Source: Fluviicola sp. XM-24bin1 (lineage in GTDB: Bacteria; Bacteroidota; Bacteroidia; Flavobacteriales_D; Crocinitomicaceae). From it: a stretch of DNA of 64,000 nt. The stretch covers positions 312,588 through 376,587 of the forward strand of contig QCWI01000001.1 of the NCBI GenBank assembly GCA_003149635.1, given 5' to 3'. Shown piece by piece: positions 1-64,000 of the stretch. The position numbers and the translations under genes were made by a program. The notes under the pieces were generated by a model. The model saw only the letters and a program-made list of their open reading frames with translations, did not search any database and had not been told where the DNA came from. Each line of letters starts with the position of its first letter. Positions within the stretch are counted from its first letter, which is position 1.

Positions 1-559
1 GAATAGCGCTTGGCAATACTTCGATGAATGCCATGTTTGCATGGCTTAACAAAACATTGGTGTTTACTCCTTCATTTTCCAATTCTGAGATCGCTACTTC
101 GAATTCAACATCATCGAACAAAGCAATGCTCAAGAGTACCGTTCCAAATTTGGTCACAGCCCACTCTGGATATTCTTCATCCTGAACGCGCTGACCGATT
201 TTATAGATATCATCGATTTTCTGAATGCTACGAATGTTCAATTGTGTCAATTCTGCACCGGTAATGTTGGATGGAACAGAAGCGATATACGTGAAATTCG
301 GGATGTATTCTAGCAATTCTATTCCTGCAGTTTCGATGGCTAATTTTTCTTCATCGGTTGGAATTGCATTGAATTGAATAAATCGATAGACCTTGTTTTG
401 CCAGATTTCTTGACTTGAAATCGAACTGGCATCGAAGGTTTTTGCGTTGGCTTCAAACGTCCGTGCTCCTTTGTAGAAGTTCACGGTGTAATCTTGCGCC
501 AGGCTGGTTGTTCCGAAGGCAAATAGGGCCAGGAACAGGAAGGAGTAACACAGTTTCAT
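1..559 (-). CDS. S8 (subtilisin-like) serine protease, N-terminal part only
   Basis: The gene runs off the left edge of the window; 186 residues are visible. It begins MKLCYSFLFLALFAFG..SLAQD, a clear Sec signal peptide of about 22 residues. The following region (FYKGARTF, VYRFIQFNAIPT, LLEYIPNFTYIASVP, LNIRSIQKI) has the layout of the N-terminal prodomain-like region that precedes the peptidase domain in secreted S8 proteases of Bacteroidota. No catalytic residue lies inside the visible part, so the family call rests on this prodomain resemblance. The product is probably exported and, by analogy with the other S8 genes of the window, may end in a T9SS sorting domain outside the window. The frame is open from the ATG at 559 to base 1. 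Confidence 0.7.
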   Translation of the reverse strand, partial: MKLCYSFLFLALFAFGTTSLAQDYTVNFYKGARTFEANAKTFDASSISSQEIWQNKVYRFIQFNAIPTDEEKLAIETAGIELLEYIPNFTYIASVPSNITGAELTQLNIRSIQKIDDIYKIGQRVQDEEYPEWAVTKFGTVLLSIALFDDVEFEVAISELENEGVNTNVLLSHANMAFIEVLPSAI

Positions 560-719
560 AAGTATTTTCTTAACAGTTAATAGTAAATTCTCACAAAGGA
601 AAATTTAATCGCACAAAAAGATACAAAATAATCGATAGGTGAACTAGGCTAATGCGTTTGAGGTTGTTAAGAAATGGTTTGAATGTTGGAATTCTGAAAT
701 GGGACGTCTGAACTTCAAG

Positions 720-734
720 CTTCGAGAACCTCAG
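720..734. repeat. Dispersed short repeat, CTTCGAGAACCTCAG form
   Basis: The 15-mer CTTCGAGAACCTCAG lies in the 250-bp gap between era and the S8 gene and recurs exactly at 51894-51908. It belongs to the short CTGAGnnnntCGAAG-type elements scattered between genes in this window. Nothing else recognisable was seen between 560 and 809. Confidence 0.5.
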
Positions 735-809
735 CCCTCGATTTCGCTATAAAGAACTGTTGTAGCCCAGAATGGACTAACTGCACTCACTCTTCCAACT
801 CCCTACTGT

Positions 810-1685
810 TTAGTATCCGTATTTCTTCAATTTCTGGTCAGAAGAACGCCAGTCTTTATCCACTTTAACGAACGTTTCCAAGAAGATCTTCTTCCCTACA
901 AAGCGCTCCATTTCTTTCCGAGATTCACGGCCGATTCGCTTGAGCATATCACCGCCTTTTCCGATAATAATTCCTTTTTGAGAATTGCGTTCTACGATGA
1001 TCAGTGCACGAATGCGGATGATATCGTCTTCTTCCAGATATTCTTCGACCTCCACCTGACAAGCGTAAGGCACTTCTTTTTTGGTGTGGATGAAAATCTT
1101 TTCACGGATGATCTCAGAAATGAAGAATCGCATTGGGCGATCTGAAATCTGGTCTTTATCAAAATAGGGTGGGCTTTCAGGAATGTTGTTTCGAATCTCT
1201 TCCCAAACACCTTCAATTCCGAAGCCGTGCAAAGCTGAAATCGGGAAGATTTTTGCGTTCGGCAATTTTTCTTGCCAGTACGCCAATCGTTCGGCTACCG
1301 CTTGTTGATCCGATAAATCCATCTTGTTGATAAGGCAAAGCACAGGAATTTCCAATTTTTGGATGCGCTCCAAAGTTTCCTTGTGATTCATCTCGTTTTC
1401 CTTGGGATCGGTAACGAAGATGAGTACATCTGCATCTTTCAACGATGTGTTCACATACTCCATCATGTTGTCGTGCAACTTGTAGGCAGAGTTCACAACG
1501 CCCGGAGTATCAGAGAAAACAATTTGATGGTCTTCGTCATTTACAATTCCGAGGATGCGGTGTCGCGTTGTTTGAGCCTTTGACGTCACAATGGATAACT
1601 TCTCGCCAATGAGTTGATTCATCAAGGTTGATTTTCCAACGTTCGGACTACCAACAATATTTACGAAACCGGATTTGTGTGCCAT
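810..1685 (-). CDS. era: GTPase Era
   Basis: Era is a GTPase that binds the 3' end of 16S rRNA and is needed for 30S subunit maturation. The G domain is complete: P-loop GSPNVGKST, switch II DTPG, NKMD for guanine specificity and an ISALHG G5-like motif. The C-terminal KH domain carries the expected IIIGKGGDMLKRIG signature. The ATG at 1685 (MAHKSGFVN) is preferred over the upstream in-frame ATG at 1709 because Era proteins begin a few residues before the first beta-strand; this gives 291 residues, normal for the family. It reads alone on the minus strand, with an inverted repeat in the gap upstream of it. Confidence 0.97.
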   Translation of the reverse strand: MAHKSGFVNIVGSPNVGKSTLMNQLIGEKLSIVTSKAQTTRHRILGIVNDEDHQIVFSDTPGVVNSAYKLHDNMMEYVNTSLKDADVLIFVTDPKENEMNHKETLERIQKLEIPVLCLINKMDLSDQQAVAERLAYWQEKLPNAKIFPISALHGFGIEGVWEEIRNNIPESPPYFDKDQISDRPMRFFISEIIREKIFIHTKKEVPYACQVEVEEYLEEDDIIRIRALIIVERNSQKGIIIGKGGDMLKRIGRESRKEMERFVGKKIFLETFVKVDKDWRSSDQKLKKYGY

Positions 1686-1784
1686 TCTGGAATTGATTTT
1701 TGCTTGCAAAAGTTGAAAGCGGCTACAAAGGAACGGAAATTCTGGGAAATCTGGATTTAGCTAGAGAAGTTAGGGGTTAAAAAT

Positions 1785-1828
1785 CGCCATTCCGCGAATT
1801 CGCGAATTCGCTTGTTCGCGAAATGGCG
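1785..1828. repeat. Inverted repeat (hairpin) between era and the hydrolase gene
   Basis: Arms at 1785-1798 and 1815-1828 (CGCCATTCCGCGAA against TTCGCGAAATGGCG) pair over 14 bp with one mismatch, and the loop itself contains the palindrome GCGAATTCGC. It lies just after the end of the hydrolase gene on the minus strand, so it may act in transcription termination, but no T-run follows. It could equally be a mobile palindromic repeat. Confidence 0.5.
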
Positions 1829-1843
1829 AACAAGGTCTGAGAT

Positions 1844-2635
1844 TTACAATTCATTCAAAAATGCCGTAATAGCCTCCCAATATTCCTCACCACCATCCTG
1901 ATTGATCCACAATGCGCGCGATCCATGATGTCCTGCACTTTGAGGAATAAACTGCACCTCGTTCTGATTCAATCCACTTTCATTTACCAATCCTGCTAAT
2001 TCTTTTACTTCTCGGAATGAAGAAGTTAAGAACATGCGTTTATCATAGTTCTTCAAAACTTTGACTAACTACTCTTTCTCTGGTTGATAATAATCACCTG
2101 GACTGAAAGAGACGAAGGCCAGAACTTCATCCATATCGGCTGCAACACAAGGAACCAATGATGACGAATAACTACTTCCCCAGAGTATGATGTCTATTTT
2201 GTATTTCTCAGATGCGAAAGCCACAGCAGCACGGATATCTTGCTCGGCATCCAAATAGTCCACTTCCTTTCCTGCTTTGACAGCACGAAGATTTGTTTCA
2301 TTTTGATATTCAGCTACAGGCCCTCCAGAACGCTGATCAATGGCCATGCAAGCGAAGCCCAGTTCGTTCAGTCGTTCAGCGATTCCGTGGTATTCTGCCT
2401 TGTTGAAGCGCGCTTGGTGACAGAGAACAATGAACGGTTTTTCTGATTCAATGTCGTAAAGATTCGCCGTGATTTCAAGACCGTCATGCGATGGAAAAGT
2501 AATCTGCTCTGGGAACTCCTTTTCAATTTCATTATCGGATTCGGTTGCTGTAGGTTCGTCCGTTTCCTCGGATGAATTCGAGTTGCACGAAACTAGAACA
2601 ATACCGAGGCAAAGCAAAAGCCAAAATGATTTCAT
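1844..2635 (-). pseudogene. Alpha/beta hydrolase lipoprotein interrupted by an in-frame TAG
   Basis: Read through, the frame gives a lipoprotein alpha/beta hydrolase. The start MKSFWLLLCLGIVLVSCNS (ATG 2635) is a lipoprotein signal with lipobox LVSC. A nucleophile elbow GSSYSS follows, and a catalytic His is probable in SAGHHGSRAL near the C-terminus. After GDYYQPEKE the frame meets TAG at 2069-2071, then continues in the same frame as LVKVLKNYDKRMFLTSSF to the true end at 1844. The downstream part holds the histidine, so the truncated 188-residue product should lack a catalytic triad. The family is dienelactone-hydrolase-like; the substrate is unknown. A single substitution, not an indel, separates it from an intact gene. 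Confidence 0.8.
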
Positions 2636-2677
2636 GGTGTAGAAGTTTGTCTTAAATGTACGGCTTCTCACGAAAAA

Positions 2678-2707
2678 CAAAAAAGGCCGCTCTTTTCAGA
2701 GCGACCC
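2678..2707 (-). terminator. Rho-independent terminator
   Basis: On the minus strand GTCGCTCT-GAAA-AGAGCGGC forms a strong stem followed by a run of six T. It closes the gene that ends at 2729. Confidence 0.8.
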
Positions 2708-2728
2708 ATTCAAATCCTGAGAAGGATT

Positions 2729-3853
2729 TTATCCTTTCCCTCCGGAACGTCGACCAGCGTTTCCGCCACTATTCTTACCTCCAGATTTCGTTCCTGGACG
2801 TTTTCTGGAATTCGAATTGGTGTTTTTCGTTCCCGGTCGCTTGCGCGAGTTTTGGGAAGCCGACTTCTTTTTGGTCGTTTGTTGTTTGGTAGATTGCTTC
2901 TTCGTTGTTTGCTGCTTTGCATTCGCGTTTTGCTTCGGTGCGGAAGAATTATTGTGAGTAGTTGTCACTTTCTGCGTGTTGGCAGGAGCAGTTGAGCGTG
3001 TCCCATTCGATTTCGGTGCAGAAGTCTCTTGCTTAGCTGCCGTTTGCTTTTTCGGAGCTGCTTGAGAATTCGTATTTGTTACTTTTTGCGTACTCGCACC
3101 TTGAGATTTCGTACTAGACTTTCCTGGTTTTCCTGCGGTATTGTTGTTTCCGGCAGATTTTCCAACATGCTTGTGGTGATGCGTTTTATGGAATGTTACG
3201 GAAGTCGTTCTGTGGTAATGCACTGTATATCCTCGTGTGAAACTTCTACGGTACACACGGCGACATCCACCACGATATACTACTACACGTCCACGATATA
3301 CTCTCCAGCTTCTTCTCTTCCAAGGTCGGTACCAACCTGGATAAGCTCTGTAGTGCCACGGAGATACCCAGAATGCATAGCGAGGCCCCCACATAAATCG
3401 AACTGGGCGCCACATGATCACGTTAACGACAACCGGCCCGCGACCTGCAGATTCAGGAAGCAAAACGTAGTTTTCACCATACAATTCCTCATCTCCAACG
3501 ATTTGAAGTTCTACAACATCGTCATCGGTTTCTTCCAACTCAATGGTAGCAACGTCTTGGGATTCGGATTCATTTACGGGAACCTGTAATGTTAATACGT
3601 GCGCGGTGCTATCACCGGAGTCTACCACGCGGATATAATCGACTTCTCCATCGCCATCCAAATCCAAATTGTTAACGTTGGAGCTTTCTGTATTTAGTTT
3701 TTTCTCAAAATCTTCAGGGGATTCGGACTCTTTGAAAATCTCTAAAACTGCAGATAGGTCAAGATTGTCTCCTTCCAGACCTGTTGAGTCTGCCTCTGTT
3801 GCGAACGCCATTGTTCCGAGCAACAGGCTACTAATCAAAAGTGTTGTTTTCAT
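2729..3853 (-). CDS. Secreted basic protein of unknown function with RKRPGTK repeats
   Basis: The ATG at 3853 gives MKTTLLISSLLLGTMAFATEA, a signal peptide; an in-frame ATG nine bases upstream (3862) is possible. Total length is 374 residues. Residues about 20-130 are acidic and include a calcium-binding-like DLDGDGEVDYIRV segment and an ELYGENYVLLPES region. A Trp/Tyr/Pro-rich stretch follows (MWRPVRFMWGPRYAFWVSPWHY). The last third is low-complexity, rich in Lys, Ser, Thr, Asn and Gln, and ends with two SRKRPGTK copies. Similar two-part proteins occur in Bacteroidota without a known role. The next gene upstream also carries RKRPGTK, so the two probably share location or a ligand (inference). 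Confidence 0.75.
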   Translation of the reverse strand: MKTTLLISSLLLGTMAFATEADSTGLEGDNLDLSAVLEIFKESESPEDFEKKLNTESSNVNNLDLDGDGEVDYIRVVDSGDSTAHVLTLQVPVNESESQDVATIELEETDDDVVELQIVGDEELYGENYVLLPESAGRGPVVVNVIMWRPVRFMWGPRYAFWVSPWHYRAYPGWYRPWKRRSWRVYRGRVVVYRGGCRRVYRRSFTRGYTVHYHRTTSVTFHKTHHHKHVGKSAGNNNTAGKPGKSSTKSQGASTQKVTNTNSQAAPKKQTAAKQETSAPKSNGTRSTAPANTQKVTTTHNNSSAPKQNANAKQQTTKKQSTKQQTTKKKSASQNSRKRPGTKNTNSNSRKRPGTKSGGKNSGGNAGRRSGGKG

Positions 3854-3936
3854 GCGTCTCATTTTTAAACTGTCCGAGTGTAAGATAGATGACACTGAAA
3901 AAGGTTTAATCGACGCCGAATTTTTTTTCGAAAAAA

Positions 3937-4254
3937 TTAAATTCCTCCTGAATTTTTCTTCTTGGTACCTGTGCTCTTAGTCCCGGGGCGCTTGCGTTCA
4001 GAAGAACTGGAACTTGTTGATTTTGTACCTGGTCTTTTTCGCGCATTTGACTTCGAAGTGGATTTCGTGCCGGGACGTTTGCGTCCGTTATTCAAGTTCG
4101 TTTTGTTCTCGGGCGTCGTTGACTTCGTTTTCTTTTCGGTTTCCTTCTTCACGGCTTTCTCAGTGCTTTTTTTCAAGGTCTGTTTATTGACTTTGATTTG
4201 ACCGAAAGAAACTCCGGTGAATAGAAGGAATGTAGCGATGAGCAATGCTTTCAT
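3937..4254 (-). CDS. Small secreted basic protein with three RKRPGTK repeats
   Basis: 105 residues. It starts with a signal peptide (MKALLIATFLLFTGVSFGQ), and the mature part is very rich in Lys, Thr and Ser. Three RKRPGTKS motifs lie in the C-terminal half, separated by Ser/Asn spacers, and the end is TKKKNSGGI. The motif also occurs twice at the end of the neighbouring secreted protein, which suggests a shared domain-swapped tail or local duplication. No enzyme domain is visible. Such a chain is probably disordered and could bind an anionic surface such as polysaccharide, LPS or nucleic acid (inference). Confidence 0.7.
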   Translation of the reverse strand: MKALLIATFLLFTGVSFGQIKVNKQTLKKSTEKAVKKETEKKTKSTTPENKTNLNNGRKRPGTKSTSKSNARKRPGTKSTSSSSSERKRPGTKSTGTKKKNSGGI

Positions 4255-4284
4255 GGTAGTCGATTATAACACAAAGATACTCTT

Positions 4285-6435
4285 TTATTGTGTAATGCCC
4301 TCAAGATCAATAAGGAACGCATATTCCATTGCGGTTTCTTTGTAACGCTGGAATCGCCCTGAGGCACCGCCATGACCTACGTCCATATTACAATACATGT
4401 ACAATAGGTTGGAATTCGTACGCAATTCGCGCAACTTCGCAATCCACTTAGCAGGTTCCCAATACTGGACTTGGCTGTCCCAGTAACCCGTAGTAATCAA
4501 CAAGTTGGGGTAATCCTGCTCGGTCACATTATCATACGGAGAGTAAGACAAAATGTACTCGTAGTACTCAGGGTCTTTTGGATTTCCCCATTCGTCAAAT
4601 TCCCCAGTAGTCAATGGAATGCTTTCATCCCACATGGTAGAAACAACGTCCACAAATGGTACGCCAGCAATAACTCCGTTCCATAGGTTCGGTTCCATAT
4701 TAATGATACTTCCCATCAGCAATCCACCTGCACTCCCTCCTTGAGCGTACAAGTGTCCTTGAGATGTGTAATTGTTTTCGATTAGATACTTCCCGCAGTC
4801 GATGAAATCGTAGAAAGTATTCTTCTTCTTCAACAATTTTCCGTCTTCGTACCACTGTCTTCCCATGGTCTGACTTCCACGAATGTGGGCAATTGCATAA
4901 ACGAACCCGCGATCCAAAAGACTCAATCGAACCGAACTAAACGAAGGGTCGATGCTGTATCCGTACGATCCATAACCGTATAGAAGACAAGGTGCTGATC
5001 CATCAATTTTTGTGTCTTTATGATACACGATAGACACCGGAACTTTTACGCCATCACGAACCGTAGCATAGATTCGCTCACAAACGTAATTGGCAGGATC
5101 GAAATTCGGATCCATCACTTCTGATTGCTTCATCACCTTTTGATCACGCGATTGCATGTTGTAATCATAAACGGTGTTCGGAGTTGTCATGGAATTGTAC
5201 CCATAACGTAATACTTCGGTATCAAACTCAGGATTTCCAAAAGTGTAAGCATCATACGCTGGATCGTTGAATTGGATGTAGTGTTCTTTGTTTGAATTCC
5301 ACTCCATCACGCGAATGTTCATCAATCCGTTTTTGCGCTCGTTTACTACAAGGAAGTTTTTGAAAATCTCAATGTCTTCGAGCAATACATCCGATCGATG
5401 CGCGATTACCTCTTTCCAGTTTTTGCGATCGGTAGCATTCACAGGAGTTTTTACCAACTTGAAGTTTTTCGCATTGTCATTCGTAGTGATATAGAAATGA
5501 TCTTCAAAATGATCCACAGAGTATTCGTGATTGCGTTCTCTCGGTAACACTACTTTCCATTCGCCTTCTGGCTTGTTCGCGTCGATGAATCGTACCTCTG
5601 ATGAAAGCGTTTGAAAACTTCCAATCATGATGTACGCACTTGATTTCGATTTGTACACCGAACAGCTGAAGGTCTCATCTTTTTCATGGTAAACCAATTT
5701 GTCCTCGTCTGAGCTAGTTCCCAAAACGTGCGAATAGATATACGCTGATCGCAAAGTTTGCGGGTCTTTCTTTACGTAGTAAATGGTCTTATTATCGTTT
5801 GCCCAAACGGCACCTCCAGTAGTGTTTTCGATTTTATCTTCAAGCATTTCACCCGAATTCAAATCCTTGACGTACAAGGTGTATTGACGACGAGAAATCA
5901 AATCAATTCCATATGCCAAATACTGATTGTTTTTACTGACGCTGGCACCACCAATCGAAAAATAAGATTCATCTTTCCCCATCTCAGGGCCGTTCAACAT
6001 AATCTCTTCTGCATCCTTGCCGTCATCCTTCTTACGACAAACAAGTGGATAATCTTGCCCTTTCTCGTATCGGTTGTAATAGAAGTAACCGTTTCGCTTT
6101 ACAGGCACACTTTCATCATCTTGTTTGATACGCCCAGTGATTTCCTCGAACAATTTGGCTTGAAGTCCTTCCGTATGCTTCATTCCTTCGTTCAAGTACG
6201 CATTCTCCTCTTCCAGATATTTCACGACTTTTTCGGTCTGGGCATCCATTTTCGCCGCTTCCTTTTGTTCGTCCGAGAGACGCATCCAGAAATAATTATC
6301 GATACGGGTATTTCCGTGTTCTTCGAGAGTTGTAGGGACTTTTTCCGCTGTAGGTTCCGTCATTTTTTGTGCAAATAAGGTCGTGCAACCGAAAGTGCAG
6401 GCTGCAATGAATATTAGGGGCTTAATGTTTCGCAT
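4285..6435 (-). CDS. ptrB: S9 family oligopeptidase (protease II/oligopeptidase B type)
   Basis: 716 residues with a signal peptide (MRNIKPLIFIAACTFGCTTLFAQ), so the enzyme is probably periplasmic. The N-terminal beta-propeller begins with the family pattern HGNTRIDNYFWMRL. The peptidase domain has GYGSYGYSIDPSF, the nucleophile in GGSAGG, the acid in the TTGYWDSQVQYWEP region and the histidine in GHGGASGRF. Oligopeptidase B cleaves small peptides after basic residues; specificity here is inferred from the family. The length matches family members (about 690-720). The gene stands alone, with ppa upstream on the same strand after a gap of about 100 bp. Confidence 0.92.
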   Translation of the reverse strand: MRNIKPLIFIAACTFGCTTLFAQKMTEPTAEKVPTTLEEHGNTRIDNYFWMRLSDEQKEAAKMDAQTEKVVKYLEEENAYLNEGMKHTEGLQAKLFEEITGRIKQDDESVPVKRNGYFYYNRYEKGQDYPLVCRKKDDGKDAEEIMLNGPEMGKDESYFSIGGASVSKNNQYLAYGIDLISRRQYTLYVKDLNSGEMLEDKIENTTGGAVWANDNKTIYYVKKDPQTLRSAYIYSHVLGTSSDEDKLVYHEKDETFSCSVYKSKSSAYIMIGSFQTLSSEVRFIDANKPEGEWKVVLPRERNHEYSVDHFEDHFYITTNDNAKNFKLVKTPVNATDRKNWKEVIAHRSDVLLEDIEIFKNFLVVNERKNGLMNIRVMEWNSNKEHYIQFNDPAYDAYTFGNPEFDTEVLRYGYNSMTTPNTVYDYNMQSRDQKVMKQSEVMDPNFDPANYVCERIYATVRDGVKVPVSIVYHKDTKIDGSAPCLLYGYGSYGYSIDPSFSSVRLSLLDRGFVYAIAHIRGSQTMGRQWYEDGKLLKKKNTFYDFIDCGKYLIENNYTSQGHLYAQGGSAGGLLMGSIINMEPNLWNGVIAGVPFVDVVSTMWDESIPLTTGEFDEWGNPKDPEYYEYILSYSPYDNVTEQDYPNLLITTGYWDSQVQYWEPAKWIAKLRELRTNSNLLYMYCNMDVGHGGASGRFQRYKETAMEYAFLIDLEGITQ

Positions 6436-6535
6436 GGTACCAGAATTTCGTTGGTGCTAACAATAATAACCAAAGATTTCAGACAATCTTTGTGAATCGT
6501 TAGTAAAGGTTGAAATCCTTGATTGCAGGTTCTGA

Positions 6536-7084
6536 TTAAAGTGCAGCTATCATTTTTTTATAGTCGACCATGCTTTGCTTCACAATCTCTCTGGCTTTTT
6601 CGGCGTTCTGAAATTCTTCCACCTCCACGGTTTTGTTCTCAAGCTTTTTGTAATCCTCGAAGAAGTTTTTCAATTCTCGGAAAAAATGTTTGGGCAATTC
6701 GTCAATGTCACGGATGTGATTCACACTCATATCGTTTTCTGCCACTGCGATGATTTTATCATCCTTCTCGCCGTTGTCCAACATTTGCATAACACCAATG
6801 ACGCGGGCTTCGACAATACACATGGGTACGATGGATGCTTGCGATAAGACGACAATATCTAAGGGATCTTTATCGTCACAATACGTCTGCGGAATGAAAC
6901 CGTAATTAGCCGGATAATGCATAGCTGAATATAACACGCGATCCATTTTTAACATCCCCGAATCTTTGTCCAATTCGTATTTCGCTCTTGTGTTTTTAGG
7001 AATTTCTATGATGCCGTTTACGATGTCTGGCGCTCGTGTTCCATGGGAAACCTGATGCCATGGATGAAAGTAGTTTGAATTCAT
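6536..7084 (-). CDS. ppa: Inorganic pyrophosphatase (family I)
   Basis: 182 residues, soluble and cytoplasmic. It hydrolyses the pyrophosphate made during nucleic acid, protein and lipid synthesis. Family I landmarks are present: [38 protein letters not shown] with the metal-binding aspartates, and the later KIIAVAEND segment. The length and the ATG at 7084 are typical for the family. There is no obvious operon partner. The enzyme needs Mg2+ (family knowledge). Confidence 0.96.
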
Positions 7085-7151
7085 TGATTTTTCAGCAAAG
7101 TTAGTTGGCTTGCGAATTCAGAGATGTTAAGAAATGTTAGTTTACAGTACT

Positions 7152-7186
7152 AAAAAAGCGCAACTTCCAAAGAAATTGTGCCTTTC
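7152..7186 (-). terminator. Probable terminator after the multicopper oxidase fragment
   Basis: On the minus strand, GCACAA and TTGCGC form an imperfect stem, flanked by AAAG on the 5' side and a TTTTTT run on the 3' side. It lies about 24 bp beyond the stop of the gene ending at 7210. Confidence 0.55.
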
Positions 7187-7209
7187 ATATTGTATAGTTA
7201 GAAATGAAC

Positions 7210-7839
7210 TTATTGGAGCATCAGTTTTTGTACAAACCTGATGTTGCCCGAGATATATTCTACTTTTATAATACCTCGCGGTAAATGTTCCGTTGGGAAA
7301 CTATAATTGGGTAAGGATTCGACATCTATTTCTTCCAAAAGTCTACCATTTAAATCATAAAAGCGCAGCAATCCTGAATCTGTAAAGTTTCCTTTGAAAT
7401 TCACAGAGTTGGTTGCCGGATTCGGGAACATAGTAAGCGAAACAAGATCCTCTTCTGGAATATTCGCTGTTGATACCAATGAATCTACTACTACAAACTG
7501 GTGCATCATGGCAGTATCTTCATGGGTTAGGATATGACAATGATACATAAAGCCTTCTTGCCAAAGGCTGTCCATGTCCCAAGGACTTGGGAAACTATCA
7601 AAGCGAGCGACATACGTCAACTTTGCTCCTTCTCGAATCAGCTGGACGTCCTTCCATCCAAACAATTCATCTGGTAGGTTGGGATAGGTGAATACTCCCG
7701 CGCTATCCGTATAACCGCCATTTCCGTCTGGAATTCCAACGACCCCATCATATTCGGTCACTTGAAATTGTACTTTATGAATATGCCATGGATGGACATG
7801 TGGGTAGATAACTAACCAAAAGCTTTTCGCTACGCTCAC
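7210..7839 (-). pseudogene. Truncated multicopper oxidase: last cupredoxin domain plus T9SS C-terminal domain
   Basis: Only the third cupredoxin domain remains. It has the HPWHIHKVQF and YHCHILTHEDTAMM motifs that supply type 1, 2 and 3 copper ligands in multicopper oxidases. After it comes a T9SS sorting domain (LTMFPNPATNSVNFKG to FVQKLMLQ). The two upstream cupredoxin domains and the signal peptide are missing. The frame can start only at a GTG (7839), a few codons before the copper motif, and the tRNA-fMet terminator and gene lie less than 60 bp further upstream. Without its first domains it cannot complete the trinuclear copper site, and without a signal peptide the sorting domain is useless. 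It is most likely the remnant of a deletion. Confidence 0.8.
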
Positions 7840-7890
7840 TTTTTCGTTTCTGTCCTATTCTCGAAGCAAGCTTCAGAATTATCCAAAAAC

Positions 7891-7923
7891 AAAAAAGCCT
7901 CCTGATAAATCAGGAAGCTTTTG
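7891..7923 (-). terminator. Terminator of the tRNA-fMet transcript
   Basis: On the minus strand, a GCTTCCTGAT-type arm pairs with ATCAGGAGGC and is followed by six T. It starts a few bases after the 3' end of the tRNA. Confidence 0.85.
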
Positions 7924-7928
7924 CTTAG

Positions 7929-8001
<73 letters not shown>

Positions 8002-8166
8002 GTGTATTTTGCTTTCATAAGTAGTGATAGCGGGGGCAAATATACGGCACAGATATGTTTCTCGCAAGTTTTTCTCCGTCTTTTTGTGATTTATTCGTGT
8101 AACGAATTTCCCTTCAAGCAAATAAACAATCCACCCATTCCCAATCCCTCGTCGTAATTAGTTTGT

Positions 8167-8174
8167 TACTTTTG
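8167..8174 (+). promoter_or_regulatory. Bacteroidota -7 element (TACTTTTG)
   Basis: An exact TAnnTTTG match 37 bp before the ATG of the lipoprotein gene at 8211. No strong -33 TTG at ideal spacing was found. Confidence 0.5.
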
Positions 8175-8210
8175 CTTACAGAAACATTATTCTTTCAAAA
8201 GCACCTGAAT

Positions 8211-9032
8211 ATGAAAATCAAACACCTCCTAATCCTTTTTTCAGCAGCACTTTTGTGGACAGCATGTTCTGAAACCTCACCAGAGAAAATCGTCAAAAAG
8301 ACCAAAAACGAAAAAACTCCCGAAGAAAAAGGAGAAGCAGATGACGGTCGTGGCGGAGAATACGCCGATTACATGGCAATTGTTGACGCCGACGATTCAT
8401 GGTACATTGGAAATACAATGTATTACACCAAAAACCCGGATGTATCGCAGGAAACCTACCAAGTATATTTATTATTGGATAGCGCCTCAAACGTAGTACG
8501 TATCGAAGAAAGATACACGCGTGAAAATGGAGGAAGTGTACTAGGTAATTTCCACTACTACAAAGATGGAATTCGAATTGCATCAAAGGAGATCTACAAC
8601 GAAGGTCAGGGAGAAAGCGAATTGTTCTATGAGCGCGTATCGTACTACGAAGACGAAAAACCGATTATCTCGAAAATTCGCTCGAACAAATACGAAGAGT
8701 ACCTTGAGAATGAAGTGTATGAAATTATAACTCCTGTTGCTTGTCCAACCGATAAAGCGGAACGTGCCATTGCTCGTGAAGGAGAATTCCAAACAAACTT
8801 CTTAGGTGTAATTAAAAGCGGAGGGCTGAACTACATCGAAGTAGGAGAAGGCGATCCAAATGGATTCAGTACTACATTATTGGTACAACAAATTACCCCT
8901 TTGGTTGGCGACATGATTTCCAATCCGAGCGAATACAAAGGTAAGCCAGTGAGTGTAGACTTCCGTGAAATGCCAGACGGACAAGGATTCACCTTCCAGG
9001 CACTCCTCGCTATTGCCATGGTGGTCGATTAA
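8211..9032 (+). CDS. Lipoprotein of unknown function
   Basis: The ATG at 8211 gives MKIKHLLILFSAALLWTACSE, a lipoprotein signal with lipobox WTAC, so it is likely anchored in a membrane facing the periplasm or surface. An upstream in-frame start at 8163 would put hydrophobic residues before the signal and overlap the promoter element, so it was rejected. The 273-residue chain has a charged linker (KKTKNEKTPEEKGEADDG), then a region rich in Tyr and Glu with repeated beta-like stretches (WYIGNTMYYTKNPDVS, VVRIEERYTRENGG). No known domain is recognised. It reads alone. Confidence 0.75.
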   Translation: MKIKHLLILFSAALLWTACSETSPEKIVKKTKNEKTPEEKGEADDGRGGEYADYMAIVDADDSWYIGNTMYYTKNPDVSQETYQVYLLLDSASNVVRIEERYTRENGGSVLGNFHYYKDGIRIASKEIYNEGQGESELFYERVSYYEDEKPIISKIRSNKYEEYLENEVYEIITPVACPTDKAERAIAREGEFQTNFLGVIKSGGLNYIEVGEGDPNGFSTTLLVQQITPLVGDMISNPSEYKGKPVSVDFREMPDGQGFTFQALLAIAMVVD

Positions 9033-9149
9033 TTTCATCCGCTAGTTTCCCCCTTTTGTAGCTCGAATTGCACCTTTAAACATTTTTAACGCTAGCTTGG
9101 AAATAGGTTTGCGTAATATTGTCTTGCGAAACAATGTAGCAAGCAGATT

Positions 9150-11933
9150 ATGAAATTCAGATTTCTACTTTTAATGTTGATGATGTGTCTGGGATTCTCC
9201 GCGTATTCTCAAGACATGAGTGTGAAGGGAACCGTGTACGATACGACTGGTACAAAGCCGATTAAGAATGCTTTGGCCATGGCCGTTCGTGTAAGCGATT
9301 CAGTGTTGTTGGACTTTCAGCGTACCGATGAAAATGGTCAGTTCGAGATTTCAGGTTTTGAAATTGATACCTTTTCATTGATTATTAGTCATCCCGATGC
9401 GGACGACAAGACGTATTTCATTTTCGGTGCGGAAGACAATTTTGATATCACCATTCCATCGGTGGTGATGCCGCCAAAATCTCAGGAGATTGAGGAAGTT
9501 GTCATTTACGCCTATAAAGATCCTATCTATTACAAAGGAGATACCTTGGTCTATATTGCCGATTCATTCAATGTGGATGAAAACGCAGTTGTTGAAGACC
9601 TCCTCAAGAAACTTCCTGGGGTATCCGTCGATAAGGATGGAAACATTACTACGCAAGGGGAAGAAATTGCCAAAGTATTGGTGGACGGAGATGAGTTCTT
9701 CGGAGATGATCCTACCATTGCAACAAAGAATCTCGGTGCCGACGGAGTAGAAACCGTGGAGATTTACGAAAAAGAAAACGAAGAAGGGATTGGAGGAGAT
9801 GACGAGAAGATCAAAGTCCTCGACTTAAAACTCAAGGAAGACGCCAAGAAAGGATACTTCGGTCGAATATCCGGCGCCTCTGACTTTGCCCTAACACCGA
9901 TTAATAACGAAATTGGAACCAATCCATTCTACGAAGGCGAATTGCTCTTCAATAAGTTCAGTGGATCACAAAAAATCTCCGTATTTGCCCTCGGATCCAA
10001 TACACCACGATCCAACTTTGGATTTGGTGATGCGCGCAAATTCGGATTGGAGAACGAAAGTACTGGTGGTAACCGCTGGAACCCTGGCGCTCAAACGAAC
10101 TCAAGTGGTATTCCGCAAACCTTCAAGTCAGGGATCTACTACACGGATAAATTTGGAAAGCGCAAGCAACACAAAATCACAGCGAACTACTCGTTCTATC
10201 GTGATGAGTTAGACGCACGCTCGGCACAAAATTCCTTCTACATCCTTCCAGATACTTCGTACATCACGGATGATTCCACACGCGATTACACCTTAAATAC
10301 ATCGCACCGATTCAACTTGAACTTTGAATCACAATTGGATTCATTGACCTTCATTCAAATCAAGCCGAATTTCTCTATCGACGCGAGAACGGCTGAGTCA
10401 TCGAATATTTCAGACTTCTTTACAACTGCAGGTCTTCGTACTATTGGAACGCAAGTATTCAATAATTCGCAATCAGAAGGATTGAGCGGAGGTGGATTTG
10501 CCCGATTGGTGCGTGAGTTCAAGAAGCCGCGCCGTGAGTTGGAACTACGTTACGACATGTCGATGACGGATAACCAAACCACAAGCTTCCTTGATTCCTA
10601 CACGGAATACACAGGAGGAATCTTACCGAATGACTCGCTCTACCAGCAGAAGTTTAACAACAATGCATCTACCAATCATTACGGTCAGATTACCTACGTT
10701 GAACCACTTGCGGCGAAATTGCGCTTGCAAGGAGAGTATTTGTTCGAGTACGGAACCGGAAATCAGGACATCATTACCTTGGATAGAAATGCTGCGGGCG
10801 TGTACGCTGATACCAACGATAACTTAACTAACCTTTTCGATAACGTTCGTACGCAGCATCGCGGAGGATTGAAGTTGATCTTCGAACCGAAGAAACACCG
10901 AATTGCAGCGGGAGTTCGTGTTCGAAACATCGTTTTGGATAACACAGACCGCGAGAATGGAAACGTAATCAACCAAAACATTACGAACATCCTTCCATCG
11001 TTCGAGTACCGTTACCGTCCATCGATGAGTAAGCAAATTCGATTCAACTATCGAACAAGTTCACAGCAACCGGCTGTTACCGATCTTCAGCCAATTCCGG
11101 ATAACACCAATCCAAACCGAATTCAAGAAGGGAATCCAGAATTGCGTCCAAACTATATGCACAACTTCAACTTGATGTTCAACCGTTGGCAAGCACTTAC
11201 TGGTCAGTACATTTGGTCAGGAGCGAACGTAATCGTTACGCAGGACGCTTTCGGTGATTCAACTACGTATGACAACTTCGGACGTCAAACGACACGTAAG
11301 GTGAACGTTGACGGAAATATCATTGCGAACATCTATGGAGGTGCTGGATTCCCGATTCTAGGTCGTAAGATTGAGTTCCGCCCAGGAATAACAGGGTCGT
11401 TCTTCCGCGGAGTAAGTTACATCGAAGCATTGGAGAACACAACGGATAACATGTCCATCGCACCAAGCTTAGGATTGACATTCCGATTCTTCAACGATTC
11501 ATTGGAAATTTATTCGGAGAACAGCTTCTCGTATAGCAACACGGTGACCTCGTTTAATGCTACCACGACACCGTTTACCACGCTCACGAATGAACTTGGA
11601 TTCAAATGGCGCTTCAAAGGTGGTTGGACAGTAAGTTCAGATGGAACGTACACGCGAAATGCCATCCCAGGAGATGCTGACGGGTTCTTTAACACGCAAT
11701 TCTTCGTGTTGAATGCTGAGATCAGCAAGAACTTCTTGAAGACGCAAAACCTGAATGTAGCGCTTCAAGGAAACGATATTTTGAACCAAAACGTAAATGC
11801 AAGACGTGAAGTAACAGGAACGGTGATTACCGATTACCGAACGCAGATTATTTCTCGCTATTTCTTGCTAAAAGTGACATTACGATTTAATAACAGAAGA
11901 ACGAAAGAAGATGACTTTGACATGTTCCACTAA
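9150..11933 (+). CDS. Outer membrane beta-barrel protein, TonB-dependent-receptor-like, with carboxypeptidase-like N-terminal domain
   Basis: 927 residues. Signal peptide MKFRFLLLMLMMCLGFSAYS, then a carboxypeptidase regulatory-like beta-sandwich (SVKGTVYDTTGTKPIKNA, TDENGQFEISGF). A plug-like region with DLLKKLPGVSVDKDGNITTQGE and VLVDGDEFFGDDP is typical of the OMP_b-brl_3-type outer membrane barrels of Bacteroidota. The long C-terminal half is a beta-barrel pattern ending KVTLRFNNRRTKEDDFDMFH. The next gene, a GLPGLI protein, overlaps its end by 23 bp, so the two are co-translated; this pairing is common in the phylum. The imported or bound ligand is unknown. Confidence 0.88.
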   Translation: MKFRFLLLMLMMCLGFSAYSQDMSVKGTVYDTTGTKPIKNALAMAVRVSDSVLLDFQRTDENGQFEISGFEIDTFSLIISHPDADDKTYFIFGAEDNFDITIPSVVMPPKSQEIEEVVIYAYKDPIYYKGDTLVYIADSFNVDENAVVEDLLKKLPGVSVDKDGNITTQGEEIAKVLVDGDEFFGDDPTIATKNLGADGVETVEIYEKENEEGIGGDDEKIKVLDLKLKEDAKKGYFGRISGASDFALTPINNEIGTNPFYEGELLFNKFSGSQKISVFALGSNTPRSNFGFGDARKFGLENESTGGNRWNPGAQTNSSGIPQTFKSGIYYTDKFGKRKQHKITANYSFYRDELDARSAQNSFYILPDTSYITDDSTRDYTLNTSHRFNLNFESQLDSLTFIQIKPNFSIDARTAESSNISDFFTTAGLRTIGTQVFNNSQSEGLSGGGFARLVREFKKPRRELELRYDMSMTDNQTTSFLDSYTEYTGGILPNDSLYQQKFNNNASTNHYGQITYVEPLAAKLRLQGEYLFEYGTGNQDIITLDRNAAGVYADTNDNLTNLFDNVRTQHRGGLKLIFEPKKHRIAAGVRVRNIVLDNTDRENGNVINQNITNILPSFEYRYRPSMSKQIRFNYRTSSQQPAVTDLQPIPDNTNPNRIQEGNPELRPNYMHNFNLMFNRWQALTGQYIWSGANVIVTQDAFGDSTTYDNFGRQTTRKVNVDGNIIANIYGGAGFPILGRKIEFRPGITGSFFRGVSYIEALENTTDNMSIAPSLGLTFRFFNDSLEIYSENSFSYSNTVTSFNATTTPFTTLTNELGFKWRFKGGWTVSSDGTYTRNAIPGDADGFFNTQFFVLNAEISKNFLKTQNLNVALQGNDILNQNVNARREVTGTVITDYRTQIISRYFLLKVTLRFNNRRTKEDDFDMFH

Positions 11934-12651
11934 AAATGCATTGGTGGCATTGGTTGCTATCATAATCTCGGCAAATACCTTAGGACAAATTACACAAGGT
12001 CGTGTGGTATTTGAGCGTCGTACGAACCTGAAGAAGACACTGAAGGGGAACAAGCGTGCCGAGCAATTCATTACCGAGAAGAATAAAATCCGTAAGGAGA
12101 ATTTTGAATTGTTATTCAACGAATCGGGTTCTTCGTTTACGTATATCGAACCGGATACGCCAGAAGAAGGATTCATGAAGTTCATGACGCAGCGAAATAC
12201 GGTACATCACGATCTTGAGAACGATGAGTTGATGGTGATTATGAACCTTTGGGGGAACCCAGCATATATGAAGGATTCGATTACCGAGAAAACTTGGAAA
12301 ATCACCGATCGTTCGCGTGAATTTGATGGATACAAAGGAATCCGTGCGATTTGGGAAATGAACGACTCAACCCGAATTTATGCGTGGTTCTGTCCGGACA
12401 TCGTTCCATCATCAGGCCCAGAAGGGTTCCGAGGTTTACCCGGCCTAATTTTAGGGTTGGCGACGGAAGATGGAAGCGTTGTGTACTTCGCGAAAGAAGT
12501 AGAAGTAATGGAAGTTACCAACGAGCAAGTGCAATATCCTGAAACGAAAGAGGACGTTTATTCTAAAGAGGATTTGAAGGCTCTGCTTCTAGATAAAATG
12601 GGGCAATGGATCAAACCAGAGGATTTGGATGCCATGTTCGCCTGGTACTAG
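11911..12651 (+). CDS. GLPGLI family protein
   Basis: 246 residues with a signal peptide (ending in NTLGQ). The family motif is seen as GFRGLPGLILGLATEDG, followed by the usual VYFAKEVEV strand. GLPGLI proteins are secreted or periplasmic Bacteroidota proteins of unknown biochemical role. They are frequently encoded immediately after a TonB-receptor-like barrel, as here. The ATG overlaps the last 23 bp of the barrel gene, indicating translational coupling. The two are best read as one functional unit at the outer membrane (inference). Confidence 0.93.
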   Translation: MTLTCSTKNALVALVAIIISANTLGQITQGRVVFERRTNLKKTLKGNKRAEQFITEKNKIRKENFELLFNESGSSFTYIEPDTPEEGFMKFMTQRNTVHHDLENDELMVIMNLWGNPAYMKDSITEKTWKITDRSREFDGYKGIRAIWEMNDSTRIYAWFCPDIVPSSGPEGFRGLPGLILGLATEDGSVVYFAKEVEVMEVTNEQVQYPETKEDVYSKEDLKALLLDKMGQWIKPEDLDAMFAWY

Positions 12652-12708
12652 ATTTCAGTATTGAGTGTGGAATGTGAGAGCGGGCCACAAGACCCTAGAA
12701 CGTACACC

Positions 12709-12721
12709 GAGCCTGTCGAAG
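12709..12721. repeat. Dispersed short repeat, GAGCCTGTCGAAG form
   Basis: One of the scattered GAGCCTGTCGA-type elements; a close copy is at 63415-63425. It lies in the gap between two convergent genes. Confidence 0.45.
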
Positions 12722-12767
12722 TGCACTGCTTCTGAAGGATTAGTAGGTACAAGTTCAATAAGAAATA

Positions 12768-12803
12768 ATAAAAGCGGCACCTGTATAGGTAGCCGCTTTT
12801 TTA
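12768..12803. terminator. Bidirectional terminator between convergent genes
   Basis: AAAGCGGC-ACCT-GTAT-AGGT-A-GCCGCTTTTTT forms a long stem with A/T runs on both sides. It can serve the GLPGLI gene (plus) and the lipoprotein gene (minus). Confidence 0.85.
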
Positions 12804-12834
12804 TTTCAAGTCTGTTCACTGAGGCTCTGAACGC

Positions 12835-13134
12835 CTAGAAAATCTCTGTCACTTCAATCTTGCCTTCAAATGTGAATGCATCAGGACATGTAGGCTCCTC
12901 AATGAGTCCAAAGCATTCGTCCAGATTGTCAAACGTCACGCGGATTTTCGTTCCAGTAGAATAGGAACTCAAGAGTTCATCGTTGCACACTTTGTAATCT
13001 TTTCCTGATTTATCGCGCAAGAAGGTACCATGGCAGTTTTTAACTACTTCCATGCGAACACGTTCTTTGTTGCAAGATTCCAAGGTTGGAATCAGCAACG
13101 CACCCAGAAATAAGATTAAAAAAAGTTTCTTCAT
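12835..13134 (-). CDS. Small lipoprotein of unknown function
   Basis: The ATG at 13134 gives MKKLFLILFLGALLIPTLESC, a lipoprotein signal with lipobox LESC; 99 residues in all. The mature part has several cysteines (KNCHGTF, KVCNDELL, DECFGLI, PTCPDAF) and a VTFDNLDECFG segment. It starts one base after the stop of nfu and so is in an operon with it. No domain is recognised. The cysteine content may only stabilise a small periplasmic fold, and a link to iron-sulfur metabolism is not supported beyond gene position. Confidence 0.7.
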   Translation of the reverse strand: MKKLFLILFLGALLIPTLESCNKERVRMEVVKNCHGTFLRDKSGKDYKVCNDELLSSYSTGTKIRVTFDNLDECFGLIEEPTCPDAFTFEGKIEVTEIF

Positions 13135-13135
13135 T

Positions 13136-13732
13136 TTATTCGTTTTCCGCAACGACCTCCTGTACCTCTTCGAAATGCTGTTTCAACAATGTCTCAATGC
13201 CACCTTTCAAAGTTGCGGTACTTGATGGACAGCCGGAGCAAGAACCTTTTAATAAAACGCTCACCGTTCCATTTTCGTATCCCAAAAAGTCGATCGCGCC
13301 ACCATCGTTGGCAACAGCCGGAGCTACGTACTCTTCCAAAACAGCACGAATGGCATCGTCCATTTCAGACGGGGCGTACGTCTTCGCAGGCTTGCTTTCA
13401 TCCGCGGATTGCGACGTTGGAGAAGGCATCATAATCAATATGTCCTTTCCTTCTTCGATCCAATTCTTGATGAATTCGCGCAATTCCATTGTGATGAAAT
13501 CCCACGATAAGTTGTCCGTTTTTGTGATCGTTACAAAGTTGGATGCAATAAACACGCCATTTACAAACGGTAAATTGAACAACTCTTCTGCCAATGGTGA
13601 ATATCCCTTCGCCTCGGCCTTACTATTAAATTGAGCAGAATCTCCCGTTCCAAGCAAATGCTTGTTCGCAACAAACTTCATCGTTGCCGGGTTGGGAGTC
13701 ATTTCTGCATATATAGATACTGGCACTTTCAT
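13136..13732 (-). CDS. Nfu/NifU-type iron-sulfur cluster carrier
   Basis: 198 residues. The N-terminal Nfu-type domain is seen as TPNPATMKFVANKHLL and FVNGVFIASNFVTITK. The C-terminal NifU domain carries the cluster-binding motif GSCSGCPSSTATLKGGIE with the CxxC pair. Such proteins bind a 4Fe-4S cluster between monomers and deliver it to client enzymes in the cytoplasm. The ATG at 13732 is chosen because a strong AGGAGGT lies five bases upstream, and MKVPVSIYAE matches the usual beginning. It is followed immediately by a small lipoprotein gene. Confidence 0.93.
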   Translation of the reverse strand: MKVPVSIYAEMTPNPATMKFVANKHLLGTGDSAQFNSKAEAKGYSPLAEELFNLPFVNGVFIASNFVTITKTDNLSWDFITMELREFIKNWIEEGKDILIMMPSPTSQSADESKPAKTYAPSEMDDAIRAVLEEYVAPAVANDGGAIDFLGYENGTVSVLLKGSCSGCPSSTATLKGGIETLLKQHFEEVQEVVAENE

Positions 13733-13736
13733 AATA

Positions 13737-13744
13737 ACCTCCTT
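13737..13744 (-). promoter_or_regulatory. Strong Shine-Dalgarno sequence of nfu
   Basis: AAGGAGGT lies five bases before the ATG at 13732. Most genes of this window lack any such sequence, so it stands out and fixes the start. Confidence 0.7.
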
Positions 13745-13815
13745 TTTAAACAAAATTAAGGGAAACAATCCAAGAATTAGACGAAAAGTGTTTGAATTTC
13801 TGACACCATTTGATG

Positions 13816-13823
13816 TATTTTTG
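13816..13823 (+). promoter_or_regulatory. Bacteroidota -7 element (TATTTTTG)
   Basis: An exact TAnnTTTG match directly before the HYC_CC_PP gene. It overlaps the ATG codons at 13810 and 13813, which argues for a start at a GTG downstream. Confidence 0.5.
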
Positions 13824-13827
13824 TCTT

Positions 13828-14256
13828 GTGAATTGGGTGAAAACCATAGGAATCAGTGTTATTGCGGCTTTCTTGTTTGTAGGAAGCATCGGCATCGGTA
13901 TTTTCTCGAAGGAATGTGAGAAAGAGGGAGTCATTATTTCCTATTTCGTTCCAGAAGAGAATGAATGTTGCGAACGCAAAGCGAAATCGCAAGACTGTGG
14001 TGATTGCTGCTCGAAAGAGAAGGAAGAATCTAAGGGGGATTGCTGTGATACAAGCATTGAGCTGGTAAAGCTGAAATTGGATTTCCTGAATGATGTTCAG
14101 GTGAAAGCCATCCTTTCCGAATCTTATGAATTACAAGCGGTTTGGGTTTTGGAAACTGAATTCCCTTCCGAAGAAATTTCAATTGCTTCCGGTTCTGATC
14201 CTCCACCTATACCGAGGCAGGATTTCCTCATTGGGATCCAACAATGGTTGATTTGA
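13828..14256 (+). CDS. HYC_CC_PP family protein (Cys-rich, exported)
   Basis: About 142 residues with an N-terminal hydrophobic segment (TIGISVIAAFLFVGSIGIGIF), then paired cysteines (NECCER, CGDCCSKE, GDCCD) and a conserved-looking end DPPPIPRQDFLIGIQQW. These CC and PP features match the Bacteroidota HYC_CC_PP family. The HYC motif itself is not evident here (FVPEENECC in its place). The next gene is a TonB-dependent receptor 50 bp downstream, the usual partner. The Cys pairs suggest metal (copper-like) binding, which is inference. The start is uncertain: GTG at 13828 or 13837 is preferred over ATG at 13810 because of the promoter element. Confidence 0.75.
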   Translation: MNWVKTIGISVIAAFLFVGSIGIGIFSKECEKEGVIISYFVPEENECCERKAKSQDCGDCCSKEKEESKGDCCDTSIELVKLKLDFLNDVQVKAILSESYELQAVWVLETEFPSEEISIASGSDPPPIPRQDFLIGIQQWLI

Positions 14257-14305
14257 TACTGATTTTCGAATGTAATCGAAAGTCGAATGTATTAATGAAA
14301 TCAAA

Positions 14306-16525
14306 ATGAAACTCATACTTTTTATTATTTGCGCACTCTGGTTCGGTGCGGCCCATGGTCAAATCAAGGGAGTTGTCGTTGGTCAAAATGCCGATGGCAA
14401 GAAAGAACCACTTTACGGAGCGAAAGTTCACTTGATAAAATCCGGTAGAGGTGATATTACCAACGAAAACGGAGAATTCGAACTGATCCTTCCCAAGGAA
14501 TTGCCTGATACGATGGTCGTATGGGCGAGCGGATACTACAACGATACGATCGTAGTGACACGAGAAGATCGATTTACAGGAATGGCCATCACCTTGTTTT
14601 CAGATGTCATCCTTCCAGATGTAATTGTAGAATACCGGAAATCCTCCAAAAATATTTCTAGAATGAAGGTCTTGCACGTGGAAGAAATTACGGAGCAGGA
14701 ACTCAGAAAGGCGGCGTGTTGTAATTTGTCGGAATCCTTCGAAACGAATGCGTCGGTCGATGTCAATGTAACAGACGCTGTATCTGGAGCGAAGAAAATC
14801 CAGATGATGGGATTGGACGGTGTCTACACCCAAATCCAGATGGAGAACATTCCGTATTTGCGCGGATTGGAAAGCTCATTCGGACTTGGTTCCATTCCCG
14901 GAACGTGGATTCAATCCATTCAAATCACTAAAGGAACAGGAAACGTAGTCAACGGATACGAATCCATGGCTGGATTGATCAATCTGGAGATCAAGAAATC
15001 ACAACAAATGGAGCGTTTGTACTTGAATTTGTACGTCAATCGTATGGGTCGAAACGAGCTGAACTTCAATTCTGGATTCCGACTTAATGAGAAATGGTCT
15101 TCCGGTTGGTTGGCGCATTATTCGTCTATTCCGCTTGAAATGGACGGAAACGGCGATGGTTTTATCGATATGCCTACCGGATTGAACTTCTCTGTGATGA
15201 ACCGTTACAAGTACGAAGGAGAGAAGATGGAAGCGCAATTTGGTTTCAATGCGCATGCAGACAATAAGATTGGTGGTCAATTGTCTCGTTTGGACGTAAT
15301 TGGAGATCGCTATGTGGTGGACATTCAATCCCGACACATTGACGTATTCGCCAAAACGGGATTCTTCATGAAGAAGCCGTACAATTCCATTGGTGTAGTG
15401 TACAACCTCAAGTATCAAACGGTGGATGCTGGCTTTGGCCCACGCGTCTTTCAGGGAGAAGAAAAACGAGGATATGTGAATGCAATTTTCGATGGGATCT
15501 TTGGAAACACGGATCATAAATACAAAGTTGGAGTGAGCGGTGTTTATTCCGATATCAGCCAACAAGTGGATTCTTTGACTCAGAATCGATTGGAGATTGT
15601 TCCCGGAACCTTTTTCGAATACACGATGACCACTTCACGTCATTCATTAGTGGCAGGAATTCGTGGCGATTATCACAACCTTTATGGTTTCCAATACGCT
15701 CCACGAGTTCATTACAAATATGCTTTAACCGAATACTCAGATTTGAGAGCTACCGGAGGAAAAGGATGGCGCGTTCCCAATTTCATGATTGATAATGTTT
15801 CGCTTTTGGCAAACAATCAAGCGTGGATTGCACCTACGGAAACCCTCCCGGAAGTATCTTGGAATTTCGGAGGAAGCTTCGTGCAACGCTTTAAGTTGTT
15901 CAAACGAAGAGGATCGATCGTATTCGACTATTATCACACGCTTTTCGAAAATCAGTTGATCGTAGATCGTGACTTGAGCACATCATCCATCACCTTTTCA
16001 AATTTCCAGGGAGGATCTTATTCCAACAGTTTTCAAGCAGAATTGACCTTACGACCTTTCAAGACGATTGAACTTCGCTTCGCATACAAATATTTGGACG
16101 TTAGAGCAGAATACGGAGGCATAGTTCAACAGCAAGTGATGGTGCCAAAGCATCGTGGATTTGCCAACTTAGGACATGTTTCCAGAAACAAACGTTGGGA
16201 GTTTGACATCACAACTTCGATTTTTGGTCAGGCGCGATTGCCAGAAGTAATGCTCCCGGACGGGTCAGTGACGCAGGTCAATGAAAGTGAGGTTTTCGCG
16301 ATTGTGAATGCACAAATCACGCACGTGTACAAAAAGTGGGATTTTTACCTCGGAGGTGAAAATCTTGGCAATTACCGCCAAGACAACCCGATTATCGATG
16401 CAGCGAATCCGTTCAGTAATACTTTCAATGCGAACCGTGTTTGGGCACCGATCTTCGGAATGAACATCTACGCTGGAATTCGCTTTTCAATTGAGCAACC
16501 GGAGAATTTGAAGAAGAATAAATAA
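14306..16525 (+). CDS. TonB-dependent receptor with carboxypeptidase-like N-terminal domain
   Basis: 739 residues. Signal peptide MKLILFIICALWFGAAHG, then a carboxypeptidase regulatory-like domain (GAKVHLIKSGRGDITNENGEF). The plug domain has RKAACCNLSESFETNASVDV, GAKKIQMMGLDGVYTQI and ITKGTGNVVNGYESMAGLINLE. A 22-strand-type barrel runs to the C-terminus (GMNIYAGIRFSIEQP). It takes up an unknown ligand across the outer membrane using TonB energy. The upstream HYC_CC_PP gene and the CC pair at the start of the plug hint at a metal or metal-chelate substrate (inference). This plug subtype, with KAACCNLSESFE, is common in Bacteroidota. Confidence 0.92.
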   Translation: MKLILFIICALWFGAAHGQIKGVVVGQNADGKKEPLYGAKVHLIKSGRGDITNENGEFELILPKELPDTMVVWASGYYNDTIVVTREDRFTGMAITLFSDVILPDVIVEYRKSSKNISRMKVLHVEEITEQELRKAACCNLSESFETNASVDVNVTDAVSGAKKIQMMGLDGVYTQIQMENIPYLRGLESSFGLGSIPGTWIQSIQITKGTGNVVNGYESMAGLINLEIKKSQQMERLYLNLYVNRMGRNELNFNSGFRLNEKWSSGWLAHYSSIPLEMDGNGDGFIDMPTGLNFSVMNRYKYEGEKMEAQFGFNAHADNKIGGQLSRLDVIGDRYVVDIQSRHIDVFAKTGFFMKKPYNSIGVVYNLKYQTVDAGFGPRVFQGEEKRGYVNAIFDGIFGNTDHKYKVGVSGVYSDISQQVDSLTQNRLEIVPGTFFEYTMTTSRHSLVAGIRGDYHNLYGFQYAPRVHYKYALTEYSDLRATGGKGWRVPNFMIDNVSLLANNQAWIAPTETLPEVSWNFGGSFVQRFKLFKRRGSIVFDYYHTLFENQLIVDRDLSTSSITFSNFQGGSYSNSFQAELTLRPFKTIELRFAYKYLDVRAEYGGIVQQQVMVPKHRGFANLGHVSRNKRWEFDITTSIFGQARLPEVMLPDGSVTQVNESEVFAIVNAQITHVYKKWDFYLGGENLGNYRQDNPIIDAANPFSNTFNANRVWAPIFGMNIYAGIRFSIEQPENLKKNK

Positions 16526-16644
16526 TGAGCTGGGAGTAGCAGTGCGTTGAAGTGTACTGCTAACTTCTTGTTTCAATAGGTGCGACCAGATTTTTCAAAA
16601 TAGATCCGTTTGTTAAAGATCAGTCCCTTCAGATTGTCCAGCTC

Positions 16645-16896
16645 TCAATCGTAATCGTTCATAGAATTTACTTTCTCTTCCATCAGTAAAACGATGTCGT
16701 GCGTCAGCTGACTGTTGTAGATCAGACTTTCCCCAAACTCAATTATTTGTTTGAAATCTTGATGTTTTATGGCTTGCTTGAAAGAATCTAGTTGATCGGG
16801 CAGATGCTTTTTGTCTGCTCTTTCCTTCTTCGAAACCTTCATGTAAATCAAAAGAGTAATTAAACCAATGATAAGGAGCGAACCGAATAATTCCAT
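16645..16896 (-). CDS. Small single-pass membrane protein
   Basis: 83 residues with one N-terminal membrane segment (LFGSLLIIGLITLLIYM), then a basic, helical tail (KVSKKERADKK, DSFKQAIKHQDFKQIIEFGESLIYN). It lies alone between two plus-strand genes. The sequence looks like real coding (good charge pattern, clear membrane anchor), but no family is recognised. Confidence 0.55.
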   Translation of the reverse strand: MELFGSLLIIGLITLLIYMKVSKKERADKKHLPDQLDSFKQAIKHQDFKQIIEFGESLIYNSQLTHDIVLLMEEKVNSMNDYD

Positions 16897-16960
16897 ATTC
16901 TCTTAAAAATACCAAACAATACCCCATCTTCAACCATCGTTTCTATCTTTAGAGGAGCGT

Positions 16961-19603
16961 ATGAGAAAAAGCCTTTTGCAGTGGAAGTTATGGATGGGAT
17001 GTTGGATGACATTCCTGATGCTGTCTGCAGGGGCGAGTGCGCAATTCGTTTTGCCGGATATTCGCTTTGTTGCCAGTGATGTGCAGCAATTTGGTTTTGA
17101 TGACGCACGAATTCAACAATGGGAGGGTAATTACGAAGTACTCACCTTCAAAGATTCCCTGAAGCAGCGAATCCCTTATAAATCGATGTTGCGCGGAAGC
17201 GTGGATCATGTGAATTTGGTATTGGACAAACCCATCGATTCTCTTTCACACCTGACGTTTGAAGTCGGAGATTCAAATGTGGTGCTCAATTTTACCCGTT
17301 TATCGCCAGACACATTGGAACTTGAACTTCCCGTTTCAGATTCGGATTACTTATTGAAGGTGTACTACAAGGGCGAATTGGAAACAGCGCTCAATGTCAT
17401 CAACTATGATGAATTGACCTATAAGGTAAAGGTGATTCCATTGTCTGGAAATGTTGAGATTGACAGTCTACGTCATTATCTCAATCGTGTGTATGCACAA
17501 GCTGGGATTAGCTTGGATTTATCACTTGACGATCGGTATAAGTTGAATTCAGAGATCGATAGTGTTTTCGCCAATCCAAGTAAAAATCACGAACGCTATA
17601 CGCAACAGATGATCGAAGTTCGCGACGACTACTTTGATCTTTATGGAGTAGAAAAAGGCACTTATTACGTATTCATTGTCGCAGATTTTGTTGCTTCCGA
17701 TGTGGAGGGCTATATGGTTCGCAACAAAGGAGTCGGCTTCGTAAAACGAAAAGCACAAGATCTCTATTACGAGATTGCGCATCAACTTGGATTCGGAATC
17801 GGGCAGTTCAACGATTTATGGAAAGATGAAGGGCCTACCCGAGGATCGACCATGAATCTCATGGATGTGAAAGGGACGCACCTCACACACGAGCAATGGA
17901 TCATGATCCGGGCAAATGGTGAAATGGTGGCGTACTATGACGAATTTGAAGATGTACGTGCCAACAACGGAATCATCGCATATTATTTGTGGGAGGAAAA
18001 CGCGGATGGAACCATCAAGGTGAAAAATGATAACATTCGTGGAGCGGTGAGGCGTCCTTACAAGCGAAATACGTATTCCTTGTATTTGGGCATCGACAAT
18101 TTCCTTTTCTATCAACTCTTTAATATCGGGCCTTTCCCTATTTGTCTGCTGCATCTTTTAGGATTTGTCATTCTTGCAGTCAGTTCTTCCTGGGTACGTC
18201 GAAGAATTGTACGCCGCGTGGGGTTCATCAAGAAGCGACGAATATTCCGATTCTTAACGCGTTGCACCAGTTTCATTGCTCATGCTGCCCTTTACTGGCT
18301 GCTCTTTCTACTGATTAATGAAGGATATTATCTGTTCGAAGTACACAATGGCCCCATTGAAAGTTTGGAAGGGAAATCCATGTTTAGGGCCGAACGCGAC
18401 ATTTTCAATAATCAGAACTTGCGCCGAAAAGCCGAAAGTAAAATAGGGTCAGAGGTTCTTATTAAGAAAAGCAATGGGCAATGGGTACTTGAAAAACGCA
18501 AGCCCGTACTGTATTTCACGGTTCGAAAAAAGAACGGAAAACGAACGCTTCGATTCAAAGAAGACTCTGATAATCTGTACCTTCCAACGTTGAATTTCAG
18601 ACGAAAAGTACAAACCCACTATTTCGTTTATCGATATCTAGATGAGAACGATGAGATAACCGAAGAACGCGTATTCAATCATGTGGGAATTGACATTACA
18701 GACAAACTGGAATTGGAAGATCCAGAGGAACGCATCGTTTTGTTTGTGAACGGGTATCGACCTACTTCACTCGGTGGATCGTTCGAAGACAACTTTAGCG
18801 ATATTCAAAACAATGGATTGGAGTTTAATAATTCATCGAATGTGATTCATACCGATGATCGCTACGAGTACTGGCGCCCTTACCGAGAGATCGATTTGAA
18901 ATTTGCAAAACGATTGAACGCTACAGCAAAGTACTATGCTGATGGACACCATTCCGTGGCAACTTCCAACCATGAAACACTCATTGATTTTACGCAACAT
19001 TCCATCAAGTATCCAAAGCGATGCAGAAATCCAAGGCGACACGTCTGCAAACATCAGAAGAAGGGCGCGAAATGGCTCGGATTGCAGCGGAAAATAGACA
19101 CGTACACCACACAACCGCTGGAACCGAATGTGAAAGGATTCAACGAGCGACGAGAAAACGGTCGCATTGCAGGTCGAAATTTGTTGCAGCTTCTGAACGA
19201 AATCCCAAGTAAGTCCGATAACGATACCTTATTCATTGTGGCGCACAGTATGGGATATGCGTATGCGTTGGGAATCATCGACGAAATGCGCGGAAAGATC
19301 AATTTCGGAGGCTTTTACATTATCGCTGCAGAAAATGCTGAATCAGGTGAGGTAGATGAAAATGAATGGGAAGAAATTTGGCAGTTCGGAAGTGATTTCG
19401 AAGCGCACAAGAAATCGGCGCCTTGTCTTTTGGACGGAATTGCACCGCAAACGAAGGCCGCTGGACTATCACCAAGAAACAGGGTCTACATTCCGGAGCA
19501 ATATTACAAACGAATGGGCTTCTTCGATTCACACTTCATTGGTCATTACACCTGGATTTTCGATATCCCAAAGAATGAATCAGGGTACATTGAGCAGAGG
19601 TAA
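16961..19603 (+). CDS. Large membrane protein with metalloprotease-like motif and C-terminal serine-hydrolase-like domain
   Basis: 880 residues. The signal peptide ends ASAQF. The N-terminal 260 residues are beta-rich. Around residues 260-300, LYYEIAHQLGFGIGQFNDLW and a later TMNLMD resemble the HELGHG..MDY zinc-protease signature of some Bacteroidota proteins, but the Glu is replaced by Gln and the second metal His by Phe. Two hydrophobic membrane segments follow (near residues 383-408 and 433-452). The C-terminal 270 residues have VLFVNGYRPTSLGGS and IVAHSMGYAYALGIIDE, an alpha/beta-hydrolase nucleophile elbow (GxSxG-like HSMG), with a possible catalytic His in HFIGHYTW. Function unknown; it may be a cell-surface or periplasmic lipase-like enzyme (inference). 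Confidence 0.7.
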   Translation: MRKSLLQWKLWMGCWMTFLMLSAGASAQFVLPDIRFVASDVQQFGFDDARIQQWEGNYEVLTFKDSLKQRIPYKSMLRGSVDHVNLVLDKPIDSLSHLTFEVGDSNVVLNFTRLSPDTLELELPVSDSDYLLKVYYKGELETALNVINYDELTYKVKVIPLSGNVEIDSLRHYLNRVYAQAGISLDLSLDDRYKLNSEIDSVFANPSKNHERYTQQMIEVRDDYFDLYGVEKGTYYVFIVADFVASDVEGYMVRNKGVGFVKRKAQDLYYEIAHQLGFGIGQFNDLWKDEGPTRGSTMNLMDVKGTHLTHEQWIMIRANGEMVAYYDEFEDVRANNGIIAYYLWEENADGTIKVKNDNIRGAVRRPYKRNTYSLYLGIDNFLFYQLFNIGPFPICLLHLLGFVILAVSSSWVRRRIVRRVGFIKKRRIFRFLTRCTSFIAHAALYWLLFLLINEGYYLFEVHNGPIESLEGKSMFRAERDIFNNQNLRRKAESKIGSEVLIKKSNGQWVLEKRKPVLYFTVRKKNGKRTLRFKEDSDNLYLPTLNFRRKVQTHYFVYRYLDENDEITEERVFNHVGIDITDKLELEDPEERIVLFVNGYRPTSLGGSFEDNFSDIQNNGLEFNNSSNVIHTDDRYEYWRPYREIDLKFAKRLNATAKYYADGHHSVATSNHETLIDFTQHSIKYPKRCRNPRRHVCKHQKKGAKWLGLQRKIDTYTTQPLEPNVKGFNERRENGRIAGRNLLQLLNEIPSKSDNDTLFIVAHSMGYAYALGIIDEMRGKINFGGFYIIAAENAESGEVDENEWEEIWQFGSDFEAHKKSAPCLLDGIAPQTKAAGLSPRNRVYIPEQYYKRMGFFDSHFIGHYTWIFDIPKNESGYIEQR

Positions 19604-19695
19604 TTAGAGGAAAGACGGAAAGAAGAAAGAACAAAAGACTTTAAAGAGTTAGGATGTAACTAGAGTCTTTGAGCCGATGAGACGGTCTTTTCTCT

Positions 19696-20106
19696 TTACT
19701 TCACTTTTCTTAAAACCAATCTCGAAAATTCCCCCGTAGGAACATTATTCGATTCCAACACCATACGCCACGGCGAAAGCTTAACGATAGTGTATTCGCG
19801 ATATTCAAATCCGAATCCATTTGAAACCGTCATTTCCAACGTTGTTCCACGATTACTGATACGATACACTCCTGTGGTTACATCATCGGTTTCGAAATTA
19901 TGAACGGAAAAATCGCAGAAATCGTCCGTGCGCAAGCGACAGAATTCAAATTCATAGATCACATCAGGATCGGCATTTCCAAAACCTTGAATAGTGGCTT
20001 CGACCACATTCCATTTCCCATCAATTCTCTTGACTTTTCGTTGATTTTTGCTGCATCCAGCAGCGACAAAAGTGAATACAATTAATAAGGGTAAAAGTGT
20101 TTTCAT
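19696..20106 (-). CDS. Small lipoprotein, lipocalin-like
   Basis: 136 residues. MKTLLPLLIVFTFVAAGCSK has a lipobox AAGC. The mature part (RIDGKWNVVEATIQGFG, GVYRISNRGTTLEMT, WRMVLESNNVP) is a short beta-barrel pattern like lipocalin-type lipoproteins of Bacteroidota, which begin with a xxGxW motif. Ligand unknown. It ends about 90 bp from the convergent neighbour, with only a weak inverted repeat (AAGACT/AGTCTT) in the gap. Confidence 0.65.
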   Translation of the reverse strand: MKTLLPLLIVFTFVAAGCSKNQRKVKRIDGKWNVVEATIQGFGNADPDVIYEFEFCRLRTDDFCDFSVHNFETDDVTTGVYRISNRGTTLEMTVSNGFGFEYREYTIVKLSPWRMVLESNNVPTGEFSRLVLRKVK

Positions 20107-20190
20107 CGAATCGTTTTCAGAAAGACAACAAAAAGTATTCCATCCCCCTACTCAGCAGCCAAAAAATAAGTGCGATTCAGATTAAATTGT

Positions 20191-20198
20191 TACTTTCG
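20191..20198 (+). promoter_or_regulatory. Likely -7 element of metK (TACTTTCG)
   Basis: One mismatch to TAnnTTTG, 25 bp before the metK ATG at 20224. Confidence 0.4.
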
Positions 20199-20223
20199 CA
20201 CTTCTAAAAGAAAATCGAATAAT

Positions 20224-21480
20224 ATGTCATATTTGTTTACTTCTGAGTCAGTTTCGGAAGGGCATCCGGATAAAGTGTCAGATCAGATTTCTGATGCGTT
20301 AATTGATCATTTCATGGCTTTCGATCCAGAATCAAAAGTGGCGTGTGAGACTTTGGTTACCACAGGTCAGGTAGTTTTGGCTGGAGAAGTGAAAACAAAC
20401 ACATACCTAGATGTGCAATCGATTGCACGCGAGACGATTCGCCGCATTGGTTACACAAAATCAGAATACATGTTCGATGCGAGTTCTTGTGGAATTCTTT
20501 CGGCAATTCACGATCAGTCGGATGATATCAACCAAGGGGTTGAGCGTGACAATCCGGAAGATCAAGGGGCTGGTGACCAGGGAATGATGTTCGGATATGC
20601 AACGCGTGAAACAGAAAATTACATGCCTTTGGCGTTGGATTTGGCGCACAAGATTTTGCAGGAGATGTCGGACATTCGTAACAACGAGCCGGCTATTATT
20701 CCTTACTTGCGTCCAGATGCAAAGTCTCAGGTAACAATTGAGTACTCTGATGACAACGTACCACAGCGCATCGATACGATAGTTGTTTCCACGCAGCACG
20801 ACGATTTCGCTTCTGAAACAGCAATGTTGGAAAAAATCAAGCACGATATTACAACCATTGTTATTCCTCGCGTAAAAGTGAAATTGACTCCTGAAATCCA
20901 GGCATTGTTCACAGACGATATTCAATACCACATCAACCCAACTGGGATTTTCGTAATCGGAGGGCCTCACGGAGATACAGGATTGACAGGTCGTAAGATC
21001 ATTGTTGATACTTACGGTGGAAAAGGAGCGCACGGTGGTGGAGCATTTTCTGGGAAAGATCCTTCTAAAGTAGACCGTTCAGCGGCTTATGCAACACGTC
21101 ACATCGCGAAGAACATGGTGGCTGCCGGGTTGTGTGATGAAGTTTTGGTACAGGTATCTTACGCTATCGGTGTAGCTGAGCCTTGTGGATTGTTCATTGA
21201 TACATACGGAACGTCAAAAGTTGATATGACTGATGGAGAAATGGCAAAGAAGATTTCTAAAATCTTTGATATGCGCCCTTACTTCATTGAGCAGCGATTA
21301 AAACTTCGTAATCCAATTTATTCAGAAACTGCCGCATACGGACACATGGGACGTAAGCACGAGACAGTGAAGAAAACGTTTACAGCACCTGACGGAACTT
21401 CGGTTACGAAAGAAGTGGAGTTGTTCACTTGGGAAGCTTTGGACTACGTTGATAAAGTAAAAGAAGCGTTCGGTCTATAA
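20224..21480 (+). CDS. metK: S-adenosylmethionine synthetase
   Basis: 418 residues, cytoplasmic. It makes AdoMet, the cell's main methyl donor, from methionine and ATP. The family blocks are present: [28 protein letters not shown] (methionine and ATP binding), [20 protein letters not shown], and the P-loop-like [18 protein letters not shown]. The ATG at 20224 matches the universal beginning ([16 protein letters not shown]), so the longer frame from 20170 is rejected. No riboswitch could be recognised in the short leader. A strong hairpin follows the stop codon. Confidence 0.98.
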
Positions 21481-21504
21481 ATCGAACCTAATTCATACAA
21501 GATT

Positions 21505-21545
21505 AAAAACCGGTAGCTGAGATTTTCAAAGCGCCGGTTTTTTTG
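21505..21545. terminator. Bidirectional terminator after metK
   Basis: AAAACCGG and CCGGTTTT arms with a loop of about 18 bases, with T-runs on both strands. It separates metK from the convergent response regulator. Confidence 0.8.
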
Positions 21546-21551
21546 TGCCCT

Positions 21552-22208
21552 TTATTTTACTGGAGTCAAACCGTGCTTGATGGCGTAAAGCATCACACCC
21601 ACAACATTTTTAGAACCCGTTTTTCGCGTAATGTTGATGCGGTGATTGTGAACTGTTCTAACGCTAATGTTGAGGTTTTCGGCAATCTCCTGGTTCGTTA
21701 ATTGCTCGAACAATTGTTGGATGATTTCAATCTTACGAGTAGTCAATTCTTCCGGTGGTCTTCCTTTTGATTCGGGAGCAATGGTTTTGTCCTCTACCAA
21801 TTCTGCGATAAGATCCGGAGAAACTTTGTCGTAGAAGTAATATCCCATACTATCAACATCTCGAATCGCATTGACAACTTTTTCAAATTCGACGTCTTTG
21901 CAGAGATAACCACGAGCGCCAAGTTTCATGTATTTACGCACATGAATATCGCTGTATTGAAGACTGAGAATAATAACGTGCACCTTAGGGAATTCCGATC
22001 GAATGATTTCTAGCGCAGCCGTTCCGTCCATTATGGGCATGTGTAGATCAAGCAACACGATGTCTGGAAGATTTGTTCGCATTTGGGCGATAAGATCGGA
22101 ACCGTTGGAGGCTCCGATTATCACTTCCATGTCTTTTTTCTTTTGCAGGGAATCACTCAATAATTCACGGAACACCGTGTGGTCTTCAGCAATAGCAACT
22201 TGAATCAC
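21552..22208 (-). CDS. NarL/LuxR-family response regulator
   Basis: 218 residues. The receiver domain (1-120) has the acidic pair in IAEDH, phosphoacceptor Asp in IVLLDLHMP, the SLQYSD conserved Ser/Thr region and the Lys in YLCKDV. A C-terminal LuxR-type HTH (150-215) has LTTRKIEIIQQLFEQLTNQEIAENLNIS and the VRTVHNHR recognition helix. No kinase is adjacent on this strand, but a kinase/regulator operon starts 1.4 kb away on the other strand. It is probably phosphorylated by one of the local HisKA_3 kinases (inference). Confidence 0.92.
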   Translation of the reverse strand: MIQVAIAEDHTVFRELLSDSLQKKKDMEVIIGASNGSDLIAQMRTNLPDIVLLDLHMPIMDGTAALEIIRSEFPKVHVIILSLQYSDIHVRKYMKLGARGYLCKDVEFEKVVNAIRDVDSMGYYFYDKVSPDLIAELVEDKTIAPESKGRPPEELTTRKIEIIQQLFEQLTNQEIAENLNISVRTVHNHRINITRKTGSKNVVGVMLYAIKHGLTPVK

Positions 22209-22315
22209 GTTCGTTTGGTTTTAACTATGAATATATGCGGATTGAAGCTCTAACGTCGAAAATTACGCATTGAATTATCGAAAAAAACACAAAATTGAGT
22301 AAAAGTACTTACAGA

Positions 22316-22987
22316 TTAAAGGGATTCGATATCCGTTAAATCGTTGCGCATGGCGTAGATCAAAAGTCCGATGCTGGTTTTAGCTCCCGTCTTTTTGGAG
22401 ATCCTTAAGCGATGATTTTCCACCGTTCTTTGGCGGATTCTAAGAATTTTGGCGATTTCCTGACTTGTTTTTTGCTGACAGATCAAGCGCAGGATCTCCG
22501 TTTCCCGTTCTGAGAGCGGAGAGTCAATAACTAGGTTCGAATCCTTATTGGAGTTTCTGATAATATCGGAAACCAATTGACGAGAAACCTGTTGGTTAAA
22601 ATGATAGTCGTTGGTATGCACATCTTTAATGGCCCGCACGAGTGCTGGATACTCACATCCTTTTGAAAGAAACGCGTTGGCTCCCATTGAAACATATTTT
22701 CGAATGTGATCAGGAGAATCGTACATACTTAATATGATTACAGATGGACGTTTAGAGGCTTCAATTCTTCCTAGCGATTTCAGCGTAGAGCGACCGTCCA
22801 TAACAGGCATATTAAGGTCAAGGATTAAAACGTCGATAGGTTCGTCTACCATTTTGTCTAATAACTCCTGACCATTTGACGCTTCAATAACCACAGAGAA
22901 ATTGTTTTCGGCTTGAAGCAATTTACCCATCGTCTGGCGTAAAATGTCATGATCGTCTGCAATTCCTATTCTGATTGATTTGGTCAT
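22316..22987 (-). CDS. NarL/LuxR-family response regulator
   Basis: 223 residues from the ATG at 22987 (MTKSIRIGIADDH). The longer frame to 23056 adds a non-homologous head and was rejected. The receiver has IADDH, VLILDLNMP with the phosphoacceptor Asp, ILSMYDS and the conserved Lys in FLSKGCEY. The LuxR HTH is LSERETEILRLICQQKTSQEIAKILRIRQRTVENHRLRI. It is the second of two same-strand regulators and clearly paralogous to the neighbour at 21552, as well as to those at 25327 and 43941. It is divergent from the kinase operon across a 614-bp gap. Confidence 0.92.
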   Translation of the reverse strand: MTKSIRIGIADDHDILRQTMGKLLQAENNFSVVIEASNGQELLDKMVDEPIDVLILDLNMPVMDGRSTLKSLGRIEASKRPSVIILSMYDSPDHIRKYVSMGANAFLSKGCEYPALVRAIKDVHTNDYHFNQQVSRQLVSDIIRNSNKDSNLVIDSPLSERETEILRLICQQKTSQEIAKILRIRQRTVENHRLRISKKTGAKTSIGLLIYAMRNDLTDIESL

Positions 22988-23601
22988 TTTCGTCTGTAGT
23001 GTACTTCGAATATAATAGCTTGTGTGAAAAATTTGTGAACGATCCGCGAAAAACAAGGCTGAAAATCCAAAATTTGAGTAGTTCTATTATGTCATTTCTC
23101 ATATACGTGAATTAAGGTGTTGACCATTTCACACCGATTTTCACAAGGATTGATTAATGTACAGTTAGTCAGTTAGATATGTAAGATATAACAATTGAGA
23201 ATAGGTACAAATACTCATTAATAATGGGTAGTAATACTGGTAGTGAAAGGAGGTGTTTTTGCGTATTTATGTCCAATCATGAACCGTATTAATACTTAGA
23301 TGATTACTTAAACCTTTTATTCCAGTATAGTGAATATTTAATCTTGATAATCACTAAATTCGGCTATTTATTGATGTACGAATTGATTAAAAACTGTTGA
23401 ATTTGGTACTAAGTATTTACCACAAATGATATACGTGTAAGTACGTAAAAACAAGGTGCGTACTAGTACTAATATTACTCTCGGAAACTCCTCCTAATCA
23501 AAAGATTGACGATATTCCGGTAAAATTTGGCTTCGAACTTATGGTATAGAAAGCTTGTTTCATCTTTTTAAATTGAAGAAGAAACCTAAAAAAATTACAT
23601 T
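22988..23601. promoter_or_regulatory. Long AT-rich intergenic region between divergent signalling operons
   Basis: 614 bp without a credible gene. It holds a 19-bp palindrome at 23212-23230 with arms TACTCATTA and TAATGGGTA around a central A, one mismatch. Its heptamers resemble the TACYYMT boxes bound by NarL-type regulators. Further TACTAGT/TACTGGT-like words follow up to 23480. It probably carries control sites for both operons (inference). Confidence 0.45.
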
Positions 23602-23910
23602 ATGACATTTGACGGAAGAGAAGGAGAATTTATCCCATTAGATTCAGCAGGACAGATGACCGCGGCATGGCGAGATGAAGGTCATGGCATAAAAGGAGTT
23701 TTCTTCGGTAAAGAAAACCTTCAGGAGTTGTTGGACACACCTGGTGCAATGGGGATTAGAATGTACTTTGCGGTAAATCAAGGCTCAACAACTTTGGTGC
23801 TAGCTGCAACTGACGCGGATGAAAATGATATTCTAACTAGCGAAGTTGCATTAGAGGAAGCTGTACCCTGCCCTAGCAGATGTGGCGCATCTAACGCACT
23901 GAATAGCTAA
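23602..23910 (+). CDS. Small conserved protein with C-terminal CPxxC motif
   Basis: 102 residues, no signal peptide. It has EFIPLDSAGQMTAAWR, then GIKGVFFGKENLQELLDTPGAMGIRMYFAV, a LVLAATDADENDIL strand and the tail PCPSRCGASNALN. I recognise the general pattern of a small uncharacterised family in Flavobacteriales (FGK.....L....GC.GIR.Y, ...DENDM, ..CP..C....N.L); the role is unknown. CPxxC could bind a metal or be redox active. It starts an operon: its TAA overlaps the ATG of the membrane protein gene (TAATG), followed by a kinase and regulator. Confidence 0.75.
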   Translation: MTFDGREGEFIPLDSAGQMTAAWRDEGHGIKGVFFGKENLQELLDTPGAMGIRMYFAVNQGSTTLVLAATDADENDILTSEVALEEAVPCPSRCGASNALNS

Positions 23911-24554
23911 TGAGCGACGAATTATATTATTTGATTACCGATATCAGTATTTTATCTACTGTTATTCCTTTGGTAGTCGCATTATTTTCATACAATAAGG
24001 CCCATCACAAATTGTGGTGGGTACTTTTTTTAATGTCATTTACGTGGCTAGCTTCAGATTGTATTTCGTGGTATCTAGGCCAACACAGGATAAATACATT
24101 TCTATTGTTTCACATATACAAAATGGTATCCACATCGCTTTATGCTGTATTTTTTGCCATTACCCTAAAGGATTTTGTTAATAGGTGGTTCATATATCTT
24201 GGCTTTATAGGTTATGTAATATTGCATCTTCTCGTTCTGACTTACACGGATGGATGGTATAGACCGGTGGCAATCGTTCCAATCATTTCAAGCGCGTTGC
24301 CACTTACCTTATGCATAATTTTGTTCTACCGAATGTTGCTCGAAGCGTCCATTGAAAAACTTACTGATTCGCCTCTGTATTGGATAAATAGTGCGACTTT
24401 AATTCATCTAGGGGTTGCATTAATCGCTAAAATTTCTCAGGAGTTTATATATCTTGACAAAGCCGGAGAAAACTTATGGATGATAGTAATTTTCTCAAGC
24501 ATTATTCATAATCTTATATTCGCTGTTGGTATATGGAAGATTCGAGCCAAGTAG
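23910..24554 (+). CDS. Multi-pass integral membrane protein in a two-component operon
   Basis: 214 residues. About six to seven membrane helices are visible, beginning ISILSTVIPLVVALFSY, WWVLFLMSFTWLASDCISWYL, MVSTSLYAVFFAITL, IYLGFIGYVILHLLVL and so on. It overlaps the genes on both sides: TAATG with the CPxxC gene and 22 bp with the histidine kinase. The tight coupling suggests it is the membrane sensor or partner of that kinase, which itself has only one membrane segment (inference). No known family is assigned. Confidence 0.75.
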   Translation: MSDELYYLITDISILSTVIPLVVALFSYNKAHHKLWWVLFLMSFTWLASDCISWYLGQHRINTFLLFHIYKMVSTSLYAVFFAITLKDFVNRWFIYLGFIGYVILHLLVLTYTDGWYRPVAIVPIISSALPLTLCIILFYRMLLEASIEKLTDSPLYWINSATLIHLGVALIAKISQEFIYLDKAGENLWMIVIFSSIIHNLIFAVGIWKIRAK

Positions 24555-25330
24555 TATTTATTATCATAGTTGGTAGTCTTGTAGTTTTTTTGTTGATAAT
24601 GCTTATTATCACTTTCACTGCTGTTTATAATCGTCGGATAGTAAAAAAAGACAACGAACTCAAACTCTCCATCAAGAACCGTGAGTTGGCCGTGCTTCGT
24701 GCTACCATTGAAACACAATCCAGTGAGCGGGAGAAAATTGCGCTCAATTTGCATGATGAAGTAGGGCCATTGCTATCTACTATGAAATTGAAGATGTTCC
24801 AGAATCAAAAGGATTTCAAAGCTGGAACCATGCAATATGAAACCTTTCAGAATGACCGCGAATTTTTAGATACCATCATCAAAATAGTTCGGAAAGTAAG
24901 TCATGATCTATCTCCCTCCTTTGTTACGAAATTTGGACTTCTCCGGGCCATTGAGAATTTCATGAATGAGATGCAAGGTATAGACGCCGAGTATGAAAGC
25001 AACTTAGATGAAGAGATAGAAATCCCGAATTTTATTAGTGGGAATTTGTATTACATCATCACCGAGCTCATCAATAATTTGATCAAGCACGATGGGATTA
25101 AACGCCTCGTAATCACCTTCCATCTCGAAGGCGAAGAGTTAACGATTTCAATGGATCATGACGGAACGGGCTACACTCAGGAAGAATTTGATATCTTCGA
25201 GAAGAATTCGAAAGGACTAGGGCTGTCATCTATTAAGTCGCGAAGTATCGTGATTGGAGGAGAACTTATGTTCAAGAAACAGCCGGATTCACCAAAAATA
25301 GAGATCAAAACACCCGTAACTGTACCATGA
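24533..25330 (+). CDS. Sensor histidine kinase (HisKA_3/NarX-like)
   Basis: 265 residues. One N-terminal membrane helix (VVFIIIVGSLVVFLLIMLIITFTAV) is followed directly by a coiled coil and the DHp domain with the phosphoacceptor His in EREKIALNLHDEVGPLLSTMK. The ATPase domain is short: N-box ITELINNLIKHDG, G1 box DHDGTGY, G2 GLGLSSIKSR. There is no periplasmic or PAS sensor domain, so sensing must come through a partner, possibly the preceding membrane protein. The stop TGA overlaps the ATG of the cognate regulator (ATGA). Confidence 0.92.
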   Translation: MEDSSQVVFIIIVGSLVVFLLIMLIITFTAVYNRRIVKKDNELKLSIKNRELAVLRATIETQSSEREKIALNLHDEVGPLLSTMKLKMFQNQKDFKAGTMQYETFQNDREFLDTIIKIVRKVSHDLSPSFVTKFGLLRAIENFMNEMQGIDAEYESNLDEEIEIPNFISGNLYYIITELINNLIKHDGIKRLVITFHLEGEELTISMDHDGTGYTQEEFDIFEKNSKGLGLSSIKSRSIVIGGELMFKKQPDSPKIEIKTPVTVP

Positions 25331-25980
25331 GCAAAAGCATCCGAATCGCAATTGCAGAAGATCATGACCTAATGCGTCAAGGCCTTGTTTCATTGTTAGA
25401 TGCCGAAGAACACATTAGCGTCGTATTCGATGTGGAGAACGGGGCACGCCTTTTTGATGAGCTGAAAAAAAAGAAGGTGGATGTGGTACTTTTGGATCTC
25501 GAAATGCCTGTTCTAAATGGTCATCAAGCCCTTAAAATTCTATCTACAAGATATCCTGAAATTGCCGTCATCGTGGTGAGCATGCATTACTCCGACGGAT
25601 TTATTTCCGAAAGTATCGCGGCGGGAGCCAAAGGATTTCTTCCCAAAAATTGCGATATCGATAAAGTGGTGGATGCTATTTACGCGGTGAAAGAACAAGG
25701 GTATTATTTCGATGATAAAATCTCCAAGGCCTTGTTAAATCGAATCATGAATAACGAGGCACCGAAGAACAAATTCTCCCAAGATCTACTCACGAGCCGT
25801 GAACATCAAATTGTAGAGTTGGTGTGTTCTGGCAAAACAAATAAAGAGATCGCGAGCCTACTTTGTCTAAGTGTTAGAACGGTGGAGGTACACAGAAATA
25901 CCATCAATAAAAAGACGAACACGAAAAACATTGCGAGTTTAGTTACCTACGCGATCAAAAACGGATTGTACAGCGTTTAA
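25327..25980 (+). CDS. NarL/LuxR-family response regulator, cognate to the preceding kinase
   Basis: 217 residues. The receiver has IAEDHDLMRQG, the phosphoacceptor Asp in VVLLDLEMPVLNG, and the Lys in FLPKNCD. The HTH is LTSREHQIVELVCSGKTNKEIASLLCLSVRTVEVHR. It overlaps the kinase stop by four bases, so the two form a standard pair. It is strongly similar to the orphan regulator at 43941 (both MxKSIRIAIAEDH, LLDLEMPVL, KNC, VDAIYAVxEQGYYFDD), indicating a paralogous duplication. Confidence 0.94.
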   Translation: MSKSIRIAIAEDHDLMRQGLVSLLDAEEHISVVFDVENGARLFDELKKKKVDVVLLDLEMPVLNGHQALKILSTRYPEIAVIVVSMHYSDGFISESIAAGAKGFLPKNCDIDKVVDAIYAVKEQGYYFDDKISKALLNRIMNNEAPKNKFSQDLLTSREHQIVELVCSGKTNKEIASLLCLSVRTVEVHRNTINKKTNTKNIASLVTYAIKNGLYSV

Positions 25981-26927
25981 GCCCAAACCTTTGTTCCCTC
26001 GGAACAATTCTGACAAATATCAATCTGCTCTCGATGATTTAATACCGCATTTCGAAAAGCGCGATATCGCGGATGACGCCAAATTTCTTCGAAACTATTG
26101 GTTTTCAAATCTCCCAAGACATGCTTTGCATCCTTGTCGAAACAACAAGGAACTACTTGACCATCCCATGTGAAAACGGACGACGACCACATCCGCCAGC
26201 AATGATTTCCAAGTGCATATTTTAGTTTGTAGGTCCCGTCCGATTGCAATTTATAACGACTGTACTTTTCGTTTTCGGGCATTAAAGGATTGCCTTTTTT
26301 GTAATCGTACAGTTGGGCCGTTTTAATTCGAACTTCGTCGATCCCCATGCGTTTTCCAAGCATAAAAACTTCAGGAATTTCATGTTCGTTCGGCTTCACC
26401 GCTAAGAACTGAAAAATCAAATGCGGTGTATGAGATTTCATTTCTTTCTTGGCTGCTAAAAGATGCTCGGTTCCTTCAATTACCTTTTCCAATTTTCCAT
26501 GAACGCGATAATTCTCATAAGTCGCTTGCGTCAACCCATCGATGGAGATAATAAGCCGATCCAAACCTGACTCAACAATTTCTCTTGCTTTTTCTTTCGT
26601 GATGAAGTGCGCATTGGTAGATGTAGCCGTATAAATCTTGCGTTTTTTTGCCGCTTTAATCAAGTCTAAAAAATGAGGATGTAAAAAGGGCTCGCCTTGG
26701 AAATAATAGTTGATGTAAAACAGCGATTTGCGCGTTTGATCCAACATTGTTTCGTGTAGATCTTGCTGGATTTTACCTGTTAGACGGGTAAACTGTTTCA
26801 ATCCGCTGGGACATTCAGGGCAGCCCAAATTACAAGCGGTAGTTGGTTCAATGCTCAGTGAAAATGGCAATCCGCGGTGACGAGATTTCTTAGATATTCG
26901 AGATGTCCAATAGCTGAAATAAAGCAC
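25977..26927 (-). CDS. Radical SAM/SPASM domain protein
   Basis: 316 residues from the GTG at 26927. The radical SAM cluster motif is TACNLGCPECPSG (CxxxCxxC). A TIM-barrel region with SIDGLTQATYENYRVHG follows. A SPASM-type C-terminal domain has NHCWRMW, GQVVPCCFDKD and ICQNCSEG for auxiliary iron-sulfur clusters. Such proteins modify peptides or small molecules; the substrate is unknown, and no precursor peptide is recognised nearby. The frame stays open 78 bp further upstream and encodes a family-like start, but without ATG, GTG or TTG: an ATC at 26994-26996 sits where the start is expected. The stop overlaps the convergent regulator. Confidence 0.88.
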   Translation of the reverse strand: MLYFSYWTSRISKKSRHRGLPFSLSIEPTTACNLGCPECPSGLKQFTRLTGKIQQDLHETMLDQTRKSLFYINYYFQGEPFLHPHFLDLIKAAKKRKIYTATSTNAHFITKEKAREIVESGLDRLIISIDGLTQATYENYRVHGKLEKVIEGTEHLLAAKKEMKSHTPHLIFQFLAVKPNEHEIPEVFMLGKRMGIDEVRIKTAQLYDYKKGNPLMPENEKYSRYKLQSDGTYKLKYALGNHCWRMWSSSVFTWDGQVVPCCFDKDAKHVLGDLKTNSFEEIWRHPRYRAFRNAVLNHREQIDICQNCSEGTKVWA

Positions 26928-27027
26928 AAAAACGTTCCAGATTCGGAAGAAGGACAGATGCCTTAAGATGTTGATATTGTCCCGAGTAGTTGCGATACAG
27001 TAAAATTACGGAATTTACGGATATCAA

Positions 27028-27046
27028 CTCCCCCTTTGGAGGGGGG
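27028..27046. repeat. CTCCCCCTTTGGAGGGGG hairpin element
   Basis: A GC-rich palindrome (CTCCCCC-TTTG-GAGGGGG) followed by GCTAGGGGAGG, of the kind found repeatedly between Bacteroidota genes. It lies just after the SpoIIE gene stop on the minus strand and could terminate it. Confidence 0.55.
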
Positions 27047-27074
27047 CTAGGGGAGGACATTAACGATAATTCTG

Positions 27075-29243
27075 CTAACTTACTTTCACCGCAACCACAC
27101 AAACATCGTCTACTTGTTCCAAATCGCCGCGCCAGTCGTCAAAACTTTTTGAAAGCGTTTGATATTGTTGGTCGAACTGCTGTGATTGCATGTCAATTAA
27201 AAGGCGTTTCATCGGTGCGTACTTCATCTTCTTGCCCTGTGGGCCGCCAAATTGATCAGCATAGCCATCAGTTAATTGTACAATCGTATCTCCAGGGAAT
27301 AATTTAATCGCCTTGTTGGTGAACGGCTTACTGCTTCCGTCTACAAATCCTACTGGAATTTTATCGGGTTCGATTTCCAATAGATGTAAAGCACTTTCTT
27401 CAGTTGACGTGATCCGTTTCACCGACTCATGCGTTTCAGTGCTTTTATGTCGGATGATCCACAGCGGGTTGTTAGCGCCAGCGTATTGCAGTTCGTTCGA
27501 TTTTTTGTTCCAAATACAGATAGAAACATCCATTCCATCGCGAGCTTGATTTTCGCCTTGTTCGCCCAACGCAGCAACAATTTTCGATCGTAACAAATTC
27601 AGGATTTCCGCAGCATCTGAACAGTTTCTTTCAATGACTATCTCATTAAGGAATCCGAATCCTAGCATACTCATGAAGGCTCCAGGAACGCCATGCCCCG
27701 TGCAGTCCGCTACAACCCAGATGGACAAAACTCCTTTGTTGTGGGCCCAATAGAAATCACCACTTACCACGTCTTTCGGTCGGAAAAAGATGAAATGCGT
27801 GCCCAATTTGTCCCACTCAGAGCGCTTATTGATCATCGCCGCTTGAATCCGTTGTGCATAATCAATCGAATCGCGGATTTCTGTATGCTGTTGTTGGATT
27901 TCTTCCTTTTGACTATTCACCAAAGCGTTCTGCCTTTTGATTAGTTGCAAGTTTCTGATTATGAAGCATCCAGCGATTAAGACTAGAATGAACGCAAGAA
28001 CAAAAACCCAGATAAGGTTTTCTCTCGCTTTTACACGCTGGTTTCCCAGGTCTCTCTCGTTTTTCAATTCAATCTTCTGCTGAACCTTGTTCAAAGAATC
28101 TTGAATTTTTCTTGCCTCTTCCTTGAAATCCGATTCTGCTTTATCGGATGCATCTCGCAATTGTAGCACGTTCATGCTATCCTGATACACATAAGCATTC
28201 GTCATACAAGCCCAAGCGGTATAAAAATCGTTTTGTTCTCCTGCAATGTTAGAGCGATTCACATATACTGCTGACAATACTTCGTAATTCTGAGAGAGTA
28301 ACGCATATTCAATCGCACTATCGGCCGCTGCTGCAGCCCGATTCAATTGTCCCAATTCAAAATAACCATAAGCGAGTCCATGAAAGTTGATGGCCGTTTC
28401 AGAATAGGTATCGTTACCTTTTGTAAGGGCAATGCTCCGATTTAAATACTCCAGACTTTCTTCAATTTTACCTTGTTTACTCAGCACATTATGGATATTG
28501 TACAAGGTCTGAGATTCTCGGAGTATGTTACCGCTTGCCCTGGCCAGATCCAAACTTTCCTGAAACAATTCCATGGCTTTGTCTAGACGGTTGGAGTTCT
28601 TTTTATTTAATGAAAGGACATTGAGCGTGCTCAGCACCAAATTGGTGTCTTTATACTTTTTTGCCAATTTATAAGCTGACTGACTGTATTCATCCGACCG
28701 CTTCAGGTCTTGCAATTTCATGAATACGTATCCAAGCGTGGCCGTCGAACGCATGGTCGCTTTGCTGTCTATTTTTTTTCCTTATTTAATCGCTTCAAAA
28801 CAAATTCTCGTGCACTTATCATATTGCTCATCGAAGGCATAAACAATTGCTTCTTGATCCAAACAACCCACAATCAATCGTTTCGCTTTGGCTTTATCCG
28901 CAGCGGGTTTCGCCAATTCTACATAATATAGGGCTGAATCGTTTTGATTTTGATTCACCTTTGCACTGCTGATTCCGATATAAGATCTTACCACTCCTTC
29001 TGACGACTCAACGTTCTCTGAAATTGAAAGAGCGATGCGACATAAGGCTTCCGAGCGTGCCGATTCACTAGAGACGATCTTCCGGGCCTTTTTTATTATT
29101 TCAAAAACAGAGGTGGTATCTGCCATTCTCCAGTTTTCACGGTCGTAGTAGCCAATTCCTTCTAGATAAGGATCACGTTCTTCCTGCTGCGCATGAGCAT
29201 AGCTGATAACAAAGATTGATATGAAGAGTAGAAGGAGCTTCAT
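27075..29243 (-). pseudogene. TPR-SpoIIE family protein phosphatase interrupted by an in-frame TAA
   Basis: Read through, this is a 722-residue protein. Parts in order: signal peptide (MKLLLLFISIFVISYAHAQ), TPR repeats in the periplasm (about 40-400), a membrane helix (LIWVFVLAFILVLIAGCFII), a coiled coil with the linker EIRDSIDYAQRIQAAM, and a cytoplasmic PP2C/SpoIIE phosphatase domain with GDFYWA, VVADCTGHGVPGAFMSMLG and DGMDVSICIW. It would dephosphorylate an anti-anti-sigma-type partner (family knowledge). The frame stops at TAA 28782-28784, between CTRICFEAIK and GKKIDSKATM, and goes on in frame. The upstream piece is 153 residues; the downstream piece (ATG 28754, 559 residues) would lack the signal peptide. 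Confidence 0.8.
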
Positions 29244-29320
29244 TTTGCTGGTTTCGAGTTAAATATAACGAACTTATTGCACGAAAACCGCGATTCTATC
29301 GTTTTCGAATTCAATCGGAC

Positions 29321-29328
29321 TATATTTG
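29321..29328 (+). promoter_or_regulatory. Bacteroidota -7 element (TATATTTG)
   Basis: An exact TAnnTTTG match six bases before the ATG at 29335. This implies a very short or absent leader. Confidence 0.5.
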
Positions 29329-29334
29329 AGGATT

Positions 29335-31752
29335 ATGAAAACAGGCCTGTCGTTACTCATCGTTTTGTTGACCTCCATTTCTTTTGGGCAAAAAACTCTT
29401 TTCGTTGCAGATGAGGAGTCATTGGAGCCCATCCCATTTGTAAAGGTGATCCCGGATAATGGCAATCCTTCATTGGCTGATTTGGCGGGGCAATTTGTGG
29501 TTACGGATTTGGCAACGGAGGTAACCTTGAAGTTCAACGGTTACGATGATACGACACTGCAGGTAGCAAATTTGGCAGATTCCTCCGTGATTTTGATGCG
29601 AATTTCGGCGCAGCAACTAGATCCGGTAAAAGTAACTCCTGGAGTCAACCCAGCGCACCGAATTATGCGCAATGCCATAGCGAATCGACGGAAGAATCAT
29701 CCGGTGAAACACGACGCCTTTAAATACAAAAGCTACAGTAAATTCTTGGTTGAAATTGATCCCGAATTTGTGGAGTCCATTACGGAAGACGCCAAGGATT
29801 CCAATTTAATTGAGATTCGGGAATTTGCCGATTCCATGCATTTATTTTTGATGGAAAGTGTTTCAGAACGCTATTTTCAACCGCCATTGCGAGATCAAGA
29901 AAAGGTGATTGCCTACAAAATTTCAGGACTTTCCGATCCGCGTTTTTCGACTTTCGCCAAAAGCTTACAATCGTTTTCTTTCTACGATAATCAATTCGAA
30001 GTACTAGGGAGACAATACGTGAATCCTTTGGCATTCGGAGGATTGAATCGTTACCTCTTTTCTCTTCAGGATACCACATTAAACGAATCGGATACTACCT
30101 ACACCATCTATTTTAGACCGAAAAAAGGAAAAAGATTCGATGGAATTGAAGGATATCTCTACATCAATACGAATCAATTTGCCATTGAAAAAGTAATTGC
30201 CGAGCCTTACCAGGATACCACAGGATTATCCATTCGAATCGTGCAAGAATATGAATTCACGAACAACAAACGATGGTTTCCAAAGCGATTGAATACAGAG
30301 ATCGATCTTAGACAATTGTTGACGATTGCCGATACGGAAGGGGGCGATGATTCGCCGGTACCAAGTATCATTGGAACTGGTTACACAAACGTGGAGGAAG
30401 TCACCTTCGAACCCGAAAAAGTGAAATGGGCGGAGTCCAGTGTATCATTGTTTACCGATGAAAACGCGAACGAACTTTCAGAGGATGAATGGAACAAACA
30501 CCGACGAAGTCCAATAACAGATAAGGAACGGAACACCTATTCAACGATTGATAGCCTAGCGAAAGAAGCCAACTTGGAGCGCGTCATTCAGATCTTGGAT
30601 GTAGTCGCTGAGGGCAAAATTCCATTGGGATATGTGAATCTGGATTTGAGACGTTTGTATCGCTACAATTTGTACGAAAAACACCGTTTAGGACTCGGAT
30701 TGGAAACTTCGCAAAAGTTGTTGAAGCCGGTCACGATTGGAGGATATTTCGCCTACGGAACGAGAGATCGTGAATGGAAATATGGAGGATTTACACATTT
30801 TCATTTGTGGCGCAAAAAACGAATGCGATTGGAGTTATCCTTCCAACAGGATGTTCTTGAGCGCGGTGGAACGCAATTCAATGCGACTCAAGGAGCTTGG
30901 TTAGATCCGGAAGTTTACAGGAATTTATTCATCCGATCGATGGATCGACAGCGCTTGGCACAAGCCTCATTCAGAACAGATCTTCGTGCGAATTTATCGG
31001 TTCGATTGACGCAAAACTATCAGCAGATTTCGTTTACGGAAGATTATCGTTTCATTGATGCTGATGGCTTGCTTTGGAACCAAGTGGACGTTGCAGAATC
31101 CTCATTCGATTTGGAATGGAATCCCTTTGCGAAATATCAGATTTTTGGCGACCGGAAATTGGTGAAAGACATGAAGTTTCCAAAGATGCGTTTGAAAGTA
31201 GCACACGGATGGAAAGGGATGTATGAAAGTTCATTGGACTACTGGCGATTCAATGCTAGCCTGACGCATAAAATCAAAATTGCCCGAATCCTAACCTTGG
31301 ATTGGAAGGTAAACGCTTCAAGAATTGTAGGTGACGTTCCTTTGTTCTTCAAGCATGTTGGAGATGGAAGTCGCGTCAATTGGAATATTTCAACTCCAGG
31401 TTCGTTCGAAACAATGCCTTCAGGATATTTCTATTCGACGCAGCAGGTAAGTGCTTTCGTTCGAACGAAATTTAAAGCATTCCGAACGAATGCTAAATGG
31501 AACGAGCCTCAAATTTCATTGCATCATGCATGGGGCATTGGTACTTTTGACAATCGCTCCCTGCACAATATGTATGTCAACTCTTTCGACAAAGGATATG
31601 GCGAGGCCGGGTTGATCATTGATGGTCTCTGGGTACGGCAATTTTCTGGTTTTGGACTGGGAGCTTTCTACAATTACTCACCAGAGTTCACTTCTGATGT
31701 TTGGTACGAGAACGTCGTGCCCAAAATATCGTTCAGTTTTATCGTGAATTAA
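29335..31752 (+). CDS. DUF5686-like outer membrane protein with carboxypeptidase-like N-terminal domain
   Basis: 805 residues from the ATG at 29335 (MKTGLSLLIVLLTSISFGQ, signal peptide). A carboxypeptidase regulatory-like domain (LEPIPFVKVIPDNG, SLADLAGQFVV) is followed by NPAHRIMRNAIANRRKNHP and FKYKSYSKF, the typical opening of the DUF5686 family. The C-terminal half alternates aromatic and polar residues as in outer membrane barrels and ends SFSFIVN. The function is unknown; family members are abundant in Bacteroidota. The start at 29326 (TTG) is rejected because it overlaps the -7 element. The stop codon directly abuts that of the convergent PKD gene. Confidence 0.85.
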   Translation: MKTGLSLLIVLLTSISFGQKTLFVADEESLEPIPFVKVIPDNGNPSLADLAGQFVVTDLATEVTLKFNGYDDTTLQVANLADSSVILMRISAQQLDPVKVTPGVNPAHRIMRNAIANRRKNHPVKHDAFKYKSYSKFLVEIDPEFVESITEDAKDSNLIEIREFADSMHLFLMESVSERYFQPPLRDQEKVIAYKISGLSDPRFSTFAKSLQSFSFYDNQFEVLGRQYVNPLAFGGLNRYLFSLQDTTLNESDTTYTIYFRPKKGKRFDGIEGYLYINTNQFAIEKVIAEPYQDTTGLSIRIVQEYEFTNNKRWFPKRLNTEIDLRQLLTIADTEGGDDSPVPSIIGTGYTNVEEVTFEPEKVKWAESSVSLFTDENANELSEDEWNKHRRSPITDKERNTYSTIDSLAKEANLERVIQILDVVAEGKIPLGYVNLDLRRLYRYNLYEKHRLGLGLETSQKLLKPVTIGGYFAYGTRDREWKYGGFTHFHLWRKKRMRLELSFQQDVLERGGTQFNATQGAWLDPEVYRNLFIRSMDRQRLAQASFRTDLRANLSVRLTQNYQQISFTEDYRFIDADGLLWNQVDVAESSFDLEWNPFAKYQIFGDRKLVKDMKFPKMRLKVAHGWKGMYESSLDYWRFNASLTHKIKIARILTLDWKVNASRIVGDVPLFFKHVGDGSRVNWNISTPGSFETMPSGYFYSTQQVSAFVRTKFKAFRTNAKWNEPQISLHHAWGIGTFDNRSLHNMYVNSFDKGYGEAGLIIDGLWVRQFSGFGLGAFYNYSPEFTSDVWYENVVPKISFSFIVN

Positions 31753-34440
31753 TTAGCGAAGGACGTTGATATGTCCTGTGATGAAATGATTCGGGTTCAA
31801 AGGCTCACACGTCTTGTATCGAAGCGTGTAACCATAGGTTCCGTCCTGTACGTATTTGCCATTAAAGGTTCCATCCCAGCCAACGGAAGAATCAAATGAT
31901 TCGAAGAGCACTTGTCCCCATCGATTGTAAACGCGCATTTCCCATTCGGAAACATCTAACCAATGCTCGGCTACGAATACGTTATTGAATTCGTCTCCAT
32001 CCGGTGTGAATGTATTCGGAATATATACCGACCAAGGTTCGATGTACAATTCGCTGTAAGCCGTGTCTTTACAACCGAACTCGTTCGTAACGATTTGCCT
32101 AGGGTAATGCGTTCCATCAAATAAATATTGATGCGTTGGATTCGGATCCGTCCCGATGTAGAAGAATGTGGAATCGTCGTACCAGTAGAAATACTCTACT
32201 GCATCTACCGATTCATCGATCATTTGCACCTCAGAATGACAGATGTCGGTGAAATCTGGCGTCACAGAGAAACCAGCTTCTGGATTCGGACGCACATTTA
32301 CCAAATCAGCCTGAAGTAAAGTCAATGTATCGATACAACCGGCATCCGTTGTGATGGTCAAAGTAATTGGATAGTTCCCGACGATCGGATAATAATTCGA
32401 TGGATTTTGATCCGTGGAAGTATTTCCATCGCCAAATTCCCAGTAATAGGAAATCGGTGTTTCCGCCCAACTCAAATCGATGAATTGTGCTGTATAGGGC
32501 GCACACTGCAATCCCGGAGCAACAGTGAAATCAATCGTTGGAGGCGAGTAGATATATAAATTGTGCTCTGCTGTTTCCTCACAAACATCAAAATTACCTG
32601 TCAATGTAATAACGACATCCCCCGTGGTATTGAATTCTACTCCCTGAACGTCCTCGTCTTGAGAGGTTGTAATTGATGCATCTGGACCAAAATTCCAAGT
32701 ATAAACTGTTCCAGGAGGGCCGCTCATGGTTCCGTCAAAATCGACAGAGTTATCAGTGAAACATACCGATGGAGGTGCATTGATCGATACCAGAATAGGA
32801 TCGTTAATGGTAATGTCTTGCGTAATTGTATTCGTACAGGCACCTCCCGAACTAGCTGTTAAGGTAATCGTGTAATTGCCTGGAGCACTAAAAGTATATG
32901 TTGGTGCAAATGCATTCGAAGTGTCATTTTGCAGTTGAGGCTCTCCGAAATCCCATGAATACACGGTCGCGTCTTGAGAATTGTTGCCAAACGAGATAGT
33001 CAGTCCTTCACATTCAACCAACGGAGGAATAATCATGTCTGCCACGGGCTCTTCCAGCAAAAATACAGTGTCCGTGAATTCGTCTTCACAAAGGTTGGCT
33101 TCACCATATACTGTAATGATCTGCATGCCCGGAGTTGAGAAAGTAACGTTGTTCACGTTGGCTCCAGTTCCCGTTCCAGGTGTTGCATTCGGCCCGAAGT
33201 TCCATGTGTAATCCAAGTTTTGACCGGCTGTTGTTACCGCGTTGAAATCGAAAGAGTTTCCAATGATACATTGTGAATCCAGTGGTGTTGTCCATTCAAT
33301 TTCGTACTCATTGTTCACGTAAATATCCATATAGGCGGTATCCGTACACGGCCATCCAGGGTTGACAACGAGCATTGCGGTATAATGTCCATCCGTTGGA
33401 TACGTATATGTCGGTGCGAACTGAGTACTGTTATCGTTCGTTGTAGTTGGGTCTCCGAAATCCCAGTAATAATTCGTGCCACCGTAGGAATCGTTCTCAA
33501 ATTGAACAGTCAATCCCTGACAGTATGATATGAACGTTGACAATTGCGTTTGAAGCGGAAGAATCGCTTCCAATTGCAGATTACAGTTGAATACTCGGAA
33601 TAAGAAATCACGAACAGTTCGGTTCATCAAAACGCCGTTTCTCCATTCTTGCACTTCGATCCCTACTACAAACAATCCAGTAAGATTCGGTGAAGCTTGT
33701 AATAATCCTGTTACCGGGTCAATGGTAATCGAAGACCCCGGGCCGAGCGGTTGCGCTTGACTAAATCCGCCTCCAGCCCATGTTACCGGCGCATACGGTG
33801 GCGGTGGTGGAGGATTCGGCGCTGGAGCAAAACTACTTGCACCAGAACTAGGCGTTGTTAATGCGTACACCAATTGGTCACCATCCGGATCTATTGCACT
33901 GTGATCGAAAATCAAATCTTCGTTGTTGCACAAAAGCAACGGTGGATAATTTGTAAATCTTGGACTGCTGTTCACCTGATTTCCAGTATCACCTCCCGGA
34001 ATATGCGTCGAAAGTGTAATTCCTGTATCATCAGGATTGAACAAATTGGTAATGTTTGGCCCACGACAACAACGTTGGTAGGATACATAATATCCACCAG
34101 GAATTGGAGGTAGTGTTAGCGTAACTTGATACGTTGCTAACTCCGTACAGATGTTGTTCGGAGGAATCACACATGGATTATTAAATACAACCGGAATTTG
34201 CTGACTCCCTGGGAATGTCACTTGTACATTTTGAATCAGCGCCCCTGCAGCGTTGAAAACACCGAGTGATAATGGGTTGTCGTATTGCGCTCCAGTGGAG
34301 TTACAATCGCGATATAAGTTGATCGTAAATAAGTATTGATTGTTGCCGAGATAATCGTAATAAATATCACCACCAACGATGTGTGACGCTCGTGCTGGCG
34401 TCAGGCTCATCAAAAGTAGTATGGCAATTACAAATCTCAT
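31753..34440 (-). CDS. Large secreted PKD-repeat protein with gliding-motility-type C-terminal domain (adhesin-like)
   Basis: 895 residues with a signal peptide (MRFVIAILLLMSLTPARA). The N-terminal 280 residues are a beta-rich module (SHIVGGDIYYDYLGNNQY, YVSYQRCCRGP) widespread in Bacteroidota surface proteins. Several PKD-like repeats follow, recognised by YxWDFGD, YTWNFGP and YYWEFGDGNTS. The end carries the gliding-motility-associated C-terminal domain: PNTFTPDGDEFNNVF, VYNRWGQVLFES, WDGTFNGKYVQDGTYGYTLRYK. That domain directs T9SS export and surface attachment. It probably acts in adhesion or motility. Confidence 0.93.
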   Translation of the reverse strand: MRFVIAILLLMSLTPARASHIVGGDIYYDYLGNNQYLFTINLYRDCNSTGAQYDNPLSLGVFNAAGALIQNVQVTFPGSQQIPVVFNNPCVIPPNNICTELATYQVTLTLPPIPGGYYVSYQRCCRGPNITNLFNPDDTGITLSTHIPGGDTGNQVNSSPRFTNYPPLLLCNNEDLIFDHSAIDPDGDQLVYALTTPSSGASSFAPAPNPPPPPPYAPVTWAGGGFSQAQPLGPGSSITIDPVTGLLQASPNLTGLFVVGIEVQEWRNGVLMNRTVRDFLFRVFNCNLQLEAILPLQTQLSTFISYCQGLTVQFENDSYGGTNYYWDFGDPTTTNDNSTQFAPTYTYPTDGHYTAMLVVNPGWPCTDTAYMDIYVNNEYEIEWTTPLDSQCIIGNSFDFNAVTTAGQNLDYTWNFGPNATPGTGTGANVNNVTFSTPGMQIITVYGEANLCEDEFTDTVFLLEEPVADMIIPPLVECEGLTISFGNNSQDATVYSWDFGEPQLQNDTSNAFAPTYTFSAPGNYTITLTASSGGACTNTITQDITINDPILVSINAPPSVCFTDNSVDFDGTMSGPPGTVYTWNFGPDASITTSQDEDVQGVEFNTTGDVVITLTGNFDVCEETAEHNLYIYSPPTIDFTVAPGLQCAPYTAQFIDLSWAETPISYYWEFGDGNTSTDQNPSNYYPIVGNYPITLTITTDAGCIDTLTLLQADLVNVRPNPEAGFSVTPDFTDICHSEVQMIDESVDAVEYFYWYDDSTFFYIGTDPNPTHQYLFDGTHYPRQIVTNEFGCKDTAYSELYIEPWSVYIPNTFTPDGDEFNNVFVAEHWLDVSEWEMRVYNRWGQVLFESFDSSVGWDGTFNGKYVQDGTYGYTLRYKTCEPLNPNHFITGHINVLR

Positions 34441-34522
34441 ATGCTTCTAAGACGTTAAAAATATGGCAAAAGTCATACCAAAAGGAGACTTTTTTCATTC
34501 TAATGCAGTGATCCTATTTTTA

Positions 34523-35332
34523 TTAACGAATAAAATCGCCAAAATTGTCTAGTGCATGGCGGTAACGAAAAGACGTTTCCTCCTCAATTGCGTTGCCCGT
34601 AACCAGCCGGTTTGTTGCATTTTCTGAACCAAACTTTGGTGGCTCAATACCAAAGTATTCCGCAGCTTTCGGATAATAATCGCTTTTCGGCGGATGGTAC
34701 GGATTTACGAGGTTATAGGTATGTCCAAAATAGTCATTATTCAAGAGCCAATCAATAGCGGCGATAATATCGGATGCATGAATTAAGTTTATAGGATTCA
34801 TGCCATTATTTAATATCTCGCGACCACTCAAATTGTAAGCGGGATGTCGTTTCGGGCCAATTAACCCTGCCAATCGCAATATATTGAGACGATTACCAAG
34901 TAAAGAACGCAAGGCAGTTTCGGCTGGAAGTAATCGATTTGGAATATCTTGGTTTAACGCAAACGTTTCATCATACGTCCCTTCGTCCTTTGGATAAATT
35001 CCGGTGGAACTTGAGAAAATGACTTTAACGTCTTGATTGAATTGTTCGAGAAGTTCAACAAGTAATGCGTCGTAAGAAACTCTTTTCGCTGCAGACGGAG
35101 TGATAAACACAAAAACATGTGTCGTATCTTTCAAAATATCATCTGGGATTATAGCTGATTCATTGAAATCCAATTCGAATCCTTGGATGCCCATTTGATC
35201 CAATGTATCGGCAACTTCAGCCCTGCGGTACGAACCAAAAACTGAGGCTCCATTCTTCACGAAAGATGCCCCAACGAATTGTCCTAACCATCCACATCCT
35301 AAAATCACCACTTTTTGTTCGCTCATCTCCAT
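34523..35332 (-). CDS. NAD-dependent epimerase/dehydratase family protein
   Basis: 269 residues. The Rossmann nucleotide-binding motif is VVILGCGWLGQFVG (GxGxxG). The extended-SDR-like middle has FSSSTGIYPKD with the serines, and LRLAGLIGP. Sequences such as INLIHASDIIAAIDWLL fit the family of putative epimerases related to YeeZ. There is no canonical YxxxK motif, so catalytic activity is uncertain. It is divergent from ctaA across about 80 bp. The substrate is not known. Confidence 0.8.
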   Translation of the reverse strand: MEMSEQKVVILGCGWLGQFVGASFVKNGASVFGSYRRAEVADTLDQMGIQGFELDFNESAIIPDDILKDTTHVFVFITPSAAKRVSYDALLVELLEQFNQDVKVIFSSSTGIYPKDEGTYDETFALNQDIPNRLLPAETALRSLLGNRLNILRLAGLIGPKRHPAYNLSGREILNNGMNPINLIHASDIIAAIDWLLNNDYFGHTYNLVNPYHPPKSDYYPKAAEYFGIEPPKFGSENATNRLVTGNAIEEETSFRYRHALDNFGDFIR

Positions 35333-35398
35333 CCTAACAGCCTTTGTTCAAAGGTAGAAAAATACAGTTGAATGCATTAGGATCGGCGAGTTTGGCGT

Positions 35399-35406
35399 AT
35401 TTTTGC
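35399..35406 (+). promoter_or_regulatory. Bacteroidota -7 element (TATTTTTG-type) of ctaA
   Basis: TATTTTTGC precedes the ATG at 35410 by only a few bases, so transcription would start at or near the start codon. Confidence 0.45.
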
Positions 35407-35409
35407 AGT

Positions 35410-36429
35410 ATGAATTATTCGAAGGCATTTGTTCGTTGGAACTGGATTGCATTAGTGTTCATTTACCTCATTTTCGTCGCTGGAAGTTTGGTACGAATCA
35501 CAGGAAGTGGGATGGGATGTCCGGATTGGCCGAAGTGTTTTGGACAATGGGTGCCGCCAACGGAGGAAAGTTCATTGCCCGAGAATTACAAAGACATCTT
35601 TTCGGCGAAGCGTGCAAAGAAAATCGATAAGTTTTCAAATTTTCTTGAATCCATGGGATTCACAGCGGAAGCACGGGCACTGCGAATGGATAAAACGCTT
35701 TTGGAAGAAGAAGACTTTAACTGGCGCAAAACCTGGACGGAATACGTAAATCGCCTTGTTGGATTTATTGCCGGTAATATGTTGCTGATAGCTTTCCTTT
35801 GGATGTTGGTCAAATTCCGACAGCGAAAATTGTTGTTGATTGCAGGTTTGAACCTCGTTTTGATGGCAATTCAAGCATGGTTCGGTTCTATTGTGGTAGC
35901 CACGAATCTTGTACCTTGGACAATCACTGTTCATATGTTCCTCGGATTGTTAATCGTGGGAATTCAACTCTACATTATCCGATTGATTAGTCCGTCGCAG
36001 CAAGTGAAAATGCCTCAATCGAAATTAATGTTGGTATTGCTTTGGGCCGTTTTCTTGATTACGGCGTATCAAATGTTCTTGGGAACACAAGTGCGAGAAG
36101 AAATTGACGCTCTAGTGAAATTAGGATACAGTAGAGAAGAGTGGTTGACCACAGTCGGTTGGCCCTTTTATGTGCACAGAAGTTTCTCCTGGTTGGTTTT
36201 GGTATTACTTGGATGGATGACTTGGAAGAATGAAAAAACGGTGCGATACAAACCGATCCGTTGGGTTGCTGGATTACTAGCACTAGAGCTTGTTTCAGGA
36301 ATTTTACTCGCCCACGTTGATATGCCGGCAATCGTTCAAACGATGCACTTGATTTTCGCCTCTGTGATGTTTGGGATTTTAACACTTCTCGTATTTCGCT
36401 CTCGTCTTGTAACTCAGATTACACAGTGA
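35410..36429 (+). CDS. ctaA: Heme A synthase (COX15/CtaA family)
   Basis: 339 residues and eight predicted membrane helices. The enzyme converts heme O to heme A for cytochrome c oxidase. The start has the family signature VRITGSGMGCPDWPKCFGQWVPP. Heme-ligand histidines of the family probably correspond to TVHMFLG, YVHRSFSW and MHLIFAS; a fourth lies in LLAHVDMP. The ATG at 35410 begins MNYSKAFVRWNWIALVF as usual; the earlier start at 35344 lies upstream of the promoter. The next gene, TauE/SafE-like, begins 28 bp downstream. Confidence 0.95.
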   Translation: MNYSKAFVRWNWIALVFIYLIFVAGSLVRITGSGMGCPDWPKCFGQWVPPTEESSLPENYKDIFSAKRAKKIDKFSNFLESMGFTAEARALRMDKTLLEEEDFNWRKTWTEYVNRLVGFIAGNMLLIAFLWMLVKFRQRKLLLIAGLNLVLMAIQAWFGSIVVATNLVPWTITVHMFLGLLIVGIQLYIIRLISPSQQVKMPQSKLMLVLLWAVFLITAYQMFLGTQVREEIDALVKLGYSREEWLTTVGWPFYVHRSFSWLVLVLLGWMTWKNEKTVRYKPIRWVAGLLALELVSGILLAHVDMPAIVQTMHLIFASVMFGILTLLVFRSRLVTQITQ

Positions 36430-36444
36430 TCTGAAATCATCTTG

Positions 36445-36452
36445 TACATTTG
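36445..36452 (+). promoter_or_regulatory. Possible -7 element (TACATTTG)
   Basis: An exact TAnnTTTG match, five bases before the ATG at 36457. The short gap after ctaA and this element suggest an internal promoter. Confidence 0.4.
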
Positions 36453-36456
36453 CTGC

Positions 36457-37248
36457 ATGTACTTGCTAGGATTGTTTTTATCGTTAATCATCGGAATCGT
36501 TCTCGGTTTGGTGGGTGGCGGTGGTTCCATTCTAACTGTACCTCTCGTGCATTACGTATTCGGTGAATCGCTATTTCTGGCGACGACCTACTCACTTTTC
36601 GTAGTTGCCATAGCAGCGGCCATTGGAGTGATCACTCGAATTCCCAAAAAGCAAATTGATTTTCGCGGTGGGATTGTTTTCGTCATCCCAAGTATGATTA
36701 CGGCGTTTTTGATTCGACGCTACGTGATGAATTTGTTCCCCATTTCTTTTTCATTGGGAGGATTTGAATTGTCTCGAGATTTAGCCATATCAGTCTTATT
36801 GATTATCGTGATGTTGTACACGGCATTCCGAACTATGTTTTCTACAAAGCCTCAATCAGGAGGTAGCGTAGGTGCGCCAACGGTAATTTTATTCGGTGTA
36901 TTCACTGGTTTACTGAGTGGATTTATTGGAGCCGGTGGAGGTTTTATTATCGTTCCCATCTTACTTCGTATGGGGCTTGATATGAAAAAAGCCGTAGGTA
37001 CTTCCATGTTTATCATTGCTATTCAATCAGCTGTTGCCTTAGCTGGAGATTTCTCTGGAAAGGCGTTGCAAGCAGGTAATCCAATCGATTGGCAATTACT
37101 TTCTTTAATCACTGCCGTAACCGTTGTCGGTGTTGTTGGTGGAGGCTTTTTACAAAAGTACTTCTCAGGTGGTGCCTTGCGTCAGGTCTTCAGTTATGCA
37201 TTGATCGGCGTTTCGGTCGGCATGATTGTTCAATTTGCGATGAGCTAG
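36457..37248 (+). CDS. TauE/SafE family sulfite exporter-like permease
   Basis: 263 residues and about eight membrane helices in two similar halves. Each half begins with a Gly-rich motif: IGIVLGLVGGGGSILTVPLV and GLLSGFIGAGGGFIIVPILL, as in TauE/SafE permeases. The family moves small anions such as sulfite, sulfoacetate or thiosulfate out or in; the substrate here is not known. The ATG at 36457 (MYLLGLFLSLI) is preferred. The position behind ctaA may be accidental. Confidence 0.9.
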   Translation: MYLLGLFLSLIIGIVLGLVGGGGSILTVPLVHYVFGESLFLATTYSLFVVAIAAAIGVITRIPKKQIDFRGGIVFVIPSMITAFLIRRYVMNLFPISFSLGGFELSRDLAISVLLIIVMLYTAFRTMFSTKPQSGGSVGAPTVILFGVFTGLLSGFIGAGGGFIIVPILLRMGLDMKKAVGTSMFIIAIQSAVALAGDFSGKALQAGNPIDWQLLSLITAVTVVGVVGGGFLQKYFSGGALRQVFSYALIGVSVGMIVQFAMS

Positions 37249-37459
37249 TCGTTTGCGATTTTCCGTGGGAATAGTATATTTGCCAACGCGGAAAAATTGA
37301 AGCATTTCGTTAATACGTGATTCTTTTTGATTAACGTTTTATCACTAGACTTTGCGATCGTTTTTTGGTCAGCCTCGGTCTTCGAAAGCTTCGTTTTATC
37401 CTTCGGCTGTTTCGACTTTGTTGAGTCGAGCCTCAGTCTTCGGACGCAAAGCGTCCTCT

Positions 37460-37533
37460 GGTCCTATAGCTCAGTTGGTTAGAGCACCTGACTCATAATC
37501 AGGTGGTCCCTGGTTCGAGCCCAGGTGGGACCA
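37460..37533 (+). tRNA. tRNA with CAT anticodon (elongator Met, or Ile2)
   Basis: A 74-nt cloverleaf with acceptor GGTCCTA/TGGGACC (one T-G pair), anticodon loop CTCATAA and T-loop TTCGAGC. It lacks initiator features (the 1:72 pair is G:C). A CAT anticodon can mean elongator Met or, after lysidine modification, Ile; sequence memory favours elongator Met. No CCA is fully encoded (CAC follows the discriminator A). Confidence 0.92.
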
Positions 37534-37539
37534 CATCAC

Positions 37540-37578
37540 AAAAGGTTCATCGAGCGGAGTCGAGATGAGCCTTTTTTT
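37540..37578 (+). terminator. Terminator of the tRNA transcript, built from a dispersed repeat
   Basis: AAAGGTTCATC pairs with GATGAGCCTTT and is followed by seven T. The loop region is CGAGCGGAGTCGA, a member of the short scattered repeat family. Confidence 0.8.
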
Positions 37579-37673
37579 GTTCATTTATTCTATCGGGCTG
37601 GGCTCGAGAGCCTACCTCGAACTATTTTGTTCTGTGAAACCAAGTGCTCGTCTTCAGAAGCTACGCTTCTTCT

Positions 37674-37687
37674 GGTGGGACCACATC
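37674..37687 (+). repeat. 14-bp copy of the tRNA 3' end
   Basis: GGTGGGACCACATC is identical to 37524-37537, which spans the 3' acceptor end of the tRNA. The two copies lie 150 bp apart in direct orientation, like the flanks of a small tRNA-targeted insertion or a partial tRNA duplication. Confidence 0.5.
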
Positions 37688-38083
37688 TAAATGGAATCTC
37701 GGAATATCCTGTGTTCCTTTTTCTTTTTTTAACGGCAGTGAAATTATGGGCTCGAACGAGCTTACCTCCGTTTTGTTTAACAGATCCTAAGAAATTTCCA
37801 TCTTCGCTAACGATCAGAAACTTTATATATGAAATCCGGTTCATTGTATTAATAGAGATTTTTGACTTGAATTGTCGATAGTTCTCGTACCTTTGAGGTA
37901 GCCAGTAAGAACTGGATTCATTATTTTTAGTAAAAGTCCTGTTCCATCCAAACAAGCAGAAGTTAATCGATCAAGTAATCCTTTGTAGAATTTCTTCAAC
38001 TTAGTCTGACTCGTTAGATTTTACTTTCACTCTAAATTTTGAGTTACGATACACAGATAAAGAATACTTGAACAAATCAATTT

Positions 38084-38521
38084 ATGGCGGACACCTTTAA
38101 TAAGAAAGAAAGAGAAAAGAAAAAGGCGCAAAAACGCAAAGAAAAGCAGCTAAAAAAAGAGGCGAAAAAAGAAGCTGGTTCATCTGGAAGTCTAGATGAT
38201 ATGATGGCTTATGTCGATGAAAATGGGGTAATCAGAGATACGCCGCCAGATCCGACGAAAAAGAAAAAGATTAACGCCAAGAACATTGAAATTGGTGTTC
38301 CTGCCAGAGAGAAAGTAGAAATAGACCCTATCATTGAGGGGACTTTGATCTACTTTGATGACCAAAAGGGATACGGGTTTATTAAATCTCCTGATAGTGA
38401 TGACAGTTTTTTCGTTCATCAAAATAATATTAGTGGAGATCCCCAAAAAGGTGCGAAAGTCAAATTCGAAAAAGAGAAAGGCCCTAAAGGTTGGGTCGCT
38501 GTGAGAGTGACAATTCTTTAA
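38084..38521 (+). CDS. Cold-shock domain protein with Lys-rich N-terminal tail
   Basis: 145 residues. The N-terminal 35 residues are almost all Lys, Glu and Arg (KKEREKKKAQKRKEKQLKKE). A short linker with MMAYVDENGVIRDTPPDP follows, as seen in related Bacteroidota proteins. The C-terminal cold-shock domain has the nucleic-acid-binding motif KGYGFIKSPDSDDSFFVHQNNI. It should bind single-stranded RNA or DNA in the cytoplasm and may act as an RNA chaperone (family knowledge). It reads alone after a long gene-poor gap. Confidence 0.9.
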   Translation: MADTFNKKEREKKKAQKRKEKQLKKEAKKEAGSSGSLDDMMAYVDENGVIRDTPPDPTKKKKINAKNIEIGVPAREKVEIDPIIEGTLIYFDDQKGYGFIKSPDSDDSFFVHQNNISGDPQKGAKVKFEKEKGPKGWVAVRVTIL

Positions 38522-38570
38522 GTATCAATGTTCTTGAGTTGATTGGACTCTAGATATTTTTAGAAGGTAT

Positions 38571-39350
38571 TCAAAACAACGTCAATGGGTCATCCAACTC
38601 GGGGTAATAATATTCTTCTTGAACTTCACGCACGTTGCCTAAAGCATTTTTCCCCTTCAACCTTCTAACGGTATGGGCTTTAATTTCAACATTGGAAGGA
38701 CGAATTAATGCTTGAATCTCCTCAGCGTTTCCTTCTAACCAGTTTTGAATTTCGTTTTCTGCCAAAATCAATGGCATGCGGGGTTCCTGTAATTTAGGAT
38801 TGTTGTGAATGTCCTTCATGAGATCGTTCCCCTTAGTCGTGACAATGGTCACTGTCGGAATGATTTCTCCCGTCATCGGATTCGTCCATTCGCTGCTCAA
38901 TCCAGCAACTAACATGTTTTCTCCATTGCTCTGCTGAATATAATGTGGGAAGGTTTTTCCGTGCTTATGGTGATGTTCATAAAATCCATCCAAAGGTATT
39001 ACCACACGATTTTTTTCTGCGGCATCTCGAAACGAAGGCTTTTCCAATATGGTTTCTCCACGCGCGTTCAAGGTCTTGTTCCAGATATCCGTCGCTTGAT
39101 TCTCATCTTTTACCCAATGTGGGATCAATCCCCAAGTGAAATGGTCTAATTCCAAGTGGTTGTCTTTTTTATAAAATGCCACCAATTCTGGATGTTCAAA
39201 TCCACTTACGTGATAATATTTAGAAGTGGGTTTGCCGCGTTTTTTTTCTTCCCAATTGCGACGCAGGTAGTCCAGTTCTTCTTCAGAAGCTCCGGCTCGG
39301 ATGGCATCGCGGTAGATACGTTCGGCAAGTTGGGCGGATTCATAGCACAT
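38571..39350 (-). CDS. SRAP domain protein (YedK/HMCES family)
   Basis: 259 residues from the ATG at 39350, giving MCYESAQLAERIY with the catalytic Cys at position 2, which requires this start. SRAP proteins crosslink to abasic sites in single-stranded DNA and protect them during replication; the N-terminal Met is removed so that Cys2 becomes the terminal residue. Other family marks are WGLIPHWVKD, NARGETI, RVVIPLDGFYEHHH and the DIHNNPKLQEPRMPLIL block. No SOS-related neighbour is seen. Confidence 0.94.
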   Translation of the reverse strand: MCYESAQLAERIYRDAIRAGASEEELDYLRRNWEEKKRGKPTSKYYHVSGFEHPELVAFYKKDNHLELDHFTWGLIPHWVKDENQATDIWNKTLNARGETILEKPSFRDAAEKNRVVIPLDGFYEHHHKHGKTFPHYIQQSNGENMLVAGLSSEWTNPMTGEIIPTVTIVTTKGNDLMKDIHNNPKLQEPRMPLILAENEIQNWLEGNAEEIQALIRPSNVEIKAHTVRRLKGKNALGNVREVQEEYYYPELDDPLTLF

Positions 39351-39498
39351 TGGATGAGGCTTAACTAATAAGTTAAGAATAAAGATTAGCAAAAACTAGT
39401 AAATGCAAAGAAGCATAAACGCATTTTTGCGTTGAAGGATTTTGGAGATTTTCTTCAAAGTCTTCCCTGGTTTGGCTTTCAGAGCAATTCCTCGAAAC

Positions 39499-39530
39499 AA
39501 AAAAAGCCACTCCTTATGAAGCGGCTTTAA
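39499..39530 (-). terminator. Terminator of the chalcone-isomerase-like gene
   Basis: On the minus strand, an AAAGCCGCTTC arm pairs with GAGTGGCTTT and is followed by a T-run, starting shortly after the stop at 39548. Confidence 0.8.
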
Positions 39531-39547
39531 ATATTTCATTAGAAAGG

Positions 39548-40105
39548 TTATGCTTTTCCAAGCATCTCGTTCTTCAATCCTGAATCTGCAGGTTTGCTTC
39601 CCAACCAAATAGAGAAGAGTGCTTTTTTGAATTCCAATCCTTCTACCAAGCCTTTGTAAGAACCATTGATGATTACCGCAGTTCCTTTTCCAGGTTTGTA
39701 AATGATCTGAATATCATCTCCCTTCTTGATCGGAGCAGAGAAGAATCCCTGAAACTTTGAAATCTCTGAGCTTGAAGCTTTCCCTTCAGTTACTTTTTCG
39801 AAACCTTCTTTTACCGTCTCGTTGAACTTCTCGCGTGTTACTTTATTCGAAACAATTTTGATATTGATTGCTTGAATTTCGTTTCCACTGATCACTTTGT
39901 TGGCATCTGTCGTTTGCTTCGGCAAATACAACGCCGCTACATAAAGATCCAACGTGTACTTCTCACGCAGCCCAGCTCCGTTGAAAACTAGATTCGTTCC
40001 TTTTACATCCAATTTCGCAGGAAATGTTTCTCCAGCTACTGTTCTGCTCTGAGCGAATAGGCCCGCAGACATCCCCACAAAAAGGAGTACTAATAAATTT
40101 TTCAT
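39548..40105 (-). CDS. Chalcone isomerase-like periplasmic protein
   Basis: 185 residues from the ATG at 40105 (MKNLLVLLFVGMSAGLFAQ, signal peptide). The longer frame to 40282 adds unlikely sequence and overlaps the divergent gene. The mature part fits the bacterial chalcone-isomerase-like domain: ETFPAKLDVKGTNLVFNGAGLREKY, DLYVAALYLP, and the end ALFSIWLGSKPADSGLKNEMLG. Bacterial members are not known to act on flavonoids, and some bind fatty-acid-like ligands; the role here is unknown. It is divergent from a membrane protein gene. Confidence 0.88.
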   Translation of the reverse strand: MKNLLVLLFVGMSAGLFAQSRTVAGETFPAKLDVKGTNLVFNGAGLREKYTLDLYVAALYLPKQTTDANKVISGNEIQAINIKIVSNKVTREKFNETVKEGFEKVTEGKASSSEISKFQGFFSAPIKKGDDIQIIYKPGKGTAVIINGSYKGLVEGLEFKKALFSIWLGSKPADSGLKNEMLGKA

Positions 40106-40207
40106 ATTACCGATTTTAATTTTTCGTTTTTTATGCAAACACCGTGCTAAAGATGCCCGAGTCCTACATTTTACTATATTTAGAGGTATAAATATAACCA
40201 TAAAGAC

Positions 40208-40816
40208 ATGATTATTCCAATTGTAATTTTTTCTGTAATCGGACTTGCATTCATCGTATTGGGTACGATGATTAACAAACAAAACAGCGGTGGTAACCGT
40301 GAAACAAGCAAGTTATTCGTAGCGCTCATGCGAGGTTTTGGGATCGCAGTAATTGTCATTGGAGTAACATATGCCGTTCTAGATGGCAAGGCTGCAGACG
40401 GCGAATGGTCTACCGATAATGTTCGAAATTTTGCAAAAATCGCATTGTTGACACCTGTGTTGATGATGATTTTGGTTGGATTCCGATTTATTCGTTTAAA
40501 TGCACGTGGAATCGGAAGAACAGGAGCTCTTTTGTGGATGGTGCTTTGGTTAGGAATCGGTGCGTACGGGTACGTTCAGATCCACAATTCTGGTAAAGGT
40601 TGGACGAAAGAAAGCAAGAAAGCCGTTACAGATCGCGTTATCGATTACGATCGTTTGTGTTATCTAGAGCAAGTAATGAAAATGTACGATACGCCTGAAG
40701 CGTACAACAAGGCCATTGAGAAAGATGCCGAGAAAATCGAAAAGGCCATGAAAGAAAACTGTGCTATCTGTGAAGTAGAAGCAGAAGAAGTTCAGGGCTT
40801 ACCGGATGATTTTTAA
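40208..40816 (+). CDS. Membrane protein of unknown function
   Basis: 202 residues with about four membrane segments: IIPIVIFSVIGLAFIVLGTMI, LMRGFGIAVIVIGVTYAVL, IALLTPVLMMILVGF and TGALLWMVLWLGIGAYGYV. A soluble C-terminal tail of about 75 residues (VDYDRL-like VIDYDRLCYLEQVMKMYDTPEAYNKAIEKDAEKIEKAM, given in part) has two cysteines in NCAICEVEAEE. A TATATTTAG promoter-like word lies about 35 bp upstream. It overlaps the convergent deacetylase gene by four bases. No family assigned. Confidence 0.65.
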   Translation: MIIPIVIFSVIGLAFIVLGTMINKQNSGGNRETSKLFVALMRGFGIAVIVIGVTYAVLDGKAADGEWSTDNVRNFAKIALLTPVLMMILVGFRFIRLNARGIGRTGALLWMVLWLGIGAYGYVQIHNSGKGWTKESKKAVTDRVIDYDRLCYLEQVMKMYDTPEAYNKAIEKDAEKIEKAMKENCAICEVEAEEVQGLPDDF

Positions 40817-41799
40817 CCTTTTGGGAAATCGCCTAACTGGTATAAATCTCTCAGGTATTTAACATCTGCATACTGAAGGGCCTCCATCTCTTTAACCCGT
40901 ACTTTTAATGGTTTAGGGTTGATTCCTTTTGGAACATTTTCAAGCTCTACCTCTTTCTTATATTTAACGGGGTGGACTACCATCTCGAAAGATTTTGATG
41001 TGCCCATGTCGGTTTCAGATACACGTTTCATCAATTTAACCAGACGATCGTAGCTGCCTAGTTTGAAGAAATGCTCGACAAAGAAATCATGTCCGTAAGT
41101 CTCTCCTTTTTTTAGATCTTCTATGTATTCGCCTTCTGCTTTTCGAAGGATCCATCTTCTCACTTGAACGCCATTATCCACGAGAACCATCCAGTTCAAA
41201 AGTTTGGGAGGTAGGAGCTGCTGATGATCTACACGCCAGCTTTCAAAATTATCATCAGTGATGTAATTGCTCAAAGTCGGACTTCGCATCGGAATACCTT
41301 TCCTTTTACAGAACGAGGCGCATAGTTGATACAATTTTTCATGTCCAGAATATACACCTTCATGAGAACTTACATGATAAGGTTCTCTTCCAGTCACACG
41401 TTTGAACGTTTCGTATTGGGCTTCTATTTCTTTTTCCAAACCAGTTTTACATCTGCGAAGCAAATTGTCCAAATAGGGGATGAAGGTAACGGCACTATTG
41501 CGTCGAAATTCCAAACGTCCCGAATCTCCGGTTTTTGCAATTTTTCGAATGTATGCTTTATCAGCTGTATATTGTGGACTGCCGCAAGTCAAGTTTAAGT
41601 GCAACCCAAGCCTCAACTCTCCTTTTTCGATGCGATCACCAAAAAGTTTGAAGAGTTTTTTGACCCGTTTTTCTAGGGTATGGTGTGTTACGAGAATATC
41701 AATGCAATCAATTTTATCCGCGACTTCCAGAATCCCATTATCAATTGGGTCGAAAATCCCATAATCATCCGCCGTAATTAGTAATTTGTTGTTCGCCAT
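40813..41799 (-). CDS. YdjC/ChbG-type carbohydrate deacetylase
   Basis: 328 residues, soluble. The YdjC family fold is recognised by LLITADDYG with the metal-binding Asp pair, LRLGLHLNLTCG with metal-binding His, and YHVSSHEGVYSGHEKLY, the second His motif. The family removes acetyl groups from N-acetylated sugars or modified hopanoids. The chain is longer than the usual 250-300 residues because of a C-terminal extension rich in charged residues. It lies five bp downstream of the coiled-coil membrane protein gene, so it is likely co-transcribed. Confidence 0.88.
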   Translation of the reverse strand: MANNKLLITADDYGIFDPIDNGILEVADKIDCIDILVTHHTLEKRVKKLFKLFGDRIEKGELRLGLHLNLTCGSPQYTADKAYIRKIAKTGDSGRLEFRRNSAVTFIPYLDNLLRRCKTGLEKEIEAQYETFKRVTGREPYHVSSHEGVYSGHEKLYQLCASFCKRKGIPMRSPTLSNYITDDNFESWRVDHQQLLPPKLLNWMVLVDNGVQVRRWILRKAEGEYIEDLKKGETYGHDFFVEHFFKLGSYDRLVKLMKRVSETDMGTSKSFEMVVHPVKYKKEVELENVPKGINPKPLKVRVKEMEALQYADVKYLRDLYQLGDFPKG

Positions 41800-41804
41800 G
41801 ACTC

Positions 41805-43274
41805 TTAGTTTTGATATTCGCGCAGTGCAATTTCAAGGGCATCAATCTCGGATTGGTAGCGTTGAATCGAATCGAGAATTTTGTCGCGCTCATCATCGAA
41901 TGCATCAAATTTCACCTTGAGTTTTTCGTAGTTATCCTGCTCCTCTTCGGACAGTTGATCCAATCCTATATCTTCTAAAGCATCCAATTTTTCATCAACT
42001 AACAGCGTTCGTTTTTCCAAGCTTGCGAGACTACGATATGCGGATTTAAGTGCGACAATTTTATCTTCTAATGAGTCTTTAGCAGTAAATGCTTTTTCAC
42101 TAGTATTTTTCACTTCACGGCGTAATTGCTCTACTTCGCGTGTATAACGCTTACTAGAAAAGGCTCCAATTAGGCTATTCGCCGTATTCATGGAAGATGA
42201 GAAAATAGTACCAATTTGAACCGTTGGCTCAGCACTCATCTCGAAGTACGTTTTAGTTTCCGCATTGACAATTGCCCTGCATTCTTTGGCAGCGGCAGTG
42301 AGGGCGGCGATCAATCCTGCTTCGTTAAATCTTTCTGGACCAATATCGAAGTCGGATTTACTATTTTCCTCTAGCGCGTAGTGGATTTCCATCAAATCCA
42401 TTTTGGCCTGATGAAAATGCGCACGGAACTTTCGTTTACTCGCCCACTGAGAAACAACATGATGCACAGCAAATAGGGACGTCAGTAACAAAGAGAGAAT
42501 GATACCAACGGCTTCCAGCCCTTCTAGCCGATCAGCGCTGCTTTCTTTTTCTTCGCCTTTGGATATTTTTTCAGGTTCCTGATCATCGTTGGCGCCATCT
42601 TCGCTTGGAGTTGGATTCGAAGTCGGGTTATTTTGCCCAGCTATTTGGGAAGTAGCATCGACCTTTTCAGGTTCGATTTTGGGTTTTATAGCACCGGTAT
42701 TTGTGCTTGTCCTCGGAGTTGGTCGAACAGGTTCAGGCGTTGTAGCAGGTTCGATATCTCCTTCATCTCCCATCCACATACCCGTATCTTGCAATGCGGC
42801 TGTATGTACAAATGTTCCTCGAGCATTAAGTTCTTTTTGAAAATACACGACCTTATCGACATTAGAACCTTGCTTCATTTGTGGTGTTTGCGGAGATGAA
42901 GTTTGATTCTCATTTTCTGAATCACCGGAACCCGAACCATCTGTTTGTTCTGTTTTGCCTGAAGTACTTCCGTCAAAAATACCACCCACCGCGTTGTCGG
43001 TGAATTGAAAGACAAAATACGGGACTGCAGTGACAATGAGCAAAGTGAATAATGCATAAGCTCTTCGCATAAGGTTTTCTCTCAGCAGCTTTCTTCTATA
43101 GTAAAAGACATTTTTCAAGGACTGGTTCAGATACTTGTTTATAGCTTTATCAAGCTCTAGAGAGTGAATTTCTTTAAATCCAAGACGCTTGACAAACAAT
43201 CCTTTGTCATCACCGATTTTCCACCTCTTGATATGAAGTAAGATAAAAAGGGCTTCAAAAAAGTTCAACAACAC
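41805..43274 (-). CDS. Two-pass membrane protein with C-terminal coiled coil; possible 5' nonsense mutation
   Basis: 489 residues from a GTG at 43274. Segments are AYALFTLLIVTAVPYFVFQF (about 71-90) and AVGIILSLLLTSLFAVHHVV (about 253-272), separated by a disordered Ser/Pro/Glu-rich region. The last 120 residues are a coiled coil (EVEQLRREVKNTSEKAF to SEIDALEIALREYQ). No family is recognised. The GTG start is weak. The same frame continues upstream through a TAA (43290-43292) to an ATG at 43361, adding MSTESNQNPKKPIFQVPDNYPES. The head FQVPDNYPES..AFEQKV resembles N-termini of Bacteroidota membrane proteins. The native protein is therefore probably 512 residues long. Confidence 0.6.
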   Translation of the reverse strand: MLLNFFEALFILLHIKRWKIGDDKGLFVKRLGFKEIHSLELDKAINKYLNQSLKNVFYYRRKLLRENLMRRAYALFTLLIVTAVPYFVFQFTDNAVGGIFDGSTSGKTEQTDGSGSGDSENENQTSSPQTPQMKQGSNVDKVVYFQKELNARGTFVHTAALQDTGMWMGDEGDIEPATTPEPVRPTPRTSTNTGAIKPKIEPEKVDATSQIAGQNNPTSNPTPSEDGANDDQEPEKISKGEEKESSADRLEGLEAVGIILSLLLTSLFAVHHVVSQWASKRKFRAHFHQAKMDLMEIHYALEENSKSDFDIGPERFNEAGLIAALTAAAKECRAIVNAETKTYFEMSAEPTVQIGTIFSSSMNTANSLIGAFSSKRYTREVEQLRREVKNTSEKAFTAKDSLEDKIVALKSAYRSLASLEKRTLLVDEKLDALEDIGLDQLSEEEQDNYEKLKVKFDAFDDERDKILDSIQRYQSEIDALEIALREYQN

Positions 43275-43289
43275 CTTTTGCTCGAACGC

Positions 43290-43361
43290 TTAGCTCTCAG
43301 GGTAATTATCGGGAACTTGAAAAATCGGCTTCTTCGGATTCTGATTTGATTCAGTGCTCAT
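43290..43361 (-). other. 23-codon leading reading frame, likely the severed start of the next gene
   Basis: ATG at 43361, stop TAA at 43290. It is in frame with the gene that begins at 43274; only AFEQK lies between them. The composition and the VPDNYP motif suggest that it is the true N-terminus of the membrane protein rather than an independent peptide. Confidence 0.5.
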
Positions 43362-43428
43362 AGTGATAGATGCAATAAGTTACGTGATTAAAGTAATAAA
43401 TTACCTTCAATCCATAGGTTTACCCCAC

Positions 43429-43456
43429 AAAAAAGCCCCAACACTGTTGAGGCTTT
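43429..43456 (-). terminator. Terminator of the small membrane protein gene
   Basis: On the minus strand, AAAGCC-TCAACA pairs with TGTTGGGGCTTT and is followed by a T-run, 22 bp after the stop at 43479. Confidence 0.75.
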
Positions 43457-43478
43457 GAGTATATCTTGAGAAGTTGAT

Positions 43479-43631
43479 TTACTCCTTGTCTTCAAAAATT
43501 CGTTTCGGTTGCAATTTTTCGAATACACCCAAAGTGATCCAATAAGGAACTACAAATCCTAACAAGAACAATAGCATCCAAAACGCCATTCCACCGATTA
43601 AAAGAAACGTTACAATACCAAATACACTCAT
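43479..43631 (-). CDS. Small membrane protein, 50 residues
   Basis: ATG at 43631. Sequence features: MSVFGIVTFLLIGGMAFW, then LLFLLGFVVPYWITLGV, then a charged tail FEKLQPKRIFEDKE. Two hydrophobic stretches suggest a small two-pass or hairpin membrane protein. It has its own terminator, which supports expression. Its length falls below many annotation cut-offs. It stands alone between the coiled-coil gene and the orphan regulator. Function unknown. Confidence 0.65.
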   Translation of the reverse strand: MSVFGIVTFLLIGGMAFWMLLFLLGFVVPYWITLGVFEKLQPKRIFEDKE

Positions 43632-43940
43632 GATGTTCGTTTTTTGTTGTCGTAAAATTAAGGAATTATTCGGTTCGGGAATTCAATTGCATCGGATTTT
43701 TCCAAAGATCATTTTGTCCGGTTTGCACAGAGCTGAAATTAATCGAATCTAAATTGATTTGAACGCCTCATTTACAGTGAAATAAGTTATTAACATTCCT
43801 AATTAGTCGAAAAATGCATGATAATAGTATTAATGGTGCCGAATCGTGAAGGCTTTTTCGTATCATTGTCATAGCTGATAACACTAATGGTGCCTGTTCG
43901 CCACTATTAACTTGTTCCTTCGGGAAAGAAAACTCTATGA

Positions 43941-44594
43941 ATGGGGAAATCGATACGAATTGCGATAGCTGAAGACCACGAACTCTTTCGAGAAGGCTTG
44001 ACCTCGTTATTTAAAGAGGAGGAAGGCATTACTCTTGTTTTCGAAGCTTCTAATGGTGAAGAATTACTGGGCAAACTCAAATCGAACAAGGTAGACGTTA
44101 TTTTGCTGGATTTAGAGATGCCTGTTCTGAGCGGGAAGCAAACCTTGAAACAACTGACTTCGAAATTCCCGAGTGTGCGTCCAATTGTACTCTCCATGTT
44201 CGAAGCAGATAAGTATATCTCACAAGCAATTAAGTTAGGAGCTAGAGGGTACCTTGCGAAGAATTGTAGCATTGAAAAGGTAATTGATGCTATCTATGCA
44301 GTGTATGAGCAAGGATATTACTTCGATGATGAGGTTTCTAAAATTCAACTGTTCAAGTTAGTTAGTGATGGTCGCGTCGAGGCAAAATTCACCGATGAAG
44401 ATCTCAGCGCGCGTGAGTTAGCCGTATTGGAGTTAATCTGCAACGAGAAGAAAAACAACGAAATTGCTGAAAAACTGTGCATTTCCGTTCGTACGGTAGA
44501 AGTACATCGTCAGAACTTACTTCGTAAAACGAATGCCAAAAATGTTGCAGGGCTCGTGATCTACGCCATCAAAAAAGGATACTTCGAGATTTAA
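43941..44594 (+). CDS. Orphan NarL/LuxR-family response regulator
   Basis: 217 residues. The receiver has IAEDHELFREG, the phosphoacceptor Asp in VILLDLEMPVLSG, SMFEAD, and the Lys in YLAKNCS. The HTH is LSARELAVLELICNEKKNNEIAEKLCISVRTVEVHR. It is the closest relative in the window to the kinase-linked regulator at 25327. No kinase lies next to it, so it may be driven by that kinase or another HisKA_3 protein (inference). Upstream are about 300 bp of AT-rich, gene-free DNA. Confidence 0.92.
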   Translation: MGKSIRIAIAEDHELFREGLTSLFKEEEGITLVFEASNGEELLGKLKSNKVDVILLDLEMPVLSGKQTLKQLTSKFPSVRPIVLSMFEADKYISQAIKLGARGYLAKNCSIEKVIDAIYAVYEQGYYFDDEVSKIQLFKLVSDGRVEAKFTDEDLSARELAVLELICNEKKNNEIAEKLCISVRTVEVHRQNLLRKTNAKNVAGLVIYAIKKGYFEI

Positions 44595-44598
44595 GCGC

Positions 44599-44688
44599 TC
44601 AGCGGTTTTTCCTTCCGAATAATTTCTTCCCAATACCTTGTATAACTTTCCGATAGACGCCTTTTGGGAGATGATCGGTTGTTTTCAT
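44599..44688 (-). CDS. Possible small basic peptide, 29 residues
   Basis: ATG at 44688 gives MKTTDHLPKGVYRKVIQGIG followed by KKLFGRKNR. It is basic and amphipathic-looking, in a gap that holds nothing else. There is no independent support such as a promoter or terminator, so this is tentative. Confidence 0.25.
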   Translation of the reverse strand: MKTTDHLPKGVYRKVIQGIGKKLFGRKNR

Positions 44689-44836
44689 AAGTATTTATAT
44701 ATCAATCTGTTATAATGCTATAGTGTTCGTTTCCATACTATAAGGAAGCCCTAACATTCCGTTGGGAAATTCTGATAGCAATGCCGCACTTTCCACGAAT
44801 AATTTAGATGCAGTTCTCATATAAAAATTATTCAAA

Positions 44837-46477
44837 ATGGAAAAGTTATTTACAACATTAACCGCAATCATAAGCTTCCTGATTTCATTCAATATGAACG
44901 CGCAGGACAGCAACAACTCCTCAATTTGGGTTACTGTTCAGGAAACCGCCTCAGTCCCATATCTCGAGAATGGGAAACTGGTGTCAGCGGATCCAATCAT
45001 GCAGGAACTCATTGAGGAGTTTTCAATTGTAAAAGTGGAACAGGCATTATCAGCTTCCAGAACAGCATTACTTCAGAAGGTATATGAATTTACGTGCGAC
45101 TGTAATATCGACGCATTGATGCAAACAATGAACGATAGCGAGGCTTTTGCAAACGCGGAACAAGCACCGCAGTACGAATTGCTATCTACCAATCCTGATG
45201 ATTATTTGTTAAACTTCAACGAAGATTATGCGCTGGATTTAATCAATGCCGACGAAGCGTGGTCATATACTACAGGAGACACAGGAATTGTTCTGGGTGT
45301 ATCCGACGGAAGTTTTCTTGGATACCACGAAGATTTGACCGATCAATACGTATCAATGAACAACTCACAAGGAGTTCCAATGTATTATTATTATCACGGG
45401 ACTGCTGTAGCCACGGGGGTTGCTGGTACAACGAACAACGGAATTGGTAAAAGCGCTATCGGTTATGACTGCAAATTGGCACTAAACACCATGGGATACA
45501 ATCAAATGTTGCAGCTGGCATACTCTGGGGTTCGTGTAGTGAATGCAAGTTGGAGTTCAGGATGTTGGCACAGTTCGTATTATCAAATGGTGATCGATGA
45601 AATCAACAATTTAGGTGTAATTGTAGTGGCTGCTGCCGGAAATGGAAGTACTTGCGGTGGGCCCGAAAGTCTCGTATATCCTGCTTCTTTGGATGGAGTG
45701 ATTTCCGTAACAAGTATTGGCCCGAATGACAATCACGAACGTTTGCCAGGAAATCCGGGATCGACGCACCAGCATAATGCTGCGGTTGATTTGTGTGCTC
45801 CAGGATATGATGTGGCTCTAACGGTGGCACCAGGATGGTATTTAACTGGAAACGGAACTAGTTTTGCCGCTCCATATGTGTCTGGAACTATCGGATTGAT
45901 GCTCTCTTTGCGCCCTTGCTTAACTCAAGATGAAGTTTTGAATATTCTGCAGCAAACAGCCGATGATGTGTACGCTGTAAATCATTCGGATTACTACGGA
46001 GTTTTGGGCGCAGGACGATTAAATGCGGGTGCGGCGCTGGAATACATTTCAAATATGGTTCCTTGCGAAGAACTTCCAACCACGCCGACAGTCGTTGGAG
46101 CGGGTGTCGGATTTATGTCTGTAAACAATAATGTTGCGCCTATGCAGCCATTCGCGTCTAGTGAGTTGTCGTATGAAGATGCTGCACATGCCGTTCGCTC
46201 AGCAATGACGGAGGAAGAAACCCCACGCTTGTCGCAAAATGAATTTGAAGCGATGGCGTATCCGAACCCTACGAATGAAGCAACATTGGTGCAATGGAAT
46301 CAAGAAATCGATGCTGAGATACAAGTGATAGATGCAACTGGCGCAGTTATTCAGAATGATGTCATCAGTAGCACACGATTAACGAAAGAAATCCAGCTGG
46401 AGCAAAAAGGAATGTACCTCGTACGATTCGTAAAAGACGGCCAATTGCTCTGGTCTGAAAAAGTCATAAAACTTTAA
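44837..46477 (+). CDS. S8 serine protease with T9SS C-terminal sorting domain
   Basis: 546 residues. Signal peptide to SFNMNAQD, then a prodomain-like region. The catalytic triad is visible: Asp in LGVSDGSF, His in YYHGTAVATGVAG and Ser in GNGTSFAAPYVSG. The oxyanion Asn is probably in AAAGNGSTCGGP. The last 75 residues are a T9SS sorting domain (EAMAYPNPTNEATLVQW to LWSEKVIKL). It should be secreted and cell-attached or released outside. A close paralogue with the same architecture lies at 54496. The flanking gap of 240 bp upstream shows no clear promoter. Confidence 0.94.
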   Translation: MEKLFTTLTAIISFLISFNMNAQDSNNSSIWVTVQETASVPYLENGKLVSADPIMQELIEEFSIVKVEQALSASRTALLQKVYEFTCDCNIDALMQTMNDSEAFANAEQAPQYELLSTNPDDYLLNFNEDYALDLINADEAWSYTTGDTGIVLGVSDGSFLGYHEDLTDQYVSMNNSQGVPMYYYYHGTAVATGVAGTTNNGIGKSAIGYDCKLALNTMGYNQMLQLAYSGVRVVNASWSSGCWHSSYYQMVIDEINNLGVIVVAAAGNGSTCGGPESLVYPASLDGVISVTSIGPNDNHERLPGNPGSTHQHNAAVDLCAPGYDVALTVAPGWYLTGNGTSFAAPYVSGTIGLMLSLRPCLTQDEVLNILQQTADDVYAVNHSDYYGVLGAGRLNAGAALEYISNMVPCEELPTTPTVVGAGVGFMSVNNNVAPMQPFASSELSYEDAAHAVRSAMTEEETPRLSQNEFEAMAYPNPTNEATLVQWNQEIDAEIQVIDATGAVIQNDVISSTRLTKEIQLEQKGMYLVRFVKDGQLLWSEKVIKL

Positions 46478-46533
46478 ATCTCATTGAATAGAGAGAACAA
46501 AAGGGATTGTTGGGAAAACCGGCAGTCCCTTTG

Positions 46534-47277
46534 TCATTGTTTCAAAATTCGCATCAATTGCTCTTTCTTTCTGATGGAAACGGGAACGATACTTCCGTCC
46601 GTCATTAAGAGTTGTCCACCTGAGCCACGAAGGTATTTTTCGATGTGCTGAATATTGACAATATTCGATTTGTGCACTTTCAAAAAGTTGTTTCGAATCA
46701 GAATATCTTCGAATTCTTTCATCGATTTGGAAACCAAAATGTTCTTTTTGGAAGCGAGATGAAATCTGCATTAAGCGCGTTCTGCTTCGCAATAAATCAA
46801 CTCGGAATAGGGAATCATCTCCAATCCAGATTCGCTGGGAACCGCCAATTTATCGAAATTAACCGTCGAATTTAAATATTCTTCGGAACCGTTTCCTAGA
46901 ATTTTCTTGCGTTTTTCAAGTCGCATCCGAACCGCCGTAAGAAGCTCATTATGGTCGAAGGGTTTCAAGATGTAATCGTCCGCCCCGAGACTCATGCCTG
47001 TTCGAATATCCTTCGGTTCCACCTTAGCCGTTAGGAATAAAAAAGGAGGGACAATTTCATCCTTCATGCGCTCGTTAATGGCTCCTAGAAGTTCAAAACC
47101 GTTCATTTCAGGCATGCTTACGTCGCAAACCACAATGTCGGGCAGATCATCTACGATATTTTGATATCCTTCCTTGCCATCTTTAGCACTGGAAACTTCG
47201 TACCCGGCGAGATCAAAAATCTCCTCCAGAGTTTCACGAACTCCTGCTTCGTCTTCAACTATCAGTATTTTCTCCAT
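46534..47277 (-). pseudogene. LytTR-type response regulator interrupted by an in-frame TAA
   Basis: Read through, this is a 247-residue regulator. The receiver has LIVEDEAGVRETL, phosphoacceptor Asp in IVVCDVSMPEMNG and the Lys in YILKPFDH. A linker with LAVPSESGLEMIPYSELIYCEAERA comes next. The LytTR DNA-binding domain follows: FHLASKKNILVSKSMKEFED, FLKVHKSNIVNIQHIEKYLRG, GQLLMTDGSIVPVS. TAA at 46771-46773 sits inside the first LytTR strand; the position normally holds Tyr or another residue (ERAYCRF-like), and TAT to TAA is one change. The truncated product keeps the receiver but cannot bind DNA. The start overlaps the large kinase gene by 23 bp. Confidence 0.85.
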
Positions 47278-50077
47278 GGTTTTGTGTATTGAGGTTAATT
47301 ATGAATTCTGTGCCTTTGCCCAGTTCGCTTTTCACCGATATTGAGCCGCCGATTAATTCTATGTATTCCTTCGCGATAGCCGTCCCAAGTCCCGTTCCAC
47401 TGTATTCATTTACATTTGAAGCCCGATAGAACGGTTCGAACAAATGCTGTAATTCGCGTTCGGGAATCCCAATCCCTTTGTCGCTTACTTTGATTTCAAC
47501 CGAGTCGTCTTCGAAATGAACGGAAACGGTTGGGAGCGCCCCATTGTTAGAGTATTTGAAGGCGTTCGAAACGAGATTGGACAACGCGTGACTGAAGAGT
47601 TGTTCATCGAAAAGGATTTCAGTCGGCTCACCGGTCACTCGAACTGGGTTGCTCTTTTTTTGATTGACGTGACTGTGATTGTCAAGGACCTCCTGACAAA
47701 TAGGGACTAATGGTTGACGGATAAGTCGCAGTGTAATATTTCCTTCGTTGATTTTCCCCAATATCAATACATCATTCATGAGGTCAGTCATGCGGGTAAT
47801 CTGCGATTTGATGCGCTCACTGATCTTATTGAATTTAGGTTGCAATTCTTTGTCCAAATGGAAGCATTCAGAAGTATCCATATGCATGGAGAGTAAGCCC
47901 AAGTTGGATTGAATTACCGACAAGGGAGTCCTGAATTGGTGCGAGGCCGTAGAAACGAAACGAGATTTCAATCTTCCCAATTCTTTTTCTTTTTCCAGAC
48001 TCAGCGCCAATTCTTTCCGGGCATCTTCCAATTCCATGGTGCGCTCCGTTACCTTTGATTCTAACTCTTTCGTAAACGCTTCTTTGATTTCATAGGCCGC
48101 CTTTTCCGCCTGCTTGTAATCCGTGATATTGAGTACAATGAGCATGACTCCGGAGAAGTTTCCATCATCGTCGTAATCCGGATTCGCCGATATGTTTGTC
48201 CATACCTTCGATCCGTTTTTGTGCAAGAAGATTGTTTCGTAAAGTGCCGGCTTCCCTGCTTTTCGGTATTTAAACTTTTGCTTGAGTCGATCGGCCGTAT
48301 CCGGTTCATGCAAGAACTCGTATCCAATTTTACCCACCAATTCATCATTGGTATACCCCAGCATTTTGCACAAACTTGGATTTACATTTAAGATGACTCC
48401 ATTCGGATCGCAGCTCATTAATCCTTCGTTCATGCGCTGGAACAAACCGCGATATCGCTTTTCACTTTCTTCAATGCGTTTTTGAATGGCTTGTTTTTCT
48501 GTGAAATCGCGACCAATGCAATAAAATGATTGACATTTTTCCACGCCCATAATGGTCCATGAAATGGAACGGATATCACCGTCTTTGGTTACAATGGAGC
48601 TGTCGATCTTCTGGGTTCCATTTCCTGACTTTAAGGTTTCGTGGAGATTTTTATGAGAAGCGATTTCATCCCGTACAAAAATGTTTACGAGCGGTTGATA
48701 CAACAGTTCGGATTCATCATATCCCAATATGTTTTGGAAAGCTGGATTTGCATAAATGAGCTCTCCGGATTTATTGAGTGTGCAGATCAAATCCTCGGAC
48801 AATTGCAGAATGCTATTTCTGTTTATTTCAGACTCCAGTTTTCGAATGAAGATGCCAATGTGACTTCCGACATACATGAGCACTTTAAAATGAAACTCGT
48901 CGAAGGTATCCTTGCTATTGCTATCCAGGCACCCCATTACTCCAACGCACTTGTCTTCCGCAACGATTGGAACACACATCAAGCATTTGTGGCGCTCTCC
49001 CTGAACAGAAATCCCATTCTCATTTTCGAACTTGCCGATTTCTTCCCCTTTCAGCCAAACGGCTTCTTTTGTTTGCAAGATGTGTTCACTCAGTCCAAGA
49101 GCATTTCTTCGATATTGTGGCGTTTGGGATTCTTCCCTATCAGCTTTGTGATAAACCAGACGAATTTGACCCACGTTTTCCTTGAGGATAGCGAAATAGT
49201 TATCAAAAGGAATGTGCTTCTGTAATTCCAGATGAAGCTTCTGAAAAAAGGTATTGATAGAGCTCTCAGACGTACTTAGTTTGCGCGCAATTTTGGAAAT
49301 AATATCTTCCCAGACTTCGCTTAGTTTTTGATCTGTTATATCATTAATGATAATCGCAAACCCAGTGCAATCGCCCAATTCATTCAGTTGTTTTGAAATT
49401 CGAATGTGTGCCCAGAAACGGTCGTTATTGCTTCGTGTAAGTACTTTATCATATTCCAGAGAACTGCTGATGTCGATCAATTGAAATTCACTCTTGTCGT
49501 TAGGAATATCGAGGAGATAATTGATGTCCTTTCCAATTAAATCAGCGGGTTTGGCTTCAAACAAACTGCACACTGCTGGGTTCACTATGGCAATTTTATT
49601 ATCGGTATTTACTTTGATGAACCCTTCATTCATGCGCTCGATGAGATATCGATACTCGAGTTGCTGATCTTTGATTTGTTGTTCCTTTTCCTCAACGAAC
49701 TCATGGTAGCGATAAGCCTGAACGGAGCGGAAAATGGAAATGTGGAGTTTTTCCAATTTGCTTTTTAAAACGTAGTCAGTAGCACCTAGTTTTCGCATTT
49801 CCGCGGCTCCTTCCTCTCCAATTGCACCGGAGACATAAATAAACGGCACTTTTGAACCATAGGTGTTAGCTAATTCAAGGCTTTCCAGTCCCATGATGTC
49901 CGGAATATTATATTCAGAAAGAATAATGTTGAATTGCTCATTTTGAAGAGCTTCAACATAATCATTACGATTACTAACGTGCTTAATTTCGTATTCGTTG
50001 TACTCCCTTTCCAACTCAATACGAATTAGTTCCGCATCGGCAATGTTATCCTCAAGATGTAGAATTCGGATGGACAT
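47255..50077 (-). CDS. Hybrid sensor histidine kinase (receiver-PAS-GAF-PAS-PAS-HisKA-HATPase)
   Basis: 940 residues, soluble. Domains in order: an N-terminal receiver (1-120) whose phosphoacceptor position is Glu (NIILSEYNIPD); PAS (about 140-260); GAF (about 270-420); two PAS domains (about 430-545 and 555-665) with PAC-like ends (DITD, NITDYKQ); a coiled coil; the DHp with phosphoacceptor His in STASHQFRTPLSVI; and the ATPase domain with N-box HALSNLVSNAFKYS, G1 DKGIGIP and G2 GTGLGTAIAKE. It probably signals to the LytTR regulator that overlaps its end by 23 bp. The receiver-like protein 50085 lies just upstream, eight bases away. Confidence 0.93.
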   Translation of the reverse strand: MSIRILHLEDNIADAELIRIELEREYNEYEIKHVSNRNDYVEALQNEQFNIILSEYNIPDIMGLESLELANTYGSKVPFIYVSGAIGEEGAAEMRKLGATDYVLKSKLEKLHISIFRSVQAYRYHEFVEEKEQQIKDQQLEYRYLIERMNEGFIKVNTDNKIAIVNPAVCSLFEAKPADLIGKDINYLLDIPNDKSEFQLIDISSSLEYDKVLTRSNNDRFWAHIRISKQLNELGDCTGFAIIINDITDQKLSEVWEDIISKIARKLSTSESSINTFFQKLHLELQKHIPFDNYFAILKENVGQIRLVYHKADREESQTPQYRRNALGLSEHILQTKEAVWLKGEEIGKFENENGISVQGERHKCLMCVPIVAEDKCVGVMGCLDSNSKDTFDEFHFKVLMYVGSHIGIFIRKLESEINRNSILQLSEDLICTLNKSGELIYANPAFQNILGYDESELLYQPLVNIFVRDEIASHKNLHETLKSGNGTQKIDSSIVTKDGDIRSISWTIMGVEKCQSFYCIGRDFTEKQAIQKRIEESEKRYRGLFQRMNEGLMSCDPNGVILNVNPSLCKMLGYTNDELVGKIGYEFLHEPDTADRLKQKFKYRKAGKPALYETIFLHKNGSKVWTNISANPDYDDDGNFSGVMLIVLNITDYKQAEKAAYEIKEAFTKELESKVTERTMELEDARKELALSLEKEKELGRLKSRFVSTASHQFRTPLSVIQSNLGLLSMHMDTSECFHLDKELQPKFNKISERIKSQITRMTDLMNDVLILGKINEGNITLRLIRQPLVPICQEVLDNHSHVNQKKSNPVRVTGEPTEILFDEQLFSHALSNLVSNAFKYSNNGALPTVSVHFEDDSVEIKVSDKGIGIPERELQHLFEPFYRASNVNEYSGTGLGTAIAKEYIELIGGSISVKSELGKGTEFIINLNTQNHGENTDS

Positions 50078-50084
50078 GTACGTA

Positions 50085-50531
50085 TTATTTCAGTTGCGAT
50101 TCATTTAACAATAGACAGTAGAAACCAAGTTCTCTGACACAGGTGGAAAAATTCTCGTAATCCACCGGTTTTACGATGTAGCTATTTGCTTCCAGGTCAT
50201 TGGCATCCAGTCGATCGTTATGTTCTCGACTGGTGGTTAGCGCCACTGTGGGAATGGTTTTGGTTTGTGGATTACTTCGAACCGCCTCAATTACTTCCAA
50301 TCCGCTTACCTTCGGCATTTTAAGATCCAGCAAGGTCAATTTGGGGTTTACCACATTTTTGCGATCGGAGAACTGACCTTCGCAGAACAAGAAATCAAGA
50401 GCTTCCTGACCGTCTCTAACCCATTTAATATTATTGAGCAACTTGTGTTTTTCAAGTGCCATTAGAGCCAATTCGGCGTCTTCTTGACGATCCTCAACCA
50501 GTAATAGATCAATGGTATTTTCTTTGTTCAT
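50085..50531 (-). CDS. Single-domain response regulator (Rcp1-like)
   Basis: 148 residues from the ATG at 50531 (MNKENTIDLLLVEDRQEDAE). It is a receiver without an output domain: acidic pair in VEDRQED, phosphoacceptor Asp in LTLLDLKMPKVSG, LTTSREHND, Lys in SYIVKPVDY. Rcp1-type receivers take phosphate from phytochrome-like or other kinases. Here the obvious partner is the kinase remnant directly upstream, and the hybrid kinase follows eight bases downstream. A frameshift fuses the remnant to this frame without a stop between, which could produce a 355-residue read-through, but the internal ATG is the natural start. Confidence 0.88.
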   Translation of the reverse strand: MNKENTIDLLLVEDRQEDAELALMALEKHKLLNNIKWVRDGQEALDFLFCEGQFSDRKNVVNPKLTLLDLKMPKVSGLEVIEAVRSNPQTKTIPTVALTTSREHNDRLDANDLEANSYIVKPVDYENFSTCVRELGFYCLLLNESQLK

Positions 50532-50542
50532 GACTAGTGTTT

Positions 50543-51077
50543 TTAAAAGGGTAAAAAGAATTGGAATGTGGCACCTTTGCCAGGCTCTCCAACTGCGGAA
50601 AATGGTACCATTATGTTTGTTAATAGTTCGTTGGACATTGGCAAGACCTACACCCGTACCATCGAACTCTTGTTGCGAATGAAGTCTTTGGAAAATGCCA
50701 TAGAGTTTCTGGTAATGACGCATATCAAAACCGCTTCCATTATCCTTGATAAAATAGGTGACCCCAGTACGATCGACCTCTGCCCAAATCGAGATTTCGG
50801 GATTTTCTTTTTTCTGAGAGTACTTGAAGGCATTATCAATGAGGTTTTGCCAGATTACTCCCATCATGGTTTGATCAGAGGAAATGTCCGGCAGATTCTC
50901 TTCAATGTGGGATAGGGCCTTTTTTTGTTTACCTTTCATATAGGTAAGCGTTTTTTCACCCTTAGTGAGTAGCCTTTCTTTATGGTTCGCAGCAAGAATA
51001 AATCCAAATAGTAGGAAGGTACTTGCAAACAAACAAAAAATGGCAAAGCCTTTTACCCCATACCGATGCTTGTTCAT
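50543..51077 (-). pseudogene. Degraded sensor histidine kinase (internal deletion and frameshift)
   Basis: Starting at the ATG 51077, an N-terminal membrane helix (GFAIFCLFASTFLLFGFILA) leads after only about 30 residues into the ATPase domain: VIWQNLIDNAFKYS (N-box), DNGSGFDM (G1), GTGVGLANVQRTI (G2). The expected sensor domain, HAMP and HisKA with its phosphoacceptor His are missing, so an in-frame internal deletion is inferred. Near 50597, one extra base shifts the frame; removing it restores AVGEPGKGATFQFFLPF and a stop at 50543-50545, just before the receiver gene. It cannot autophosphorylate. A 20-bp tandem duplication lies directly upstream. Confidence 0.75.
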
Positions 51078-51082
51078 TGAGT

Positions 51083-51122
51083 TCATGCAGTAGAGTTTGA
51101 AGTCATGCAGTAGAGTTTGAAG
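51083..51122. repeat. Perfect 20-bp tandem duplication
   Basis: TCATGCAGTAGAGTTTGAAG occurs twice in direct succession (51083-51102 and 51103-51122), at the start of the degraded kinase gene. It creates an extra in-frame head of the reading frame. It looks like a fresh replication-slippage event. Confidence 0.9.
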
Positions 51123-51420
51123 GTTGTTCAGCGCAAACGAAAAGATAGTCAATTCTTTTGATATGTATAAAATTACACAGTTTTAGCGCATTAAACCAAT
51201 TAAATTCATACTTTGTGATAATTAACATTTAAGTATCTATATATCAATGGTGTAAGGGTGTTTTACTCTTGCCTTTGCGAGAGATAAAGGTACATCTATA
51301 AATGGGGGGATAGTTTAATCAATATGTGATCTGCTCGATTAACTAGTGCAATTGGTAAATAAAACATCGTTTTTGCTCGAATAAGTGAAATTGCGTATTG
51401 ACAAGTAGTTGACTGTGAAT

Positions 51421-51592
51421 AGAAAAGCCCCAAAATCAATGGGGCTGTACCTAACCAATAACTACTAAAATTATACTATAAAAGCCTTAGAAACGCGATT
51501 CGTCTTTTTTTACCTAATTACTCTAACGGCAGCGTTTCTAATTCCAAAGGTTATGATTCATCTTTGATTGAAACAATGACTTCATCCCAACG
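51421..51592 (-). ncRNA. Candidate structured ncRNA, copy 1
   Basis: On the minus strand, TTGGGATGAAG leads into a small hairpin (TTCAATC-AAA-GATGAA), a stem AGAAACGC/GCGTTTCT, then CTTTTATAGTATAATTTTAG, TAGTTATTGGTTAGGTAC and a strong terminator (AGCCCC-loop-GGGGCT, TTTTCT). The order and many words match the second copy at 51638-51840. There is no coding potential. Two diverged copies with a conserved stem, each with its own terminator, support a real RNA family; I cannot name it. Confidence 0.6.
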
Positions 51593-51637
51593 CTTTGTTT
51601 TCATTTCCGAACGTCGATCTTACTGAAATGCGTGCAT

Positions 51638-51840
51638 AAAAAAAGTCCCGAATCTCGATAGGTCTCGATGACTTGGGACTTTTGTAACTAACCAATAAAC
51701 TACTAACTATACACTATAAAGTCTTAGAAACGATACCAAGCAACTACAAAACCTAACCTAAGCAACAAACGTGTTTCGTACCGTTTCTGGTTACAAGTAC
51801 GGGATAAACTCCCGTTTCAAGGAGCGGCTTCATCCCAATG
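51638..51840 (-). ncRNA. Candidate structured ncRNA, copy 2
   Basis: On the minus strand, TTGGGATGAAGCC leads into a hairpin (ACGGGA-GTTTA-TCCCGT), a stem AGAAACG/CGTTTCT, then AAGACTTTATAGTGTATAG, TAGTAGTTTATTGGTTAG and a terminator (AAAAGTCCC/GGGACTTTTTTT). Compared with copy 1 the arms of the first hairpin are different in sequence but still pair, which is covariation-like. It lies between the terminators of fumC and copy 1. Confidence 0.6.
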
Positions 51841-51881
51841 CATGGAATTACCTTCCCAACGCGAAAAATTTCTTCCAAAAG

Positions 51882-51925
51882 AAAAGCCCCGCACTTCGAG
51901 AACCTCAGTGAGCGGGGCTAGTTTT
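51882..51925 (-). terminator. Terminator of fumC
   Basis: On the minus strand, AGCCCCGC pairs with GCGGGGCT and is followed by TTTTCTTTT. The loop carries the CTGAGGTTCTCGAAG repeat (51894-51908). Confidence 0.8.
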
Positions 51926-51928
51926 TAA

Positions 51929-51954
51929 GTACCCTGAGCGAAGTCGAAGGGTAC
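51929..51954. repeat. Dispersed repeat hairpin GTACCCTGAGCGAAGTCGAAGGGTAC-type
   Basis: GTACCC...GGGTAC arms enclose TGAGCGAAGTCGAA, a member of the short repeat family seen at several intergenic sites of this window. It lies between the fumC stop and its terminator. Confidence 0.55.
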
Positions 51955-51978
51955 TATTCATTATTCCTTATTCATAAT

Positions 51979-53388
51979 TCAAGAAGTCGTTTTCATACTT
52001 CCAATCATGTCTTCAGGACGCACCCACTCGTCAAACTGTTCGTTAGTGACCAAATCCAAAGCAATGGCTGCTTGACGTAAAGTCGTTCCTTCCTTATGTG
52101 CCTTTTTAGCAATCGCAGCGGCATTTTCATAACCGATGTGCGTATTTAATGCCGTTACGAGCATCAATGAGTTTTCCAATTTCTCTTTGATGACAGCATC
52201 GTTCGGAGCAATTCCAACAGCACAGTTATCATTGAATGACAAACATGCATCACCCAACAAACGTGCAGATGTCAGTACATTATATACCATCATTGGTTTG
52301 AAGACATTCAATTCGAAGTGTCCTGTCATTCCTCCGGTTGCGACCGCAACATCGTTACCAATAACTTGTGCACATACCATCGTCAATGCTTCACACTGAG
52401 TTGGGTTCACTTTTCCTGGCATGATGGAAGATCCCGGTTCATTTTCTGGAATTACAATTTCACCAATTCCACTACGTGGCCCTGAACACAACATTCGAAT
52501 ATCGTTTCCGATTTTCATCAAGCTTACAGCCAATTGTTTCAATGCTCCGTGTGTTTCTACCATAGCATCGTGCGCTGCTAATGCTTCGAATTTGTTTTCA
52601 GCGGTTACCATCGGCTGGTTCGAATACGTTGCAATTTTCTTTGCTACCAATTCGGCGTATCCCTCCGGTGTATTTAGTCCTGTTCCAACGGCCGTTCCTC
52701 CAAGGGCTAATTCAGAAAGGTGTGCCAATGTATTTTTAAGCGCTTTCAATCCATGATCCAATTGAGAAACGTATCCTGAAAATTCTTGACCGAGGCTCAA
52801 TGGCGTAGCATCCATAAAGTGCGTACGTCCGATTTTTACCACGTCCATGTACTTCACCGACTTTTCATGCAACGTATTTCGAAGCGTTTCAATTTTCGGG
52901 ATCGTGTCCTCTACAATTTGCTTGTAGCTCGCAATGTGCATGGCAGTAGGGAACGTATCGTTTGAAGACTGAGACTTGTTCACGTCATCATTCGGGTGGA
53001 TGAATTTATCGGAATCCAACAAAGACCCACCGTTAATTACGTGAGCACGGTTCGCAATAACTTCGTTCATATTCATGTTCGATTGCGTCCCAGAACCTGT
53101 TTGCCAAATCACCAAAGGGAACTGATCATCCAATTTCCCTTCCAGAATTTCGTCACATACTTTCCCAATCAACTCCGCTTTTTCTTTTGGTAAAACACCC
53201 AATTCAGCGTTTGTTTCCGCCGCGGATTTCTTCAAAATCGCGAAGGCTTTTGTTACCTCCAACGGCATGCGCATGTTGGCACCACCAATTTTGAAATTGT
53301 TGCGGGATCTTTGTGTTTGTGCACCCCAATACTTGTCTGTGGGCACTTGTACCTCGCCCATCGTATCTTTCTCAATTCTGTATTCCAT
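51979..53388 (-). CDS. fumC: Fumarate hydratase, class II
   Basis: 469 residues, cytoplasmic. It interconverts fumarate and malate in the TCA cycle and needs no iron-sulfur cluster. Family blocks: [18 protein letters not shown], the [13 protein letters not shown] block, [20 protein letters not shown], and the superfamily signature [17 protein letters not shown]. The ATG at 53388 ([16 protein letters not shown]) is the usual start; the longer frame to 53421 is rejected. A terminator for the upstream tonB-like gene separates the two. Confidence 0.97.
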
Positions 53389-53422
53389 CGATTGCAATTT
53401 TATGGCCCTAAATTTAGGCAAT

Positions 53423-53454
53423 AAAAAAAGGCTGGTCGTAATGACTCAGCCTTA
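53423..53454 (-). terminator. Terminator of the TonB gene
   Basis: On the minus strand, AAGGCTG pairs with CAGCCTT and seven T follow, 23 bp beyond the stop at 53477. Confidence 0.8.
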
Positions 53455-53476
53455 AATTTCGCAGCTAGTGGTTTTA

Positions 53477-54187
53477 CTAATCTAGGACAAAGGTTATGGG
53501 TAATCTTACATAGCTACGCACGCGTTTCCCTTTCAGCTCGCCCGGAATCCATTTTGGAAACGATTTTACTACGCGCTCTGCTTCTTTTTTAAGCCCTGGA
53601 GATGCATCTTCACTAATGGCTTTCACATTGGTAACGGATCCATCACGTTCTACAATAAAACGGACATACACTTTACCTTGTTCGCCAGTGGAACGCTCAA
53701 ATTCAGGGTACTCAACATGAGCGTGAATGAATTTCATCATTTCGGTTGTTCCGCCAATGTATTTGGCTTCAATATCCACCCATTTGGGAGGGTCTGATTT
53801 CACCTTTCGAATCTTGAAAGTGTGTTTTTCAGGTCCCTTCATTCGCTTCTCATTTCCCGATTTTGAAGTAGCTTCCTGAGCATTTTTCTCATCCTGCTTA
53901 GCCTTGACGTCTTCACTCAGTTCTTCCAACGCTTCGGTTTGTAACGTGGGTTGATCTTCAGCAACTTCTTCAATTACTTCTACTTCGGGTTCTTCAGGAG
54001 CATCCTCTTGTTGAATTTCATAAGAAACAACAGACTGCGCTGATGCAATTTTTGCCTCTTCCACTTCCAGAGGGGAAGTGTAAGTGAAGGCGGCCAAGGT
54101 AAATGAGCCCGCTGCGATGAGGCCGATACCAAAAATGGACACCTTGTTTTTTTCGAGATCTGCTCTCGATGCTTTCTTTTCAATCAT
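53477..54187 (-). CDS. Energy transducer TonB family protein
   Basis: 236 residues from the ATG at 54187 (MIEKKASRADLEKNKV). One N-terminal inner-membrane helix (SIFGIGLIAAGSFTLAAFTYT) is followed by an acidic and proline-poor periplasmic linker (EEPEVEVIEEVAED). The C-terminal TonB domain has VEYPEFERSTGEQGKVYVRFIVERDGSVTN (in part), the usual start of this fold, and ends VRSYVRLPITFVLD. It couples the proton gradient to TonB-dependent receptors such as those at 9150 and 14306. No exbB/exbD genes are adjacent. Confidence 0.92.
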   Translation of the reverse strand: MIEKKASRADLEKNKVSIFGIGLIAAGSFTLAAFTYTSPLEVEEAKIASAQSVVSYEIQQEDAPEEPEVEVIEEVAEDQPTLQTEALEELSEDVKAKQDEKNAQEATSKSGNEKRMKGPEKHTFKIRKVKSDPPKWVDIEAKYIGGTTEMMKFIHAHVEYPEFERSTGEQGKVYVRFIVERDGSVTNVKAISEDASPGLKKEAERVVKSFPKWIPGELKGKRVRSYVRLPITFVLD

Positions 54188-54398
54188 AAGATAAAAATTT
54201 AAGTTTCCGATGCTAAAAACCGCAAACGGCATGCCAAAGAGTGAATGCTAGACAGCGATTGAGATTCAGCCCGATTCTGTTAATTAGTTGTTAAGAGGAA
54301 GCCTAATTCCTGGTGAGATATCCACTGATTTTGTGGATTATTTCGACGAATGTTGAAAACTTAACATACTAAATGGGTTTAGTATTCGATCTATGTGT

Positions 54399-54406
54399 TA
54401 TTTTTG
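54399..54406 (+). promoter_or_regulatory. Bacteroidota -7 element (TATTTTTG)
   Basis: An exact TAnnTTTG match about 90 bp before the ATG of the S8 protease gene at 54496, so a leader of about 80 nt is expected. Confidence 0.5.
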
Positions 54407-54495
54407 CGCCCATATTCGACGAATCATAACATGATTTTTCGGGTATGAGGGAAGCAATTCCCGTTGGACTAAACATGTAACTACTTGAGAGAACT

Positions 54496-56154
54496 ATGAA
54501 GCCCGGAAGCTATCGTGCTGTATTGTTTGTATTGCTCTTATTGTGCCTGCCTCAGGTGACTTTGGCGCAGTCAAATGAAGGAACTGTGAAGGTTTGGCTG
54601 TCTATCGATAGAGAAGAATTGGTACCTTATCTAGAGAACGATCAATGGATTTCTGATGATGCGGAAATGATGAGAATCTTTGAGGATTTTCAAGTGCGCC
54701 ACTGCGATCGTGCTTTTCCATCAAGTAGAAAGGAAGCACTTCTTAAAGTCTATGAGATTCATGGTTCAGGAGATTTTGATAAGTTAAAATCGGCCTTCGA
54801 AAAAATTAATTTTTGTCATGGAATTGAACCGGCGCCTGAATACGAATTATTGAGTACCAACACCTTTCCGGATGACTATAATCTAACATTTGCCAATGAT
54901 TACGCTTTGGATTTGATCAATGCAGAGCAGGCGTGGGAGTATTCAACTGGTGACCCAAATACTGTAATCGGAATTGTAGACGGTGCATTTTACACCAATC
55001 ACGAAGAGCTAGTTGGAGCTGCTGTTTTCACACAAAATCCTGTTTTTGCGTCACAATACTTTTATCAACACGGGAATGCAGTGGCAGTTGCGGCAGCGGG
55101 GAACACGAACAATGGAATGGGTAAAAGTTCCATTGGATACGATTGCAGCCTTGCCCTCATTAATATGGGGTACAATGAGATGTTAGATCTTTGCTATCAA
55201 GGGGTGCGAGTCATTAACGTAAGCTGGTCGTCCGGATGTCAAAACAACATTTACTTCGAGAAAGTAATGGATGAATTGTTTGAAAACGATGTAATCGTTG
55301 TAGCTTCTGCAGGAAACGGGAATACTTGTGGTGGGCCCTTCGGTGTGGTGTATCCGGCTTCATTGGAAGGCGTGATTTCGGTGACCAGTGTCGGCCCACA
55401 GGACAACCATGAATTGGTCATTGGAAATCCGAACACAACGCATCAAAGCAATCAGTACGTAGACATTTGTGCACCTGGATATCATGTTGCTGGGACGCCA
55501 ATGCCGGGTTATTACCTTACTGGAAATGGTTCTAGTTTTGCCGCACCGTACGTAACGGGTACGATTGGTCTAATGTTATCACTTCGCCCTTGCCTGAGCA
55601 GAGAAGAAGTGATTGAGATTTTGAGTATTACCGCCGCAGATGTCTATGCTTCCAATTCCACGGATCTCGCTGGACTTTTAGGAGCCGGACGATTGGATGC
55701 TGGAGCAGCATTAGAGTATGTGGCGAATTATGAATGTCAGCCATCAACACCAACTTTAGTATTTGACGGTACGATTCAAGATCTTTCGGTTTTCAATCCG
55801 AAGCCAAATTCAGGGAATAATCCGAATGTGAATGGAACACAGCAGTATTTAGGTCAGGTTGCTGGAATTCATGAGACGCAGAAACTAGAAACACAACTTT
55901 TCCCGAATCCGAGTAATGGAACATTCCAAATTACATGGAACGTTGTAAATCCTGAACAAATTATTGTCTTGGATGGAGCGGGCCAAATCATTCAAGAAGT
56001 AGCTGTAGTTCAATGAACGAATAACATGGAAAGATCTTTGGATCAAACGGGTATTTACTTTGTTCAGTTCATGGAGAATGCTACCATCGTTGCCAATGAG
56101 AAAGTAGTTGTCTTCAAGGCTGATCGGCCTTCCAACTTATCATCAAATTGTTAA
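54496..56154 (+). pseudogene. S8 serine protease whose T9SS sorting domain is cut by an in-frame TGA
   Basis: The first 506 residues are a signal peptide, prodomain-like region and a full S8 domain: Asp in IGIVDGAF, His in YQHGNAVAVAAAG (HGT is changed to HGN) and Ser in GNGSSFAAPYVTG. The T9SS sorting domain starts at QLFPNPSNGTFQITWN, but after VAVVQ the frame meets TGA at 56014-56016. It continues in frame as TNNMERSLDQTGIYFVQFME and ends at 56154; this tail is the missing half of the sorting domain (compare MYLVRFVKDGQLLWSEKVIKL-type ends). The protease may fold but probably cannot be sorted through T9SS. Highly similar to the gene at 44837. Confidence 0.82.
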
Positions 56155-56227
56155 TTCAACACTAACATATCGGTTCAGTACCGACTTTCTTCGACATTTC
56201 AGTATTTTCGTGTGCTGGTGTTAGTTT

Positions 56228-56656
56228 ATGGCGAAGAAAAAGAAATACACGCTGGAATTAGATGATGATCTCGATTTTGATATCGTAGGCATTAGTTCTC
56301 ACCATAGTGATTACCGATTGGCCTGGGGTATTAATCAAGGATTGGGATTGCATCTTGCGAAGTGCGATGAACCGTATTGCGTTACCGATAGAAAAGGCGT
56401 GATTGTTTCTAGTCATTCGATGTATGAATATGCAGATGATTCCGATCGAATGGTTTATTACCTCATCAAAAACAAACATCAAGGCAAGTACCTCATTCCT
56501 GAAAAACCAGGCATAGATTTCTTTCTTTTTCTATGCGATAACTGGGCAGTTGACATTCAGGAATTGGTAGTTGAACTAAAGGCCGTGCCAAGCGTTTTGG
56601 GCGTTTTTCCATTCGATCCAGATGAATTGAGCTCGGCAGAAAATATTGTATTTTGA
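56228..56656 (+). CDS. IPExxxVDY family protein
   Basis: 142 residues, soluble. It has the family name motif in the form LIPEKPGIDFFLFL, and the opening LELDDDLDFDIVGISSHHSDYRLAW. The family is restricted to Bacteroidota, its role is unknown, and it is found next to pyruvate kinase, as here: the ATG of pyk lies two bases after the stop. This fixed neighbourhood suggests a link to glycolysis or to expression of pyk (inference). The start has no good Shine-Dalgarno sequence. Confidence 0.88.
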   Translation: MAKKKKYTLELDDDLDFDIVGISSHHSDYRLAWGINQGLGLHLAKCDEPYCVTDRKGVIVSSHSMYEYADDSDRMVYYLIKNKHQGKYLIPEKPGIDFFLFLCDNWAVDIQELVVELKAVPSVLGVFPFDPDELSSAENIVF

Positions 56657-56658
56657 TC

Positions 56659-58077
56659 ATGAAAAGAACGAAAATAGTAGCAACCATGGGGCCTTCCACT
56701 TCTTCCAAAGAGGTGTTGAAGAAAATGTTTGAATCCGGTGTAAATGTATGCCGATTGAATTTCTCGCATGGATCGCATGAAGATCACGAGAACATGATTC
56801 GCATGATTCGTGACTTGAACACAGAGACCGGAATGAGCGTTGCCATTCTTGGTGATTTGCAGGGGCCGAAGATCCGTACCGGTCAGATGACAGATAACGG
56901 AATCTTGTTAGAAGAAGGAAAGGAAGTAAAGATTACCACTGAAAATGTTCTAGGTACTTCCGAACGCTTTTCCATTAATTATCAGGATTTGCCGAAAGAT
57001 GTAAAGGCAGGTGAACGTTTGTTGTTAGACGACGGTAAGTTGACGCTGGAAGTCGTGAAGTCAAACAAGAAAAACGAAATCACAGCAAAGGTGATTTTAG
57101 GAGGGACACTTTCGTCCAGAAAAGGAGTCAACTTCCCGAATACCGAAATTTCCATGCCTTCACTTACGGAGAAAGATCGTATTGACCTAGATTTTGCTTT
57201 GTTGCACGAAGTGGACTGGATAGCACTTTCGTTTGTACGTCATGCGAACGATATCCGTGAACTAAAGGAAATTATCCAAGAACAAGGAAAGCATACCAAA
57301 GTCATCGCGAAAATCGAAAAGCCAGAAGCATTGGATGAAATCGATGAAATTATCGCGGAAAGTGGCGCATTAATGGTAGCACGTGGAGATTTAGGCGTTG
57401 AAATTCCTTTCCAGAATGTACCATTGATTCAAAAAATGCTGATTTCAAAGTGTCGCGCGAATGCGAAACCCGTTATCGTTGCTACACAGATGATGGAGAG
57501 CATGATCAACAATACCACACCGAGTCGTGCTGAGGTGAATGATGTAGCCAACGCCGTATTCGACGGTACAGATGCCGTAATGCTTTCCGGAGAAACATCA
57601 GTCGGGAAATATCCTGTTGAAGTAATCAACGCGATGTCAAATATTGTTGGAGAAATAGAGGCATACGATGAGTTGTACAACAAGCACGAAGCGCCGGAAA
57701 AAGATCATACAAGATTCATCACAGACTCGATTTGTTTCAACGCCGTTCGCTTGTGTAAACGTGTAGACGCGAAGGCCATCTTAACGATGTCATTTACAGG
57801 ATATACCGGTTACAAAGTAGCATCACAGCGACCGAATGCAAATATTTTTGTCTTCACGAGTAATCGTCGCATTTTGACGCAGTTGAACCTCATCTGGGGA
57901 GTGAAAGGGTATTACTACAACAAGACGGAAAGCACGGATAAAACGATCGCGGATATCAAGAACATGTTGAAAGATGCTGGGAAAATCAACGCGGGAGATT
58001 TGGTAATTAATATTGCCTCCATGCCGATTGAAGAGCACGGAAATTCAAACATGTTGAAGTTGAGCTACGTAGATTAG
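56659..58077 (+). CDS. pyk: Pyruvate kinase
   Basis: 472 residues from the ATG at 56659 (MKRTKIVATMGPSTSSKE). It catalyses the last step of glycolysis, making ATP and pyruvate from PEP. Typical motifs: RLNFSHGSHEDHE, GDLQGPKIRTG, IAKIEKPEALDEIDEI with the catalytic Lys, VARGDLGVEIP, and ATQMMESMINN..PSRAEVNDVANAVFDGTDAVMLSGET. The C-terminal domain with the regulatory site follows. It is in operon with the IPExxxVDY gene. The length is normal. Confidence 0.97.
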   Translation: MKRTKIVATMGPSTSSKEVLKKMFESGVNVCRLNFSHGSHEDHENMIRMIRDLNTETGMSVAILGDLQGPKIRTGQMTDNGILLEEGKEVKITTENVLGTSERFSINYQDLPKDVKAGERLLLDDGKLTLEVVKSNKKNEITAKVILGGTLSSRKGVNFPNTEISMPSLTEKDRIDLDFALLHEVDWIALSFVRHANDIRELKEIIQEQGKHTKVIAKIEKPEALDEIDEIIAESGALMVARGDLGVEIPFQNVPLIQKMLISKCRANAKPVIVATQMMESMINNTTPSRAEVNDVANAVFDGTDAVMLSGETSVGKYPVEVINAMSNIVGEIEAYDELYNKHEAPEKDHTRFITDSICFNAVRLCKRVDAKAILTMSFTGYTGYKVASQRPNANIFVFTSNRRILTQLNLIWGVKGYYYNKTESTDKTIADIKNMLKDAGKINAGDLVINIASMPIEEHGNSNMLKLSYVD

Positions 58078-58251
58078 CGACCAGTTAATCACTATTCATC
58101 TCCAGATACTAAACAAAGCAAGGCGGGAAGTCTGAAGTCTCCTACCTTTGTACGATAGCTTTACTAAGAATTTGGAAGTATGTGGATTAATCGGCTTTCT
58201 ATTGTGAACAACTCTGATAAAAATGATTCGCAACATACTTCAGAAATGACG

Positions 58252-58259
58252 TAAATTTG
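58252..58259 (+). promoter_or_regulatory. Bacteroidota -7 element (TAAATTTG)
   Basis: An exact TAnnTTTG match eight bases before the ATG at 58268, with a TTCG about 21 bp upstream as a weak -33. It drives the adhesin/PorP-SprF operon. Confidence 0.5.
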
Positions 58260-58267
58260 CTTCGCTC

Positions 58268-59500
58268 ATGAGACTAATGACTTTACAACAGACCATATCC
58301 GCGTTGTTCCTCTTTTTCGGAACGCATCTCACTTATGCTCAAGTTCAGTGTGATATCGATGTGGTAATCATTGAAGGCGACAGTATTGAAATGTGTGCGA
58401 ACGCCATTGTTCCTTTGAACGCCACGAATGGTTATGTGGATTACACATGGACAGGATCAACTCCAGGTTCAACTCAGCAGTACTTTCCAACGGGTTCAGG
58501 GCAGCATATTGTTTTTGCCGAAGATGCCATCGGATGTATTTCAAGTGATACAATCGAAGTGATTGTTCATCCGGCTCCAGTCGACAATATCATCTCAAGC
58601 GCAGGCGATACCTTATGTGGTGGTGGAACATCCACGTTGAGTTTAAGTGGATCATATTCTCTGTACAGTTGGACGGGTGGAGTGACCACTCCTTCATTGC
58701 AAGTTACGCAATCGGGAACTTATACCGTGAGCGCGGTCGACGGAAATGATTGTGTTTCTACCTTCTCTTATGATATCGGAATTGTTCAGGGAGATGTTCA
58801 GGTGATCAGTCAGAACAGCTGTTTGAATACACAAGCTTTGCAGGCAACAGGTGGATCTCAGTACTCTTGGTCTACGGGAGAAACATCTAATGTGATTGTA
58901 GTTTCGCCGGAATCTACAACGACTTACGACGTAACAATTACTGAAGGATCTTGTGTGATTACCCAGAGTATTACGGTCAATCCAATTCTTTCGAATACAG
59001 CGAATTTCACCATTCAAGATACTTTCTATGTGGAGGCCGGGGAGAATCAACTCATTTTAGGCCCTAGCGGATTTTCGACGTATGTATGGTCACCAGGAAA
59101 TCAATTGCAGGATTCAACTACAAGTTCGATCACGTTTAACGGAACAGAATCACAAACAATCACATTAACAGCTACGCACCCTGATGGATGTGTTTTTGAA
59201 GCAACTTTCACGGTAATTGTTGTAAGTCTAACCGTGCCGGATGGATTTTCTCCCAACGGTGATTTAATCAACGATACCTTCGTAATTCCAGAATTGGATG
59301 GGTTGGTAGGAGACTTAGTAGTTTGGAACCGATGGGGAGACGTTGTTTTTGAAGCAAAAGACTATCAAAACGATTGGAACGGAACCTGTTTGGGCAATTT
59401 CTGCTTCCCGAATGGAGGAGCATTAACGGACGGAACCTATTTCTACCATCTTGATGTTGGTGGCGTGGAGAAAGAAGGATTTATCACATTATTACGATAG
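58268..59500 (+). CDS. Secreted protein with gliding-motility-type C-terminal (T9SS) domain
   Basis: 410 residues with a signal peptide ending THLTYAQ. The mature part contains repeated Ig-like or PKD-like modules with cysteine pairs and YSWSTGETSNVIV, YSLYSWTGG and YVWSPGN blocks. The end is the gliding-motility C-terminal domain: TVPDGFSPNGDLINDTFVIP, VWNRWGDVVFEAK, DWNGTC and FYHLDVGGVEKEGFITLLR. It should be exported by T9SS and attached to the cell surface. The PorP/SprF gene starts eight bases downstream, a standard pairing in which SprF-type proteins serve a specific partner. Confidence 0.92.
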   Translation: MRLMTLQQTISALFLFFGTHLTYAQVQCDIDVVIIEGDSIEMCANAIVPLNATNGYVDYTWTGSTPGSTQQYFPTGSGQHIVFAEDAIGCISSDTIEVIVHPAPVDNIISSAGDTLCGGGTSTLSLSGSYSLYSWTGGVTTPSLQVTQSGTYTVSAVDGNDCVSTFSYDIGIVQGDVQVISQNSCLNTQALQATGGSQYSWSTGETSNVIVVSPESTTTYDVTITEGSCVITQSITVNPILSNTANFTIQDTFYVEAGENQLILGPSGFSTYVWSPGNQLQDSTTSSITFNGTESQTITLTATHPDGCVFEATFTVIVVSLTVPDGFSPNGDLINDTFVIPELDGLVGDLVVWNRWGDVVFEAKDYQNDWNGTCLGNFCFPNGGALTDGTYFYHLDVGGVEKEGFITLLR

Positions 59501-59507
59501 GCGAGAG

Positions 59508-60473
59508 ATGAAAGGATTGGTATTGATCATAGCGGTATTGTTAAGCCAATGGAGTTCGGCGCAGAATTTCCAACGTTTTTCGCAATTGAATTTCACACAA
59601 AGTTTGTTGAATCCAGCTGCATTGGCGATCGATGCAAAGTATCAGGTAGATCTTGTATATCGCGATCAATGGTTTGGATTTGATGGAGCACCTTCAACAT
59701 TCGCAGCAAGCGGTCAATACGAATTGGCTCCGGATATGGCCGTAGGATTGAATTTCTACAACGATCAAATCGGGAAGTACAGCAACAACGCTGTAAATGC
59801 TCAATACTCATACAGATTGTTGTATGATAATGCGAATGCTCTGATTTTTGGAGTAGGTGTTGGAATCGAGAGTAAAGCGGCCGATTTGGCTTCTACCGTA
59901 ACAATTCAACCCAATGATCCTGCCTTCGTACAGGGATTTTCCAAGATTTTCTTCCAAAGTTCATTCGGGGTATATTATTACTCACCGATCTTCTATGTAG
60001 GGGCTTCCATTCCTCAAATGTTTCAAACGAATTTTGGTAGCGACGACGGTTTCAAACCAGACGATTTCCATTATTTCGTTTCTACAGGTTGGTACCTCAG
60101 TCCTTCAGATCGATATACCTTCCAGCCGAACTTGCAAATCAAAATGGTTCGAGGAACACCCATCCAAGGAGATTTATTACTTCGTAATACTTTCAACGGA
60201 CGTTGGAGTGTCGTTGTAGGATATCGCTCTGAGAATTCAATAATTGCTGGTTTGGATTTCTTAATCACACCATGGATGCGTGTCGGCTACGCCTTCAATC
60301 ACGACGTTGCTGGATTGGCGCGATACAAAGGAATGTCTAATGAATTGCACCTTGGATTCGGATTTCCGTATCGCAACGATAGATACGACTTTGGCGAGCC
60401 ACGTTACATCAGCAACAAAGGACGCTATAGAAGGGATTACAAGCGTAAGTACAATCGTAAGCGCAAGAGTTAG
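59508..60473 (+). CDS. PorP/SprF family type IX secretion membrane protein
   Basis: 321 residues from the ATG at 59508 (MKGLVLIIAVLLSQWSSAQ, signal peptide). The family opening is FQRFSQLNFTQSLLNPAALA and YRDQWFGFDGAPSTF, followed by a 14-strand-type barrel and a basic tail (KRKYNRKRKS). PorP/SprF proteins sit in the outer membrane and help specific T9SS cargo, mainly proteins with gliding-motility C-terminal domains, to reach the surface. Here the cargo is most likely the gene just upstream. Confidence 0.94.
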   Translation: MKGLVLIIAVLLSQWSSAQNFQRFSQLNFTQSLLNPAALAIDAKYQVDLVYRDQWFGFDGAPSTFAASGQYELAPDMAVGLNFYNDQIGKYSNNAVNAQYSYRLLYDNANALIFGVGVGIESKAADLASTVTIQPNDPAFVQGFSKIFFQSSFGVYYYSPIFYVGASIPQMFQTNFGSDDGFKPDDFHYFVSTGWYLSPSDRYTFQPNLQIKMVRGTPIQGDLLLRNTFNGRWSVVVGYRSENSIIAGLDFLITPWMRVGYAFNHDVAGLARYKGMSNELHLGFGFPYRNDRYDFGEPRYISNKGRYRRDYKRKYNRKRKS

Positions 60474-60515
60474 ATTTTTCACCAAATATCGCTTCATTTT
60501 CGATCAGATAGGCCG

Positions 60516-60523
60516 TATATTTG
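60516..60523 (+). promoter_or_regulatory. Bacteroidota -7 element of gcvP (TATATTTG)
   Basis: An exact TAnnTTTG match 25 bp before the ATG at 60548. It also shows that the reading frame start at 60521 (TTG) cannot be the real one. Confidence 0.5.
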
Positions 60524-60547
60524 TACCTCACAAATTATCGGTACGAA

Positions 60548-63370
60548 ATGAGCGGATTTTCAAAGAGACACATTGGTCCAGATGCTGCGGAAAAGCAAGC
60601 GATGTTGGACAAAGTAGGGGTAGGATCAGTTGCAGAGTTGATTAACAAAACCATTCCCTCTCACATTCGATTGAATGGAGAGTTGAAAGTATCGGATGCC
60701 ATGAGTGAACGTGATTATTTGAGTCACGTGGAGGAATTGGCTGCCAAAAACAAAGTTTACAAATCATTTATCGGATTGGGATACAACGATACAGTTGTAC
60801 CATCGGTGATTTTGAGAAATGTATTAGAGAACCCGGGTTGGTACACAGCATACACGCCGTATCAAGCGGAAATTTCTCAAGGACGATTGGAAGCACTGTT
60901 GAACTTCCAAACCATGATCATCGACTTAACAGGAATGGAGTTGGCAAACGCTTCATTGTTGGATGAAGCTACAGCAGCTGCTGAAGCCATGTTGATGTTC
61001 TGGAATTCACGATCTCGCGCTGAGGTGAAAGAAGGAAAGAACAAATTTTTCATTGCAAATACATTATTCCCGCAATCTATCGATGTAATAGAAGGGCGTG
61101 CGAATAACTTGGGAATTGAGTTAGTTCAAGACGATCCAAACAACTTTGAAGGAAGCAATGAGTTCTTTGGAGCCATCGTTCAGTATCCAGATAAAAACGG
61201 ACGCATTGATGATCTTGGTGCATTCATCGAAAAAATGCACGCGAACGAAATCAAAGTGGGAGTAGCAGCTGATATCATGGCATTGGTATTGTTGCAATCT
61301 CCGGGGTCACTTGGAGCGGATGTAGTATTTGGTTCGTCTCAGCGATTTGGAGTCCCAATGGGATTCGGAGGGCCGCACGCAGCGTACTTCGCAGCGAAAG
61401 AATCGTACAAGCGTCATATGCCGGGTCGAATTATCGGAGTATCAGTAGATGCTGATGGAAATACAGCGTTGCGCATGGCTTTGCAAACGCGCGAACAGCA
61501 TATCAAACGTGGTAAAGCGACATCCAATATTTGTACAGCACAAGCTTTGTTGGCGGTAATGGCAAGTATGTATGCTGTGTATCACGGGCCAGCAGGTTTG
61601 AAGGAAATTGCTGGAGGAATCCACAACATGACGTCTCGCGCTGCTGCAGGATTGAAAAATGCTGGAGTAAATGTAACTGAGCAGCCATTCTTCGACACAA
61701 TTCACGTATCTGGAGTGAACGCTTCAGATATCAAATCAAAAGCGGAAGCAGTACAATTGAACTTCTTCTATCCAAGCGATAGTGAAGTGACGATTAGCTT
61801 TGGCGAAGGACATACGGAGGCAGATTTGAACGCTGCTTTAGGAGTATTCGGAGCTGCTGCGGCAGAAGGATCTTCGGTAGATGCATCTTTCTTACGTACA
61901 GACGAGATTCTTACGCACCCAACGTTCCATTCGTTTCATTCGGAATCGAAAATGATGCGTTACTTGAAGCGTTTGGAGAACAAGGATTTGTCATTGGTAC
62001 ACAGCATGATTCCATTAGGATCATGTACGATGAAATTGAACGCAGCTAGCGAATTGATTCCAATTACGAACTCTCAGTTTGCGAACTTGCACCCGTTTGC
62101 TCCACACGATCAAACACTTGGTTACCAAGAAATGTTGGTGGAATTGGAAAAAGATTTGTGTGAATGTACTGGATTCGCAGGAATGTCGTTGCAGCCAAAC
62201 TCTGGAGCGCAAGGTGAGTACACCGGATTGATGGTGATCAAAGCGTACCACGAAGCGAACGGAGATTTCAACCGAAATAAAATGATCATTCCTTCATCGG
62301 CACACGGAACCAACCCTGCATCGGCTGTAATGGCTGGATTCGAAGTGGTGGTAACCGGATGTGATGAAAACGGAAATATCGATATCGAAGAATTACGTGA
62401 GAAAGCTGAAGAGTTGAAAGATACTTTGGGTGGAATCATGGTTACCTACCCTTCTACGCACGGAGTGTATGAAGAAGGAATTAAGGAAATCACTTCGATC
62501 ATTCACGATAACGGAGGACAAGTGTACATGGACGGTGCGAACATGAACGCTCAGGTTGGATTGACCAACCCTGGGAACATTGGAGCGGATGTATGTCACT
62601 TGAACTTGCACAAAACATTCGCAATTCCTCACGGAGGTGGAGGGCCAGGAATGGGGCCGATCGGTGTGGCAGCACACTTGGTTCCTTTTCTACCGGGATC
62701 ACCATTGGTGAAAACGGGTGGAGATCAAGCGATCAAAGCGGTTTCCGCAGCGCCATGGGGTAGTGCTCTTATCTTGTTGATTTCTTACGGATACATCAAG
62801 ATGCTAGGATGGAAAGGATTGCGTGAATCGACAGAAATGGCGATTTTGAACGCGAACTACATCTCTGCTGGCTTGAAAGGTCACTACGAAATGTTGTACT
62901 CTGGAAAGAACGGAACGGTAGCACACGAAATGATCGTAGATTGTCGCGAGTTCAAGAAAACAGCAGACGTAGAAGTAGCAGATATTGCGAAGCGTTTGAT
63001 CGATTTCGGATTCCACGCACCGACGGTATCGTTCCCTGTAGCTGGAACATTGATGATTGAGCCAACAGAAAGCGAGGACAAAGCAGAATTGGATCGATTC
63101 ATTGAAGCGATGATTAAAATTCGCGAGGAAATCCGCGAGATTGAGAACGGTCATGCTGACAAAGCGAACAACTTGTTGAAGAACGCTCCGCACACGGCAG
63201 ATTGTATCATCAATCAGAACTGGAATTATTCATACACGCCGCAAGAAGCAGTGTATCCGGTTGAGTACTTGAAAGAGTCGAAATACTGGGTGCCGGTTCG
63301 CCGCGTGGACAATGCATACGGAGACCGTAATCTTGTTTGTACTTGTCCAAGTGTGGAAGAATACGCTTAG
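60548..63370 (+). CDS. gcvP: Glycine dehydrogenase (decarboxylating), P protein
   Basis: 940 residues; both halves (GcvPA and GcvPB) are fused in one chain. It decarboxylates glycine with PLP and passes the aminomethyl group to the H protein. Typical blocks: GFSKRHIGPDAAEKQAML, GLGYNDTVVPSVILRNVLENPGWYTAYTPYQ (in part), MIPLGSCTMKLNAASEL, and the PLP lysine in LNLHKTFAIPHGGGGPGMGP. The ATG at 60548 gives the usual start MSGFSKRHIG. No gcvT or gcvH is adjacent, which is normal in this phylum. Confidence 0.97.
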   Translation: MSGFSKRHIGPDAAEKQAMLDKVGVGSVAELINKTIPSHIRLNGELKVSDAMSERDYLSHVEELAAKNKVYKSFIGLGYNDTVVPSVILRNVLENPGWYTAYTPYQAEISQGRLEALLNFQTMIIDLTGMELANASLLDEATAAAEAMLMFWNSRSRAEVKEGKNKFFIANTLFPQSIDVIEGRANNLGIELVQDDPNNFEGSNEFFGAIVQYPDKNGRIDDLGAFIEKMHANEIKVGVAADIMALVLLQSPGSLGADVVFGSSQRFGVPMGFGGPHAAYFAAKESYKRHMPGRIIGVSVDADGNTALRMALQTREQHIKRGKATSNICTAQALLAVMASMYAVYHGPAGLKEIAGGIHNMTSRAAAGLKNAGVNVTEQPFFDTIHVSGVNASDIKSKAEAVQLNFFYPSDSEVTISFGEGHTEADLNAALGVFGAAAAEGSSVDASFLRTDEILTHPTFHSFHSESKMMRYLKRLENKDLSLVHSMIPLGSCTMKLNAASELIPITNSQFANLHPFAPHDQTLGYQEMLVELEKDLCECTGFAGMSLQPNSGAQGEYTGLMVIKAYHEANGDFNRNKMIIPSSAHGTNPASAVMAGFEVVVTGCDENGNIDIEELREKAEELKDTLGGIMVTYPSTHGVYEEGIKEITSIIHDNGGQVYMDGANMNAQVGLTNPGNIGADVCHLNLHKTFAIPHGGGGPGMGPIGVAAHLVPFLPGSPLVKTGGDQAIKAVSAAPWGSALILLISYGYIKMLGWKGLRESTEMAILNANYISAGLKGHYEMLYSGKNGTVAHEMIVDCREFKKTADVEVADIAKRLIDFGFHAPTVSFPVAGTLMIEPTESEDKAELDRFIEAMIKIREEIREIENGHADKANNLLKNAPHTADCIINQNWNYSYTPQEAVYPVEYLKESKYWVPVRRVDNAYGDRNLVCTCPSVEEYA

Positions 63371-63410
63371 ATAGAATTAAGTGTGAGTGTGAGTCTCGAG
63401 GATGTTGAGT

Positions 63411-63431
63411 TCATCGAGCCTGTCGAGATGA
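63411..63431. repeat. Dispersed repeat TCATCGAGCCTGTCGAGATGA
   Basis: An inverted element (TCATC...GATGA around GAGCCTGTCGA) in the gap after gcvP; it is related to the elements at 12709 and 37550. Confidence 0.5.
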
Positions 63432-63458
63432 CGAACAATCTCCACTTCAAATGATATA

Positions 63459-63487
63459 GAACCCTGCTCGTAAGAGTGGGGTTTTTT
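63459..63487 (+). terminator. Terminator of gcvP
   Basis: AACCCTGCTC-GTAA-GAGTGGGGTT pairs imperfectly and is followed by six T. Confidence 0.7.
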
Positions 63488-63565
63488 AATACTATCTTTA
63501 GCTTAACAAGTTTTGTTCTTCTTCCCAATCCATATCAAGAAATTTCGCACTGATGCTTCCTCTGA

Positions 63566-63991
63566 ATGTCTTGTGAAGACAATTCGTGCCAATACGCGGT
63601 CTATCAATACAACAAAGATGGTTACTATCAGGACGACAATCCGCGCGATCTATTATTTCGCAATGAGAAGGACAAAGGGATTTATATCCGAGAACAGAAA
63701 GCTCTTAGAACTAGATATGGCGGTGGTACAACGGCTATATTTATTTCTGAAGGTGCGAACGGTGCTAGCGTTCTAACGAGTATATCGTATTATGGAAATT
63801 TTACCTCCTTATTCATCGTTGCTCTGATCTGTTATGCAGTTTATAATCTCTTCAGTAAACCTGACCCAATTTCTAGTTTGGTGTTTCCTATAACGGTCAT
63901 ACTATTCTTTGGGATGCTCAGTATGTCGGCCGTAACAAAGCAGCGCGAATTGATAGAAAAGGTGATTGAGCACTGCGAACAAAAGGAGTAA
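63566..63991 (+). CDS. Small two-pass membrane protein
   Basis: 141 residues. A polar N-terminal part (SCEDNSCQYAVYQYNKDGYYQDD, in part) is followed by two membrane helices (FTSLFIVALICYAVYNLF and LVFPITVILFFGMLSM) and a charged tail (TKQRELIEKVIEHCEQKE). The ATG at 63566 starts MSCEDNSCQ. It is probably an inner-membrane protein; no family is recognised. It lies at the right edge of the window, with only a few bases beyond its stop. Confidence 0.6.
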   Translation: MSCEDNSCQYAVYQYNKDGYYQDDNPRDLLFRNEKDKGIYIREQKALRTRYGGGTTAIFISEGANGASVLTSISYYGNFTSLFIVALICYAVYNLFSKPDPISSLVFPITVILFFGMLSMSAVTKQRELIEKVIEHCEQKE

Positions 63992-64000
63992 CTCAGAAGT

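Follow-up and report, generated by a model that had tools for sequence, protein, structure and literature searches.

Two tandem candidate small-RNA genes with a probable LytTR-type activator site in a Fluviicola genome

Two tandem units beside fumC

The window analysed here, a stretch of 64,000 nucleotides from Fluviicola sp. XM-24bin1 (contig QCWI01000001.1), carries two units on the minus strand, at 51861-51638 and 51613-51421 with their promoters included, which lie between fumC and a histidine-kinase operon. A first-pass annotation had described them as two tandem, diverged candidates for structured small RNAs (sRNAs), and we found its landmarks where it had placed them: TTGGGATGAAG is present in two exact copies in the window (51828-51838 and 51580-51590), an AGAAACG/CGTTTCT stem and one terminator are found in each unit, and the AU-rich TTTATAGT...TAGTAGTTTATTGGTTAG block is exact in unit 1 and has one-base length differences in unit 2. 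When the two units are aligned, 109 of 180 ungapped columns are identical. The features of the locus are listed below; box 1 and box 2 are the two halves of a direct repeat, and G018 and G025 are two other genomes of the genus.

44760-44768, plus strand: box 2 (CGTTGGGAA) in front of the S8 subtilase gene, followed by a -7 element at the usual spacing; box 1 is degenerate
44837-46477: S8 subtilase gene, beyond the LytTR gene as seen from the array
46534-47277, minus strand: LytTR response regulator of the adjacent operon, the candidate regulator; in-frame stop within the LytTR domain in the window's genome
47255-50077, minus strand: HK2, a receiver/PAS/GAF histidine kinase of the same operon (domains taken from the G025 counterpart)
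50085-51152, minus strand: ORF with a receiver and the remnant of HK1 (by eye), of which the ATPase end and a short N-terminal part are left; HK1 has 1095 aa in G018 and G025
51421-51446, minus strand: intrinsic terminator of unit 2, found by a simple terminator scan
51421-51541, minus strand: predicted RNA of unit 2, about 120 nt
51489-51496, minus strand: unit 2 stem, 3' arm (GCGTTTCT)
51532-51539, minus strand: unit 2 stem, 5' arm (AGAAACGC)
51545-51553, minus strand: unit 2 -7 element, TAACCTTTG
51584-51592, minus strand: unit 2 promoter box 2 (CGTTGGGAT)
51605-51613, minus strand: unit 2 promoter box 1 (CGTTCGGAA)
51638-51683, minus strand: intrinsic terminator of unit 1, missed by the simple terminator scan
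51638-51790, minus strand: predicted RNA of unit 1, about 150 nt, from promoter geometry and terminator
51684-51725, minus strand: unit 1 C-poor linker with TATAGT...TAGTAGTTTATTGGTTAG
51726-51736, minus strand: unit 1 conserved stem, 3' arm (GTATCGTTTCT)
51778-51788, minus strand: unit 1 conserved stem, 5' arm (AGAAACGGTAC)
51794-51799, minus strand: unit 1 -7-like element TACTTG, positioned as in the other promoters
51832-51840, minus strand: unit 1 promoter box 2 (CATTGGGAT), 21 bp after box 1; includes the TTGGGAT of the first-pass annotation
51853-51861, minus strand: unit 1 promoter box 1 (CGTTGGGAA)
51979-53421, minus strand: fumC, the conserved neighbour upstream of the array

The units lack a coding frame, as had been stated: the longest stop-free runs are 18-46 codons across the seven units known from three genomes, and 25 and 18 codons in the window's two. 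That they belong to no known Rfam family was also borne out, as an Rfam scan of the window at the gathering threshold returned two tRNAs elsewhere and nothing else. In a relaxed scan none of 4227 Rfam families came near its gathering score, the best in the region reaching 18.4 bits against a cut-off of 114.

The neighbouring fumC is 98-99% identical to its counterparts in G018 and G025 (over the 133-aa part compared) and 54-69% identical to those of the other matching members of the genus. Beyond G018 and one MAG (87%), its best named hits are in the Cytophagales (Ekhidna lutea, 86%). This pattern suggests horizontal replacement of fumC. Also near fumC, a subtilase gene is divided over two frames in G018 (L273:1981-3627, minus strand).

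A family found in three genomes

Sequence search and covariance modelling both found homologues beyond this locus, within three genomes of the genus. A 431-bp stretch compared with 60 genomes, its own included, gave strong matches in G025 (E 4e-17) and G018 (E 7e-14) only; the next ones were short (about 20-50 bp, starting at E 1e-4) and were not accepted, and neither was one of E 3e-4 in another blastn comparison. The arrays contain two, two and three units in the window's genome, G018 and G025, respectively, and the order fumC, array, histidine-kinase operon is the same in all three. Reading of the loci showed that every G025 and G018 unit has a stem, a linker and a terminator after its box pair.

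A first covariance model, built from three units (two of G025 and one of G018), recovered the four held-out units with E-values of 1e-13 to 3e-8 in 9.7 kb; an opposite-strand match at E 0.016 was weak and was not accepted. A second model, built from all seven units of the three genomes, found those seven and no convincing further copy in the genomes of the family or the order. Among 240 family genomes it gave three strong matches and one weak one (G227, E 0.011), and among 399 evenly drawn order genomes the same four plus G381 at E 0.062. We accepted neither the G227 match, which is located after a coding end and by eye includes a terminator-like repeat, nor the weak G381 match. Stricter filters were applied to these large genome sets, and distant members may have escaped detection. 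When 80 fumC loci were scored with the model, the sole strong hits were the two G018 units, and four further hits, at E 1.3 or more, were not accepted. The window's genome contains no further copy (blastn at E of 0.001 or below; final model), and phage and plasmid records gave no match at E 1e-5 in distant mode. In the sets searched, the RNA family is confined to three genomes, and we rejected a wide distribution on this basis.

Architecture of the predicted RNAs

The 5' stem, counted as ten pairs, consists of two helices that are 96.4 and 92.9% paired across the units. The whole structure, terminator included, is 86.6% paired compared with 80.7% in shuffles, none of 500 of which reached the observed value; its covariation score was reached by 5 of 500 shuffles, and its three pairs changed on both sides were matched by 30 of 500, all in an alignment fitted to the model's own structure and thus biased in that structure's favour. 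The stem is followed by a variable loop, a C-poor linker and the terminator, and the C content over the RNA minus its terminator is 7-13%. Fold z-scores range from -1.8 to -5.4 for the five units that were folded with the 5' stem. The linker occurs in two types: five units have TTTATAGT-TAGTAGTTTATTGGTTAG or a close variant, and a single unit in each of G018 and G025 has GTGTTTAGCGTAGTTTAG.

By sequence, the seven units in three genomes have the arrangement of multicopy siblings, each with its own promoter and terminator. It might be argued that they are instead cis-acting leaders, attenuators or riboswitch-like elements, of the downstream kinase operon, as they lie upstream of it in the same orientation in all three genomes. 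We regard this as highly improbable, because every unit comes with boxes and a terminator of its own, a series of two or three complete units is hard to reconcile with a single leader, and the last G025 unit ends about 300 bp ahead of the kinase start codon.

A direct repeat at a fixed distance from a -7 element

The units carry a direct repeat of 21-bp period whose second half overlaps TTGGGATGAAG. In the seven units, the distance from box 2 to the end of TACTTG, TACTTA or TAACCTTTG is 38-39 bp, and the AGAAACG arm follows 5-6 nt later. The boxes of the third G025 unit are weak, with more than three mismatches to the unit-derived pattern and a score of 18.2 against 21.8-28.9 for the others. 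This pattern, CGTTRGGAA-N15-TGGGATGA, was found with at most one mismatch at eight places in the three genomes, six of them sRNA units; the remaining two are within a 718-aa ORF and before the His_kinase/LytTR pair of G025 contig C17, where another box pair points towards the divergent receiver/SpoIIE gene.

The pattern YKTTNGGAA-N12-YKTTNGGAA had 44 hits in the three genomes compared with 18 for a reversed control, with no enrichment in G018 alone (7 against 6), and CGTTNGGAA-N12-CGTTNGGAA had 58 hits compared with 4 across 34 genomes of the genus, being present in 21 of them. A single 21-bp tandem array of G020 (L286, C24:57085-57345, minus strand) accounts for nine of the 58. The array has about a dozen 21-bp units, most with a (C/T)G(T/C)TNGGAA half-site; a script found no ORF over 150 aa on its strand, and it looks like a multiplied regulator site.

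An element resembling TAnnTTTG, the -7 element of Bacteroidota promoters, starts 30-32 bp after box 2 at 15 of 26 sites outside ORFs, compared with 1 of 26 inside; the other 11 sites outside ORFs have no match, and every other three-base bin holds four or fewer. A match required 5 of 6 letters, with two or three free positions. The recount covered 62 sites from 30 and 24 loci, a subset of the 44 and 58 pattern hits, with the nine of the G020 array and one sRNA unit set aside and ORFs defined as at least 150 aa on either strand. At hand-picked sites of protein genes, 17 of 24 (a set that omits L289) had the element, compared with a mean of 2.0 and a maximum of 9 in 2000 mononucleotide shuffles. 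These data suggest that the sRNA family has an activator-type promoter, a prediction that we consider well supported.

The promoter bears on two earlier claims, namely that base changes in a first hairpin (hairpin 1) preserve its pairing and that an RNA of 170-200 nt starts at TTGGGATGAAG. Neither could be upheld. The hairpin-1 regions of the seven units fold with energies of -16.4, -12.8, -8.8, -7.4, -0.8, 0.0 and -5.7 kcal/mol and with differing pairings, and 41.8% of their pair cells hold standard pairs compared with 41.5% in shuffles (seven units, three genomes), on which basis we rejected hairpin 1 as a conserved structure. A single longer RNA running from TTGGGATGAAG, with hairpin 1 as a selected structure, would fit the stability of the hairpin in unit 1 and the first G025 unit (-16.4 and -12.8 kcal/mol) and the fact that GGGATGAA is mostly conserved across the seven units; we nevertheless hold it to be very unlikely, since the pairing is lost across those same units and TTGGGATG overlaps half of a repeat that is also seen before protein genes, with its distance to the -7 element fixed. 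Because the repeat precedes protein genes too, at a fixed distance from the -7 element, we place TTGGGATGAAG and hairpin 1 in the promoter, where they are most likely promoter DNA, and infer a shorter RNA of about 120-150 nt that would begin at the AGAAACG stem, continue through the C-poor linker and end in the terminator.

Together, synteny, the recovery of held-out units and the 5' stem argue for the original view of tandem, diverged sRNA genes outside Rfam, from which the extent of the RNA and the hairpin-1 argument have to be removed. The two units are most likely sRNA genes of a family absent from Rfam. A limited search of the open-access literature returned no earlier report of such a family or of a LytTR link, and this clade-restricted family of sibling sRNA genes, with its predicted transcription and function, appears to be new.

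Genes that share the repeat

The box pair is also found in front of protein genes. A small secreted protein of 113-115 aa (orthologues assigned by eye; L157:1079-1423, minus strand; L155:1613-1960, plus strand; L162:1080-1421, minus strand) has the pair 78-83 bp upstream of its start in all three genomes, and the protein of the window's genome has no Pfam match. The subtilase gene adjacent to the LytTR gene carries the pair in G025 and a weaker pair in the window, and a subtilase gene of G016 carries it too. At 57-71 bp upstream, the pair precedes the genes for an IgGFc_binding-domain protein (L154), a Calx-beta protein with a type-IX-type sorting tail (L159), a protein with no Pfam match (L183), a receiver protein (L175) and a PAS/HisKA kinase (L160), the last of these sites also being within an opposite 407-aa ORF. 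A polysaccharide-export protein of G003 (L289) carries the pair as well, and L283 of G010 is similar by eye only.

A LytTR protein as the likely regulator

LytTR sites are described as two direct or inverse repeats of 9-11 nt with spacers of 11-13 nt (PMC4847170), and for one class of LytTR systems the repeats are said to lie directly upstream of the core promoter, mostly with 12 bp between them (PMC6193735). The direct repeat of the units, with its 21-bp period, 12-bp spacer and position upstream of the core promoter, matches this layout. LytTR matches number 12 in the window's genome and 12 and 16 in the other two (40 in total). In G025, the operon downstream of the array ends with an intact LytTR regulator. 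Its closest relative among the 30 others compared (of the 40 matches) is the LytTR regulator encoded in the C17 operon, with 35% identity overall and 48% in the DNA-binding part; the window's own LytTR was represented in this comparison by its G025 counterpart. The C17 operon, encoding a His_kinase/LytTR pair, carries the box pair in its own promoter. At L099:1440-1660, divergent promoters face a His_kinase/LytTR operon and a receiver/SpoIIE gene, each with its own outward-facing box pair.

The window's genome has intact boxes, yet its LytTR gene is interrupted by an in-frame stop in the DNA-binding domain and most of HK1 is missing, so another LytTR protein may act on them or the system may be decaying. 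The G018 contig stops before the position of the LytTR gene. It is conceivable that the sRNA genes are real and that a regulator of another family binds the direct repeat: the LytTR regulator is itself a prediction, the local gene is interrupted in the window's genome, and, as LytTR sites are described as having no common consensus (PMC4847170), the box sequence itself cannot prove LytTR. We consider this rather unlikely, given that a 21-bp period with a 12-bp spacer is the LytTR layout and that the regulator encoded by a His_kinase/LytTR operon behind such a pair resembles the array-side one. LytTR is the likely family of the regulator.

Our favoured interpretation, which we think is probably correct, is that the locus holds two sibling sRNA genes switched on by a LytTR regulator along with secreted proteins, a subtilase and signalling genes. 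By sequence comparison, each unit has the activator-type site CGTTNGGAA-N12-CNTTGGGAT and a -7 element whose end lies 38-39 bp from box 2; 5 nt past that element a 5' stem-loop (AGAAACG.../...CGTTTCT) begins, followed by the linker and the intrinsic terminator. Histidine kinases, for example those of the adjoining operon, would probably feed a LytTR-family response regulator, and its binding to the direct repeat would turn on the sRNAs together with the secreted-protein, subtilase and signalling genes, much as AgrA acts on RNAIII. At the post-transcriptional level, the sRNAs would use the exposed linker to pair with mRNAs or to bind an RNA-binding protein.

Two routes by which the RNAs may act

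Base pairing, in which the linker would repress or activate mRNAs near their start codons in the manner of GibS and FopS, is compatible with the LytTR-sRNA model, and we hold it tentatively as a reasonable possibility. When 53 window genes were screened for duplexes in an exploratory way, the best-ranking start region was that of the subtilase gene at 54496, with 9 of 200 and 2 of 200 shuffles of this region equal or better for the two window units, but this is one top hit of 53 genes and its significance is per gene, before correction for 53. The G025 orthologue of the gene was equalled or bettered by 23, 7 and 73 of 200 shuffles, and in G018, where the orthologue is apparently broken, the figures were 101 and 137 of 200. 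For the other subtilase gene they were 183 and 169 of 200 in the window's genome and 197, 23 and 6 in G025. The target screen is a weak lead, and mRNA pairing is the more conservative option of the two.

The other option is that the RNAs are decoys for an RRM protein, comparable to CsrB and RsmY but with an RRM protein in the place of CsrA, such that the LytTR regulator would raise the decoy and titrate the RRM protein off its mRNAs. The linker and loop are UAG-rich. The motif (G/A)U(1-3)AGU occurs 34 times in the seven units compared with 15.7 +/- 3.1 in dinucleotide shuffles (maximum 25, n=500), and its density is 4.7 per 100 nt in the units versus 0.18 in the window. The units are not independent, and three of the seven show no enrichment, the fractions of shuffles reaching the count of each unit being 0.032, 0.488, 0, 0.004, 0.18, 0.002 and 0.392. 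Musashi-1, a eukaryotic RRM protein, is described as recognizing (G/A)U1-3AGU and UAG (PMC12342889), and RbpB of Bacteroides as binding GUAGGAUA (PMC12119571). Two RRM_1 matches are present in each of the three genomes; one of the two in the window's genome is a protein of 92 aa. The motif enrichment and the RRM_1 proteins make a decoy possible, and we judge it improbable.

Clusters of at least six (G/A)U(1-3)AGU motifs in 110 nt, sought in about 2.0 Mb of overlapping loci, were found in four sRNA units and one conserved intergenic stretch. This stretch, of about 350 bp, lies beside another LytTR gene (L138:1077-1488, plus strand; L142:1022-1488, plus strand; L143:1798-2209, minus strand) and is nearly invariant in three genomes, with a terminator-like repeat first and a GTAGT-rich part. 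It has no Rfam match and is a candidate for another ncRNA.

Discussion

To our knowledge, little is known about how signals reach regulatory RNAs in Bacteroidota. Working from sequence alone, we arrived at a promoter class of the genus, defined by a repeat, its spacing and a -7 element, together with candidate co-regulated genes and a clade-specific sRNA array. This opens the way to binding and reporter tests of which regulators drive Bacteroidota sRNAs, and of whether bacterial RRM proteins have decoy RNAs.

The AgrA/RNAIII system of Staphylococcus and the VirR/VR-RNA system of Clostridium perfringens likewise combine a LytTR-type regulator with a regulatory RNA, a combination that is predicted from sequence here. 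VR-RNA is a target of VirR, and RNAIII is 514 nt long. AgrA is reported to act on P2/P3 and RNAIII, which in S. aureus also encodes a peptide (PMC3673130). The units differ from RNAIII in belonging to another phylum and in forming a series of two or three short siblings where RNAIII is a single RNA.

The csRNAs, Qrr and RsmY/RsmZ are also sets of several related RNAs, each with its own promoter and terminator. Their regulators are CiaR for the csRNAs, LuxO for Qrr and GacA for RsmY/RsmZ. The Cia-dependent sRNAs and the Qrr sRNAs are both mentioned as examples of sRNA families (PMC11697453). Unlike all of these, the units have a LytTR-type site and stand in tandem in one intergenic region; in sequence, the comparison was by Rfam scans only.

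Within the Bacteroidota, Bacteroides is described as lacking Hfq, ProQ and CsrA (PMC12119571), and its RbpB-bound sRNAs FopS and GibS are, like the units, multicopy Bacteroidota sRNAs with an exposed single-stranded part and a terminator (PMC11697453). Their partner RbpB is an RRM protein (PMC11697453), and an RRM protein is a candidate partner here too. FopS is described as a single-stranded 5' stretch plus a terminator, with canonical promoters and a consensus that has no 5' stem-loop (PMC11697453). The units, by comparison with that description (PMC11697453), are set apart by their 5' stem-loop, activator-type site and tandem genes.
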